This document shows, piece by piece, positions 1 to 49,308 of a stretch of DNA of 49,308 bases; within the stretch, counting starts at the first letter, position 1, and every line of letters begins with the position of its first letter. Under the pieces are notes generated by a model that ran no database searches, was not told the DNA's origin, and was given only the letters and a program-made list of their open reading frames with translations. The position numbers were made by a program, and so were the translations under genes. The DNA comes from Nitrososphaerota archaeon. Lineage in GTDB: Archaea; Thermoproteota; Nitrososphaeria; Nitrososphaerales; Nitrosopumilaceae. Location of the stretch: the NCBI GenBank assembly GCA_016215465.1, contig JACRJT010000032.1, forward strand, positions 1 to 49,308, read 5' to 3'.

Positions 1-156
1 GGAATCTAATTTTTGAAATTGTTCTATTGATTCAGTTAATGTTATGCCGTATTTTTCAACCAGTCTGTTTTCTATTTTTTGAACGGTTCTAGCACCAAGA
101 TTTTCCCGAATGATCTCATCTAGGGACTTTGATAATAGTCTGTCGATGCCTACCAT
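1..156 (-). CDS. NitrOD5-like small protein, N-terminal part (cut by window edge)
   Basis: The first 52 codons run from an ATG at 156 to the window edge without a stop. The peptide starts MVGIDRLLSKSLDEII and continues through the phrase ENRLVEKYGITLTESIEQF. It is helical and charged with no membrane segment. The pattern resembles the small thaumarchaeal proteins annotated as NitrOD5 (formerly DUF3227), thought to be output or DNA-binding modules, but the C-terminal half that would settle this lies outside the window. Another likely member is at 4232-4534. The family assignment is from memory of the pattern. Confidence 0.6.
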   Translation of the reverse strand, partial: MVGIDRLLSKSLDEIIRENLGARTVQKIENRLVEKYGITLTESIEQFQKLDS

Positions 157-338
157 GACTACAGAACACCATTATGGTATATTACTATTTCCAAAAAAAC
201 TTCATAAGGGTTTAACACAATCAGGGCATTTCCAAACTTGGTAATAGAAACATGCTAATTTGTGCACATTACGAATAGGAGAATTTGAAAGGGGAGTCAT
301 TTCATTTTTACAGTCAACGTGGTTTTTGGATCTAGTAT

Positions 339-1169
339 CTATGCAGCTAACTTGTATCTAAGACGATATAGTCCTATTGTCACTATGCCAAGAGACGAAA
401 CAGTGAACAGATCAATTGATTCCAATAGATAGATTGCAGAATAAACAACGCCAAAAACAGTGGCTGATGAAAAAATCAAAATGGTTCTAACGGCACCTAT
501 CAGTCTAACGGCCATTACAAAAAACAAGACACTGCCGCCTATTCCAGCAATGCCAACAAAAGAAAGTACTGGAAGAGCAGATAGGTCAATGGTAAATGGA
601 GTCTGAAAAACCAGCATCATTACAAAGCAAAAAAGCGCACCTGACAACGACATGATTTGTACCACACGGGTGGTTTTTATATTACCCGCGTGTTTTGCGA
701 TAAAAGTGCACAGACAGTATATGAACCCAGAAATTACAATCATGATATCACCAAAAACAAATTCTGAAAACGCAAATCGCTGTTCATATATGTCTGAGCC
801 AATTGGAAGAAGAATAGCGCCTGCAGCTATAAGTGCAAATGGTAAAACCTCTTTTTTTGCAAGATATTCTTTGAAGAGAATCATGCCAATTAGCACCGTA
901 AAAACTATCTCGCTGTTAGATAGGATGGAGGCGTTTGTTGCACTTGTTTCTTTTAGTCCAAAAGAAAAGGCAAGAGTCGAGCAAGCAGACGCTACACCAT
1001 AAATTATGAGAACTGCATAAGATGATTTTTTAATCTTGGCAGTAGATTTTTGTAATTTTGTAATTGGGGTGAAAAACAGGCCAGTTGCCAAGTACATGAT
1101 GAAGACAACCATGAGCGGCTCAATCGGGGCAATTCCGTTAACATTTGGGTCAACTATTGGTTTTGACAC
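339..1169 (-). CDS. EamA/DMT-family membrane transporter
   Basis: A polytopic membrane protein of at least 276 residues with the two-repeat layout of the drug/metabolite transporter superfamily. The end of each half carries the typical small-residue pattern, for example the stretch containing SACSTLAFSFGLKETSATNASIL followed by FTVLIGMILFKE. The substrate cannot be read from sequence. The GTG at 1169 is the first conventional start, but the frame stays open upstream to 1304 and there encodes a good hydrophobic helix (TAIGFAVAILSAAL) that would be the missing first membrane segment of the family. No ATG, GTG or TTG exists in that extension. An ATG at 1311 is out of frame by one base, so the true start may be a rare codon or a frameshift may have occurred. 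Confidence 0.75.
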   Translation of the reverse strand: MSKPIVDPNVNGIAPIEPLMVVFIMYLATGLFFTPITKLQKSTAKIKKSSYAVLIIYGVASACSTLAFSFGLKETSATNASILSNSEIVFTVLIGMILFKEYLAKKEVLPFALIAAGAILLPIGSDIYEQRFAFSEFVFGDIMIVISGFIYCLCTFIAKHAGNIKTTRVVQIMSLSGALFCFVMMLVFQTPFTIDLSALPVLSFVGIAGIGGSVLFFVMAVRLIGAVRTILIFSSATVFGVVYSAIYLLESIDLFTVSSLGIVTIGLYRLRYKLAA

Positions 1170-1437
1170 AACATCAGGCAGAGAAGACAGAGCCGCAGAG
1201 AGAATGGCGACAGCAAACCCAATAGCAGTAGAAGTTTTGAGTGTAAGGAGTCTAGAAAAGACAGAACGAGTCTTTGTGAATTGTAACGGAGGTATCAGAT
1301 TAATTCACCATTTCCACAATTGGAAACAGTTATTCAAAGATTTAAGATGATCATTTTATAATAACATAATACCGCCCAAGGCCGCATTATCATGGCATAA
1401 TCTCAGAAAAACAGATTGGGGAGACATTGCAAGCTCA

Positions 1438-1447
1438 TATTATTAAA
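1438..1447 (+). promoter_or_regulatory. TATA box of the 1469 membrane protein gene
   Basis: An AT-only stretch (tattattaaa) is centred 26 bases before the ATG at 1469, the spacing expected for an archaeal leaderless promoter. No Shine-Dalgarno sequence is seen before this start, which fits. Confidence 0.5.
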
Positions 1448-1468
1448 CAGATTTAGTCAAACATAGTT

Positions 1469-2248
1469 ATGAGTTCAGAGTCAAACGCGATCCCAAAACT
1501 TGGGGGAAAGATTGACTACAAAATATTGGCAATAATATTGTGCCTGACTTTAGCGTACCATGTTGTAAATAACGCAATTAAGGACATAACGGAAGAATTC
1601 AACGCCATCGACATAGTGGAGTTATCCCTACAAGTAGTTGTCATGATATCTGCTTTTATTATTTCAAAATTGTATTGGCCTGGCAAAATATTTGGAAGGG
1701 CGTACTTTGCATTAGGCATAGCATTTGGGATGTGGTTTACTGCAGAAGTTCTGTGGCAAATTTTTGAAAATATTTTATTCATAGAGCCATATCCGTCTGT
1801 TGCAGACATTTTCTATTTTGCATTTTATCCATTTGCGATATACCACATGATAACAAACATCAGAGGTTTTGAAGTCAAGGTAACCAGAAAAACAAAGATC
1901 TGGATGATTGCAATCCCAGTTTTTATTGTCAGCGCATATTCATATTTGGCAATTTCAACAGAAGGAGGCGCTAATTTTCATTATTACTACAGCTTGATCT
2001 TTGTCTCAATAGCTTCTACATCAATCTCATTTGCAATTTTGGGCGCTCAGTCATTTAGACATAGTGCGTTAGCAGTAGTCTGGTCACTTCTCGCAGTGGG
2101 ACTGTTTTTCCACACATTTGCAGACATATGGTACTATTATCTTGAAATATTTGGCCAATACACAGATACACATATTGTAAATGCCCTCTGGCAGGCAGGA
2201 TGGATGATCATCGTTTATTCATTATACAAGCATCAAAAAGTCTTGTGA
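1469..2248 (+). CDS. Polytopic membrane protein with PxPSxADIFY motif (paralogue of 3434-4228)
   Basis: A 259-residue protein with about seven or eight hydrophobic helices. A diagnostic stretch lies at residues 88-121: MWFTAEVLWQIFE, then PYPSVADIFYFAFYP. The same arrangement occurs in the protein at 3434-4228 (FIAEMLW, then PFPSPADIFYLIGYP), so the two are related. Similar helices occur as the membrane sensor part of some bacterial GGDEF proteins, but no output domain is attached here. The function is unknown; a membrane sensor is a guess. The last 16 bases overlap the convergent spermidine synthase-like gene. Confidence 0.75.
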   Translation: MSSESNAIPKLGGKIDYKILAIILCLTLAYHVVNNAIKDITEEFNAIDIVELSLQVVVMISAFIISKLYWPGKIFGRAYFALGIAFGMWFTAEVLWQIFENILFIEPYPSVADIFYFAFYPFAIYHMITNIRGFEVKVTRKTKIWMIAIPVFIVSAYSYLAISTEGGANFHYYYSLIFVSIASTSISFAILGAQSFRHSALAVVWSLLAVGLFFHTFADIWYYYLEIFGQYTDTHIVNALWQAGWMIIVYSLYKHQKVL

Positions 2249-3240
2249 GGCCCGTTTGCCACTTTTATCAGATTAGGATATGAAGCCAAATCCACCAAAT
2301 TTACATAATTCTCAAAGTGACGCGATTCTGGCAGTTCGGGCACAAAGATTTCATCCCTAGTTTGGATAGAATCTGTCAAAACATGGCCATTCTCATCCAA
2401 AAGACTTCGTAGTTTTTTGTCAAGCGAAAATATGCGCTGATGAGTAGTACCATCGTAAAAATTCAACTCAGTACATCCTTTTTCCACAAGTCTCCGGTTT
2501 ACCTCATGAGGCGCCAGTTCAGAAGGATCAGAGACATTTGATGCGGTTACAAACGCCCAGTCTTGGCCAAATAGAGGAGCATATGCAACGTAGGGTTTTA
2601 CAAAAGCAAAGACATCCTGCAATGTTTTGACCACGGACGCAAATCTTGCAGAATGTCTAAAATCTGCAGAATTTGCAGCGGTAGCAAATATTCCATCAGG
2701 TTTTAATTTTTGACTCACTATTTCGAAAAATTCCTTCCTATACAAGGGTGCGGCGATATCCTCATGATGAGGCATGGTCGTATCTAAAAACACACAGTCA
2801 TAACTTGAATCCGTCTTTGAAAGAAACTGTCTCGCATCTTCATGATATAATTTCGTGCGTGAATCTGAAAAGGATTGTGCTGCATAATTATAGAATTTTT
2901 TACAAGTGTCTACCACTTCTTTGTCTATATCTACAATGTCTACTCTTTCAACGGCATTGTGACGCAAAACCTCGCGTAATGTCAAGCCAGTACCGCCGCC
3001 ACCGATAAAGACAGTTTTTGGTTTTGAGTGAGATACCATTGAAGGGTGGACTAGACACTCGTTGAAAACATGCTCATCTATCTCAGAAGACTGAGGATCG
3101 CCATCCAAAAACAAGACATTGCCAAAATCTCTAGTTTTAACAATTTCCAGTAATTGATATTTCGTGTTTTTTGAAAAAACGAATTCGTCTATTTTGTGAA
3201 AGATTTTTTCCCCATCTCCAACATCTACGTATTTCCACAT
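2233..3240 (-). CDS. speE: Spermidine synthase-like aminopropyltransferase
   Basis: A 335-residue Rossmann-fold methyltransferase-like enzyme of the polyamine synthase family, which transfers an aminopropyl group from decarboxylated SAM to a polyamine. The N-terminal beta domain ends in LFLDGDPQSSEIDEHVFNECL, matching the family gatekeeper region. The glycine-rich nucleotide loop FIGGGGTG is at residues 78-85, acidic ribose contacts IVDID at 102-106, and HEDARQFL at 133-140. The catalytic Asp lies in FLDTTMPHHED (D153), where standard spermidine synthases read DSSDP, so the product specificity may differ. The C-terminal tail of about 60 residues is longer than usual. It is likely cytosolic. 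Confidence 0.8.
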   Translation of the reverse strand: MWKYVDVGDGEKIFHKIDEFVFSKNTKYQLLEIVKTRDFGNVLFLDGDPQSSEIDEHVFNECLVHPSMVSHSKPKTVFIGGGGTGLTLREVLRHNAVERVDIVDIDKEVVDTCKKFYNYAAQSFSDSRTKLYHEDARQFLSKTDSSYDCVFLDTTMPHHEDIAAPLYRKEFFEIVSQKLKPDGIFATAANSADFRHSARFASVVKTLQDVFAFVKPYVAYAPLFGQDWAFVTASNVSDPSELAPHEVNRRLVEKGCTELNFYDGTTHQRIFSLDKKLRSLLDENGHVLTDSIQTRDEIFVPELPESRHFENYVNLVDLASYPNLIKVANGPHKTF

Positions 3241-3433
3241 TTGAAAATGAGTGTATGATCATAATTATTAAAGTTCTCCATATTGCCTCAAATTGTTAAT
3301 TTTATCTGAAAAAACCTCATTTTCAGGCGATTTTCAATATTTTTTATCTTTAATGACCAATGTTTGTGTAAAAAAAACACAGCCAAACGTAACGGTTTAC
3401 GGGTAATGGTGTAGGACTAGGCGAAAAGAGCAA

Positions 3434-4228
3434 CTACCCATATTGAGCATCATCCTGCTTTGGCCTTTGAAATAATTTCATATGCCCATATACGCCAAAT
3501 GTAAGAAGAATATAGTTCCAGTAGAACATTATTTCCATTGGGTTTCCAGTGTAATACGAATCTTCGTTCTGTGCAAACAAAAAAGCGGTGTCTGCTACAA
3601 AAACTGAAATCGTGCCCATGCATATGAGGGTCCACGTAAAATTCACCTGACCTTTGAAAAACAACGCAACGCCAAGCAATGCAGGAATTAGTAGTACGGC
3701 ATCAAAAGTTGGATAAATTACAGATAGTACACGTTGCAGTAGATCAGAGCTTTTACTTGGTTCAAGGGCAAGATACAGACTTGGGATAAGAATTCCCACT
3801 GCAAATGAAGATGTCGCGATGAGCATTTTTTTTGTAATTGCGAATCGTACCGGTTGCAAATATGCAATAAAGAACATTAGTAAAAATGGATATCCTATAA
3901 GATAGAATATGTCGGCGGGGGATGGAAAAGGATCGATTTTAAGATACAATTCTTGAACAATCCACAACATCTCTGCAATGAACCACGATATCGCATAGCC
4001 CCCAAATGAAACCCAGGCAAGGCCAATATTCCCAGATATGCCAAATCGCGATATCATCAATATAGACACAATCAATAAGGTACCAGATACTGGGATGTAC
4101 ATCACATTACCTACAAATATTGCAGCATAATTGCCAACAAAATTAGAAATCAGGTTTACGGATGCGCAGGCAACTAGTGCTAAGATAAGGTATTTTTTTG
4201 CAGTGACAGTATCAAGCCCAGTTTGCAT
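3434..4228 (-). CDS. Polytopic membrane protein with PxPSxADIFY motif
   Basis: A 264-residue protein with about seven hydrophobic helices. It shares the signature FIAEMLW (84-90) and PFPSPADIFYLIGYP (100-114) with the protein at 1469-2248, and the same length and helix spacing. The start ATG at 4228 lies three bases after the stop of the upstream NitrOD5-like gene, so the two are almost certainly co-transcribed and possibly translationally coupled. That pairing suggests a membrane sensor with a small cytosolic partner, which is inference. No enzymatic motif is seen. Confidence 0.75.
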   Translation of the reverse strand: MQTGLDTVTAKKYLILALVACASVNLISNFVGNYAAIFVGNVMYIPVSGTLLIVSILMISRFGISGNIGLAWVSFGGYAISWFIAEMLWIVQELYLKIDPFPSPADIFYLIGYPFLLMFFIAYLQPVRFAITKKMLIATSSFAVGILIPSLYLALEPSKSSDLLQRVLSVIYPTFDAVLLIPALLGVALFFKGQVNFTWTLICMGTISVFVADTAFLFAQNEDSYYTGNPMEIMFYWNYILLTFGVYGHMKLFQRPKQDDAQYG

Positions 4229-4231
4229 TTT

Positions 4232-4534
4232 CTATTCTAAAACGGAGAGGAATCTGTTGATTGACTCATGTTGGGAAAATTCCTGCAGGCTGTTTTTTAT
4301 AGAAACAATTATTGCGATATGGGCATTGCCATACAAGTCAGACAGTATTCTTTTTAGATATTCCGGGTGCTCATAGCAATCAGGGATATAGCAATTATAG
4401 TCATCCTTGAGTGTCTTTGCGACCTTTTCAAATACAGGCTCTCCCATGTTAATGAGTGCTTTTTCGACCGCAAAAGCAACTAGCGCCTTTTTAATTTGAG
4501 TATCAGTAGCATCCATGTTTATCCCAAACATCAT
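4232..4534 (-). CDS. NitrOD5-like small protein
   Basis: A 100-residue soluble helical protein. The pattern ALINMGEPVFEKVAKTLKDDYNCYI, then HPEYLKRILSDLYGNAHIAII, fits the NitrOD5 domain (formerly DUF3227) that is expanded in ammonia-oxidising archaea and occurs alone or as an output domain. Two internal ATGs (MFGIN, MDATD) are alternative starts. It is first in a two-gene unit with the membrane protein at 3434-4228. It has two cysteines (YNCYIPDC) but no clear metal-site pattern. Confidence 0.65.
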   Translation of the reverse strand: MMFGINMDATDTQIKKALVAFAVEKALINMGEPVFEKVAKTLKDDYNCYIPDCYEHPEYLKRILSDLYGNAHIAIIVSIKNSLQEFSQHESINRFLSVLE

Positions 4535-4691
4535 TAATGAATATAACAGATTGTTTTATTCGTTCTGGCAATACCGTCATCGGATTTTTAGACTATGCGC
4601 ATACTGTTTGCAGAAAACAACTAATCCAAATATCATATGAATATCATACGGTTATGTACATGTGCGCTAAATTAAGATCAAGGATTGGAAA

Positions 4692-5561
4692 ATGAGTGCG
4701 TCAGAAGATGATGCAGCTAGGATGCTAAAGAATGCGCAGGAGGATGCAGCTAGGATGCTAAAGAATGCGCAGGAGGATGCAGCTAGGATGCTAAAGAATG
4801 CGCAGGAGGATGCAGCTAGGATGCTAAAGAATGCGCAGGAGGACAGGTTTAGGAATTTGCCCAAAATAGAAAAACAGGTCTGGGATAGCGACGAACCTGC
4901 AATACGCAAAAACAAATTGTATACAATCGGCGAATTATCATCAAGACTAACACATGATCTGCAAAATCCCTTAGCTGTAATAAAAAATACTTTGGAAATT
5001 CTAAGACTAAGAAATCCCAATCTAGACGAAAAAACAAAAGAAAACTACGATCGAATGGAAAGAGCAGTTACCAGAATGTCACAACAGATCAGGGAGGTTC
5101 TGGACTTTGTTAGAACTAGGGGTTTAATGCGAGAAGATATTTCAGTAGTCAAATTGTTAAAGACAGTTATTGAAGAAACAGACGTGCCAAAAGGAATTCA
5201 AGTGATTTTACCTTCCCAAGATGCCACAATCCACGTAGACGTTAAACAAATGCAGACGGTGTTTTCAAATTTGATATTAAATGCAATTCAGGCCATTGAT
5301 GATAAAGGGAAAATAATGATCCAGGTTCTTGATTCAGACAAAGATACGACGATTGAGATCATCGATAACGGACATGGCATAGAAAAGAAGAATCTAGAAC
5401 ATATTTTTGAGCCCCTGTTCACTACAAAACCGAACGGAACTGGGCTTGGACTTGCAAGTTGCAAGGCATTAATAGAAAACCACGATGGCACAATAGACTG
5501 TTCCAGCATTGTGAATAAAGGAACTGCATTTACCATAAGATTGCCAAAAGGCATAAACTGA
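4692..5561 (+). CDS. Soluble sensor histidine kinase with an 11-residue repeat coiled coil
   Basis: A 289-residue histidine kinase without membrane helices, so probably cytosolic. Residues 7-50 are four identical copies of DAARMLKNAQE, predicted as a long helix. The DHp/HisKA domain follows, with phosphoacceptor H88 in LSSRLTHDLQNPLAVI. The ATPase domain carries an N-box (NLILNAIQA), a G1 box (IIDNGHGIEKKN), an F-region (IFEPLFTTKPNGTGLGL) and ends at GTAFTIRLPKG. No response regulator is adjacent, so the partner is unknown. The start ATG is followed immediately by the repeats. Copy number of the repeats would set the length of the helix feeding the kinase core. Confidence 0.9.
   Translation: MSASEDDAARMLKNAQEDAARMLKNAQEDAARMLKNAQEDAARMLKNAQEDRFRNLPKIEKQVWDSDEPAIRKNKLYTIGELSSRLTHDLQNPLAVIKNTLEILRLRNPNLDEKTKENYDRMERAVTRMSQQIREVLDFVRTRGLMREDISVVKLLKTVIEETDVPKGIQVILPSQDATIHVDVKQMQTVFSNLILNAIQAIDDKGKIMIQVLDSDKDTTIEIIDNGHGIEKKNLEHIFEPLFTTKPNGTGLGLASCKALIENHDGTIDCSSIVNKGTAFTIRLPKGIN
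4710..4841 (+). repeat. Four perfect tandem copies of a 33-bp unit
   Basis: Units are 4710-4742, 4743-4775, 4776-4808 and 4809-4841. All four are identical at the DNA level and in frame within the histidine kinase gene, each encoding DAARMLKNAQE. There are no spacers, so this is a minisatellite and not a CRISPR array. Identity at third codon positions points to recent expansion. Confidence 0.97.
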
Positions 5562-5603
5562 CATAAAACAGTAATATTGTTTGTTAGTTGAGAAAGTTCA
5601 GAT

Positions 5604-6227
5604 TTGCTTAATTTAGGAATACTCATTTCAGGTCGAGGAAGCAATATGGAATCAATACTCAAGGCAATCAAAAAACAAAAGATTCCAATAAACCCGGCAG
5701 TCATAATATCAAACAATCCAGACGCCGTTGGGCTCAAAATAGCACAAAGGATGGGAGTTAAAACCGAGGTCGTCGAAAGCAAAGGATTCACAGGCAGCAG
5801 ATGGGATTATGACAAAAAAATAATACAAGCTCTTTCAAGACACGGGGTTACAGAAAAAAACGGCCTTGTTTGCCTTGCAGGGTTTATGAGAATTATCAGT
5901 CCAGAGTTCATACGAAAGTACAAGAACCGTATGCTCAACATTCATCCTGCAATATTGCCTTCTTTCCCAGGATTACATGCACAAAGGCAGGCAGTAGAAT
6001 ATGGTGCAAAGTATTCAGGGTGCACGGTTCATTTTGTAGATGAGGGAGTTGATACAGGGCCAATAATCTTGCAGGCAGTAGTTGAAGTAAAAGACAGTGA
6101 CACCGAAGAAACTCTTTCAAAAAAGATTCTTGCAAAAGAGCACAAAATTTACCCGCAAGCAGTCAAGTTATTTGCAGAAGGAAAGATCAAAATATCTGGA
6201 AGAAAGATCAAGAGTCAGGGCCGCTAA
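5604..6227 (+). CDS. purN: Phosphoribosylglycinamide formyltransferase
   Basis: A 207-residue GART enzyme that transfers a formyl group from 10-formyltetrahydrofolate to GAR in purine synthesis. Seen: nucleotide-binding start LGILISGRGSNM; LVCLAGFMRI; the catalytic stretch LNIHPAILPSFPGLHA with N112 and H114; and GCTVHFVDEGVDTGPIILQ with D150. These match the N106/H108/D144 triad of the E. coli enzyme. The start is a TTG at 5604; the only close upstream alternative is out of frame. The folate suppliers FolD and 5-FCL and the preceding enzyme PurD lie at 10.5-13.2 kb. It overlaps the convergent cupin gene by 20 bases. Confidence 0.93.
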   Translation: MLNLGILISGRGSNMESILKAIKKQKIPINPAVIISNNPDAVGLKIAQRMGVKTEVVESKGFTGSRWDYDKKIIQALSRHGVTEKNGLVCLAGFMRIISPEFIRKYKNRMLNIHPAILPSFPGLHAQRQAVEYGAKYSGCTVHFVDEGVDTGPIILQAVVEVKDSDTEETLSKKILAKEHKIYPQAVKLFAEGKIKISGRKIKSQGR

Positions 6228-6528
6228 AAAAATACAAGACGACTAGTTCTTTTTTGTTGCCAAAAAACTTGTGAGGTACGTTTTTTTGAACGTAGTAAGC
6301 CTTTCCTTCAGACACGTCATAATCCTTGTTGTTTATTTTCAAGAACCCATCTCCATAAATCACATAGTATAGTTCGTCTGAATCGTGCGGTTCCTGGGTA
6401 TCTTCTTCGTTTGGCTCCAGCACCAAGACTCCGGCTGCAAGGTTTTGTTTATTGATAAACGTGTGAAAGTATCCATCAGACTTTCTTATATCATCAATGT
6501 ATTTTTTTATGTCAAATTCTATCTTCAT
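6208..6528 (-). CDS. Cupin-domain protein
   Basis: A 106-residue single-domain cupin. Motif 1 is HDSDELYYVIYGDGFLKIN and motif 2 ends KAYYVQKNVPHKFFG, giving the usual cluster of acidic and histidine metal ligands on a small beta barrel. Substrate and reaction cannot be read. It starts 7 bases after the stop of the secreted protein gene at 6535, so it is the last gene of a three-gene minus-strand unit (7643 to 6208). Confidence 0.8.
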   Translation of the reverse strand: MKIEFDIKKYIDDIRKSDGYFHTFINKQNLAAGVLVLEPNEEDTQEPHDSDELYYVIYGDGFLKINNKDYDVSEGKAYYVQKNVPHKFFGNKKELVVLYFFSGPDS

Positions 6529-6534
6529 ATAAAA

Positions 6535-7479
6535 TCACTTTTTTCGTTTTCTGCTGTTTTTCTTTTGTAATCGGTGTATTAAAAGTGAGAACAGTGCGCC
6601 GCCGGGAATGCCAACTAGGGTCCCAATGCTGACGTACGGCGCCAAAAAAAATCCCCCAATCCACAATCCGCCATCGGTGGTAAATTCCATAAATGTGCGG
6701 GGTCGCAGTAATAACGATACGGTTTTTGATATCGTTCTTTCAGTGCCGGCGTCATCGGTGTATTTGACGGAGACTTCAAACGGCAGCTTGTGCTCCAATG
6801 CTACCTCAGATGCAGGCGTCACTATTTGCGAATGGACCGTGAGAGGAGTATTTTTTGCAATGGTTGAAAACGTGTGCGTTGTCTGACCCCTAAGGGAAAT
6901 GTCGTTTGGCAATTTTATCTCAACTAGTACGTTTTGTATGTCAATGTCCTTTGAGATTATTTCTACATCAAAAGGAAATTCTGCGTTTGTAAATATTGAT
7001 TCGGGGGCAGAAGTGTTTAGCTGCACTTCGGGCAGTTTTTTTATTTCAATAGGTATTGCAATGTTTTTTTGCGTTGCAGGTAACGGTGTTTCATTATGGC
7101 TAAGTAAGATTTGCGAGTATAAGGCATTCAGATAATGAGTTCCAAGCTGTGCATGATTAGCGGATTTAAGAACGATTGTTCCGCCATATGAGCCTCCAGT
7201 GGAAAGTCGGTCAATCACCAGAGTTCCATTATTTACAAGAATTGAGTCGTCAGGACTGGCAAGGACGAACTTTATGTCCTGCTTATCCTCCCACCCATTA
7301 TTTTGGACAAGTGCAGATATTGTAAAATCGCGCCCCACAATCACAGAGTCAGGATGGGTTATTGTTACATCCACGGCTCCTTCCATGGTTTGCTTTATTG
7401 TTGCTGCATCGGCACCATAGAATGTAATCGTTGCCAATAAGAGCACCGCAAGAGCAAACGGAGTTTTGGATTGATGCAT
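6535..7479 (-). CDS. Secreted or surface protein, C-terminally membrane anchored
   Basis: A 314-residue protein with an N-terminal signal peptide (FALAVLLLATITFYGADA), two or more beta-sandwich modules of CARDB/NPCBM-like character (VTITHPDSVIVGRDFTISALVQNNG is typical of such folds), and a C-terminal hydrophobic segment around GGLWIGGFFLAPYVSIGTLVG followed by a very basic tail (QKKNSRKRKK). This predicts an extracellular domain held by a C-terminal helix. No enzymatic motif is visible. It lies between a 48-residue gene upstream and the cupin gene downstream. Confidence 0.7.
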   Translation of the reverse strand: MHQSKTPFALAVLLLATITFYGADAATIKQTMEGAVDVTITHPDSVIVGRDFTISALVQNNGWEDKQDIKFVLASPDDSILVNNGTLVIDRLSTGGSYGGTIVLKSANHAQLGTHYLNALYSQILLSHNETPLPATQKNIAIPIEIKKLPEVQLNTSAPESIFTNAEFPFDVEIISKDIDIQNVLVEIKLPNDISLRGQTTHTFSTIAKNTPLTVHSQIVTPASEVALEHKLPFEVSVKYTDDAGTERTISKTVSLLLRPRTFMEFTTDGGLWIGGFFLAPYVSIGTLVGIPGGALFSLLIHRLQKKNSRKRKK

Positions 7480-7496
7480 TTATGGACTAGGCCTTC

Positions 7497-7643
7497 TCAT
7501 CTTAATGTAGATTGAGTGTGTTTGTGTTTTAGTTCTTTTTGCTTGTTTGCAAACGTATCCGCCTTGTCATATTCCTTGGTAAGCTCCTCAAAAAACCTCT
7601 CTGAAAAACCGTTTTTATCGATAGGGTTTGTGTCCTTTTTCAT
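7497..7643 (-). CDS. Small charged protein, 48 residues
   Basis: ATG at 7643 to TGA at 7497 encodes a very polar peptide starting MKKDTNPIDKNGF and containing ERFFEELTKEYDKADTF. The composition is protein-like, and it fills the gap before the secreted protein gene, 17 bases downstream on the same strand. No domain is recognised. Confidence rests on composition, start codon and operon position. Confidence 0.55.
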   Translation of the reverse strand: MKKDTNPIDKNGFSERFFEELTKEYDKADTFANKQKELKHKHTQSTLR

Positions 7644-7696
7644 TTAATGTGTTATAAGAAATCTAGAATTTAAATTATTGACCCAGTTTGCAAACA

Positions 7697-8920
7697 TCAA
7701 TTAGTTGTTGCCCTTTCTTGCAAAACGGCAGTCAGGTCTATTATGTTTCCATTTCGGTTTATTTGGAGTACCACTTTATCGCCGACATTTTTGTTTTCAG
7801 AAAGGTATATGATCAGATCATCGATATCCCGGATCTTGTATCCATCTAGTGCAATTATTACGTCGCCGCCCTTTATCTCGCGATTAATGTTGTAGGAGGC
7901 CTCCTGTATGCCTGCTTTTGCTGCAGGTCCGTCACTTATGGTACTTGTGACAAATACACCCTTGTAGTTTTTTGCAAGGCCTAACTTTTGGGCAATGTCT
8001 GGGACAAGGCTTGTTCCAGACACACCAAGCCATGGATGCGCATATGCTCCCTTTTCAATCAGTGACGGCAATATTCTCTTGACGGTATTTGATGGTACTG
8101 CAAATCCTATTCCAGAAAACTCTCCAGTTGTAGACTGGATTGCGGTGTTGATCCCAATTACTTGTCCATCCATATTCAAAAGCGGCCCGCCAGAGTTTCC
8201 TGGATTTATTGCGGCGTCGGTTTGTATCACATTTGATATAGAATAACCAGATCCCTGATTTGGTAAAAGGCGGCCCATCTGACTAATTATGCCAGTGGTC
8301 ATGGTGTCACTTAGGCCAAACGGGTTACCTATCGCGATTACTTGCTGTCCCACATCAAGCAAAGACGAGTCTGCCAATGGTAGTGGGTTTAGTTGCTCAT
8401 CAGAGTAGTCATCGATTATTTGCAGTACTGCGATATCGTTGAAGGGGTCTGTCCCTATCACATTTGCAGAATAAATGTTCCCGTCAACAAATCTGACATC
8501 GACTGTTTTTGCGCCGGAAACCACGTGATTATTAGTAATGATGTGACCTAGCTTATCATATACGAATCCAGAGCCAAGTCTTGTCGACTGGCTTTCAAGA
8601 GGACTTCCGTTTATGATGACACTTTCGTTTACGGTTGATACCTTACTTGTTATTTGAACGACCGAGTTTTCCACCTGTTTGAAGATAAGTGTTAATGAAC
8701 TCGGTTTGCCTGATTCAGAACTTGATATGGTCGTCAAGACTGCATTTTTTAGAGACGCATCTTCATTTTGTGCAACCGTATCCATGCTTTTTTGCACAGT
8801 TGAAATTAGTTCAGCGTCAGATGTGCGACCAAGGTTTGTCGTAACACTAAGTACTAGCAGGACCGAAAGAAGCCCAATTACCGAAATCTGAATTTTTTCT
8901 CGATTGTTCATTTGTTGCAC
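7697..8920 (-). CDS. HtrA/DegP-family trypsin-like protease with PDZ domain
   Basis: A 407-residue membrane-anchored serine protease. An N-terminal signal anchor (ISVIGLLSVLLVLSVTTNL, 12-30) leads to a trypsin-like domain with the full triad: H132 in HIITNNHVVSG, D162 in DPFNDIAVLQI and S243 in INPGNSGGPLL. The oxyanion stretch AIGNPFG is intact. A PDZ domain follows at about residues 290-400 (PWLGVSGTSLVPD, GGDVIIALDGYKI). HtrA proteins degrade or sense misfolded proteins outside the membrane. The gene stands alone, divergent from the cupredoxin-fold gene. Confidence 0.92.
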   Translation of the reverse strand: MQQMNNREKIQISVIGLLSVLLVLSVTTNLGRTSDAELISTVQKSMDTVAQNEDASLKNAVLTTISSSESGKPSSLTLIFKQVENSVVQITSKVSTVNESVIINGSPLESQSTRLGSGFVYDKLGHIITNNHVVSGAKTVDVRFVDGNIYSANVIGTDPFNDIAVLQIIDDYSDEQLNPLPLADSSLLDVGQQVIAIGNPFGLSDTMTTGIISQMGRLLPNQGSGYSISNVIQTDAAINPGNSGGPLLNMDGQVIGINTAIQSTTGEFSGIGFAVPSNTVKRILPSLIEKGAYAHPWLGVSGTSLVPDIAQKLGLAKNYKGVFVTSTISDGPAAKAGIQEASYNINREIKGGDVIIALDGYKIRDIDDLIIYLSENKNVGDKVVLQINRNGNIIDLTAVLQERATTN

Positions 8921-9092
8921 CAGTGATTATTTCTGAGTTATTGAAAACATTTCAGACTTTGCCTATAACCATTGCGCAGAAATTGTAAGCGTTTGAATTC
9001 TTGCACAAATAGTTATTTTCTTAATCGTTAGATAAAACTGAATTAACATTGTTACTTTGTCTCTAAATACCAGGATTGTGTAATTCCAGATG

Positions 9093-9151
9093 TGACGAGA
9101 ACAAGCCCGTAACCCATACCCTTGTCTTAATCTCCAGGACGGTTCTCGTCA
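9093..9151. repeat. 10-bp perfect inverted repeat with 39-base loop
   Basis: The left arm tgacgagaac (9093-9102) is exactly complementary to the right arm gttctcgtca (9142-9151). It lies in the 291-base divergent region between the HtrA gene and the cupredoxin-like gene. It could be a regulator site pair or the closing stem of a small RNA. It does not look like a tRNA. Confidence 0.6.
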
Positions 9152-9211
9152 TAATTACATCGCCTCAGTGAACATTGTTAATCACTGAATAAATAGCAGG
9201 AATTTGCATTT

Positions 9212-9697
9212 GTGTTGTTGGCAAAGCGAAACAACAAGGCAAATCAGAAATTTAACTCACGTAGATTAATCTGGATTTGTGGCATCGTACTTGCAGTAGC
9301 TGGAATCGGCTATGCTGCATTGATGTCTGCAACCCCAGTCAACGCAAGGTATCCGGTATTAGGAGTTCCAGTCAATCATTACATCAAGGTGATAAATTCT
9401 CAGAATGGTCCTGCGTTTGTTAGTGCGTCCACGAGAGGAGGAAAAGGATTTTCAGGAACAGGAGGGCACCTTACACCTACAATTGAGGTCAATAATGACG
9501 AACTTGTATCCATACACGTACTTAACGAAGACCACCAAAAACACAATTTTAACATAGATCAGTTCAATGTCCATACAAAAGATCTTGATCACTTTGGTTC
9601 GCAATCAATTACGTTTGTAGCAGACAAATCAGGAAAATTCGGCTATTATGATTCACTTAATCCCAAGATGAATGGAACCATTCTGGTGGGCAAATAA
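9212..9697 (+). CDS. Membrane-anchored cupredoxin-fold protein lacking type 1 copper ligands
   Basis: A 161-residue protein with an N-terminal anchor (LIWICGIVLAVAGIGYAAL, 19-37) and one cupredoxin-like domain. The fold signals are present: HNFNID at 111-116 supplies the first His position, and the C-terminal loop reads FGYYDSLNPKMNGTILV. In copper-binding members this loop is YYCxxHxxM; here Cys is D147 and His is N150, while M153 remains. The type 1 copper centre therefore appears lost. Blue copper proteins are abundant in this group, so this is probably a degenerate relative with a structural or different metal role. The start is a GTG preceded by an AT-rich box at 9188-9195. Confidence 0.7.
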   Translation: MLLAKRNNKANQKFNSRRLIWICGIVLAVAGIGYAALMSATPVNARYPVLGVPVNHYIKVINSQNGPAFVSASTRGGKGFSGTGGHLTPTIEVNNDELVSIHVLNEDHQKHNFNIDQFNVHTKDLDHFGSQSITFVADKSGKFGYYDSLNPKMNGTILVGK

Positions 9698-9746
9698 ATT
9701 GTTCCGTGCCGCAGAACGCGTCAACTTGCAACGGGGAGAATATTGA

Positions 9747-10136
9747 TTGGAAGACGCTGAGAAATACCCCAATCACAGCATCAGAGACGTAATCGAATCA
9801 TTTGTAGAGCAGATACAATCAACTAGAAAATTATTATTTGGAATCACCATTTCTGCGTTGATTCTGGCCCCTTTGGCAATGGGCCTTTCAGTGTATTTGG
9901 TAAAACATGAGCACTTTTTTTTCATCCTTGATGAATATGATGAGTTTGGAACGTTTCTGGTCATATTGCTTGTTACAGTCATAATTGTGTCATCAATTTG
10001 GCTAGGTTTGGGAATACGGCAGTTTGCAATGTTAAAGTCTTGGAATGCAAGATACTCAAGTTATATAAAAAAGAAAGAAAAACTCGATGAGAAAATATCG
10101 TCCAGCTTTGAACTAGACGAGGATCAAGAGACTTAG
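9747..10136 (+). CDS. Small membrane protein with two helices
   Basis: A 129-residue protein with a charged N-terminus, two strong membrane helices (LLFGITISALILAPLAMGLSVYLV and FLVILLVTVIIVSSIWLGLGI) and a charged C-terminal tail with a coiled-coil-like YIKKKEKLDEKISSSF. The start is a TTG at 9747. It follows the cupredoxin-like gene by 49 bases on the same strand. No family recognised. Its final 24 bases overlap the convergent winged-helix gene. Confidence 0.6.
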   Translation: MEDAEKYPNHSIRDVIESFVEQIQSTRKLLFGITISALILAPLAMGLSVYLVKHEHFFFILDEYDEFGTFLVILLVTVIIVSSIWLGLGIRQFAMLKSWNARYSSYIKKKEKLDEKISSSFELDEDQET

Positions 10137-10442
10137 ATTATTGCTGTCGGTGCTTGTTTTTCTTGGAAACAAATCTTCGTATGGTTCTATGATGTTTCGG
10201 CAAAACTCCATTCCCTTTGCAGTTACCCTGTAAATTGTAACTGTGCGCTTACCGTCTTGTAAGACAGTCTTTGTAATTATTTGGCGTGCCTCTAATTCAT
10301 CGATTATGTGCTTGTGTTTTTTTAGATTCAGTCCACTGTAGCTTACCAGAGATGTCTGATTCAGCTCGCCATATTGAGCGAGAAGTAAAATTATGTCTTT
10401 TATTATGTAGATCTTGTCCCTGTAACCCTTGGTAACTGTCAC
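10113..10442 (-). CDS. Winged-helix DNA-binding protein
   Basis: A 109-residue protein with the pattern of an archaeal winged-helix transcription regulator: DIILLLAQYGELNQTSLVSYSGLNLKKHKHIIDELEARQIITKT (helices 1-3), then a wing with KRTVTIYRVTAKGMEF. Such proteins often start with a KIYIIKDII-like helix, as here. Target and effector are unknown. The next gene clockwise is folD, divergently placed 98 bases away. Confidence 0.75.
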   Translation of the reverse strand: MTVTKGYRDKIYIIKDIILLLAQYGELNQTSLVSYSGLNLKKHKHIIDELEARQIITKTVLQDGKRTVTIYRVTAKGMEFCRNIIEPYEDLFPRKTSTDSNNLSLLILV

Positions 10443-10506
10443 AATTTTTCAAGTCGCTTTGAGGATAAATAACTTCTAGGAATGATTGTCCTGTTTTTCA
10501 GCTTGA

Positions 10507-10519
10507 TTAAAATAAATAC
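10507..10519 (+). promoter_or_regulatory. TATA box of folD
   Basis: The AT-rich stretch ttaaaataaatac is centred about 27 bases before the TTG start at 10541, which supports that unusual start codon and a leaderless transcript. Confidence 0.5.
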
Positions 10520-10540
10520 AATCAGCCCAAAGAACCCACG

Positions 10541-11407
10541 TTGGTTGGAACAAAAATTGACGGAGTTTTAGTCGCATCTTCAGTCAAAGAAAGAGTAAGA
10601 AAGGCAGCATCTGAGCTAAAATCGCAGGGAATTGAGCCCTGCTTGGCTACAATACTGGTTGGTGATAACCAGGCATCTGCCACATATGTGAAAAACAAAC
10701 ACAAGGCATGTGCTGAGGTCGGCATTTTGACCAAGGATCACAAGCTGCCAGCAACCACATCGCAGGAGGAAATGAATGAGCTGCTCGGTACCCTAAATTC
10801 AGATAATTCCATCCATGGAATATTGGTTCAGCTTCCACTTCCAAAGCAACTAGGAGAATTTGAGACCACATCAAGAATTTCGCCAATTAAGGATGTTGAC
10901 GGCCTAACACCATACAATGTCGGGTTGTTATCTTTGGGAAAAGCAATCCTAAAGGCATGCACACCGTCAGGGATAATTGAATTATTTGACTACTACAACA
11001 TAGACTTGGAAGGAAAAAACATAGTCATCATCAACAGAAGCAATCTGCTTGGAAAGCCACTATATCACCTGCTGCTACAACGAAATGCCACAGTTACCAC
11101 GTGTCACTCCAAAACAAAGAATCTTCAAAAAATTTGTCAGGATTCAGACATTATAATAACGGGGGTAGGGAATAGAACGAGGTTTACCTTGACTCCAGAA
11201 ATGATACGAGATGGCGCTATAGTGATAGACGTTGCGACGACGCGTCATGATGAAAAACTAGTCGGGGATTGCGATTTTGATAAAATAATACAAAAGGCAG
11301 CATTTGCTTCCCCAGTTCCAGGGGGCGTCGGGCCAATGACAATTGCAATGCTTTTAAAAAATACAGTTACTGCAGCTTCGCTAAGTGAGAACATTGTCAG
11401 AAGATAA
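10541..11407 (+). CDS. folD: Methylenetetrahydrofolate dehydrogenase / methenyl-THF cyclohydrolase
   Basis: A 288-residue bifunctional FolD, interconverting methylene-, methenyl- and 10-formyl-THF with NADP. Catalytic YVKNKHKACAEVGI supplies Y49 and K53; the second family signature GILVQLPLPK is present; and the cofactor domain reads VIINRSNLLGKPLYHLL and later PVPGGVGPMTIAMLL, the family's closing signature. The length is normal. The TTG start is backed by a TATA box at the right distance. The gene overlaps the following 5-formyl-THF cyclo-ligase by 23 bases, so the two are co-expressed, and it supplies formyl-THF to PurN. Confidence 0.95.
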   Translation: MVGTKIDGVLVASSVKERVRKAASELKSQGIEPCLATILVGDNQASATYVKNKHKACAEVGILTKDHKLPATTSQEEMNELLGTLNSDNSIHGILVQLPLPKQLGEFETTSRISPIKDVDGLTPYNVGLLSLGKAILKACTPSGIIELFDYYNIDLEGKNIVIINRSNLLGKPLYHLLLQRNATVTTCHSKTKNLQKICQDSDIIITGVGNRTRFTLTPEMIRDGAIVIDVATTRHDEKLVGDCDFDKIIQKAAFASPVPGGVGPMTIAMLLKNTVTAASLSENIVRR

Positions 11408-11957
11408 GCCAAGGCTACGCAATCATTTGCTTGAAAAGCGCGACGGACTGTCGCATGACTTTATGACAATATCAAGTAAACAAATCCAAAGAAACCTCAA
11501 AAAAATCGAGGCCTTTAGGAATGCAGAAAAAGTTGCTTGTTATTACTCGGTTGGAAGCGAGGTTAGGACACTTGACATAATACAACAGATGATAAGCGAG
11601 GGAAGAATGGTTGCGCTTCCAAGAATTGTCGACGACGAATTAGTTTTTTGTTCCGTCAAAAGCTTTGAGGAATTACAAAAAGGGGAGTTTGGGATAATGG
11701 AGCCAAGAAAAAACTGCCCCGTAGTCGATGAATTTGATATCATTTTGGTTCCAGCGGTGGCAATGATGCGAACAGGCCAGAGATTGGGCTACGGCAGGGG
11801 ATACTATGACAGATTTTTGTCAAAACACAAGACGCCTGCAATAGCTTTGGAATATTCGAAACTAGTTGTCAGGAACATACCAAAATCAGAAGGCGACATT
11901 CCAATACAATGGGTTGTTACAGAAGACGAAGTGATAAGAACATCACAGGTACAGTAG
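11385..11957 (+). CDS. 5-formyltetrahydrofolate cyclo-ligase
   Basis: A 190-residue member of the 5-FCL/MTHFS family, which converts 5-formyl-THF to methenyl-THF using ATP. Seen: an early basic helix KPRLRNHLLEKRD, then EKVACYYSVGSEVRT, and the family signature MRTGQRLGYGRGYYDRFL with the ATP/folate-binding glycines and tyrosines. The start is a GTG inside the end of folD; an in-frame TTG nine bases later is an alternative. It converges on and overlaps purD by 15 bases. It ends in TAG, so amber works as a stop in this genome. Confidence 0.9.
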   Translation: MRTLSEDKPRLRNHLLEKRDGLSHDFMTISSKQIQRNLKKIEAFRNAEKVACYYSVGSEVRTLDIIQQMISEGRMVALPRIVDDELVFCSVKSFEELQKGEFGIMEPRKNCPVVDEFDIILVPAVAMMRTGQRLGYGRGYYDRFLSKHKTPAIALEYSKLVVRNIPKSEGDIPIQWVVTEDEVIRTSQVQ

Positions 11958-13211
11958 GCCTTTTTTTCCAATATCCATCCGGCAATACTTGTTTTTCCAG
12001 GATATTTTGTCTGCTGCAGAATATGCGTTTGTTATGGCACTTTGTAGCGAATCTCCAAGTGCAGTTACACCCAAAACGCGCCCGCCGCTTGTGAGAACTT
12101 TGTTGTTTTCAAGTTTTGTTCCTGCATGGAACACAACTGTGTAATTTCCATCAACAGATTCCAGGCCTGTGATTTCGTCATTTTTTGGATATGATTCAGG
12201 GTATCCCTTTGATGCCAGAACTATACAGACGGCACTTTGCTTTTTCCAGGAAACAGCAGGCAGTTTTGCAAGTGTTCCATCAGCACTTGCCTTGAGATAC
12301 TCAAACAGATCAGAGTCCATACGAATCAGTATCGGCTGACATTCTGGATCCCCCATTCTTGCATTGTATTCCAGTACGTACGGCTCGCCATCTTTTAGCA
12401 TGATTCCAGCATAAAGAAACCCTTTGAAAGTTATTCCCTCAGATTTTAGGGACTCGATTGTTTTATCGATGATGTTTTTTTGTATTTTTTCAGCCAGTTT
12501 GTCATCAATTACGCCAGTGGGCGAATACGCCCCCATTCCGCCGGTGTTTGGGCCTTTGTCATCATCAAATATTCTTTTGTGGTCCTGACTTGTCGCCATT
12601 GGAATCGCAATGTTTCCATCAGAAAGTGCAATGTATGACGCTTCAACCCCATCTATTTTTTCCTCTACGATTATTCTTTTTCCGGCGTTTCCAAACGATT
12701 GCTTTACTAAAATCAAATCTATTGCGTCAAAGGCCTCTTGCTTGCTATTGCACACGATTACCCCTTTTCCTGCGGCAAGCCCGTCTGCCTTTATTACGAC
12801 GTCGTGATCTTTTGATTTGACGTATTCTTTAGCGGAGGCAGGATCATCGAAGACCTCAAAGGTAGCAGTCGGAATGTGGCTTCGTTTCATGAAGGTTTTG
12901 GCCCAAATTTTACTTGATTCAAGCTGCGCCGCGTTTTTTGTCGGGCCAAAAATCGGGAGATTTTGTTCGTTAAACTTGTCCACTATTCCCATGGCAAGCG
13001 GGACTTCGGGGCCCACCACGGTAAAGCAGTTGTTTTTTGCAGCAAAATCTGCCAGCTTGTCGATCTCATCTACTTGTATTGGAATGTTGTTTTTGGTTCC
13101 GCCATTCCCAGGTGCAAAAAAGATCTTTCCCACTTTTGGCGATTTGGATAATTTCCACCCAATTGCGTGTTCACGTCCGCCAGAGCCAACAACTAAAACG
13201 TCAACCAACAC
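11943..13211 (-). CDS. purD: Phosphoribosylamine-glycine ligase (GAR synthetase)
   Basis: A 422-residue ATP-grasp ligase making GAR, the substrate of PurN. Seen: N-terminal VLVVGSGGREHAIGWKL; TVVGPEVPLAMGIVDKF; ATP-grasp core VVIKADGLAAGKGVIVC; metal-binding GPNTGGMGAYSPT; and FLYAGIMLKDGEPYVLEYNARMGDPECQ. All are standard for PurD and the length is normal. The start is a GTG at 13211. It stands opposite to folD/5-FCL but belongs to the same purine and one-carbon neighbourhood. Confidence 0.95.
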   Translation of the reverse strand: MLVDVLVVGSGGREHAIGWKLSKSPKVGKIFFAPGNGGTKNNIPIQVDEIDKLADFAAKNNCFTVVGPEVPLAMGIVDKFNEQNLPIFGPTKNAAQLESSKIWAKTFMKRSHIPTATFEVFDDPASAKEYVKSKDHDVVIKADGLAAGKGVIVCNSKQEAFDAIDLILVKQSFGNAGKRIIVEEKIDGVEASYIALSDGNIAIPMATSQDHKRIFDDDKGPNTGGMGAYSPTGVIDDKLAEKIQKNIIDKTIESLKSEGITFKGFLYAGIMLKDGEPYVLEYNARMGDPECQPILIRMDSDLFEYLKASADGTLAKLPAVSWKKQSAVCIVLASKGYPESYPKNDEITGLESVDGNYTVVFHAGTKLENNKVLTSGGRVLGVTALGDSLQSAITNAYSAADKISWKNKYCRMDIGKKGLLYL

Positions 13212-13294
13212 GTGGACTCTTGGAGTCTTGTATATATTCCAAATTTAGGACGGTTAGATTGCAACCCACAAGAACAAGTAGCGTCTAATCTAGC

Positions 13295-13303
13295 TTTATA
13301 AAA
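13295..13303 (+). promoter_or_regulatory. TATA box of ileS
   Basis: The sequence tttataaaa lies 18-26 bases before the TTG at 13321, typical of a leaderless archaeal promoter, and favours that TTG as the start. Confidence 0.6.
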
Positions 13304-13320
13304 TCAGATCAGATACCAAA

Positions 13321-16300
13321 TTGATATTGCATTTAGCAAAAGAATTTGATTCAAAAAATATTGAGGATGAAATCAGGTCGTACCATACCAAGATAGACCT
13401 TCAGAAAATGATTTCAGAGTCAGATGACAAAAAATCAAAAATAATTTTCATCGAGGGCCCGCCTACAATGAACGGCATTCCACATGCTGGACACCTGCGC
13501 GGACGCGTCATGAAGGATTTTTGGTACAGATACATGACGCTAAGAGGACACAAAGTTGTCTTCAATGCAGGCTGGGATACACAGGGGCTTCCAGTGGAGC
13601 TGCAAGCAGAAAAGGAGCTTGGGATCACTGGCGGAAAAACAGAGATTCTAAAATCATTTGGAATTGAAAGACTTGTTGAGGAATGCAAGCGCCTGGTTCA
13701 CAAGTATAATGAAAAATGGATCAAAGTTGACCAGCTGCTCGGCATGTCATTTAATCAAGAGAAAGCATACTGGACTTACAAGGACGAATTTATCTAGCGG
13801 GAATGGCAGTTTCTAAAAAAAGCGCACGAGACTGGAATTCTCACCGAAGGGTACAGAGTTGTCGCATACTGCCCAAGCTGTCAGACATCGCTTAGCCATG
13901 CAGAGATAAATCAAGGGTATGACATGGTGCAAGACCCATCATTATACTACAAGGTCAAGTTGGAATCAGAAGACGTGTTCCTAATTGTATGGACCACAAT
14001 GCCGTTTACTTTGGTAACAGACGCAATGGTCGGCCTAAATCCGGAAGAAAATTATCATTATGTAAAAGTTGAAAACGAAACTTGGGTAGTGGGTGAAAAA
14101 AGACTTGATGAGTTCATGAAGGAGGTAAAAATTGAAAATTATGAGATAACAAAAACGCTCAAGGGTTCTACGTTTGAGGGCAAGAAATACACCCACCCAT
14201 TGTTGGACAGAATTCCAAAGCTAAAGGATTTGGCAGGAGACGCAGCAATTCATGTTGCTGTCGCAGAGTCATTTGTTGATGCAAATACGGGAAGCGGGCT
14301 TGTGCACCTATCCCCTGCAAACGGAGAGGAAGACTATGAGATTGCCAGAAAGAGAAACGCACCAATCTTCAATCCAATCAATGACGAAGTAAAGTTTACA
14401 GAAGACGCAGGAAAGTATGCTGGCCTTTTTGTTCGCGATGCAGACAGAGTAATTGTAGAGGACATCAGGGATGCAGGAGCACTGGTCAGAATTGGCAAAA
14501 TCAAGCACAAGTATCCGCTTTGCTGGAGGTCGCACCATCCAATTGTTTGGATTGCAAGAAGGGAATTCTTTTACATGCTAGACAGGTTAGGGGACAAAGC
14601 AATACAGGCAGCGGAAAACGTGGAATACTTTTTTGAGCAGCCAAAAAACCGATTTTTAGGCATAATAAAAGAAAAGCACCCATGGTGTATTTCTCGTGAA
14701 AGGTTTTGGGGCTGCCCGCTGCCAATTTGGAACTGCAAAAAATGTGGCCACGTCGAGAGGCTTTTTTCGAGAAAAGAGATAGTCGACTCTGCAGTAGAGC
14801 TGCCAGATGGGCCAAACTTTGAGCTTCACAGGCCGTGGATTGACAAGGTAGTCATCAGGTGCAAAAAATGCAGCGCAAACATGGAAAGAGAGAAATTTGT
14901 TCTAGACACGTGGCACAACAGCGGCTCTGCGCCATACTCCTCTCTGACAGACGAAGAATATGCATCTGGCATACCTGCGCCATTTTTAACTGAGGGCATA
15001 GACCAGACGCGCGGATGGGCATATACTCTTTTGATCGAAAATGTGATTTTGAACAACAAGCCGATTGCCCCATTCAAGTCATTTTTGTTTCAGGGCCACG
15101 TTCTTGATAAAAATGGCAACAAAATGAGCAAGAGTCTTGGAAATGTGATGGATGCAGAAGAAATGCTTGCAAAGTATCCTGCGGATCTGATCAGATTTTA
15201 TTTTATGTGGAAATCAAGCCCGATTGAGCCGCTCAACTTTAGCACGGATGAGATGATGTCAAGACCATACCAAATCCTAAACACGTTATATCACATTCAC
15301 CTGTATTTCAAACAAAATAGCGAATACGACAAATTTGACAGTGGTGCCACCCCCATCCAGTCGGTTCAGAGCAGGGAACTGCTCCAGCCTCCAGACATTT
15401 GGCTGCTATCCAAGTTGCAGAAACTCATCATACAAGTTGGGGAGAACAACGACAAGTGCAAGTTCCACGAATCCGCAAAGGCAATAGAAGACTTTGTCAT
15501 AAACTCTCTAAGCCAGATATACATACCAATCACAAAAGCCGAGCTCTGGGAGGAAGACGGTTCAAACGAAAGAAGATTTGCAATTTATGCAGTGCTGCAC
15601 GAAATACTCAAAACACTTGACATTCTGATGCACCCACTATGCCCCTATACCAGTGAGTACCTGTATCTTGCAACATTTGGCAAAAACAGCGTACTGCTTG
15701 ACAGATGGCCGCAGTACCAGCAAGGACTGATCAACGAGCCAATCGAGGAGTCATTTGATCTAATGAAGGAGTCAGCGTCGGTGTCGGCTGCGGCAAGGAT
15801 GAAGGCCAAGCTAAAGCGAAGATGGCCGTTAAACGAGGCGATAATTTGTGTCAAAAAGTCACAAAAACCCAAAATCGAGATACTCTCGGATCTTCTCAGG
15901 TCACAGCTAAACGTTGAAAAGTTCAAGATTGTGGAGCTTGAAAACAAGGAAGGCCTCGAATTACTAGACGAGATGCAAAAAGTCGGCCTTCCAGTAAGGC
16001 CAGTCATAGAAATGGACAGAAAAAAGATAGGTCCGAAGGCAAAACAACACATGGCATTGTTACTTTCCAAGTTCTCAGACACAAGACCAGAAGACATTGT
16101 AACAGAATTGTTGTCAAGTGGTGCCTACACGTTTGATGTTGGGCCCGCCAAGATAGTACTAGATAGAGAAGACTTTGTAGTCGATTTTGATGCAGGGGAC
16201 GGTTTTGCGTTTTCAAAAAGGGATGGCCTTGTTGTCTTTATTTCGACAGTGCGAAACAGAGAGATGATGTCAAGAGGGTTGGTAAAGGATCTTGCAAGAA

Positions 16301-16521
16301 GACTGCAAACACTGCGAAAGGAAAGAGGATACAACCCGACAGACATTTTGCAGACTGCATCAATACTTGATCTAGACGATGAGTCACTTGAAATGGCAAA
16401 AGAAAAATCATCAGATCTTGCGTTTTTGGTCAGAGTAAAACAGATCGACTTTGCAGGAGCCGGCAAAAACTACAAAGACGATGACATCGATGGTCAAAAA
16501 ATTCGAATCTCAGTAGAGTAA
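13321..16521 (+). CDS. ileS: Isoleucyl-tRNA synthetase, interrupted by an in-frame TAG codon
   Basis: The frame from 13321 to 16521 encodes a full IleRS of 1,066 residues except for one TAG at 13795-13797 (codon 159). Sequence on both sides is one continuous enzyme: YWTYKDEFI before the stop and REWQFLKKAHETGIL after it, where relatives carry an acidic residue; GAG to TAG is a single base change. Class I motifs are intact: PHAGH at 54-58 and KMSKS at 601-605. The CP1 editing region, zinc knuckles (CPSC, CKKC twice) and the anticodon domain are all present. There is no second ileS in the window. This could be a sequencing error, a real nonsense mutation, or readthrough. Downstream restart at the ATG 13924 would lose the catalytic HIGH-like motif. 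Confidence 0.93.
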
Positions 16522-16549
16522 GAAGCTCACTTTTAGCAAATCAGGGGGA

Positions 16550-16557
16550 TTAAATAT
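16550..16557 (+). promoter_or_regulatory. TATA box of the 16578 gene
   Basis: The stretch ttaaatat is centred about 25 bases before the ATG at 16578, fitting a leaderless start. Confidence 0.5.
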
Positions 16558-16577
16558 CAAAAACACCATTATACGAC

Positions 16578-16907
16578 ATGGTAAAGCAGATCAGCTTAGA
16601 TGCATGGCAGACACAGCATCTAGAGGGTCTGCTAAAAAAAGCATCCGCAATAGTCACAAAGACTGGAAACCCTATCATTTTGTACAGGCAGATGCTTGAA
16701 GAAGAAGAGGACGCATATGAGGAAATTGTTTGCTCGCTTACAGAAAAGTACGTAGTCGAACAGCTGGTCATATCAGGTGGAGTACTTCCTCCTACGTTTA
16801 GACAGCAATTCATATTTACCATAGACGAGTTTCCGCAGAGGCTTTTGCGAAAAAGCAAGGATCTATTCTTGCAGACAATTGAGCTTCTTGAGGGCCAGAT
16901 AAGCTAA
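16578..16907 (+). CDS. Conserved-looking hypothetical protein, 109 residues
   Basis: A soluble, mainly helical, acidic protein starting MVKQISLDAWQTQHLEGLLKK. It has an acidic patch LEEEEDAYEEI and ends with a helix FLQTIELLEGQIS. No known motif is recognised. A TATA box sits at the right distance. It lies between ileS and sucC on the same strand. Confidence 0.6.
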   Translation: MVKQISLDAWQTQHLEGLLKKASAIVTKTGNPIILYRQMLEEEEDAYEEIVCSLTEKYVVEQLVISGGVLPPTFRQQFIFTIDEFPQRLLRKSKDLFLQTIELLEGQIS

Positions 16908-16943
16908 CATACAGAATATAAAGACCGTGAAAAAATTTTCTGC

Positions 16944-18056
16944 ATGCGTCTTTTGGAATATCAGGCAAAGGAGCTGTTTGCACAGTACGGCATCAAGATC
17001 CCAAAGGGAATATCCTCAAAAAACATCGAGCAGGCAAGAAACGATGCAAAGCAGCTAGGCTACCCGTTTGTAATCAAGGTCCAAGTTCCAGTGGGCGGAA
17101 GGGGAAAAGCAGGCGGCATACAAAAGTGCCACAATGATGACGAATTTGAGATCAAATATCCTCAACTCCTAGACATGTCAATTAAGGGCGAAAAGACGAG
17201 GGCCATTTTGCTTGAGAAAATGGCGGAATATGAAAAAGAATTGTATTTATCATTATTTTTGAATCGCAGTAAAAGATGCTACACAATCATTGCTTCATCC
17301 GAAGGAGGAGTTGAAATCGAGTCCGTAAAAAGCCAAGTGATACGCGAAGTCGGGCTAGGTGACGTTGATTCCCAAACTGCAGAAGAGGTCGCAAAGCAAA
17401 TCGGGCTGCAGGGAAAAACGATTCCGGATTTTGTAGACATGCTGCAAAGGCTTGCCAAGATTACAGTTGAAAAAGAAGTAGAGCTTGCGGAGATAAATCC
17501 GGTTGCGCTGCTAAAGGACGGATCACTTCTTGCGCTTGATGGCAAAGTGGTTACAGACGACAACGCAAATTTCAGACATCCGGAGATGGACAAGTATCAG
17601 GAAAAAACAGAGCTTGAGGAAAGAGCGGAAAAAAGTGGATTTACTCTAGTAGAGCTTGACGGAAACATAGCTGTAGTAGGTAATGGCGCAGGTCTTGTCA
17701 TGTCGACACTTGACATGCTTGCAGACAACGGGGGAAAGCCCGCATGCTTTCTTGACGTAGGAGGCGGGGCTACAACTGAATCAGTGTACGAGGCCCTCAC
17801 ACTGGTTTCCAAAATGAAAAAAGTAAAAGCGATTTTGGTGAACCTGTATGGAGGAATAGTAAAGACTACGACTGTTGCTGCCGCATTTATCAAGGCATAT
17901 GATGATAAGCTAATTGATCTTCCTGTTTATTCCAGATTGATGGGCTCTGAATCTGAGAAATCAAAAGAGATGCTCAAAGACACAAGGACAAAGATGTTTG
18001 ATTCTGTTGAGGATGCGATAAACGGAGTAGTAATGGAGGTAAACAAGCGTGGCTGA
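16944..18056 (+). CDS. sucC: Succinyl-CoA synthetase, beta subunit
   Basis: A 370-residue ATP-grasp subunit of the nucleotide-dependent succinate-CoA ligase. Seen: N-terminal MRLLEYQAKELFAQYGIKIP, the ATP-grasp segment FVIKVQVPVGGRGKAGGI, ELAEINPVALLKDG with metal ligands, and the CoA-ligase domain signature LDVGGGATTESVYEAL then ILVNLYGGIVKTTTVA. The length is close to normal. It overlaps sucD by 8 bases. In these archaea the enzyme interconverts succinate and succinyl-CoA, linking partial TCA reactions and the 3-hydroxypropionate/4-hydroxybutyrate cycle; that pathway placement comes from knowledge of the group. Confidence 0.93.
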   Translation: MRLLEYQAKELFAQYGIKIPKGISSKNIEQARNDAKQLGYPFVIKVQVPVGGRGKAGGIQKCHNDDEFEIKYPQLLDMSIKGEKTRAILLEKMAEYEKELYLSLFLNRSKRCYTIIASSEGGVEIESVKSQVIREVGLGDVDSQTAEEVAKQIGLQGKTIPDFVDMLQRLAKITVEKEVELAEINPVALLKDGSLLALDGKVVTDDNANFRHPEMDKYQEKTELEERAEKSGFTLVELDGNIAVVGNGAGLVMSTLDMLADNGGKPACFLDVGGGATTESVYEALTLVSKMKKVKAILVNLYGGIVKTTTVAAAFIKAYDDKLIDLPVYSRLMGSESEKSKEMLKDTRTKMFDSVEDAINGVVMEVNKRG

Positions 18057-18972
18057 TATTTACGAATTATTGAGAGGCAAAAAGGATTCAGATGGGAACT
18101 ATCAAAAAGTTCCAGTAATAGTCCAAGGAATAACGGGCACCTTTGGCTCTCTGCACGCAAAGCAAATGCTAGACTATGGCACAAACATTGCTGCCGGTGT
18201 AACACCTGGAAAGGGAGGGCAAAAGTTTGAAGGCAAGATTCCAATATACAATACGGTAAAGGAGGCAGTCGATGCAACAAATTCCAAGGTTTCAATTGTT
18301 TTTGTTCCAGCAAAGTTCTTTTTGAGTGCGGCAACTGAGGCACTAGAGGCAGGAATAAAGCTTCTCGTTGCAATACCAGAACATGTTCCAATTAGGGACA
18401 CGATGCAGGTAATTGAATTGGCAAAGAAAAAAGACGCGATAATAATTGGCCCAAACACGCCGGGAGTGATGATACCAGGACTTGTAAAAATCGGAATAAT
18501 GCCTGCAAGTCCGTTCAAGCCAGGAAATATTGTGGTCCTATCAAAAAGTGGCACCTTACTCTATGAGATTTCAAACACGCTGACAAAGGCAGGGTTTGGG
18601 CAGAGTATCACCATTGGGATAGGGGGCGACCCAGTAAACGGTACAAGACTAATTGACGCATTTGACATGGTAAAAGACGATCCAAGCATAGAAGGAATGG
18701 TAATAGTCGGCGAAATAGGAGGTGATGCCGAAGAAATCGTTGCGCAGCACATCATGGATATTAATTTCAAGAAACCAATTGTATCGTACATTGCAGGAAG
18801 GCGTGCTCCAAAAGAAAAGAGAATGGGGCACGCAGGCGCAATAGTCATGGGCAATTACGGATCTGCAGAATCAAAAATTTCCATGTTTAACATGGCAAAC
18901 ATCCCAGTTGCCAAAAGACCAAATGAAGTAGCCGTATTATTGGCAGGCAAATTGGAAAAAACCAAAGACTAA
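18049..18972 (+). CDS. sucD: Succinyl-CoA synthetase, alpha subunit
   Basis: A 307-residue alpha subunit with a CoA-binding Rossmann domain (VIVQGITGTFGSLHAKQMLDYGTNI, then GVTPGKGG), the stretch IIGPNTPGVMIPG, IGIGGDPVNGTRLIDAF and GEIGGDAEE. The phosphorylated active-site histidine is in KRMGHAGAIV. The start, GTG at 18049, lies inside the end of sucC, so the subunits are translated together. Confidence 0.94.
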   Translation: MADIYELLRGKKDSDGNYQKVPVIVQGITGTFGSLHAKQMLDYGTNIAAGVTPGKGGQKFEGKIPIYNTVKEAVDATNSKVSIVFVPAKFFLSAATEALEAGIKLLVAIPEHVPIRDTMQVIELAKKKDAIIIGPNTPGVMIPGLVKIGIMPASPFKPGNIVVLSKSGTLLYEISNTLTKAGFGQSITIGIGGDPVNGTRLIDAFDMVKDDPSIEGMVIVGEIGGDAEEIVAQHIMDINFKKPIVSYIAGRRAPKEKRMGHAGAIVMGNYGSAESKISMFNMANIPVAKRPNEVAVLLAGKLEKTKD

Positions 18973-19000
18973 AAAGGACAAAAAAGGAGATTTAAGAAAG

Positions 19001-19168
19001 ATGCCAATCACAGACCCAGAAAAGAAACGAATTGCTCAAGCGGCACGTCTACACATGAAGGTTTGTCTTAACTGTGGCGTCAGAAACTCCATGGCTGCAA
19101 CAAGATGTCGCAAGTGCCACGGAAGTTACCTTAGGCTAAAGAACAGAACACTGGGCGCCAAAAAGTAA
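19001..19168 (+). CDS. rpl40e: Large ribosomal subunit protein eL40 (L40e)
   Basis: A 55-residue basic zinc protein beginning MPITDPEKKRIAQAARLHMK, with the four-cysteine zinc site CLNCGVRNSMAATRCRKC and a basic tail. The sequence pattern is that of archaeal L40e. An aaggaga stretch at 18984-18990 serves as a Shine-Dalgarno about ten bases before the ATG, which fits its position 28 bases behind sucD in the same transcript. Confidence 0.92.
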   Translation: MPITDPEKKRIAQAARLHMKVCLNCGVRNSMAATRCRKCHGSYLRLKNRTLGAKK

Positions 19169-19206
19169 TCTAGTACTTTTGATATTTTACTTTACGTGAT
19201 TTTAAA

Positions 19207-20160
19207 TCAGGCAGGATGCTTTCTTGCCCTAACAAACGACAAGGCAAGTACAAATCCAAGTATCCCAAGCACCACCCCTAATGACATGGTAGTCGGAATT
19301 TCAATTATCTCAGATACCATCATCTTTATTCCAATAAACATTAGAATTGCAATCAATCCAGGCTTTAGATAGTAGAATTTTTCCATCACTCCGGCAAGCA
19401 GGAAGTACAAACTACGAAGACCCAAAATTGCAAATATGTTGGACGTGATAACTATGAACGGATCAGTCGTTATTGCCAAGACAGCAGGTATCGAGTCAAG
19501 TGCAAATAATAGGTCTGTAAATTCTATTATCACAAGTGCGACAATCAGTGTTGTAGCATATAGTATGCTGTTTTTTCTAACAAAGAACCTTGTGTCTTTT
19601 AGCTCAAAGTCAACTGGCATGAATTTTTTGAGTACTCGGATTGCAATGTTTTTTTCAATTTCGATTTTCTTTTCCTTTCTTTGCAGCAACATCCTTATCG
19701 CAGTCACAATCAAAAATCCTCCAAAAATATAGATCATCCAATGGAATTTCTCAAGGAGCGTCACACCGACCAAGATGAGGGGAACCCTCATTGCGATAGC
19801 ACCAAGTATTCCCATTGACAGAACCTTGTGCTGGAACTTGTGAGGAATGCTCAGTGACGAAAATATCAGTAAAAATACAAACATGTTATCCACACTCAGT
19901 GATTTTTCAAGGGCGTATCCGGTAACAAATTCAGTTAATTTCTCAGGACCCATGTCATAATAGATGATTCCTGCAAAGATTCCAGCCAGTGAAATCCACA
20001 CTATTGTCCACACCAGAGCAATCTTGATTGGAGGGGCCTGATCTTTGTGTGTGCTTTCTTGCTTTTTTCGTCGTAGCTTTGAAAACACTCCAAGATCAAC
20101 TGCAAGCGAAACGCCAACAAACAGTGAAAATATTACCCACAACAAGTAAACGTCATTCAT
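19207..20160 (-). CDS. TerC/Alx-family integral membrane protein
   Basis: A 317-residue protein with about eight or nine membrane helices and the TerC signature: acidic residues inside helices in YALEKSLSVDNMFVFLLIFSSL and IVALVIIEFTDLLFALDSIPAVLAITTDPF. TerC-like proteins move metal ions, and Alx-type members export manganese; the substrate here is not evident. The start is ATG at 20160. It converges with L40e, with 38 bases between stops. Confidence 0.88.
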   Translation of the reverse strand: MNDVYLLWVIFSLFVGVSLAVDLGVFSKLRRKKQESTHKDQAPPIKIALVWTIVWISLAGIFAGIIYYDMGPEKLTEFVTGYALEKSLSVDNMFVFLLIFSSLSIPHKFQHKVLSMGILGAIAMRVPLILVGVTLLEKFHWMIYIFGGFLIVTAIRMLLQRKEKKIEIEKNIAIRVLKKFMPVDFELKDTRFFVRKNSILYATTLIVALVIIEFTDLLFALDSIPAVLAITTDPFIVITSNIFAILGLRSLYFLLAGVMEKFYYLKPGLIAILMFIGIKMMVSEIIEIPTTMSLGVVLGILGFVLALSFVRARKHPA

Positions 20161-20258
20161 GCTTTAATTCAAAGACGCGAATTAGGCATAATATACATTA
20201 GCAAAAACGGTCAAACGTCAAGCGAACATTTTACAGACCAGACATCAAGTCAGTGTAA

Positions 20259-21359
20259 TTAATGAGATCCAGGATTTGATTTTTTAGTTGAATTAACTAG
20301 TTTTTGTATTATAACTGAATGCCAACCTGTTGAATAATTCTCAAATCCATGAGAAAGTGCATGTCCAATGCAACACGGCACACCGGCACATTCAGTGAAT
20401 GCGTAGTTCTTTTTTTCTCCAAAAAGACTTGTTTTTTTGTCAAACTGTAGTGTTTCTTTTAACATTTTACCTTCAGAGTCTGCCAGTATCAGCCCATCGT
20501 TATCAACAATGCAAATTCTGGTGTGTTTTTTTTCATCCTCATCTATTGGAGTGTGATCAATTATTGTTTGAGAGAGCGATTCCCACTTGAAGATCACTCC
20601 CAAAACCCCGATTATCTTGCCTTTGGTGTCACCGTTTTCTCGCACAGCTGCGGAGTAAGTTATTGCGAGATCATTATTCACAAGCGGAGATCGGTATACG
20701 GACTGGAATCCAAATTCATTGCCACTTTTTGTTCTAATTGCACTCGTGAACCATTTTCTATCTGCAGCATTGGTGTTTACCGAAGAATATTTTTCTTTAT
20801 TGCCATTTGCCACAATATTACCTTCCGTGTCAGCTAACACGAGGTCGTAGTAAACGGTATAGGCTTGCAATATGACATTAAGACGTTGTGAAACAGACGC
20901 ATATGCTTCTGGGGTTTTTTTGGTTAATGCGTCAACTACACTGCCATCAGTTGCCCACCACCTCACATCGGCAGTTCTTTCATACAGGTTGCGGTCGATC
21001 AGATCAATGTTTACCAAAGCCAGATCGGACAGCCTATTCCCACGATATTCCTTTGATTGCGATTTTATTAGATTGCCGACTTCCAGTATTTCTTTGGTGT
21101 CCTTTCGCATTCGCTCAGTAATTTTTATCGTCTCGTCCGATAATTCACTCATGTTTGCAGCAACTATACCAAAAGGTCGCCCAAAAGTTCCCGCACGGGC
21201 AGCTTCTATGGAGGCATTGACAGAGAGCACATGTGTTTTATGATTAATGTTATCCACCTTGTCAATTGCATTGTCTAGTTTTTCTGCAATAAGATCCGTG
21301 AATTCCACGACTTCTTCTAAAGTAAATTTTTTTCCTTGAATGGTTTCTGATACTTGCAC
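20259..21359 (-). CDS. Soluble chemoreceptor-like protein: MCP signalling tip followed by a Cache domain
   Basis: A 366-residue protein with no membrane helix. Residues about 39-75 (HKTHVLSVNASIEAARAGTFGRPFGIVAANM) match the highly conserved hairpin tip of methyl-accepting chemotaxis proteins, the part that binds CheW and CheA. The order is reversed relative to normal receptors: this short signalling hairpin comes first and a Cache-like sensor domain follows (about 105-330; LADTEGNIVANG, ADRKWFTSAIRTKSGNEFG, ICIVDNDGLILADSEG). No CheA, CheW or CheY-like chemotaxis cluster is seen nearby. The start is a GTG; an in-frame GTG at 21314 is also possible. Likely a cytosolic ligand sensor. Confidence 0.8.
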   Translation of the reverse strand: MQVSETIQGKKFTLEEVVEFTDLIAEKLDNAIDKVDNINHKTHVLSVNASIEAARAGTFGRPFGIVAANMSELSDETIKITERMRKDTKEILEVGNLIKSQSKEYRGNRLSDLALVNIDLIDRNLYERTADVRWWATDGSVVDALTKKTPEAYASVSQRLNVILQAYTVYYDLVLADTEGNIVANGNKEKYSSVNTNAADRKWFTSAIRTKSGNEFGFQSVYRSPLVNNDLAITYSAAVRENGDTKGKIIGVLGVIFKWESLSQTIIDHTPIDEDEKKHTRICIVDNDGLILADSEGKMLKETLQFDKKTSLFGEKKNYAFTECAGVPCCIGHALSHGFENYSTGWHSVIIQKLVNSTKKSNPGSH

Positions 21360-21519
21360 GAATATACTTAGTACTTTCTATTAGAATCCTTTGTATGATT
21401 GCTTTAAACAAACATGGCATTTTATAACAAAATCGTTTGCCAGACAGCAACAAAAAACTAGAATTGAAGCACCGATCGTTTTAGGCAGGTGTCTGTTTTT
21501 GTTATTTATGATTAGAGTT

Positions 21520-21999
21520 TTAGACTCTGCATATTGCGCAGACGGTATTTTCTTGCGTTTGCAAATGATAGTTTTCTCCAAAATCTTTTAAAATATTGAG
21601 AAACAAGGATTTGAAAAACAAATTACCAACATCTCCCATTTCATGACTAATTCTCAGATAAGCCCTACCTGCACGAAAATAGCAAGTTGTTTGGGCAGGT
21701 ATTTGGGACGTGATTTTTTGTAAAATAGAGTTAATTTGCTCAATGTTTAGGCATGGCAAGTCTTGATCTATTTTGTTTTCTTTCAACAGTGCCAACGCGT
21801 ATGGCTCTATCGCCAGCATGGTTTTTTGTTCGAGCAAGTCCTTTATTTTTTGGCCTTCATTCGCAGAATTATTCCATAATTTTTCAGCGCAATCAAGGGC
21901 GCCAATGGTTATTTGGTCAACGTTAGACAATTGCACAATGCCATCAAATTCAGTCAGTGTGTTTTTACTCAACTCTTGATTTTTTGAAAGATTTTTCAA
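21520..21999 (-). CDS. Hypothetical soluble protein, 159 residues
   Basis: A mainly helical protein with no recognised domain. It begins MKNLSKNQELSKNTL and carries DCAEKLWNNSANEGQKI and ends near CAICRV. It lies 160 bases upstream of the MCP/Cache gene on the same strand, so the two may be co-transcribed. Four cysteines are scattered and only the last two (CAIC) form a CxxC pair. Confidence 0.55.
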   Translation of the reverse strand: MKNLSKNQELSKNTLTEFDGIVQLSNVDQITIGALDCAEKLWNNSANEGQKIKDLLEQKTMLAIEPYALALLKENKIDQDLPCLNIEQINSILQKITSQIPAQTTCYFRAGRAYLRISHEMGDVGNLFFKSLFLNILKDFGENYHLQTQENTVCAICRV

Positions 22000-22066
22000 A
22001 TTACACTTGTTAATTTTATGTTGTGCGTATTAGATAGTGTTTGTAAAAAACACACGGACAGTAATG

Positions 22067-22219
22067 TTACCTACATTCGTCTTCAACAGATAATGATTTC
22101 ATGGACTTTGTAAATAACATTGACGTTTTAAAATTCGCCTCAAATGGATCATCATTTTTGTCCACAGTGAGTCGTCTATTGCCCCGTCTCTGGAGAGTTA
22201 GGTTCTCATGTTGACACAT
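22067..22219 (-). CDS. Possible small protein, 50 residues
   Basis: An ATG at 22219 opens a frame to TAA at 22067, encoding a peptide that starts MCQHENLTLQRRGNRR. A clean TATA sequence (minus-strand tttata at 22243-22248) is about 27 bases upstream, the right distance for a leaderless start. No homologue is recognised. The frame is also open further upstream to 22270, but the promoter spacing favours the shorter form. Confidence 0.4.
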   Translation of the reverse strand: MCQHENLTLQRRGNRRLTVDKNDDPFEANFKTSMLFTKSMKSLSVEDECR

Positions 22220-22290
22220 GCATGTGCCATGTTTTTGAGCAATATAAAAGAAGGCTCGATTCAAACTCAATACGGCATTGATTAAAGAAT

Positions 22291-22453
22291 ATGATTCTTG
22301 GTGGAAAAGGACTAGTAACTGAAATTATCGGGCCTGCAACAGCGTACTTTCAAACAAAGAATCTCAGAACTAATTGATCTTCTTGGCGTCAAACACACAA
22401 GTGGGACTCAGGGAAGCGGGACGTCCTTTGGAGGGTTCAAATTTGGCATATGA
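22291..22453 (+). pseudogene. Possible small gene broken by a frameshift
   Basis: An ATG at 22291 opens a frame reading MILGGKGLVTEIIGPATAYF and ending at 22377. A second frame, shifted by one base, is open from 22319 to 22453 and reads QRISELIDLLGVKHTSG and then a glycine-rich end, FGGFKFGI. The switch would fall in the overlap near 22340-22360. Together they look like one protein of about 53 residues with an indel, but neither half matches a family I know, so this is tentative. Confidence 0.3.
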
Positions 22454-22464
22454 GCCAAAATTTG
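22438..22464. repeat. Imperfect hairpin
   Basis: caaatttggc (22438-22447) can pair with gccaaaatttg (22454-22464) with one bulged A, leaving a six-base loop. It covers the stop codon of the broken small gene and may act as an RNA end or operator upstream of the ribbon-helix-helix gene. Confidence 0.4.
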
Positions 22465-22620
22465 CTCCAGTGCAAAACTGAAAAATGCAAAATTTAAAGC
22501 ATTGTAAGGAACAGCGTTTTAACTAACCAGTTGGGCACAGAACAAGGTAAGAACGTACGTAATCCGTCATTTCCGGTTTTGGTAGAGGGGGTTTTTAAGA
22601 TAGAGTTTTCTGATCAAGTC

Positions 22621-22905
22621 ATGGCAACTAGAGATTCCATGACGATACCAAAAAGCAAGAAAAGTATCACCTTGGAAAAAGAGATCGAGACAAAAGTGCG
22701 TAAAATTCAGGCACGATTAATCGAAAAAACAGACCAGTCCTGGAGCATATCCATGGTTTTGAACATACTTGTGACTGGCGGTCTAACACATACCAAAAAA
22801 ATGAGTAAATCAGAGTGGCAGAAAGTAAAAACGATGGTTGAACAAAAAGAAGTCAGCTTTGACGATTCGATGATCACAGATTTTGTAAAAAAAATCGGCG
22901 AATAA
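22621..22905 (+). CDS. Ribbon-helix-helix-like regulator
   Basis: A 94-residue protein from the ATG at 22621. The segment KKSITLEKEIETKVRKIQARLIEKTDQSWSISMVLNILVTGGL has a short beta strand followed by two helices, as in CopG/Arc-type ribbon-helix-helix DNA-binding proteins, and repeats a pattern common in archaeal members. The frame is open further upstream to a TTG at 22531, but a TATA-like tttttaag at about 22590-22598 is at leaderless distance from 22621. Targets are unknown; the nearest candidates are the signalling genes on either side. Confidence 0.6.
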   Translation: MATRDSMTIPKSKKSITLEKEIETKVRKIQARLIEKTDQSWSISMVLNILVTGGLTHTKKMSKSEWQKVKTMVEQKEVSFDDSMITDFVKKIGE

Positions 22906-23003
22906 ACACATCAGCTGCAATCAACATTATTTTAGATTAATTTACGCACTCATGAATTCCAATTTCAGATAATGTAGAATCGCGCTTTATGTTCGGAGAC
23001 CTT

Positions 23004-23023
23004 GAAATCCAGTGGCGGATTTC
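23004..23023. repeat. Perfect 7-bp hairpin between convergent genes
   Basis: gaaatcc (23004-23010) and ggatttc (23017-23023) pair perfectly around a six-base loop. It sits between the convergent regulator gene and the HisKA-protease gene, with a T-rich run about a dozen bases later on the plus strand, so a transcript-end role is possible. Confidence 0.45.
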
Positions 23024-23063
23024 ATAAAAGATTTGGTTTTCATTGACTCATCCAACCTGTAAC

Positions 23064-24452
23064 TCATTTTTCACATATAACCTGACTGTTTTTTCCACCA
23101 TCATACAAGCTAACAATGGTATCAATATCACAATCAGAGATGTATGGATAGCCAGTTTGAATTACAGGGTGCATCAGGTCTTCGGGTGCAGTGGAATGGG
23201 CAAGGCCAAAGGCATGACCAAGCTCGTGCCTTAGAATGGTTGTGAATTGATCATCACTGAGATTTTCAACATCATATATTGTAATGGTGGATTTTAGGAT
23301 CTGGTTTTGCGAGTCATCCGCAATAGATGTGGTATAGCCAGTGTACCCATCCCCGCTTTTCAGACTGCTCAGAACTATGTTGATGTCACCTTCCCCTTTG
23401 GATGATTCAACAACTTGCAGATTTGATGGAATGTAAAGCTGTGTTTTCTTTTTTGAGGCCTGCGTTAGCGCTCCAGCCCATCCCATATAGTATGTAGATA
23501 CGGAGCCCTTTGGGCCTTTATGTAGCAAGGAATCGTCAATGTCTACAGATTCATCAGAAAGCACAACCTCTTTGATTAGACGGATTTTTTCAGGATATTT
23601 CTCACCATTTGTTATCCCGACGTGCAGTAAAGCACCTGAGACCAGCCTCCATGAAAGGAATGTGTCAATTGTATCGCCCCGAAGATTTTGAATTACATAA
23701 CCTGATTGCATATTGCCAAGGTTTGATACGTGGTACTGTTGACCTACCAAATCCACCACATAAAGAGAATAGGCAGTGAATCCCGCACCTACTACCAAAG
23801 CCGCGGTTGCTATTACTATGATGTTTTTCTTGGCAAGAAGTATGTTTTTTTGTTCTTCTATACGCACGGTTTTATCAAGGATCAGATTTTCCTGTTCAAA
23901 TTCCTTTGTTTGGTGTTCGGATTCGCTTAGGTCTTTTTTCAGATCTTTAATTTCTGCGGACTCGTCGTTGATTTTTTTGTCTAATAATTTGTTGATTTTG
24001 ACAAGTAGTATTTTTTCTTGTTCAAGCTCTCTTATTTTGTGATCGCTTTCTGAATAATTGGCGTCACCAACAGGTATACTTTTGCCAAGCAATGATTCGA
24101 TTTTTTTCTGAAGTTGTTGTGAGCTCAAGTTGATTGTTTCAACTCTTTTTGCTTGTTCCGGATTTAGAGTGCCAAACTTTCCTTGCAGCAACATTTCAGC
24201 ATAGGTTCGTATTGGCACAAGTGGTGTTCTTAATTCATGATTAATTGTAGTTAAAAGATCTTCAGTTATTTTGATTTTGTTTGAAGAAATAGCATCAATT
24301 ATTTTTGTTGTTGAATTCTGAGTCGAATCAAGCTGTTCGATTATCGTTGGAATTTGTTCGTTTTTTGGCTCGCCGTTTAGTAAGTAATCCAGTTTTTTTT
24401 GAATTAGGATAAGCTGTCGTAACTCACGAATAAGATGTTGCTCTTGTTCCAT
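23064..24452 (-). CDS. HisKA domain - coiled coil - membrane helix - extracytoplasmic metzincin protease fusion
   Basis: A 462-residue protein joining two-component and protease parts. Residues 1-60 are helical. A complete DHp/HisKA domain follows, with phosphoacceptor H72 in LTTINHELRTPLVPI and the second helix through about 122. There is no HATPase domain: next comes a long coiled coil (about 135-208), one membrane helix (209-233) and a C-terminal domain with the metzincin zinc site HELGHAFGLAH (409-419) and a Met-turn-like PEDLMHP. The positive-in rule puts the HisKA part in the cytosol and the protease outside. It is third in an operon after a sensor kinase and a response regulator (6 bases from the latter). 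The protease domain is paralogous to that of 28423-29337. Confidence 0.88.
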   Translation of the reverse strand: MEQEQHLIRELRQLILIQKKLDYLLNGEPKNEQIPTIIEQLDSTQNSTTKIIDAISSNKIKITEDLLTTINHELRTPLVPIRTYAEMLLQGKFGTLNPEQAKRVETINLSSQQLQKKIESLLGKSIPVGDANYSESDHKIRELEQEKILLVKINKLLDKKINDESAEIKDLKKDLSESEHQTKEFEQENLILDKTVRIEEQKNILLAKKNIIVIATAALVVGAGFTAYSLYVVDLVGQQYHVSNLGNMQSGYVIQNLRGDTIDTFLSWRLVSGALLHVGITNGEKYPEKIRLIKEVVLSDESVDIDDSLLHKGPKGSVSTYYMGWAGALTQASKKKTQLYIPSNLQVVESSKGEGDINIVLSSLKSGDGYTGYTTSIADDSQNQILKSTITIYDVENLSDDQFTTILRHELGHAFGLAHSTAPEDLMHPVIQTGYPYISDCDIDTIVSLYDGGKNSQVICEK

Positions 24453-24458
24453 GCGCGT

Positions 24459-24821
24459 TTAAGATTTGACTCTCTCTAGGTAGTCCAACAGTTCGTCAGG
24501 ATCGATGGGTTTTCTGAGTATGGAGTGCACCCCCTTGCTTTTTAGTTCTATTTTGTCATCATCAGATATTGATGAGGCAGTAAGTGTGACGATCGTGTGA
24601 GAGTTAATTTTATTGTTATCGTACAAATAATTGACAATGTCTTTTCCAGAAAAATCAGGCATTGCCAAATCAAGTAATATCACATCAAATTTTGCAGCCT
24701 CCATCATTTGCAGACCATTTTGACCATTGTTTGATACAGAGATGTTGTGGCCTTTTAATTTGAAAAATTTTGAAAACATTGTTGTGATGTCGTGATTATC
24801 ATCGATCAAGAGAATGTCCAC
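24459..24821 (-). CDS. Single-domain response regulator
   Basis: A 120-residue receiver (REC) domain with nothing attached. Acidic pocket LLIDDNHD at the N-terminus, phosphoacceptor D51 in VILLDLAMPDFSG, switch residue in TLTASS and the lysine in LRKPID are all present. It sits between the sensor kinase at 24866 and the HisKA-protease fusion at 24452, which makes it a natural phosphate shuttle between them. It has no DNA-binding or enzymatic output. Confidence 0.93.
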   Translation of the reverse strand: MDILLIDDNHDITTMFSKFFKLKGHNISVSNNGQNGLQMMEAAKFDVILLDLAMPDFSGKDIVNYLYDNNKINSHTIVTLTASSISDDDKIELKSKGVHSILRKPIDPDELLDYLERVKS

Positions 24822-24865
24822 GAGTTGTTACCACTTTTGGAAATTAAAAGCTTTTGGTATTAGGC

Positions 24866-26605
24866 TCATATATTACGCAAGTACGATAACTCAAAGTAAA
24901 AAGTCGAGCCTGTCTTTCCATCACTTTCAACCCAAATTTTGCCATTTAATTTTTCAATTATTCCCTTAGATATGGCAAGACCAAGACCTGTCCCCCCAGC
25001 TTTTCGTCTTTCTGAAGTATCTATCTGGTAGAATTTTTTGAATAGTTCTGGTTGTTTACTTGGTGGAATTCCGATTCCGTTATCTTTGACATAAAATTTT
25101 ATTTTATCATTTTCTTTGTATGCCCCAACCTCGATTTTGGCATTTTGGTTTGGCGTAAACTTTATTGCGTTTGAGATCAAATTGTCAAAAACTTGGCGCA
25201 AACGTGTTTTGTCTGTCTTTACAGTCAATTCTTTTACAGGAACATTCACGGTAAACTCCTTGCCTTTTTCTCGTAATATCTTATAACTTGTGTTCAGTCC
25301 TTCAAAAAGTTCATCGATTGACACATCCTCGATTTCAAATCTCATCTTGTCCAAATCCAACTTTCTTGCATCCATTATGTCGCTAACCAAAGATTCTAAC
25401 CGTTTTGCACTTTTTTCAATGGTGTCAATTGATTCCAGCTGTTCATTGTTCAATTCTCCCAACATTTTGTTCTTTAGCATCTTGCAATAACCTATGATTG
25501 GCACTAGCGGCGTCTTGAGCTCATGAGTTACCATGGCTGAAAACTCTTCTTTTTGAATATCAACTTGCTTGATTTGCTCTGTTTTTAGATCTAGCTCAGA
25601 ATTGATCCGTTTTAGTCGATTTGAGAGTTCCAGGTTGGTATTTATTTTTCTGATCATAAAAAATCCCGCAACGCTTGTGATTGTGATTACTATACTAATC
25701 ATCATGATCGCTTCATTTCTCATGGAGATTGATGATGCGAACGTATCATGATGTGGCTGAATTGACATGATTGACCACTCGTGTATTCCGACAGGGATGG
25801 TTTTGAAGGCTATGAACATGTCATTTCCATCAATTGCTTTCGTAACGGTGCTAACGTCGCTTCTAGATTGTTCACTCAAATCCAAAGTAAACTTTCTAAT
25901 CTCAGTATCAGATTCGGATTTTCTAGAATCTGCCACTATGTTATTATTGTGATCTACGATGAGCAAATACTCGTTTTGTCCCAAATTAATTGTAGCCAGC
26001 GATTTTTGAAGTGTGCCGAGATTAAGAGCCCCAACAAAGATCCCATTCAAAGTCAGGTTAGAATTATCGTATATCGGAACTGCTATGCCTATCACGTTGT
26101 GCTTTTCATTGGCAGAGACATAGACCTCGCTTACATATGTTGAATCAGTGCTAATTGCGCCACGATACCAATCCCTAAAGGCAAAGTTCAATTGCGAGAG
26201 TTTGATCTGCGAATAAAACGGTTCTAAAAAATAGATGTCGCCATTAGGCATTGCATAAAAAACATAATCAAGATCAAATCTTTTATCAAGCATCTTTTTT
26301 GCTATTTCTCTTTTCTCAGAGTCTGCATCATCAGGTATGCCTTTCAGCTGATCAGAGATTAAATTTGAATATGCCGGAGGTTTCGTCATTGGGGAAGTTT
26401 GACCAGCCATCTCTATTATTCCAGCAGCGTATTGCAATCTTAATGCAAAACGTGATGATAGCAGTGTAACTTCATTTATTTTTGTTTTTGTTATTTCGTC
26501 ATTCAGTCTTTTGATCTCATTATTTGTGTAAATAGACAATATCCCCACAATTAACGCCGTAGTAGAAATCAAAATTATGATTGTTAATGTTATTTCTCTG
26601 TTCAA
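24866..26605 (-). CDS. Membrane sensor histidine kinase with extracytoplasmic Cache domain
   Basis: A 579-residue kinase. The N-terminal helix (about 5-27) and a second one (about 299-318) flank an extracytoplasmic sensor of dCache type, with typical phrases DYVFYAMPNGDIYFLEPF, DWYRGAI and IVDHNNNIVADSR. A linker leads to HisKA with H361 in FSAMVTHELKTPLVPIIGY, then the ATPase domain with the N-box (NLISNAIKFTPNQN), DNGIGIPPSKQPELFKKFYQ and GGTGLGLAISKGI. It starts with ATG at 26605 and is first in the kinase / regulator / HisKA-protease operon. The ligand is unknown; Cache domains usually bind small organic molecules. Confidence 0.94.
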   Translation of the reverse strand: MNREITLTIIILISTTALIVGILSIYTNNEIKRLNDEITKTKINEVTLLSSRFALRLQYAAGIIEMAGQTSPMTKPPAYSNLISDQLKGIPDDADSEKREIAKKMLDKRFDLDYVFYAMPNGDIYFLEPFYSQIKLSQLNFAFRDWYRGAISTDSTYVSEVYVSANEKHNVIGIAVPIYDNSNLTLNGIFVGALNLGTLQKSLATINLGQNEYLLIVDHNNNIVADSRKSESDTEIRKFTLDLSEQSRSDVSTVTKAIDGNDMFIAFKTIPVGIHEWSIMSIQPHHDTFASSISMRNEAIMMISIVITITSVAGFFMIRKINTNLELSNRLKRINSELDLKTEQIKQVDIQKEEFSAMVTHELKTPLVPIIGYCKMLKNKMLGELNNEQLESIDTIEKSAKRLESLVSDIMDARKLDLDKMRFEIEDVSIDELFEGLNTSYKILREKGKEFTVNVPVKELTVKTDKTRLRQVFDNLISNAIKFTPNQNAKIEVGAYKENDKIKFYVKDNGIGIPPSKQPELFKKFYQIDTSERRKAGGTGLGLAISKGIIEKLNGKIWVESDGKTGSTFYFELSYLRNI

Positions 26606-26782
26606 GTATTAGTGTCACAATTCCAATTTTTTATTCTTTTAGTACTAAATACTTGCATACGTATGTTTATTGCCATTAATAGATTAATTTTTCACCTAGG
26701 CCCGAGTACAAAATCTACAACTCTGCCACACCCACAATAATAAAGAAATCTTACATATGCGCCAATAAAGGAATGGATCGAA

Positions 26783-26911
26783 GTGGTTCGAGGGACCGTT
26801 GGTCTCGAATCTCTGGCATCTAAAACTGGCAGAAGGTCATTGTGGGGCTTAGAATACCACTGCCAAATTTTTTGCAGAAGGGTAATAAATCATCCAGGAT
26901 CTACAGCCTAA
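26783..26911 (+). CDS. Possible small protein, 42 residues
   Basis: A GTG at 26783 opens a frame to TAA at 26909-26911 whose peptide (VVRGTVGLESLASKTGRRSL, then WGLEYHCQIFCRRVINH) has a protein-like composition. A TATA-like ttacatat at 26751-26758 is at leaderless distance. It lies in the 339-base gap between the divergent sensor kinase and TPR genes. No family recognised; it may be a remnant. Confidence 0.3.
   Translation: MVRGTVGLESLASKTGRRSLWGLEYHCQIFCRRVINHPGSTA
26787..26809. repeat. Hairpin with GG bulge
   Basis: ttcga (26787-26791) and gacc (26794-26797) pair with ggtc (26801-26804) and tcgaa (26805-26809) across a three-base loop, leaving a GG bulge. It lies between the divergent sensor kinase and TPR genes. 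The ttcga arm resembles the palindrome at 27865-27880. Confidence 0.4.
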
Positions 26912-26944
26912 ATTTTTTATTTCACTTGTGGAAAATTAAACTGA

Positions 26945-27409
26945 TTGAAAAAGAAATCACCAAATTTTAAGAAAGATGCAGTATATGCAAAAGATGAATC
27001 TTCCTACAAAGCCACTGAAAAGAAAGAACTCGTTAAACTTTTGATCTCCGGTTCACGACTGTATGATAATGGAAAATATCCTGAAGCGATTTCCGAGTTT
27101 GATAAAGCACTAATCATTGCACCAAATGATCCTATAGCACTTTCTAACAAGGCTGGAGCTCTTATTGATATGAACGAATACGAAAAAGCCATACCATTAT
27201 TAGAAAAAGCATTAACGGTTGATCCGTTTATGGCTGGCGCATTATACAACAAAGCAGCCTACCTATCCATGATGGGCGAAATCAATGAAGCGTTATCATA
27301 CCTTGATAGGGCAATCAAAATCAATCCCAATATGGCAAAACTTGCAAAAAACGACAAAGATTTTCTATATGTCCGGAATTTGCCAGGATTCTCAGTAATT
27401 GTAGATTGA
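26945..27409 (+). CDS. TPR-repeat protein
   Basis: A 154-residue soluble protein with three tetratricopeptide repeats: SGSRLYDNGKYPEAISEFDKALIIAPND, SNKAGALIDMNEYEKAIPLLEKALTVDP and YNKAAYLSMMGEINEALSYLDRAIKINPN. The N-terminus is charged. TPR proteins bind other proteins; its position among the signalling genes suggests an adaptor, which is inference. The start is a TTG at 26945. Confidence 0.85.
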   Translation: MKKKSPNFKKDAVYAKDESSYKATEKKELVKLLISGSRLYDNGKYPEAISEFDKALIIAPNDPIALSNKAGALIDMNEYEKAIPLLEKALTVDPFMAGALYNKAAYLSMMGEINEALSYLDRAIKINPNMAKLAKNDKDFLYVRNLPGFSVIVD

Positions 27410-27465
27410 ATCGTTTCAGCAATCAAAAACAAATTTATTCGCTTCAAAATTTTACTAAAAACCCC

Positions 27466-27828
27466 TCACACATTCTTGTACTTCTCTACTATTTCTTCAA
27501 GTATTTCCGGGGCAAACGGCTTGAAAAGAACCTCCGTAGGTTTTAGTTCGGATAGTTTTTGCTTACTGTCGCTCCGCAGATCTGCTGTCACCACTATGAC
27601 CTTTGCGTCGGGATTGATTGCTCTGATCTTTTCTAGCGCGTAAAACCCGTCGTAATCTGCCATCATAAGATCCAAAAACACCAAATCTGGTTTGTATTGC
27701 TCATACGATTCGACTGCATCTTTTCCATTGTAACCCTTTGCCAGTACATTCACGTTTAACATTTCCAAATAATCGGCAAAAACTTCGACGGTATCGCGGT
27801 CGTCATCAATTATGATTGCACTTGTCAA
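27466..27828 (-). CDS. Single-domain response regulator
   Basis: A 120-residue receiver domain: IIIDDDRD acidic pocket, phosphoacceptor D53 in LVFLDLMMADYDG, VVTAD switch and LFKPFA lysine. It has no output domain. It is more similar to the regulator at 28038-28433 (shared GYxGKDAV and GFxALExIR) than to the one at 24459, so it probably arose by local duplication. The 209-base gap upstream and its own palindrome suggest a separate promoter. Confidence 0.92.
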   Translation of the reverse strand: MTSAIIIDDDRDTVEVFADYLEMLNVNVLAKGYNGKDAVESYEQYKPDLVFLDLMMADYDGFYALEKIRAINPDAKVIVVTADLRSDSKQKLSELKPTEVLFKPFAPEILEEIVEKYKNV

Positions 27829-27864
27829 CTCATCAGTATAAGAAAATTGGTTAATAACCTACAG

Positions 27865-27880
27865 CTTCGATGAATCGAAG
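27865..27880. promoter_or_regulatory. Perfect palindrome upstream of a response regulator gene
   Basis: cttcgat (27865-27871) and atcgaag (27874-27880) form a perfect 7-bp inverted repeat with a two-base centre, 36 bases before the start of the regulator gene at 27828. Size and position fit a dimeric repressor site. Confidence 0.4.
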
Positions 27881-28037
27881 TTGAAATAGCTTGGCATACG
27901 CTGTTTTTCTAAAAAGGTGTTACAAAGGTGAGAATTAGGATCGGGATTAAGATTTTACAGTTGCAATAACCAAAAAAACCCGATTTATAGAAAAACACAA
28001 AAACAAGTCCTACTGTCAAGAGCCAATTTTCACAATT

Positions 28038-28433
28038 CTAGCGTTTTTTTGCCATCAACTCATTTAGTATTCGTATGATTTTTTTAATTTCAAAAGGCTT
28101 GTACACAATGGCAGAGGCTCCTAGTTGCCGTAATCTGTCTTCTGTCTGCGCTGTAAGATCTGCTGTGATCATGATTACTGTGGCATCGGGGCTTGTTTTT
28201 CGAATGTTTTCTAGTGCAAAAAACCCGTCATGGGGTTTAGGCATCATGACATCCAAAAAAACTACCCTTGGCCGCAATTTCTCGTACATTTTTACTGCAT
28301 CCTTTCCTGTGTAGCCAGTTCCTATCACCCTTATTCCATTAAACTGAAGAAATTCAGTAAAAGTTACAACTGTGTTATCGTCATCATCGATAATAATTGC
28401 AGTCAGATCTGCATCTTTCATCCTATTTCGCAC
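28038..28433 (-). CDS. Single-domain response regulator coupled to a metzincin gene
   Basis: A 131-residue receiver domain with IIIDDDDN, phosphoacceptor D61 in VVFLDVMMPKPHDG, MITAD and VYKPFE. Its start at 28433 lies 11 bases inside the end of the membrane metalloprotease gene, so the two are translationally coupled; a second ATG four codons later is just past the overlap. It has no attached output domain. Confidence 0.92.
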   Translation of the reverse strand: MRNRMKDADLTAIIIDDDDNTVVTFTEFLQFNGIRVIGTGYTGKDAVKMYEKLRPRVVFLDVMMPKPHDGFFALENIRKTSPDATVIMITADLTAQTEDRLRQLGASAIVYKPFEIKKIIRILNELMAKKR

Positions 28434-29337
28434 ACACCGTTTTGTCCATTGTCACTCCATCATATAGCTGGGAAATTGCGTCAGTATCGCATTCAGAAAT
28501 GTATGGGACTTGCATGCTTATGGTAGGTGCCATAAGATCTTCAGGGGCTGTCGAATGACCAAGACCGATTGCATGACCGAACTCATGTCGTATAATTGTG
28601 GCAAGTTCCTCATCAGAAAGGCTGTCCACATCATAAATGACAATCTGCGACTTGAGGATCTCGTCCCCGTCAACTGTTGACTTTGTAAATCCCGAATAGC
28701 CGTCTTGGTCTTTTAGCGTGGATAGTTTTATGACTATATTTCCTATTCCAGATTCAGATTCAATTATTTTGAATTTGGTCGGTATTGAGTATTTTGTTTT
28801 TATCGTCGAAGATTCCTCCAATGCACCCTTCCAACCAGCAAAGTAAGTCGAGCTGGTGCCTAGCCCTTTGTGAGTGATAGAGTCATCTATGCTTATTCGA
28901 TCCGTTGAAAGAATGGCGTTTTTTATTGATTTTATTTTATGCTCGTCAACTATACCTGAATTTGCGATATTTACAACTAGTGTGGATTCTGCATCGATTT
29001 TCCAAAATTTCCATGTGTCCACAGTATCGCCCCTAAGATTTTCAACCACGTATTTTGTCTTGAATGGCATTCCAGTATCATCTGACTTTAATTGGTTAAT
29101 TGTGATAACTGATCCGCTTGCAATGACTGCACATACTGTTATGCAATAAATTGTTTTGAGATTGATTCGTTTTTTTAATATTTTTGTATTTGACTCAGAT
29201 GTGACTTTTGCAGCTAATGCATATGATAGGACATTTCTTTGATTTTCAAGTATCTCGATTTTATTTTTCATTATTTTGGTTATGTGTGCAAATATGATCT
29301 TTTGTTGCTCAAGATCTATTATTCTCTCTTGCTCCAA
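28423..29337 (-). CDS. Membrane-anchored metzincin protease with cytosolic coiled coil
   Basis: A 304-residue protein. Residues 1-60 form a charged coiled coil without a HisKA domain, followed by a membrane helix (about 61-80) and a C-terminal protease domain carrying HEFGHAIGLGH (251-261) and PEDLMAP. The region 90-300 is paralogous to the C-terminus of the 23064-24452 fusion: both read NLRGDTxDT, then IDDSxxHKG, and end in a YISxCDxDxIxxLYDG pattern. Two cysteines near the end (SECD, VCAK) match the paralogue and may form a disulphide. The start is a TTG three bases past the stop of the ORF at 29340-29594. The following response regulator overlaps it. Confidence 0.87.
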   Translation of the reverse strand: MEQERIIDLEQQKIIFAHITKIMKNKIEILENQRNVLSYALAAKVTSESNTKILKKRINLKTIYCITVCAVIASGSVITINQLKSDDTGMPFKTKYVVENLRGDTVDTWKFWKIDAESTLVVNIANSGIVDEHKIKSIKNAILSTDRISIDDSITHKGLGTSSTYFAGWKGALEESSTIKTKYSIPTKFKIIESESGIGNIVIKLSTLKDQDGYSGFTKSTVDGDEILKSQIVIYDVDSLSDEELATIIRHEFGHAIGLGHSTAPEDLMAPTISMQVPYISECDTDAISQLYDGVTMDKTVCAK

Positions 29338-29339
29338 AT

Positions 29340-29594
29340 TTAATATCTCACCAATTCTTCAGATTCTAAAAAAAGTATGTCTGCGAATTTGTGTGGATTT
29401 TTAAATGACACGTCAATCATTGATGGTTTGTTTGTTGTGTTACTGTCTTTTTGTTTTTTGCAGTTTGCATTTTTATTATCAACAAAAAACTTGATCATGG
29501 ATCTATTACTCATTCTAAACATAACAGTAACCGTTTGTCTAAAATGGACAGACAAAACTTTATATCCTTCAACTGTTTTTTTCACAAAAAACAT
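29340..29594 (-). CDS. Possible small protein upstream of the metzincin gene
   Basis: An open frame of 84 codons, or 57 from the ATG at 29513 (MSNRSMIKFFVDNKN). The C-terminal stretch KPSMIDVSFKNPHKFADILFLESEELVRY is protein-like. Its stop lies three bases before the TTG start of the metzincin gene, so translational coupling is possible. The two could also be parts of one longer ancestral N-terminus separated by a frame change. No family recognised. Confidence 0.4.
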   Translation of the reverse strand: MFFVKKTVEGYKVLSVHFRQTVTVMFRMSNRSMIKFFVDNKNANCKKQKDSNTTNKPSMIDVSFKNPHKFADILFLESEELVRY

Positions 29595-29838
29595 GCTAAA
29601 TCACGCCTATCGTTTTTTCGTGATTTCATATGGTATTACCTTCTCATCATTTTTAGAAAAATAAACATGTAAGAACAATTTATCATTTAATCTTCTTTGA
29701 AAATACCAAGACAAAGTTTAGTGACATTTTGTAGCATCATTTAAGAATCTCAAAATCAGCAAATTATGCACAAAACGGGTATAAAATAGTCTCATAATGG
29801 TATATCTGGGTTCCCGCTAGAATCTGTTTTAAAATGAC
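29595..29838. other. Intergenic region with an orphan TATA box
   Basis: No gene-sized frame is seen. A strong TATA sequence (tataaaata, 29780-29788) on the plus strand is followed by a seven-codon frame starting at the ATG near 29797. It points into the 3' end of the JAMM gene, so it may drive a small or antisense RNA. Confidence 0.35.
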
Positions 29839-30240
29839 TTAGACTATTTTCACAGAAACCTGGACCATGCTTGATTCCAAAATGTAAGCCTTGAAATCAT
29901 TATGTTTATTTGAAAATATCACCCATACGACTGGATTTCCGACCATGAATTCTTTATCTGTCAAAGAAGGAACGGCCTCAGAATGCGGATGGGAATGAAA
30001 TATTCCAATCACATCAAGTTTTTTCCGCTCTGCCTCTTTGTATCCTTTGAGCAGTTCCTCGTTTGAAATTGTAAAGTTTATTGGGGATTTCTCTACGTTC
30101 TCTACCAAAAAGACATCCTTTACAGTACATGTTTTGGAATCGTCAGTTCCAAACAAAAGCGCGCACGACTCGTTTGGAAAATTACTTTGTGCATGCTTTA
30201 CAAGAATTTCCTTTTGATTTTCTGTAAGGACTATTTCCAA
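29839..30240 (-). CDS. JAMM/MPN+ metalloprotease
   Basis: A 133-residue protein of the Rpn11/Mov34-like JAB1-MPN family, zinc isopeptidases that remove ubiquitin-like tags or act in sulphur-carrier processing. The full JAMM motif is visible: E24 in FPNESCALLFG and HSHPHSEAVPSLTD with H82, H84, S92 and D95 (HxH-x7-S-xx-D). The frame is open 16 codons further upstream inside the blue copper gene, but a TTG at 30240 just past that gene's stop gives a family-like N-terminus (MEIVLTENQKEILVKHAQ). Its substrate may be an archaeal ubiquitin-like modifier; Cdc48 is encoded at 34.4 kb. Confidence 0.85.
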   Translation of the reverse strand: MEIVLTENQKEILVKHAQSNFPNESCALLFGTDDSKTCTVKDVFLVENVEKSPINFTISNEELLKGYKEAERKKLDVIGIFHSHPHSEAVPSLTDKEFMVGNPVVWVIFSNKHNDFKAYILESSMVQVSVKIV

Positions 30241-30242
30241 AC

Positions 30243-31508
30243 TTATTCTACGGTAACCTTTCCAGTCATCCATGGATGGACCATGCAATAATATGGATAC
30301 TCGCCGCTTGATTCAAACTTGAACGAAAATGTTTTTCCTGCTGGAAGTAAACTACTGTCAAATGTTCCGTCTGGAGTTGCGTCCATTCCACTAGTTACTG
30401 TATGTGCGGCGGTGTCGTCATTTGTCCATGTTACTGTGTTTCCTGTTACTATTGTTATGGAACTTGGTATGAAGCACTCGTTAGTTGCCTCACATCCTGG
30501 AACAGATGAGCCTGCTGGAATTGAAACAATTGTCTCTGCAAGTTGTTCTTCGGTTGGAGGTGCTTCGACTGGTTCTTCGGCTGGCTCCTGTGGGGTGATT
30601 GGTGCAGTCTCAGCTGGAACTTCTGCTGGAGTTTCGCTTGGTGTTGGTTCTGGAATTACTGAACTTGGTTCACTCACCGTTGCATCCTCTGTGAGTTTTG
30701 CTTCTGGTTGTTCTGTTACGTCGCCTAACTCAAACGATGCTGTCATAAACGGATGTACGATACACATGTAGTCATATTTGCCTGGGCTGAGTTTCGCAGT
30801 GTCCAGCTTGAATGTATCTCCTGCACTGATAAGACTTGAGTCAAATGCGGCGCCTGCATCTGCGGCACTCGTAACCGTATGCGCTGCGACATCATCGTTT
30901 GTCCATTCGATGACATTGCCAATTGGCACCTGCGCCATATCTGGATCATAGTCTGGATTTCCCTGTATTGATGAATCTTTGAGAATTGAAATCTTGAATA
31001 CTGGCGCAGTTGATACTGGAGCTGCTGGCATTTCTTCTTCGACTGGAGGTGGGACAAGATACTGGGATGGTCCAATTAGGCCAAAGGCAACATAAGACGC
31101 AACTGCTACGCCAACTGCTAGTATGAAAATTATTGATACTGGTTTTGCGTACTGGGGCATCTTCATGGTTACATATGCAATGACGATTGCCGGAACTGCT
31201 ATTATCAGCATGACCCCTGCAAATGTTGGAATTGTTGTTACTGAGTTAAAGTTAAGCGCTGCAAGTCCAAACGAAAAGGAAATTCCCAAAATTACCAAAG
31301 TAGTAGCCTTTGCTTTGTTGCTAGTCGACACCCCTCCTTCTAAAATTCCGGCAGCCAAAAAGATCAGACCCAAGAAAAGTGTAAGCCCTGTTAATGCATG
31401 CATTCCATCGATAAACGTATGAGCTATTCCCGAATATGCAATAGTAACACCTGTTATGCCTATGGCAGTAAGACCCATCCCTGGCATCATGAGGTCCCAA
31501 TTACTCAT
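30243..31508 (-). CDS. Membrane blue copper protein with two cupredoxin domains
   Basis: A 421-residue protein with about five N-terminal membrane helices (to residue 146) and two extracytoplasmic plastocyanin-like domains joined by a Pro/Glu/Thr-rich linker (about 264-325). Both copper sites are complete: H210, C249, H252, M255 (CIVHPFM) and H369, C408, H411, M414 (CMVHPWM). Each also has the preceding WTNDD-AAHTVTS phrase. In ammonia-oxidising archaea such proteins replace haem carriers in electron transfer; that role comes from knowledge of the group. The JAMM gene follows within 3 bases. Confidence 0.93.
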   Translation of the reverse strand: MSNWDLMMPGMGLTAIGITGVTIAYSGIAHTFIDGMHALTGLTLFLGLIFLAAGILEGGVSTSNKAKATTLVILGISFSFGLAALNFNSVTTIPTFAGVMLIIAVPAIVIAYVTMKMPQYAKPVSIIFILAVGVAVASYVAFGLIGPSQYLVPPPVEEEMPAAPVSTAPVFKISILKDSSIQGNPDYDPDMAQVPIGNVIEWTNDDVAAHTVTSAADAGAAFDSSLISAGDTFKLDTAKLSPGKYDYMCIVHPFMTASFELGDVTEQPEAKLTEDATVSEPSSVIPEPTPSETPAEVPAETAPITPQEPAEEPVEAPPTEEQLAETIVSIPAGSSVPGCEATNECFIPSSITIVTGNTVTWTNDDTAAHTVTSGMDATPDGTFDSSLLPAGKTFSFKFESSGEYPYYCMVHPWMTGKVTVE

Positions 31509-31612
31509 TTGTGCTTGATGCCTAATGCGAGGTACTTATTCCTTTTGCACCACGATCGACTCAAAGAAACTAAATGCCTGTGATTGGACCCTACTGCAAT
31601 TAAAGTGCAGTT

Positions 31613-31735
31613 TTACCGCATTTGACTTGGCATGATCTTTCTCCATTTTACATGCATCTCGTTTGCCGCCTGACCCAACCTGGCATTAGAGTGAAGTGTT
31701 TTGGATGCACCAGTTGATCTGTGACTTTGTGTCAT
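31613..31735 (-). CDS. Small basic protein, 40 residues
   Basis: ATG at 31735 to TAA at 31613 encodes a polar basic peptide starting MTQSHRSTGASKTL and containing GQAANEMHVKWRKIMP. An AT-rich ttttaattaa on the minus strand ends about 24 bases upstream, fitting a leaderless promoter. The 318-base gap between the blue copper gene and the 31827 gene holds nothing else gene-like except a perfect actgca/tgcagt hairpin at 31593-31611 just beyond its stop. No family recognised. Confidence 0.5.
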   Translation of the reverse strand: MTQSHRSTGASKTLHSNARLGQAANEMHVKWRKIMPSQMR

Positions 31736-31826
31736 GCGATAAAATGCCTGAGTTTAATTAAAACGAATAATTTGTTTGAAACGATCACCAAATAATTAAT
31801 CTTGATGGTGTGGGCATTACTATCAA

Positions 31827-32057
31827 ATGCAACCTGCCAATAAAACCAGGATCGCCCTAGTCGTTGGAATCAGTCTTATTATTTCCGTTGCGTCCATGGT
31901 AGGGCTTCCTTTCACGAGCTCGCAATCCTCTGTGCAAAAAGTTTCTCATGAGACCATCACGAAGCTAGAAGCGTCTGAAGAAAAAATCCTCGGTTTTGCC
32001 GTACAGGAAAAAGCAGAGCTAGAATCCAAAATGGGTGGAAAAATCAATCTTCCATGA
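31827..32057 (+). CDS. Small secreted or membrane-anchored protein
   Basis: A 76-residue protein with an N-terminal hydrophobic segment (IALVVGISLIISVASMVGLPF) after a short basic stretch, then a polar helical tail rich in Glu and Lys (HETITKLEASEEKIL). It fits an anchored or exported small helix. No function is known. It is followed by the convergent secreted metzincin gene. Confidence 0.65.
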   Translation: MQPANKTRIALVVGISLIISVASMVGLPFTSSQSSVQKVSHETITKLEASEEKILGFAVQEKAELESKMGGKINLP

Positions 32058-32110
32058 TGTGATTTTGTTTTCTATATCTGACTTATTGGATGATTTTCAT
32101 ACCTGATTGC

Positions 32111-33004
32111 TCAGTTGCCGTCATATGCCAAACTGTTTGCTTTTTCAATATGTTCTATTATCTGTGATATTTTTTGCTCCGCTTTTTTTGCATAATCGTA
32201 CGATGATTTGAATTTGATATACGAATCGTAGTAGTTTGACTGCAAAACTGATGCGCCTCCGTCTATCTGTGTCTTTTCTGCACTATTCAAATATTTTTTT
32301 GCCCACCAGAACGAAGTCCATGCATTATCTAGTGACTCATTTGATGCGTTACCCTCATATGAAATGGAATTTAGCAATGACTGGGTTTCGTCTATCTTTG
32401 ATTCAAGTGGAAGAATTTTTTCGCTTGCCATCTCTTGGTATTTTTCTGATCTGCTCTGCCAGTCTGCAGTGTTACTTGGGGCCTGAATGTTTTGCTCTGA
32501 ATCCTGCAACCATGATTCATAGTCTTCAATTGTTGGATACATTATGTCATTTGGATCTACACTGTGTGGCAAACCCAATGCATGTCCTATCTCATGTTTT
32601 GTTATTTGCAGTACGTACTCTGGAGATGCCAAGTGCCACTCTTTGTCTTTGAAAAATCCAAGTGTGATTGCCATTGTCGGCTTGCCGTATGCGTTTGCAG
32701 TGTTTGTGGAATAATATCCAAGCTTTCCTTCTCCGTACTGGCTTGCCCATTCTACTACAAAGTCTGACTTGTCAACATACTGAACTGTCTCAAACTTGAG
32801 ATTGGATGTCTTGGCTTCCCAGTACTGTGTGGCATTTGTCAGGACGTCCCCAAATTCGTCTTGCCAGTGCTGCGGCATCTTTTGTACATACATGTTGACG
32901 GTCTCTGCTTTGGCATATGAAATTGAGCCAATACTAAACAAAATCAAGACTGACATGACAACTGCAAGACGTCTGGGTTTGGTGCTCAAATACACCAAGT
33001 CCAA
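32111..33004 (-). CDS. Secreted matrixin-like metalloprotease
   Basis: A 297-residue protein with a signal peptide (about 11-33, VVMSVLILFSIGSISYAKA) and a metzincin catalytic domain with HEIGHALGLPH (137-147) and Met-turn NDIMYP. After about residue 165 the chain is a long helical region with Ala- and Ser-rich coils (EKISQIIEHIEKANSLAYDGN at the end). Unlike the two other metzincins here it has no membrane helix beyond the signal peptide and no linked regulator. The domain is only distantly similar to theirs outside the zinc site. No propeptide with a cysteine switch is seen. Confidence 0.88.
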   Translation of the reverse strand: MDLVYLSTKPRRLAVVMSVLILFSIGSISYAKAETVNMYVQKMPQHWQDEFGDVLTNATQYWEAKTSNLKFETVQYVDKSDFVVEWASQYGEGKLGYYSTNTANAYGKPTMAITLGFFKDKEWHLASPEYVLQITKHEIGHALGLPHSVDPNDIMYPTIEDYESWLQDSEQNIQAPSNTADWQSRSEKYQEMASEKILPLESKIDETQSLLNSISYEGNASNESLDNAWTSFWWAKKYLNSAEKTQIDGGASVLQSNYYDSYIKFKSSYDYAKKAEQKISQIIEHIEKANSLAYDGN

Positions 33005-33169
33005 ATTCTACTACTCATTTTCACACTTTAAAACAAAATGGCATATAGGAACTCTGGAATTTTAGATGGTTTTTCGATTCCAAACTGGAAAAATCAGAAT
33101 TACTATGCTGACAATGAGAAACATTGGCGGCAACCGAAGATGTAAGAGCCAACTAGAATTATATGCCTA

Positions 33170-34084
33170 ATGCGGCCACTTTCAAAGAGTTTGGGATTAA
33201 AAGAAGTATTAGAAATATCAAAACCGCGGATCGTAGTACTGCTTGTCATTACCGCAATTACATCGATGTATGCTGCAAGCAAGCTAGTCGGCCCTGAGCT
33301 TAGCCTGACTGGGCTATTCCATATCATAATTGCAGGAGCATTGGCATCTGCAGGATCAAGCGCACTTAACCATTATTACGATAAGGACATCGACCCGCTC
33401 ATGAAAAGGACAAGCACTAGACCCATTCCGTCAGGAAGAATGAAGGCAGGACATGTTCTAATCTATGGCATTGCAGTCAGCATTGCATCAGTGGTGTATG
33501 CCGCACTAACACTAAACTGGACTTCTACGTTCTTTATCGGACTTGGGATATTCTTTTATGTCATAATCTATACTGTGTGGCTTAAGCGAAACAACTCTTC
33601 AAATATAGTAATTGGCGGATTTGCAGGAAGTGCAGCATCAATGGCTGGGTGGACTGCCGCCACTGGCTTTGTGCCGCCATATGGGATTGACCTGCTTGGC
33701 TTTCTTGTAGGGTTTTTGGTGTTTGTCTGGACCCCTTCGCACTTTTGGTGCCTTGCAATGAAGATACGGGACGACTATGCAGAAGCAAAGGTTCCAATGC
33801 TGCCTGTATTAATCGGAATGCACAAAACGTCAAAATACATTTTGGTAAATACTGCGATTTTGCTCCCATACTCACTCGCATTGTCTTTTGTGCCAAACGG
33901 ACTTGGAATAATATATTTCATAATTGCTGCGGCAAGCGGAGGCCTGATGTTAGTGTACCATTACAAGCTTACCAAGAATCCGACTTCGGACTTTGCGTGG
34001 AAAGCATACAAGGTAACTGCACCATATCTGACAATAATTTTCGTAGCTATAGCACTGGATGCGGCATTTCACTTTAGGTTCTAG
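33170..34084 (+). CDS. ctaB: Protoheme IX farnesyltransferase (haem O synthase)
   Basis: A 304-residue UbiA-family prenyltransferase with about nine membrane helices that attaches a farnesyl group to haem B, the first step to haem A/O for terminal oxidases. Seen: the first Asp-rich motif HYYDKDIDPLMKRTSTRPIPSG and the second region FVWTPSHFWCLAMKIRDDYAEAKVPMLP, both CtaB-specific. A ttatatg box at 33160-33166 lies 28 bases before an in-frame TTG at 33191, so the protein may start there (MGLKEVLEISKPR) and not at the ATG 33170. It overlaps the convergent 34081 gene by 4 bases. Confidence 0.93.
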   Translation: MRPLSKSLGLKEVLEISKPRIVVLLVITAITSMYAASKLVGPELSLTGLFHIIIAGALASAGSSALNHYYDKDIDPLMKRTSTRPIPSGRMKAGHVLIYGIAVSIASVVYAALTLNWTSTFFIGLGIFFYVIIYTVWLKRNNSSNIVIGGFAGSAASMAGWTAATGFVPPYGIDLLGFLVGFLVFVWTPSHFWCLAMKIRDDYAEAKVPMLPVLIGMHKTSKYILVNTAILLPYSLALSFVPNGLGIIYFIIAAASGGLMLVYHYKLTKNPTSDFAWKAYKVTAPYLTIIFVAIALDAAFHFRF

Positions 34085-34386
34085 TTTTCTTCTTCGACAC
34101 CGGGAAACGATGCCTCATAGTCTTTTTCCATAGTTTCTCTATTCTGTTTTTCGTATTCGTCTTCCTCCGCTTCCTGGACTGCGACCTCGACTCGCCTAGT
34201 GTCTTTTGTAAGCCATGACACTCTGACTAGTCCAAGTATTTCTAAATCTAGTAGGATTTTGTTGAATCTGTCCTCTGGGAGGGTGAGTCCTGATTTTATG
34301 AGGCTCTTGTTTAGGGCCTCATCTGTCATGGAGGTCGCACTCTTGATTTTCTCATACACTACGCTTCTTAATGGGAGTTCTGTCAT
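34081..34386 (-). CDS. Small winged-helix-like protein, last gene of the cdc48 operon
   Basis: A 101-residue protein. LRSVVYEKIKSATSMTDEALNKSLIKSGLTLPEDRFNKILLDLEILGLVRVSW has the helix pattern and closing beta wing of a winged-helix domain, followed by a very acidic tail (EAEEDEYEKQNRETMEKDYEA). It starts 5 bases after cdc48 ends and is the last gene of the operon. The acidic tail is more in keeping with protein binding than with DNA binding. Function unknown. Confidence 0.65.
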   Translation of the reverse strand: MTELPLRSVVYEKIKSATSMTDEALNKSLIKSGLTLPEDRFNKILLDLEILGLVRVSWLTKDTRRVEVAVQEAEEDEYEKQNRETMEKDYEASFPGVEEEN

Positions 34387-34391
34387 GTTTG

Positions 34392-36563
34392 TTAACCGTA
34401 AAAGGTCTTGTCTATTGGTTTGGGAACTACGTTAGAAATAGTTTCCCTTATTGCGGTGTACCACTGGTCTACTTCCTTTGTGATTGATGGCTTGATCTTC
34501 TTTAATGCCGCTGCAAAATCCGAGCTTCCGATCTTTGCAGAGTTATTCTGCATCGCATGCACTCCTGCCTCTCTGCAGAGGGCTACCAAATCCGCACCGG
34601 TGTAATTTTGCGTGGAGACTGAAATTTCCTCCAAGTTGACATCGTCTGATAGCGGCATTTTTTCTGTCAATATTTTGATTATCTCGAGCCTTCCTTTCTC
34701 GTCTGGTTGTTGTACAAAAAGTACTGGCTCAAGTCTCCCAGGCCTTAGCAAGGAATGATCAAGCAGGTCGGGTCTGTTTGTTATTCCGATTACCACTACC
34801 CTTGCAGAGCCACTTTCCTCCATTTCAGTTAGCAGCTGGCTTAGTATGGTCTGTCCGATTCCTGCCTCTTCACCTGATTTCATTCTGGCAAGTGAGTCCA
34901 TTTCATCGAAAATTATTACACATGGGGCAGACGTCTTTGCCTTTCTGAAAATCTCCCTGATTGCCTTTTCTGACTCTCCAATCCACTTTGATAGAATTTC
35001 TGGTCCCCTGACTAGTATCATGTTGCTTCCGCTCTCTGTTGCTACTGCCCTGGCAAGAAGAGTTTTTCCGCATCCAGGCGGACCGTAAAGGAGGACTCCT
35101 TTTGGTGGCTTTATGCCCATGTTGTAGAATTTCTGCGGCTCTTTTAATGCGACAATCAAGTTGTCCTGCAGGGTTACCTTTACGTCCTCTAGGCCTCCGA
35201 CCTCGTTCCAGAAGACCTTTGGTCGCTCAACGTAAAACTCTCTCATTGCAGTTGGGACTACCTCGTGCATTGCATCGTAAAAGTCCTGAATGTTAATGTC
35301 CATTTTTTGCAAAACTTCCGTTGAAACCTTTTCTGTTTCCAAGTCAATGTCTGGAAGATACCTTCTGATTGCCTTTAATGCCGCCTCTCTGCACAACGAC
35401 TTGATGTCTGCACCGGTGTACCCGTGCAGTTCAGCTGCAAGTCGCCTTGATTCCACGTCTTCTGCAATTGGCATTCCGCGCGTGTGAATCTGCAGTATTT
35501 CGTATCTTCCGTCTGCGTTTGGGACTGATACCTCGATTTCCCTGTCAAATCTTCCTGGCCTTCTAAGTGCAGGATCTACGCTATCTGGCCTGTTTGTAGC
35601 GCCAAGCACTATTACGTTTCCCCTGTCTGTCAATCCGTCCATCAGGGCAAGAAGTTGCGCCACTACTCTTTTTTCGACATCCCCATATGCCTCTTCTCGC
35701 TTTGGCGCAATCGCGTCGATTTCATCGATAAATATTATGCTAGGCGAATTGTCCTTTGCCTCTTTGAATATGTCTCGGAGCTTTGCCTCTGTCTCACCGT
35801 AGTACTTGTTCATTATTTCAGGGCCGTTAATGGAATACATGTTTGCCTCAGACTCGCTTGCCAAAACCTTTGCAATCAACGTCTTTCCGCATCCTGGCGG
35901 TCCGTACAAAAGAATTCCACTGTGAGGCTCAATTCCAAGCCTGTCAAAAATTTCAGGATGTCTGAGCGGGAGCTCAACTATTTCCCGCATTACCTTGATT
36001 TCGTTTCTGAGTCCGCCTACCTCGTCGTATGTTACACGGATCTTTTTGTCAGTTACCTTGTCTGACGATATGGAAAATTCTGTCGTCCTGTCTATTGTGA
36101 CAATTCCCTTTGGCGCCGTCTTGCTTATTTTAAAATCCATCGAGTTTCCAAGTATCATTACTGAAATTTCATCTCCCTGGCAAAAAGGTAGCCCCTTGAG
36201 ACGATTCTTCACAAAATCTGTAAACTCTTTGTCTACTGTTACGACGTCGCTTACTGGGAGTAGGACAATTGTTTTTGCAACCTTGGTTACAGCTTTTTTA
36301 ATTTTTACAACATCGTTTAGTGCACTGTTGGTGTTTTTTCTTGTCTGGCCGTCCATTCTTACGACATCTGGGAACTTGTCGTCCTCATCTGTCGGCCATG
36401 CAACTGCACAGCTTGTGCGCTTGCCTGTAATTTCAATAATGTCTCCGGGATTGACCTTGAGAAAGTCCATGGCGTCTGGGCCAATTCTTGCCCGTTTTTT
36501 TCCGACATCCCTTTGCTTTGCCTCGCCTACTCGCATTTGCAAAGGTTCGTCCTTGCGTGCCAA
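34392..36563 (-). CDS. cdc48: Cdc48/VCP-type AAA+ ATPase
   Basis: A 723-residue double-ring unfoldase. The N-domain (about 1-170) leads to D1 with Walker A GPPGCGKT (221-228) and Walker [16 protein letters not shown], and to D2 with a second GPPGCGKT and [11 protein letters not shown]. Arginine-finger segments [12 protein letters not shown] and [12 protein letters not shown] are present in both rings. The last residues, FYG, match the HbYX (hydrophobic-Tyr-any) tail by which ATPases dock on the 20S proteasome. The start is a TTG at 36563, 5 bases behind the aEF-1beta gene. It unfolds proteins for degradation or remodelling. Confidence 0.96.
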
Positions 36564-36568
36564 TTAGC

Positions 36569-36850
36569 TCACTTCACATCTACTGATTTTCGGCTCATGT
36601 TGAGCACTTCGAACTCGCTTACACCGTCGACTGATCTTACTGCGTTTTCCAAAAGATCCATCTGGCCTTCCTTGTCGTCTAGTGTGAACTCTGCCTTGAT
36701 ATAGTACAAACCAAAAGCCAGTGGCTCTTTTGTGTATTTTTCCAAGGTGATTCCTGCGTCTATTTTTGATTGAACCGCCTTTGCCAAGATATCCAAATCT
36801 ATGTCAGTTCCTGTTGGAAGAATCTTTGTAATCAAGAGTAAGCGTGCCAT
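36569..36850 (-). CDS. ef1b: Elongation factor 1-beta (aEF-1B)
   Basis: A 93-residue nucleotide exchange factor for aEF-1alpha. It is read from the ATG at 36850 ([20 protein letters not shown]), with the core [42 protein letters not shown] typical of the archaeal family. The frame is open 11 codons upstream, but that stretch overlaps the zinc-ribbon gene and is not family-like. It sits 4 bases behind the zinc-ribbon gene, an arrangement common in archaea. Confidence 0.92.
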
Positions 36851-36854
36851 TTTT

Positions 36855-37031
36855 CTATGGCCCTTGAAAACCACATGACCCACAAGTGTATGTTCTTGCA
36901 GATTCCCTGCAGCTCTCGCATCTCCAGATTAGGATCGCACCGCATTCTGGACAGTTAAACTTGACACACCTGTCGTTTGGCATAATGTGTCTGTGACAGC
37001 AACTGCATACTGGAAGTGCCAATGTTGACAT
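36855..37031 (-). CDS. Small zinc-ribbon protein
   Basis: A 58-residue protein with four CxxC-type knuckles (CSCC, CPEC, CESC, CGSC) forming two zinc ribbons: [18 protein letters not shown] at the N-terminus and ending CGSCGFQGP. Such short zinc-finger proteins are found beside aEF-1beta across archaea (HVO_2753-like). It may bind nucleic acid or the translation machinery. It lies between the geranylgeranyl reductase gene (48 bases upstream) and aEF-1beta (4 bases downstream). Confidence 0.88.
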
Positions 37032-37079
37032 GTAGCTGTTTTTTTCGCTTCTGCATTTATAGCTTGCTTAGTCTTTGTG

Positions 37080-38216
37080 CTAGCCTAGAAGCTTTCTGAT
37101 TTCCGCACCAAATATTGTCTGTGCCACCTTGAGCGAACCCTTGAGGCCAAGCATCTTTATGATTGCAGACGTGTGAAAATCGAAATCGTCATTGTTTGAC
37201 ATGTCTGCAATCATCTCTGGCGTGAGAGAATCAAATATCGCATCTATCGACCTGTTGTCGAGTCTCTCAAGCATCTTTCTTGCAAATAACTGCCTTTCAA
37301 ACTCTTTTCCAAATTTTTCAACCCATGCCTTTTGATATGACTCCAGATCGTCTTGTCTTTTTGTTTCCAAAAATTTCGAGATTGCCCTTCCTGCATAAAT
37401 CCCACCTATTCCGCACGAGTATATTCCGCCTGCAGTTGTGGGCTTTGACTGTCCTGCAGCATCACCTACTGTCACTATGTTTTTTGAAACGAAATTCTCA
37501 ATTGGGCCGTTTACCCAAACTGGGGCGAAGACCTTTCTAATTATTGAGCACTTTCCTTTCTGCTCAAGAAATTTTTCTAGCGCCTGCATTGCGTTTATGC
37601 TGCGCCCTGCGACCCCTACCTTACCTGTCCCACCGCATGACGGGATTATCCACGAAAAGAATCCGGGGTATTTTTCTGCGTCTAGGTTTACTTCGACTTT
37701 TCCTTTTTCTATCCAGTCTGCATAAATTTCGTATTGTGCCGACTGGAGTATTCCGGTTCTGTCCTTTTGGACTAGTGCTGATGCTCCGCGCGCATCAACT
37801 AGTATCTTAAAATCAATTTCGCCTGATGTCGTAATTGCCTTGTTTTCCCTTATCTCCTTAAACGACGTCTTTACTCTGATCTCTGCACCGTTTTTTTGCG
37901 CTTGGTGTGCGATTTGCTTATCAAGCTCGCGCCGATTAATGACTGCGACATTTTGTTTTTTTGCATCAATTGTTATTTTTTTGCCATTTGGGGAACTGAT
38001 CTCGGCGCGCACAATCTGACTGTCAAACGTCTTGCCTGACGGGATTATTCCCAACTCCTCTAGGCCTGACGCGCTGACTAGGCCGCCGCAGTGCTCAGGC
38101 GTTCCTATCTCAAAATCCTCTTCTATCACAAGCACGCTGTGTCCCCTTGCCGCAATCTCTCTTGCGCAAAACAGGCCAGCTACACTGCCGCCTGCAACTA
38201 CAACATCGTAGGACAT
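37080..38216 (-). CDS. Geranylgeranyl reductase-family FAD-dependent oxidoreductase
   Basis: A 378-residue flavoprotein with an N-terminal dinucleotide-binding motif (VVVAGGSVAGLFCAREIAARGHSVLVIEED), the family phrase HCGGLVSASGLEELGI, and the second FAD motif NIVTVGDAAGQSKPTTAGGIYSCGIGG. These match digeranylgeranylglycerophospholipid reductases, which saturate the isoprenoid chains of archaeal lipids. A reducing partner is not encoded nearby. It is the first gene of the minus-strand operon ending in the 34081 gene. Confidence 0.88.
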   Translation of the reverse strand: MSYDVVVAGGSVAGLFCAREIAARGHSVLVIEEDFEIGTPEHCGGLVSASGLEELGIIPSGKTFDSQIVRAEISSPNGKKITIDAKKQNVAVINRRELDKQIAHQAQKNGAEIRVKTSFKEIRENKAITTSGEIDFKILVDARGASALVQKDRTGILQSAQYEIYADWIEKGKVEVNLDAEKYPGFFSWIIPSCGGTGKVGVAGRSINAMQALEKFLEQKGKCSIIRKVFAPVWVNGPIENFVSKNIVTVGDAAGQSKPTTAGGIYSCGIGGIYAGRAISKFLETKRQDDLESYQKAWVEKFGKEFERQLFARKMLERLDNRSIDAIFDSLTPEMIADMSNNDDFDFHTSAIIKMLGLKGSLKVAQTIFGAEIRKLLG

Positions 38217-38314
38217 TTCGTTGTTTTTTGATTTGGATTAATTTAATTCATCGCAGCTCTGCAGATGCGTAATAATTCACTCAAAAGTTTTTCAATGGAC
38301 TCTTTGTCAATGTA

Positions 38315-38671
38315 TTGTTGGTTTTGATAAAACAGGTAATTGTAGTAAGAAACGACCTTGGCATGGGCAAAGGAAAAATTGCAGCGCAGGTGGGACACGC
38401 ATGTGTGCTTGGCGCAGAGCATGTCAGAAAATCTCATCCAAATTGGTTTGAAAAGTGGTGGGGCGGGCAGGCAAAAATCGTGCTAAAGGTAAACAGCAGC
38501 AAGGAACTAGACCAGGTAAAAATGGACGCAATAGAACTGAATCTTCCATGGTCCGAAGTAACAGATGCAGGACATACACAGATTGCCCCCGGCACAGTTA
38601 CTTGCATTTCAATTGGGCCTGCACCTGAAGATCTGATTGACAAAATAACGCGCGACCTCAAGTTGTTGTAA
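38315..38671 (+). CDS. pth2: Peptidyl-tRNA hydrolase, type 2
   Basis: A 118-residue Pth2, which releases peptides from prematurely dropped peptidyl-tRNA. Family signature KQVIVVRNDLGMGKGKIAAQVGHACVLGAE, then KIVLKVNSSKELDQV and DAGHTQIAPGTVTCISIGPAP. The length is normal. Several TTG codons are near the start (38315, 38318, 38324); the last would give MIKQVIVV, the most family-like N-terminus. Confidence 0.94.
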   Translation: MLVLIKQVIVVRNDLGMGKGKIAAQVGHACVLGAEHVRKSHPNWFEKWWGGQAKIVLKVNSSKELDQVKMDAIELNLPWSEVTDAGHTQIAPGTVTCISIGPAPEDLIDKITRDLKLL

Positions 38672-38713
38672 TTTTCTCAGAATAAGATATAACGAGGTAA
38701 GGCAGATTCTGAC

Positions 38714-40282
38714 ATGTTGAAGAAAAAAGGAGTAGTAGTAGCAGTATTTTTTGCAGTCATTCTTTTAGCATCGACTGCCACATTTGCATTTAACTCAAAT
38801 CCAAAAAAAACCGATGACATGTCAATCACCAACACCCCGATGGATAACTTTCCAGACGAACAAAGAGAAAAGTTCTGTGAGACTGGAGACGCCAAAAGCA
38901 ACGCGTATGTGACTGAATTTAAGATTCCAACAAAATGCACACAGCCGCTGGCAATAACTACTGACGGTGACGGGATGGTCTGGTTTGGCCAGACAAATAC
39001 TGGCAAAATAGCCAGGTTTGATCCTCAGTCAGAACAGTTCACAGAGTTTGATAACCCTGGATGGCCGCAAAAAGGCCGCTCAATGTTCTGGGGAATTGCA
39101 TATTCCGATGGAGACATCTGGTATACTGATGACGCGTACAACTCTATTTGGAAATTTTCAACATCTGATAAAACATATGATAGGACAAATTATCCGACAA
39201 CACAGGACTCGCTTCCACATCACCTAAAAATACAAAACAGCAAACTCATCGTAAATGACTTTTACGAAAGCAAAATCAGCATACTTGATATCGTAGAAAC
39301 GGGGCAAAATGGCACTTATGTTAACATTCCGTCCCCAATTCCCGGATCGTTTACAAGCAGCTTTGACACTGATTCACAAGGAAACATCTGGTACACCAAC
39401 TGGATACTAAAACAGGGCGGTGTACTAGTCAAATTCGACTATAATGAATTTTTAGAGTTCATCTCGTCTCCACAAATGACCAATTCAACATCAGCGCAGT
39501 TTTCTGACGTGTTTGACTTGCCGCCGACACTTGGCACCCCAATAGGGCTGTCAGTTGATGGCAACGACAACATATGGATGGCTGACACGTCGAGCAGTTC
39601 GTTTTTCAAATTTGACTCTCAAAGTGAAAAATTCACAAGGTACATCACATCTGATCCAGACCCACTGGTTTATGGCAACGCTACAGGACTGATAAAATCC
39701 CCGACAAGTGGACCGTACTGGACACAAATTGACAATGGCAAACTGATATTCAACGAACAGATTGCAAACGCAATAGGTGTCTTTGACATTACCTCTGAGT
39801 CGCTTGTCGAGTATAATGTGCCGTCCAAGAACCCCAACTGGTCTGACTGTGGCAGTATAGAAGAATGTGGAATATCTCAGGTGTTTGGATTTGTATCGTC
39901 TGGCGATAAGATTTGGTTTACTGAATGGGTAGAGAACAACATTGGCATGGTTGACACGGCAAAAGCACTGCCGTTTGATCTGCAAGTGTCAAGTGCGGAT
40001 GTTTCCATGGCAAAGGGGGACTCGGTAGAAATCCAAATGCAGATCACACCAAAAACAAACACCAAGGCAACAATTTCCCACAGAACCACGTCACAGTTTA
40101 ACGATGTTTCAGTACTAATTCCAACTGCACAGGTGGATCTGACAGAATCAAACGCGCAAACAATACCTGTGTCGATAAATGTGAGCGACTTTGCGTTGCC
40201 AGGAACATACAAGGTTTTACTGTCTGCAAAAACATCTGATGTCTCAGTGTCCAAGTTTGTTACCGTGACAATAACAGAGTGA
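38714..40282 (+). CDS. Secreted beta-propeller protein, virginiamycin B lyase-like
   Basis: A 522-residue exported protein: a signal peptide (VVVAVFFAVILLASTATFAF), then repeated blades of the Vgb/streptogramin lyase type such as ITTDGDGMVWFGQTNTGKIARFDPQ, YSDGDIWYTDDAYNSIWKFS, SVDGNDNIWMADTSSSSFFKFDSQ and DKIWFTEWVENNIGMVD. A C-terminal beta-sandwich of about 100 residues follows. Relatives in this group are annotated as lyases, but a binding or structural role outside the cell is as likely. TruD overlaps its stop by 4 bases. Confidence 0.82.
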   Translation: MLKKKGVVVAVFFAVILLASTATFAFNSNPKKTDDMSITNTPMDNFPDEQREKFCETGDAKSNAYVTEFKIPTKCTQPLAITTDGDGMVWFGQTNTGKIARFDPQSEQFTEFDNPGWPQKGRSMFWGIAYSDGDIWYTDDAYNSIWKFSTSDKTYDRTNYPTTQDSLPHHLKIQNSKLIVNDFYESKISILDIVETGQNGTYVNIPSPIPGSFTSSFDTDSQGNIWYTNWILKQGGVLVKFDYNEFLEFISSPQMTNSTSAQFSDVFDLPPTLGTPIGLSVDGNDNIWMADTSSSSFFKFDSQSEKFTRYITSDPDPLVYGNATGLIKSPTSGPYWTQIDNGKLIFNEQIANAIGVFDITSESLVEYNVPSKNPNWSDCGSIEECGISQVFGFVSSGDKIWFTEWVENNIGMVDTAKALPFDLQVSSADVSMAKGDSVEIQMQITPKTNTKATISHRTTSQFNDVSVLIPTAQVDLTESNAQTIPVSINVSDFALPGTYKVLLSAKTSDVSVSKFVTVTITE

Positions 40283-41472
40283 TCCCAAAAATAGACTCTG
40301 ACATTGGAATCTCAGTATACACTACCAAGTATCCTGGGTGCGGGGGAAAAATCAAAGTACGCAATGAGGATTTCAAAGTCTTTGAGGTCTTGTCGCAAAA
40401 AACACTTGACTCTATTTCACAAGAAGGATTTGCCATCTACAAACTCAAAAAGTCTGGAATCGACACAAACCATGCGCTTGAAATAATTTTCAGAAAATTT
40501 GGTGTCCATCTAAAAGCGTTAGGCCTGAAGGACTCTTCTGCCGTAACTGAGCAGTTTGTCTGCTCGCTTGGGCAAAACAAATCCATTCCAAACTATGCTG
40601 ACGGCAAAATCTCGCTTGAAAGAATTGGGTTTTTGAAAAAACCGCTTTCTGCAAAAGACATGATTGGAAACAAGTTTGTCATCACCGTGACTGACCCAGA
40701 GCGGGACTTTTCTGATTTTACAGAATTTGATAGAATTTTTAATTTTTATGGGTACCAAAGATTTGGCTCAAAGCGGCCTGTGACCCATCTGATTGGGAAG
40801 GCACTAGTCCAGCGAAGGTTTGACGACGCAATAACATTGCTGCTGTCGTTTACATCCGAATACGATTCTGAAGAGAACACAAAGATGAGAAAATTCATGT
40901 CGGACCAATCCAATTATTCCGAAGCGCTGAAAATTCTGCCACACAAGATGGATCTGGAAAGAATCGCACTGCAGGAAATGCTAAAGCACAAAGATCCGCA
41001 AAAGGCGTTCCAAAAGATACCTCTGTCAATTAGGCGACTTTTTGTGGATGCGTACCAGTCATTTATTTTCAACCTGACCCTTGGCAAGGCGTTTGAATAC
41101 GGCGAGGAGTTGTTCTTGCCGCAAGAAGGGGACGTGTGCTATGGCAAAAACGCCAATTTGGGAAAATACGAGATGGATCCAAACCAGCAGCTTGCGATAC
41201 CGCTTGTGGGGCATTCTTATTTTAAAAAAACAAGATTTGACTTGCACATTTCAAAAATTCTGCAAGACGAGCAGGTGAACCCCAAGGACTTTTTCTTCAA
41301 GGAAATGCAGGAAATCAGCACAGAAGGCGGATTTAGAACTGTGTCTATCCTTTGCACAAACTTTTCCACTGAAAAAAACACCGTCAACTTTACCTTGCAG
41401 CGCGGATCGTTTGCAACAATGGTAATGCGGGAGATAATGAAGCCTACCGATCCCCTCAAGGCTGGCTTTTAA
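40279..41472 (+). CDS. truD: tRNA pseudouridine synthase D
   Basis: A 397-residue TruD, making pseudouridine in tRNA. Seen: GKIKVRNEDFKVFEV, catalytic D85 in LKALGLKDSSAVTEQFVC, and NFYGYQRFGSKRPVTHLIGKALVQRRFDDA, the family's hallmark. It starts with GTG at 40279, four bases inside the end of the propeller gene (overlapping GTGA), so translation is probably coupled. Confidence 0.94.
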   Translation: MIPKIDSDIGISVYTTKYPGCGGKIKVRNEDFKVFEVLSQKTLDSISQEGFAIYKLKKSGIDTNHALEIIFRKFGVHLKALGLKDSSAVTEQFVCSLGQNKSIPNYADGKISLERIGFLKKPLSAKDMIGNKFVITVTDPERDFSDFTEFDRIFNFYGYQRFGSKRPVTHLIGKALVQRRFDDAITLLLSFTSEYDSEENTKMRKFMSDQSNYSEALKILPHKMDLERIALQEMLKHKDPQKAFQKIPLSIRRLFVDAYQSFIFNLTLGKAFEYGEELFLPQEGDVCYGKNANLGKYEMDPNQQLAIPLVGHSYFKKTRFDLHISKILQDEQVNPKDFFFKEMQEISTEGGFRTVSILCTNFSTEKNTVNFTLQRGSFATMVMREIMKPTDPLKAGF

Positions 41473-41541
41473 ACGATTTTACTCAAACGTCAACGAGATT
41501 CAATAAAAAATTAATATCCACAAAATCGGGTAAGTGCAATC

Positions 41542-42717
41542 ATGGCAACAAAGGGAGATCTGGCATATTCAGGTAAACCTCAGGTCTCCATCATAATTCC
41601 GACATATAACGAGTCACAGAACATACTTCAGGTCCTACGATCCATTGAGGAGCACATTCCAAAAAACATCACCGCACAAACAATAGTAGTCGATGACAAT
41701 TCGCCTGATGGAACTGGAAAAATTGTTGAAGACTATATGAAAAGTGTCAGAAAAATTGCAGGATATACAATTGACATAATACACAGAAAAACAAAGGACG
41801 GCCTCAGCTCCGCAATTCTAAAAGGCATTCAATATGCGACTGGGAATGCAATCGTTGTAATGGATAGTGATTTTTCCCATCCGCCAAGCCTGCTGCCAAA
41901 AATAATTGATGCTCTCAAGCAACCAAAATGGGACATTGTAATTGCGTCCAGATACGTAAGTGGCGGCGCAGTCAAGGGGTGGACAGTAAAGCGAAAACTC
42001 CTAAGCAAGGGTGCAACGATGATTGCAAAGCGAGGCCTTGGCGTAAATGCAAACGACCCAATGTCTGGATTCTTTGCGTTTAAGCGTCAGGTGATTCAGG
42101 GGCTAAAATTTGATGCCATAGGATACAAGATGCTCCTTGAGATACTGGTTAAAACAAAGAATGCAAACGTCTTGGAAATACCTTATACTTTTACAAATAG
42201 AAAATTTGGCTCAAGCAAGCTAGATGCCCGCACCGTTGTGGACTACACCAAGGCGGTATGGAATCTGTACCGGTACGGCAAAAAAGCCGCAAAGGAGGAA
42301 AAAAGAACATCTGTCAGCTTTTTCTCAAAAGCTGGAAGATTCTACAGTGTCGGCGCAATAGGGCTTGTGACCAATTATTTGGTATCGTCTTTGTTCACAA
42401 ATGTTGTTTCAAACCTGTGGTATCTACATGCGACAATAATTGGAATTGTGGTATCGATGTCAAGTAACTTTGTACTAAACAAGGTGTGGACATTTGAGGA
42501 TCGTAACTTTTCTGCAAGGCACACCATTACGCAATACGCAAAATTCATTGGATTTAGCTCCCTTGGCGCACTTGCGCAAATAGGTATGGTGTATGTGCTA
42601 GTTGATCAATACCACATACAATACCCAATAGCACTCATCTTGGCGGTGTTTTCTGCGGCACTGAGCAACTTCCTCTTGAACAAAAAGTGGACGTTCAAAG
42701 AAAAAGTCTGGAGCTAA
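41542..42717 (+). CDS. GT2 glycosyltransferase (dolichol-phosphate mannose synthase-like) fused to GtrA-like domain
   Basis: A 391-residue protein. The N-terminal family 2 domain (about 1-240) starts SIIIPTYNESQNILQVL, has VVDDNSPDGTG and the metal-binding region VVMDSDFSHPP, matching DPM1-like enzymes that make polyprenyl-phosphate sugars. The C-terminal part (about 265-391) has four membrane helices with the GtrA-like phrases VTNYLVSSLFTNV, NFVLNKVWTFED and NFLLNKKWTFKE. This fusion suits lipid-linked sugar synthesis for surface glycosylation. The sugar is not evident. Confidence 0.9.
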   Translation: MATKGDLAYSGKPQVSIIIPTYNESQNILQVLRSIEEHIPKNITAQTIVVDDNSPDGTGKIVEDYMKSVRKIAGYTIDIIHRKTKDGLSSAILKGIQYATGNAIVVMDSDFSHPPSLLPKIIDALKQPKWDIVIASRYVSGGAVKGWTVKRKLLSKGATMIAKRGLGVNANDPMSGFFAFKRQVIQGLKFDAIGYKMLLEILVKTKNANVLEIPYTFTNRKFGSSKLDARTVVDYTKAVWNLYRYGKKAAKEEKRTSVSFFSKAGRFYSVGAIGLVTNYLVSSLFTNVVSNLWYLHATIIGIVVSMSSNFVLNKVWTFEDRNFSARHTITQYAKFIGFSSLGALAQIGMVYVLVDQYHIQYPIALILAVFSAALSNFLLNKKWTFKEKVWS

Positions 42718-42778
42718 AGATCTTTTGTCCCCGATCCAATTCATAAAACTCAAATACCTACCAAATTAACGGCTACCG

Positions 42779-43015
42779 ATGGATCCAATATTCATCATAG
42801 GCATTGTATTTCTGGTACTGGCAAGCTCAATTGGAGCTTATGTTGTTTATCACAAAGAAGTAGTGATGAAGCCACTCATACTTCAAGAAAGTGCCGAAAT
42901 CGATGCCGCAAGCTGCGATGAAATCAAGAAAAAACACGAACTTGGGCAATACTGGGCATTATCAAACTATAGGCAAGCAGCGGCCAAAGTTGCCTCGTGC
43001 TTCCCAGACCAGTAA
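42779..43015 (+). CDS. Small membrane protein, 78 residues
   Basis: One N-terminal helix (PIFIIGIVFLVLASSIGAYVVY), then a polar tail with two cysteines (AASCDEIKKK and ASCFPDQ) which may pair outside the membrane. The spacing and strand place it with the thioredoxin/NHL gene 43 bases downstream. No family recognised. Confidence 0.6.
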   Translation: MDPIFIIGIVFLVLASSIGAYVVYHKEVVMKPLILQESAEIDAASCDEIKKKHELGQYWALSNYRQAAAKVASCFPDQ

Positions 43016-43058
43016 TTACCCGTGCACGATTTTTATCTTTCAGCATTTGAAATAAAAC

Positions 43059-44552
43059 ATGTTTGAAGGATTTTTCCCGCCACTTACAAAGGCACCTGAT
43101 TTTCCAGAAGGCTTTGAGTGGATTAACGCAGATGAGCCGCTAACTCTTTCAAAACTAAAGGGGAGCGTAGTCGTTTTGGATTTTTGGACTTATTGCTGCA
43201 TCAACTGCATGCACACACTGCCCACTCTTGCACAACTTGAGGAAAAATACCATGACAAACCAGTTGTGTTCATCGGCGTACACTCTGGCAAGTTCCTCAC
43301 AGAGCAGGAATCAGGCAATGTGAAAAACGCAGTCGCAAGATATGAAATCAGGCACCCAGTTGTAGTTGACAAGGAAATGCAGATCTGGCGCAAATTTCAG
43401 GTCAACGCATGGCCGACCATTCTAATAATTGATCCGACTGGAACCATAGTTTACAAGCAGTCAGGGGAGGGCCAAAAAGACGAAATCGATGACACCATTG
43501 ATGTTTTGCTGCAGAATCATGCCAAGAAAGGAACACTTGCTCAAAACCCACTTCAAATCCATAACTCTTGGAAAATCCCAAGTCACACACTTTCATTTCC
43601 AGGTAAGATCTCGATTTCAAAAACAGGCAAAATAGCATTGAGTGATTCAAATCATAATAGAATTTTGGTTACTGACGTTTCAGGAAAAATCTTACATGTC
43701 ATTGGCAGCGGAAATGTTGGACTTGAGGATGGGGACTTTGCGTCTGTCAAGTTTTTCAGGCCGCAGGGTGTGGTCTGGAAAGAAAACGAAATTTTTGTTG
43801 CAGACACTGAAAACCACGCACTAAGGAAAATCAACTTTGAGCAAAACCAGGTGGAAACTGTCGTGGGCACTGGAAAGCAAGGCCCGTGGATCTCAGCTGG
43901 AGGAAAAGGAAAATCTGTCTCAATTACCTCGCCATGGGATGTGGCGCTCAGGGACAATCTGATCTATATTGCAATGGCAGGAAACCACCAAATCTGGGCA
44001 TATGATACAGAATCCCAAATGGTGTTGCCGTATGCTGGATCTGGCCATGAAAACATAATTGACGGGCCTGTGCGCAGCGCGCAACTTGCACAGCCAAGCG
44101 GACTTTCGATATTTGGGGATGATCTGTATTTTGCAGACAGCGAAGTTTCCGCAATTCGGAAAATTGGTCTTGCATCAAAGCAGGTAAAAACAATTGTGGG
44201 CCGCGGCCTCTTTGAGTTTGGGTATCGGGATGGAAGCATTGATGATGCATTGCTACAACACCCGCTTGGACTGTGCGCAGTTTCAGATACTGTATTTGTG
44301 GCAGATACTTACAACTCTGTAATACGAATCATTGACTTGAAAAGCGCTCAGGTGGCAACGCTGATTGGCAAGACTGAAAAAAATCTGGTATGTCTTCCTG
44401 GAAATCCGCAATGTGATATATTGCCGCTCTATGAACCAAGCGATGTCGAATTTTACGACAACAAACTCTACATTGCAGATACGAACAATCACTTGATTCG
44501 AACATTTGATCTGAGTACCAATGCGCTTGACACCCTTGATGTCAGACTCTAA
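43059..44552 (+). CDS. Thioredoxin-like domain plus NHL beta-propeller (NHLRC2-like)
   Basis: A 497-residue soluble protein with no signal peptide. The thioredoxin-like part (about 25-145) has VVVLDFWTYCCINCMHTLPTL, with the redox pair C47-I-N-C50, and NAWPTILIIDPTGTIV with the cis-proline. An NHL-repeat propeller follows (ISKTGKIALSDSNHNRILVTD, KENEIFVADTENHALRKI, DDLYFADSEVSAIRKI, NKLYIADTNNHLIRTF). The CCINC form and domain order match animal NHLRC2 and its bacterial relatives. A TATA-like tttttatc near 43028-43035 is upstream. Substrate unknown. Confidence 0.9.
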   Translation: MFEGFFPPLTKAPDFPEGFEWINADEPLTLSKLKGSVVVLDFWTYCCINCMHTLPTLAQLEEKYHDKPVVFIGVHSGKFLTEQESGNVKNAVARYEIRHPVVVDKEMQIWRKFQVNAWPTILIIDPTGTIVYKQSGEGQKDEIDDTIDVLLQNHAKKGTLAQNPLQIHNSWKIPSHTLSFPGKISISKTGKIALSDSNHNRILVTDVSGKILHVIGSGNVGLEDGDFASVKFFRPQGVVWKENEIFVADTENHALRKINFEQNQVETVVGTGKQGPWISAGGKGKSVSITSPWDVALRDNLIYIAMAGNHQIWAYDTESQMVLPYAGSGHENIIDGPVRSAQLAQPSGLSIFGDDLYFADSEVSAIRKIGLASKQVKTIVGRGLFEFGYRDGSIDDALLQHPLGLCAVSDTVFVADTYNSVIRIIDLKSAQVATLIGKTEKNLVCLPGNPQCDILPLYEPSDVEFYDNKLYIADTNNHLIRTFDLSTNALDTLDVRL

Positions 44553-44568
44553 ATCGCAAAAATGTATT

Positions 44569-44778
44569 CTATGTGCGCTTGTGTCTTGAGAGGAACATCC
44601 CAAATCCGCTGACTATGATTCCGGATGCGATGATTATCATTCCATGGGAAATCCAGTCCTTGTTGTAGTACATAAATGAGGATTCTGGGCCCAATTGGCC
44701 TCTTCCCTGAAACTGGAAAATCACTCCAAAGCAAATTAGAACTATGCCGACTATGATCATGTGTCTTCCAAATCTCAT
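44569..44778 (-). CDS. Small two-helix membrane protein
   Basis: A 69-residue protein with two helices (MIIVGIVLICFGVIFQF and HGMIIIASGIIVSGFGMFL) and a short loop GRGQLGPESS between them. It has some resemblance to the DUF2905 pattern, which I would not rely on. It converges with the NHLRC2-like gene and diverges from the 44874 gene. Confidence 0.6.
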   Translation of the reverse strand: MRFGRHMIIVGIVLICFGVIFQFQGRGQLGPESSFMYYNKDWISHGMIIIASGIIVSGFGMFLSRHKRT

Positions 44779-44873
44779 TGGCTTTCTTTGGCGCCCTTCG
44801 CTGATAAAGGTAAAGAGAATTGATTAATTGACCAAATGATTTTCCGCTCTTTTCTTTAATCTAATTTCTTAAA

Positions 44874-45569
44874 ATGTCAAAAATGTACAACTGGAGTGCT
44901 GACTTGGATGAGCGACCTCGCATGCCGTACCTTAATGTGATGCTTTTTGCAAGTGCTACAATTCTTGCCCTCTCACTTTTTCTGATTTTTGCACCATACA
45001 TCCAGAAAATAACCATGGAATCGCCGTTTTTGATAGAAATGGCCTACTTCCCAACTGTCTTTATTGGATTTATCTTTGGAATAAAAATTACAGAGCGGGC
45101 AATAAAGCCGTCTGAAATCCGCAGCCCGATAAAGCGGGGAATTGTCAAGATACTGTTGTTCTTCTTTATCATGGGCGGGCTATTCAGCGCAGTCAGTTTT
45201 GCACTTGGAGGCGGAATCATGATCCCAGAAAAATCAATACTTGAGATGGGACTTGCTCAATGGGTTACGCAGTTTGTAACACAGAACGGAGGGCTCACGT
45301 TTCTGATACTATCGAGCATATCGCTTATGGCAGTAGCAACAAGGCGAATGATAGGACTTGATGGAATAGTAAATAGCACATTTACCTTTATTGGAACATT
45401 CATCTTTTTCTCAATGATGGCGCTTAGCCTATCGCACACGCATCCTTCTCACTCCCAGGTGTATCTGTACGCATTTTACCAAGCCGGAATAATTGGAGGT
45501 GCACTGTACCAGATGAACAAGATGACGTCAAAACTTAACATGTGGGAAGACTACGCAAACGGATACTAA
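44874..45569 (+). CDS. Polytopic membrane protein, 231 residues
   Basis: A protein with about six or seven membrane helices after a charged N-terminus (MSKMYNWSADLDERPRMPY). It contains a histidine cluster SLSHTHPSHSQVYLY in a late loop that could bind a metal. The C-terminus (MNKMTSKLNMWEDYANGY) is cytosolic by charge. No family recognised. It converges with the 45573 gene at a 3-base gap. Confidence 0.65.
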   Translation: MSKMYNWSADLDERPRMPYLNVMLFASATILALSLFLIFAPYIQKITMESPFLIEMAYFPTVFIGFIFGIKITERAIKPSEIRSPIKRGIVKILLFFFIMGGLFSAVSFALGGGIMIPEKSILEMGLAQWVTQFVTQNGGLTFLILSSISLMAVATRRMIGLDGIVNSTFTFIGTFIFFSMMALSLSHTHPSHSQVYLYAFYQAGIIGGALYQMNKMTSKLNMWEDYANGY

Positions 45570-45572
45570 AAT

Positions 45573-45824
45573 CTAGGGATTGTTCCGTACATTCATTTCT
45601 TCATTTAGGTCTACTGAGAGATTCTTTCCTTGTGGTTGGGCTTCATTTTGTTTTGCTTTTTCTTCTAACATTTGTTTATACTCCAACTGTTTTTCCTTCC
45701 CAACATGATCTGAATACAAGACGTCATCGCCTATGGCAAGATACAACAAGCCAATTACCACAAGTGATGCAGATATCATTATCATGGAATACCCGACTGT
45801 TCTGTAGTTGTGTGGCTCTACCAT
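45573..45824 (-). CDS. Small membrane protein with one helix
   Basis: An 83-residue protein with one membrane helix (YSMIMISASLVVIGLLYLAIG) and a charged helical tail (KEKQLEYKQMLEEKAKQNEAQPQGKNL). No domain recognised. Confidence 0.55.
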   Translation of the reverse strand: MVEPHNYRTVGYSMIMISASLVVIGLLYLAIGDDVLYSDHVGKEKQLEYKQMLEEKAKQNEAQPQGKNLSVDLNEEMNVRNNP

Positions 45825-46114
45825 GAACTAACCAAAATTCTAGAGAGATTTATTCTTTTAAATGAATAATCCTTTCCTACCAAACTCAATTAAAATGACG
45901 ATTTTCGCTTTATTTTGAGCCCCTGCGTATTGGTATGTTCCGCAGTACATTCCCAAACGAATCAAAACTTGGTATTTGTTAGAGCAAATCCTGATGGAAT
46001 GATTGGCCATTCCAAAGACTAATCGTACGCAAAAGAAAAAAATCATCCAGTCACAAAAAATGGTCGGCACTAAATTCTAAGATGTGAGTTTCTCGGATCA
46101 ATCAAATTATCAGA
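45825..46114. other. Intergenic region without a convincing gene
   Basis: A minus-strand frame of 70 codons (45858-46070) has a very hydrophobic, Cys- and Phe-rich composition unlike real genes here. A plus-strand frame of similar length, open from about 45896 to 46025, ends in NPDGMIGHSKD but has no good start. Since a clear pseudogene follows, this may be decayed sequence. Confidence 0.4.
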
Positions 46115-46373
46115 ATGATACCTCCGGAACAAGTAATCTACATTTTGTTGGGTAGAACAAAAGATGCGTTTGAAATGGTTTACGTTGGCGAGTCAGAAAA
46201 ATCATAAGATGTGGATTTTTTCAAAAAACACCAAACGTCAAAATGCTAGGTTGACTCTGCAAGATCTGGCAAATCTCTACCTCTTGGTATGTCTGATGTG
46301 GGATGCCATACCAGATGAGTGAAAAAGACTGGCAGATAAAATAATCAACAAATACAAGCCGTCGTGTAATTAA
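46115..46373 (+). pseudogene. Decayed small gene with three stops and one frameshift
   Basis: Starting with the ATG at 46115 the frame reads MIPPEQVIYILLGRTKDAF, then MVYVGESEKS, stop TAA at 46205, DVDFFKKHQTSKC, stop TAG at 46247, VDSARSGK, a one-base shift near 46274, LYLLVCLMWDAIPDE, stop TGA at 46320, and KRLADKIINKYKPSCN ending at TAA 46371-46373. The pieces join into one coherent protein of about 85 residues with an N-terminal YILLG...YVGES phrase that resembles a GIY-YIG-like fold. The series of disablements shows a dead gene. Confidence 0.7.
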
Positions 46374-46380
46374 TCTGGCA

Positions 46381-46506
46381 ATGTCTGCAAAACCGATGAT
46401 CTGTCCATGCTGCGGCGCAAAAATGGAAAAATCACAGGACTTGGGGAATTCCATACTGATGAAGTGTTCAGAGTGCGGGCTGTCTGACACTGTTCTTAAA
46501 TCATGA
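46381..46506 (+). CDS. Small zinc-ribbon protein, 41 residues
   Basis: ATG at 46381 to TGA at 46504-46506. Two CxxC knuckles, CPCCGAK and CSECGLS, 19 residues apart, form a single zinc ribbon (MSAKPMICPCCGAKMEKS at the N-terminus). It is a complete small protein; binding of nucleic acid or protein is typical. Its end overlaps the convergent 46501 gene by 6 bases. Confidence 0.75.
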   Translation: MSAKPMICPCCGAKMEKSQDLGNSILMKCSECGLSDTVLKS

Positions 46507-46743
46507 TTTTATTTTGTTTTTTACATCAAACAGCTGCAACGTGATCAAGTCAAGTGCCTTCTTTAGATGCTCAAACTCGTTTATCGAATGTATTTGGCCC
46601 TCGACTAGTCTTCTTAAAACCTTGACTGTTCCCTTTTGAAATTCGTCAGCAGCGATTATCTCAAGGGCATTTAGCTTGGACAACAAGACATCAAGTTCTT
46701 TTTTCATGTCGTCTGCAGACTCGTGTCTTTTCATTAAAAACAC
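46501..46743 (-). CDS. Small helical protein, 80 residues
   Basis: Nearly all helix: ADDMKKELDVLLSKLNALEIIAADEFQ, then VKVLRRLVEGQIHSINEFEHLKKAL. Likely a coiled-coil dimer. The start may be the ATG three codons later (MKRHESADD). No family recognised. Confidence 0.6.
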   Translation of the reverse strand: MFLMKRHESADDMKKELDVLLSKLNALEIIAADEFQKGTVKVLRRLVEGQIHSINEFEHLKKALDLITLQLFDVKNKIKS

Positions 46744-46772
46744 TCCTCCCTATTTGCTATATGAACTTAAAA

Positions 46773-46925
46773 TCACAACAGATCATCATCAATTCGCTCA
46801 ATGGAATCGAGATACTGATTGCATGGACATTCTGGTATTGAGCATTTGCCAAGTCGCATCAGCGAGTCGCTCTGTGTCGATGATTCATGAATCTGGGCAG
46901 CGTGGTGACACCGTTTACAGTTCAT
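46773..46925 (-). CDS. Small cysteine/histidine protein, 50 residues
   Basis: ATG at 46925 to TGA at 46773. The peptide starts MNCKRCHHAAQIHESS, with a CxxCH pair, and later has GKCSIPECPCNQYL. Five cysteines and nearby histidines suggest a zinc or iron site. The CxxCH pattern could also suggest a haem site, but there is no signal peptide, so zinc is more likely. It lies between the 46501 gene and the alcohol dehydrogenase on the same strand. Confidence 0.65.
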   Translation of the reverse strand: MNCKRCHHAAQIHESSTQSDSLMRLGKCSIPECPCNQYLDSIERIDDDLL

Positions 46926-46950
46926 TGTTTTTTAAAATGGTGTCTTTAAT

Positions 46951-48000
46951 TTAAGGAGTGAGAACCGCTCTTGCTTCTATCTTTGATTGCTTGAGCTGCT
47001 GCAAAACTTGATTTGCCTGCTCTAGCGGGAATGTCTTGTATATTATTCTAAGATCATTTTCGGTTGCGATTCTGATTACATCTGCCATATCACTCCTTGA
47101 TCCAATCAGCGTTCCGCGTATTGTTTTTTCCTGTGTGACATCAAAGCTTGGTATGTTGCCAAATGTTGCAAGCACTATGGTGCCACCTTTTTTTACCGAG
47201 TTTATGGCGGCATCTGTTACTGACTCTGATGGGGCAAAGACAATTGCAGAATCAAGTAATCCCTCTTCTTTTTTTAGCGAGGACAAAAATTCTCCCTGAT
47301 CACTTACATACGGAATAACGTTGTCTGCTCCTACTTTTTTTGCCACCTCTAGATGATTTTTACTTCTTGCAAAACCAATTACCCTGCAGCCGTTAATACT
47401 TGCAAACTCTACTGCCAAATGTCCGACTCCTCCTACCCCGAAGATGCCTGTCTTTTTTCCCTTTTTTGGCTCACTTGCCATCACCGCCTTGTACGCTGTC
47501 ACCCCTGCACAAAATAATGGCGCAGCGTATGCTGATTCCATGGAATCTGGAACCATGGTTGCAAAGTCTTCTGTTATGGTAATGTATTCTGCGTATCCGC
47601 CAAGTAACGACTCTCCTGTGACCTCGGCAGAATCGCACAAGTGCTCCTTTCCAATCCTGCAATAATCGCACTCTCTGCACGAGCCGTAAAGTGGCGATAT
47701 TCCTGCCCTTTGACCTACTCTGAACTTTGAGACCTTGGAACCTGTCTCTATTATGGTGCCGACAATCTCGTGCCCTGGGACGGTCGGCAGTGCTGGTGGT
47801 ATTCCGTACTTTTTCCAGTCTCCCTCTATTCCGTGCAGCTGGGAGCGGCACACACCACACGCGTCTATTTTCATTAGGATTTCGTTTGGTCTTTTGATCT
47901 GGTGTTTTTGAATCTCCCTTAGCTTGAGAGGATTTGTCTCAATTGGCGCAAGATTTTCTAGTAACATCGCGCGCATTGTTGGCATGATGTCTGGTGCCAA
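46951..48000 (-). CDS. Zinc-dependent alcohol dehydrogenase
   Basis: A 349-residue medium-chain dehydrogenase. Catalytic zinc ligands are in DACGVCRSQLHG and VPGHEIVG, and the structural zinc site is CRECDYCRIGKEHLC with four cysteines. The Rossmann motif GIFGVGGVGHLAVEFA binds NAD(P). The ATG at 47976 (MRAMLLENL) is the more family-like start. The substrate is unknown; a role in cellular alcohol or aldehyde reduction is possible. Confidence 0.92.
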   Translation of the reverse strand: MAPDIMPTMRAMLLENLAPIETNPLKLREIQKHQIKRPNEILMKIDACGVCRSQLHGIEGDWKKYGIPPALPTVPGHEIVGTIIETGSKVSKFRVGQRAGISPLYGSCRECDYCRIGKEHLCDSAEVTGESLLGGYAEYITITEDFATMVPDSMESAYAAPLFCAGVTAYKAVMASEPKKGKKTGIFGVGGVGHLAVEFASINGCRVIGFARSKNHLEVAKKVGADNVIPYVSDQGEFLSSLKKEEGLLDSAIVFAPSESVTDAAINSVKKGGTIVLATFGNIPSFDVTQEKTIRGTLIGSRSDMADVIRIATENDLRIIYKTFPLEQANQVLQQLKQSKIEARAVLTP

Positions 48001-48057
48001 ATCATGTTATTTGTAGATTTTCGATAAAAATTAATTCGATGGGATGGCATTGTTTTT

Positions 48058-48273
48058 GTGTCTCACATAACTGAAGACGATCGTAAACGCGTCGAACTGT
48101 TGGAGGTCGTCTCAAAGAAAGGACTCAAGGTGCTGGAACTTGAGGATCTAAAGGATCTGCTGGTCCTAGTTGAAAACAAGGATTACGCCCATAACAAAAA
48201 GGCACAAAAATCCAAGGTGAAGCTTGTGGCACAAATTAACGCCAGAATTTATGATTTTGAAAGAAAACCTTGA
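48058..48273 (+). CDS. Small charged helical protein, 71 residues
   Basis: Starts with GTG at 48058 (MSHITEDDRKRVELLEVVSKKGLKV) and continues as charged helices (LEDLKDLLVLVENKDY, KKAQKSKVKLVAQINARIYDF). Soluble, no known domain. The composition is typical of a real gene and it fills the gap between the dehydrogenase and the FN3 protein. Confidence 0.6.
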   Translation: MSHITEDDRKRVELLEVVSKKGLKVLELEDLKDLLVLVENKDYAHNKKAQKSKVKLVAQINARIYDFERKP

Positions 48274-48368
48274 CTAGTTTCTAATCATTGATGAATTTCA
48301 AACTCTGTCCATGACACCTGAGCGTTTCTTACAGTGCTGCTACTAGTGCGCGTTTCTCAATTATCCTG

Positions 48369-49308
48369 TTATGGGCCTGCTTGGAATGTTATGGTGTTTG
48401 AAAACTCAACCCACGGCACTAGAGAGGTAGTCTCAGAATTATTTTCTCCATGATCTGATGTGCCAGACGGTGCACCATACCTGCATTGTGCTTCCGGTGT
48501 TGCGCCGCCCGCATCAGAGTGTCCGATTTCAATGACTAGTCTATCTCCTGCAACTGTAGCATAAGTTCCAGTCAGTGTATCACCATTTGCAAACTGCGCG
48601 TTTCTTAGACTTGCATTGTTGATGTACTCTGAAGTGGTGCCGTAATTCGCTATTGGCAATAATGTCTGTCTTACTGTGGTTCCGTCTTGCGAAACAATCT
48701 TGGCAGATAGTCTTGGAACCGAATTATCCGCAGTATTGAATTCTCTGCACGCCAACTGCATCTTTATCGTAGTTGCTGAAAACGATATTCCTGCATTCAT
48801 TGGATCTGAGACATACTGTCTATCTAACTGGTTATTTCCAGACGTCCATCCTAATCTTGTTCCTAATGCCAGTGCTTCTGATGCTGATTTTGCAGATAGC
48901 ATCTGTCTTCTTGCAGAACTGTCTGATTCACCCCAACTGTCAAATGCTGGGTTTACTGCGGATGTTGCAGCGGCTGAAAAGTAAAGTCTGGTAGGTCCGG
49001 TGGCAGATGTCGTGGCATTTGTAGCACTTGATGCGGCTCCCGTTCCCTGGGCATTGATTGCAGAAACCCTATAGTTGTACTGGGTGCTTGCTGATAATCC
49101 TGAATTCGAGTATGTAGTTGATGTGGAACCTGTATCGGCCACTAGTGTGGACCATCCGCCACCTACGGGTGACTCGCGTTCAATCTTGTAGCCTGTAATT
49201 GCCGATCCACCGTTGTCCACAGGTGCAGTCCATGAGAGGTCTATCTGTGATGATGATGCGGCTGTTGCTGACAGTCCAGTCGGCGCACCCGGAACAATAG
49301 CTACGACA
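48369..49308 (-). CDS. Fibronectin type III-containing surface protein, C-terminal part (cut by window edge)
   Basis: The frame is open from the window edge to TAA at 48369, at least 313 residues. One FN3 domain is visible, starting at the edge ([29 protein letters not shown], then [33 protein letters not shown]). A beta-rich domain follows (about the last 200 residues: [22 protein letters not shown] to the end) of unknown type. The GTG at 49220 is internal, not a start. Such proteins are usually very large secreted adhesins or cell-surface components in this group. Confidence 0.85.

Follow-up and report, generated by a model that had tools for sequence, protein, structure and literature searches.

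The closest described relatives of the arrangement reported here are phosphotransferases of the Spo0B/ChpT type, in which a kinase-inactive, DHp-like dimer likewise exchanges phosphate with receivers. These relay the signal to a transcription factor, and none is joined to a protease; Spo0B and ChpT themselves retain a degenerate ATPase domain. A membrane-anchored variant, Spo0B-TM, has been described in Paenibacillus (PMC12826061). HisKA domains without a HATPase also occur in archaeal REC-PAS/GAF-HisKA proteins such as AF_1472, which are proposed to dimerize and interact, but whose REC lies in the same chain and which have neither a membrane helix nor a protease (PMC5847659). Control of surface proteolysis by a signal passed outward across the membrane from the cytoplasm is known from LapD-LapG; there, however, c-di-GMP carries the signal, the receptor is a different protein from the protease, and the protease is not a matrixin, so that the analogy is one of logic only (PMC3032545, PMC3032553). 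Matrixin-type proteases (Peptidase M10, arCOG04994) have been noted in Nitrosopumilus, from the same archaeal group, in passages that go no further than naming them as enzymes with which sponge symbionts might degrade proteins and draw no link to a DHp, a REC, or a kinase (PMC6697440). Of the response regulators of thaumarchaea, some three in four consist of a receiver domain alone (PMC5847659), and a known output is mostly lacking for these.

The locus lies in a window of 49,308 nucleotides (the whole stretch of DNA analyzed; contig JACRJT010000032.1 of a Nitrosopumilaceae genome), where three tightly packed genes encode, in order, a Cache sensor kinase, a lone receiver (REC), and a protease fusion. 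An earlier note on this DNA had proposed these three reading frames, and each was recovered at the same position on the minus strand. The sensor histidine kinase (579 amino acids; 24866 to 26605) consists of a membrane helix, a dCache domain, a second membrane helix, HisKA (H-ELKTP), and HATPase_c, as delineated by Pfam (dCache_1, 74 bits; HisKA, 61 bits; HATPase_c, 106 bits) and by domain and hydropathy scans. It is separated by 44 bp from the REC gene (120 amino acids; 24459 to 24821; Pfam Response_reg, 72 bits), which carries no output domain and clusters with the receivers encoded upstream of other matrixins. After a further 6 bp comes the gene for a 462-amino-acid DHp-coiled coil-membrane helix-matrixin protein (23064 to 24452). 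Pfam detects neither GGDEF/EAL (c-di-GMP receptor) domains nor LapG in the operon proteins.

The N-terminal part of the fusion protein is an orphan DHp (residues 61 to 123; 24084 to 24272, minus strand). Residues 65 to 122 match HisKA (PF00512) at 45.3 bits against a cutoff of 26.9, and the phospho-acceptor motif H72-ELRTP (H72 at 24237 to 24239) fits H-E/D-x-x-T/N. Profile and motif thus assign the domain to HisKA, with dimerization and phosphate exchange with a receiver as putative functions. A predicted coiled coil follows at about residues 136 to 203 (23844 to 24047), seen as a long helix in a low-confidence model and in alignments and also present in paralogues that lack a DHp; next comes a single membrane helix, identified by hydropathy scan (residues 204 to 222; 23787 to 23843). 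The remaining, extracytoplasmic region (residues 233 to 462; 23067 to 23756) scores 37.9 bits against a cutoff of 24 for Peptidase_M10/matrixin, has sequence hits in the PDB, and carries the metzincin zinc motif HExxHxxGxxH as HELGHAFGLAH (23196 to 23228), with a downstream DLM as the Met-turn. HExGHxxGLxH is kept in 81 of 86 protease family members, and the top Foldseek matches of a moderate-confidence model of the matrixin are MMP catalytic domains (E = 1e-4). Motif and modeled fold are both those expected of a matrixin (M10) within the metzincins, and proteolysis is predicted. The full-length AlphaFold model, built from five sequences, has a pLDDT of 53, too low to be informative.

Only HisKA and metalloprotease families match the 462-residue chain in Pfam, and no HATPase is found in it; the protein is therefore not a histidine kinase. 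The earlier note had said that a HATPase in the middle region would count against its reading. A hidden one between the DHp and the membrane helix was rejected, as Pfam finds none and the coiled coil occupies that stretch. In Spo0B and ChpT, the DHp dimer is followed by a degenerate ATPase-like domain, whereas Pfam finds none in the fusion protein, which carries the coiled coil, membrane helix, and matrixin instead; the proposal that it works like these proteins is unaffected by this difference in build. No NCBIfam model covers the protein above its cutoff.

A search for HisKA and a metzincin in one chain, as the earlier note had advised, found 17 such genes in 16 genomes from five Nitrosopumilaceae genera (the present gene and 16 further homologues). 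The fused architecture is thus real, and its retention rules out a chance reading frame, a chance fusion, or an assembly artifact. All full-length matches among those listed come from Nitrosopumilaceae, with weaker matches in other families of the order (365 genomes). Our literature searches on histidine kinase with matrixin, or matrixin with Nitrosopumilus, found no description of such a fusion.

Gene neighborhoods tie these proteases to receivers. A REC gene lies near all 17 fused proteases and directly upstream of 15 (spacing, -23 to +8 bp), and a kinase lies near 14, contrary to the possibility raised beforehand that homologues would never stand beside kinase or regulator genes. The protease family comprises 137 genes, and 120 of them lack the DHp, indicating that the protease as such can do without it. 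Even so, a REC is found within three genes of 76 of these 120 (about 8% expected), and the RECs upstream of fused and of DHp-less proteases group together. The kinase's Cache sensor (residues 43 to 296; 25718 to 26479, minus strand) leads to the same protein. In two genomes (G005 and G222), its family is fused directly to matrixin; its close relatives within a set of 25 Nitrosopumilaceae genomes all belong to kinases of such operons except for one that is fused directly to matrixin, and this makes the protease the likely output. It is therefore strongly suggested, from gene order and domain fusions, that Cache, REC, DHp, and protease form one system whose output is the protease. The earlier note had left open whether signaling switches the protease or reports its activity; the Cache-matrixin fusions favor switching, and reporting is less favored.

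We consider it somewhat more probable than its alternatives combined (roughly 55%) that this is a membrane-bound surface protease controlled from the inside by a two-component phosphorelay. The Cache domain would read an external signal, and the kinase would phosphorylate the lone REC. The docking site of REC~P would then be the orphan DHp dimer, which lies at the protease's cytoplasmic N terminus; there the phosphoryl group would most likely pass to H72 or else be hydrolyzed with the help of T76. DHp helix 2 would pick up a change in the four-helix bundle and hand it on, by way of the coiled coil and the one membrane helix, to the matrixin, where either activity or substrate access would change. 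The protease occupies the place where a kinase has its ATPase domain. Transfer of phosphate to H72, passage of the signal across the membrane, and the sign of the effect, activating or inhibiting, are steps that we infer, and we know of no direct precedent for a DHp that signals to a protease by way of one membrane helix. That REC~P docks on or phosphorylates the orphan HisKA, so that an archaeal phosphorelay ends at an extracytoplasmic protease and not at a gene, under direct inside-out control, we regard as an even bet. Points that favor phosphorelay control are the REC coupling, the conservation of DHp residues, purifying selection, the separate DHp genes, the Cache-matrixin fusions, and the shared regulator-contact positions; points that weigh against it are the lack of a DHp in most family proteases, one fused copy with an altered histidine, stand-alone DHps without it, and contact changes confined to the kinase in one clade.

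Among the fused DHps, the histidine is kept in 16 of 17 and both the +1 Glu and a +4 Thr/Ser/Asn in all 17. The substitution pattern of the DHp is one of purifying selection (Ka/Ks, 0.08 versus 0.20 for the coiled coil). Together with the REC found near every fused protease, this bears out the coupling of two-component signaling to a surface protease that had been proposed. The earlier note would have counted loss of the HisKA pattern in homologues against it, and some loss is seen: the histidine is Asp in one fused copy (L047), and many paralogues have no DHp. Among 14 stand-alone DHps, 4 lack the histidine and 6 the +1 Glu. These patterns leave some room for signaling in the reverse direction, with the protease as sensor and the DHp dephosphorylating REC~P or serving as a phosphate sink, depending on substrate or on the state of the ectodomain; the protease would then tune a kinase-REC pathway that has its real output in another place. 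HisKA phosphatase activity needs the +4 Thr/Ser/Asn, and in the HisKA proteins tested the +1 Glu is essential for kinase activity alone (PMC3510030); the former is present in all 31 orphan DHps, while the latter is lost as described, and all three H-to-D variants (L047, L056, and L130) also have Asn for Thr, giving a DxxxN that resembles the DxxxQ phosphatase motif. However, the REC comes without an output domain and also pairs with proteases that have no DHp, the Cache-matrixin fusions place the sensor upstream of the protease, and every fused DHp retains the +1 Glu. We therefore consider this direction unlikely.

That same Glu, retained despite the lack of an ATPase domain, would suit a split kinase, in which the operon kinase's ATPase phosphorylates H72 directly, in trans or within a heterodimer, after which the REC receives the phosphate from the protease DHp or this DHp is itself the switch; the kinase gene near 14 of the 17 fused proteases would fit as well. 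So would two kinases (L002 and L061) that have tandem DHps, with a histidine only in the first, and lie beside a REC and a matrixin. The relationships of the domains speak against it. Over the whole domain, the fusion DHp is 35% identical to that of the adjacent kinase, with 41 of the 63 other kinases in the set being closer, and protease DHps group in the tree with stand-alone DHps, away from operon kinases. This makes heterodimers less likely, and a recent duplication of the neighboring kinase's DHp is rejected on the same grounds; the frequent lack of the +1 Glu in separate DHps also disfavors a split kinase, which we find more doubtful still. The special likeness of the two DHps that had been noted earlier is thus not supported for the domain as a whole and survives at positions that correspond by homology to known regulator-contact sites, where five of six residues are identical, a match that just one of the 19 other HisKA domains in the same genome shares. 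In one clade, the kinase's contact residues have changed and those of the protease DHp have not.

If the DHp were a module for dimerization or anchoring alone, co-expression without direct signaling would account for the gene order. DHp domains do dimerize, 120 of the 137 family genes do without one, and L047 lacks the histidine. Yet such a module would have no need to retain the H, E+1, and T/S/N+4 residues or a regulator-contact surface, and the coiled coil alone could dimerize the protein. Moreover, DHps of the fused type are also encoded by small genes of their own immediately next to DHp-less proteases, where they are not part of the protease chain; a single clade of fused DHps that excludes stand-alone ones is rejected (P = 0.002). 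We thus regard this explanation as improbable.

An outward-facing protease with an inner DHp, in an operon with a kinase and a REC, suggests that ammonia-oxidizing archaea control a surface protease directly by phosphosignaling and not by gene expression. The system would be a two-component phosphorelay, known in kind, with a novel protease output. If this is correct, one group of bare receivers gains a concrete output, a surface protease with no transcription involved, and with it a new kind of two-component effector; an external ligand could then lead these very abundant ammonia oxidizers to alter their surface or release proteins from it. The class would be modular, its parts (Cache, kinase, REC, DHp, and protease) recombined across Nitrosopumilaceae as joined or single genes.

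At one locus (L001), the DHp and protease reading frames lie in the same frame, separated by a single TGA, and at another (L112) the REC-protease gap may contain a DHp remnant; splitting and loss of the DHp may therefore also occur. Around the operon in the window lie further genes that the earlier note had not picked up. A second protease copy has the coiled coil, membrane helix, and matrixin without a DHp (304 amino acids; 28423 to 29337, minus strand; Pfam M10, 40.7 bits, and hydropathy scan). It is followed directly by a lone REC (28038 to 28433, minus strand) and then by another (27466 to 27828, minus strand), both identified by Pfam, and a third, more distant matrixin lies at 32111 to 33004.

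The window is contig 21 of a genome of 1.70 Mb, to which Nitrosarchaeum/Nitrosopumilus MAGs are the closest named relatives. The three genes of the operon lie on the minus strand at the positions claimed in the earlier note. By Pfam, they encode a 579-amino-acid kinase (24866-26605; dCache_1, HisKA, and HATPase_c), a 120-amino-acid protein with a single receiver (REC) domain (24459-24821), and a 462-amino-acid protein (23064-24452) with a HisKA (DHp) domain at residues 65 to 122 (45.3 bits; cutoff, 26.9) and a Peptidase_M10 domain (37.9 bits; cutoff, 24). Pfam found no ATPase domain in this last protein, bearing out the proposed architecture, and no NCBIfam model scored above its cutoff on it. 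A hydropathy scan confirmed its single membrane helix (about residues 204 to 222). Because two lysines immediately precede this helix on its N-terminal side, the positive-inside rule predicts that the DHp should be cytoplasmic and the protease extracytoplasmic. When the outer domain was modeled by itself with AlphaFold (pTM, 0.67; mean pLDDT, 59), the top PDB matches were matrix metalloproteinase catalytic domains; the full-length model was of too low quality for use.

A profile of the 462-amino-acid family gave 154 matches (E ≤ 1e-10) in 250 Nitrosopumilaceae genomes. DNA was taken around the stronger matches, and open reading frames and domains were called with profiles from the window's own domains; non-Pfam domain calls are from profiles trained on the protein's own family, and several compared genomes are fragmentary. 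HisKA and a metzincin in one chain, a combination that the earlier note proposed to seek elsewhere, were found in 17 of 137 nonredundant matrixin genes, from 16 genomes of five genera (g1, g6, g9, g15, and g21); the matches listed included no fusion outside Nitrosopumilaceae. These genes sit beside two-component genes: a REC gene lies within three genes of all 17, directly upstream on the same strand in 15 (spacing, -23 to +8 bp), and a kinase is near 14. Two of the remaining loci (L046 and L113) are cut short by a contig edge, with a partial ATPase domain visible in L046; the third (L111) has no kinase within three genes. REC genes also lie within three genes of 76/120 DHp-less proteases, against a chance expectation of about 8% (from 30 receivers in the window's genome and an assumed 2,050 genes). 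Formal probabilities overstate independence because the loci are related, but the excess is large despite this kinship.

Orphan DHps, which lack an ATPase domain, are by phylogeny a family of their own. A tree of 95 DHp domains, built on few columns, places 17 fused and 9 separate DHps in one group (SH-aLRT, 87), with the kinases of the same operons set apart from it (18 rows; SH-aLRT, 97). The hypothesis that fused DHps form a clade by themselves was rejected (p 0.002); thus, fusion and/or fission was repeated. Five DHp-only genes, all above the Pfam HisKA cutoff, directly adjoin DHp-less proteases (L001, 131 amino acids; L045, 133; L056, 130; L123, 113, with a 4-bp overlap; and L144, 71). 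Others lie two or three genes from the protease (L116, L117, and L130) or, in L047, adjoin the operon kinase of a fused protease. Small soluble kinases of other matrixin loci (L003, L058, L067, L068, and L143) fall near the group, weakly suggesting that the orphan DHp descended from a second soluble kinase through loss of that kinase's ATPase domain. Soluble kinases in L002 (6508-7422, minus strand) and L061 (8017-8910, plus strand) carry two tandem DHps ahead of the ATPase domain, with the histidine in the first only and arginine in the second.

The earlier note had likened the protease DHp to that of the adjacent kinase. This does not hold overall (35% identity; of the 63 other kinases compared, 41 are closer to the protease DHp) but does at the regulator-contact positions, which we take, by homology with HK853 and EnvZ, to be +7, +8, +11, +12, +15, and +16 from the histidine (VPTYML in the protease DHp, VPGYML in the kinase). 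Only 1 of 19 other aligned HisKA domains of this genome (G000:C12) matches equally well; the rest match at 0 to 2 positions. The shared positions fit binding of both DHps to the same REC. A clade of three loci (L043, L105, and L106), in which the kinase contact positions and REC helix 1 have changed and those of the protease DHp have not, calls for caution with this reading.

The Cache domain of the kinase offers the clearest indication of the direction of signaling. Two matrixins (L052 in G005 and L125 in G222) are themselves fused, with membrane helices between, to a Cache domain that shares its family with that of the window's kinase (36% and 30% identity to the latter, respectively); no kinase or REC is among their nearest genes. 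A Cache search of 41 genomes gave six matches (E ≤ 1e-10) in the 25 Nitrosopumilaceae: five belong to fused-protease operons, where they lie in the kinase, and the sixth is the Cache-matrixin fusion. G067, a genome from a different family, accounted for six more. So among these 25 genomes, near the window's lineage, the Cache family always leads to a matrixin protease, which favors the protease as the output of signaling.

The best-supported model is that the Cache kinase would signal through REC to the orphan DHp and, via the coiled coil and membrane helix, to the matrixin. The evidence for the operon system is sequence comparison throughout, and gene order, domains, residue conservation, selection, and repeated co-occurrence are direct observations. 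We infer that phosphorylated REC (REC~P) would dock on the orphan DHp, that phosphate would reside on H72, and that the DHp would transmit outward to the matrixin, with whichever sign its control over the protease may have. The phospho-acceptor histidine is kept in 16/17 fused DHps (aspartate in L047), and all 17 have glutamate at +1 and Thr/Ser/Asn at +4. Against its closest homologue (in G008; 83% identical), the window's protein has Ka/Ks values of 0.08 in the DHp and 0.10 in the catalytic domain, versus 0.20 in both the N-terminal stretch and the coiled coil. Spo0B/ChpT phosphotransferases, including membrane-bound Spo0B (PMC12826061), and LapD-LapG, which controls the cleavage of surface proteins from the inside out (PMC3032545, PMC3032553), are functional analogues; neither is homologous to this system as a whole.

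In tested HisKA kinases, the acidic residue at +1 is required solely for kinase activity and Thr/Asn at +4 solely for phosphatase activity (PMC3510030). Fused DHps keep both; separate DHps have lost the +1 glutamate in 6/14 and the histidine in 4/14, and all 14 have Thr/Ser/Asn at +4. The H-to-D and T-to-N variants are exactly the same three DHps (L047, 9605-10870; L056, 5559-5951; L130, 4531-5025; all minus strand). Their DxxxN recalls the DxxxQ phosphatase motif of PMC3510030, and they may have turned to a phosphatase or docking function only. This keeps alive the alternative that the orphan DHp may act as a REC~P phosphatase or phosphate sink, with the protease as sensor. The titles of two EnvZ papers (references 18 and 19 of PMC5727384) refer to a DHp that has phosphatase activity in the absence of its catalytic domain and to transfer in the reverse direction, from regulator to DHp.

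A 2018 census of archaeal two-component systems mentions REC-PAS/GAF-HisKA regulators in which HisKA occurs without HATPase and puts bare receivers at ~75% of thaumarchaeal regulators; its main text contains neither "protease" nor "peptidase" (PMC5847659). Matrixin has a single mention for sponge Nitrosopumilus (PMC6697440). We found no published description of the fusion in the open-licence literature, which is no proof of novelty.

The window holds three matrixins within 10 kb. The second (28423-29337), of the same family without a DHp, is followed by two lone RECs (28038-28433 and 27466-27828) of a different REC group from the operon's, a separate REC-protease association also present in L138 (G010) and L168 (G007). 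The third, distant matrixin (32111-33004; 297 amino acids; Pfam M10, 54.5 bits; HEIGHALGLPH) has a hydrophobic N-terminal segment. A 366-amino-acid protein (20259-21359; like these, on the minus strand) has an MCP signaling segment N-terminal to dCache, an unusual order for a chemoreceptor. Elsewhere, divergent pairs of matrixins with multiple membrane helices (349 to 646 amino acids; L051, 2262-5433; L053, 11002-14542; L054, 5919-9926; L055, 5844-9014) each include one member without the third zinc histidine or the Met-turn, as if it were a regulatory pseudo-protease. A further subtype (L057, L063, L064, L074, and L075) comprises DHp-less matrixins without two-component neighbors, behind a ~300-amino-acid protein in a gene order conserved in several genomes.
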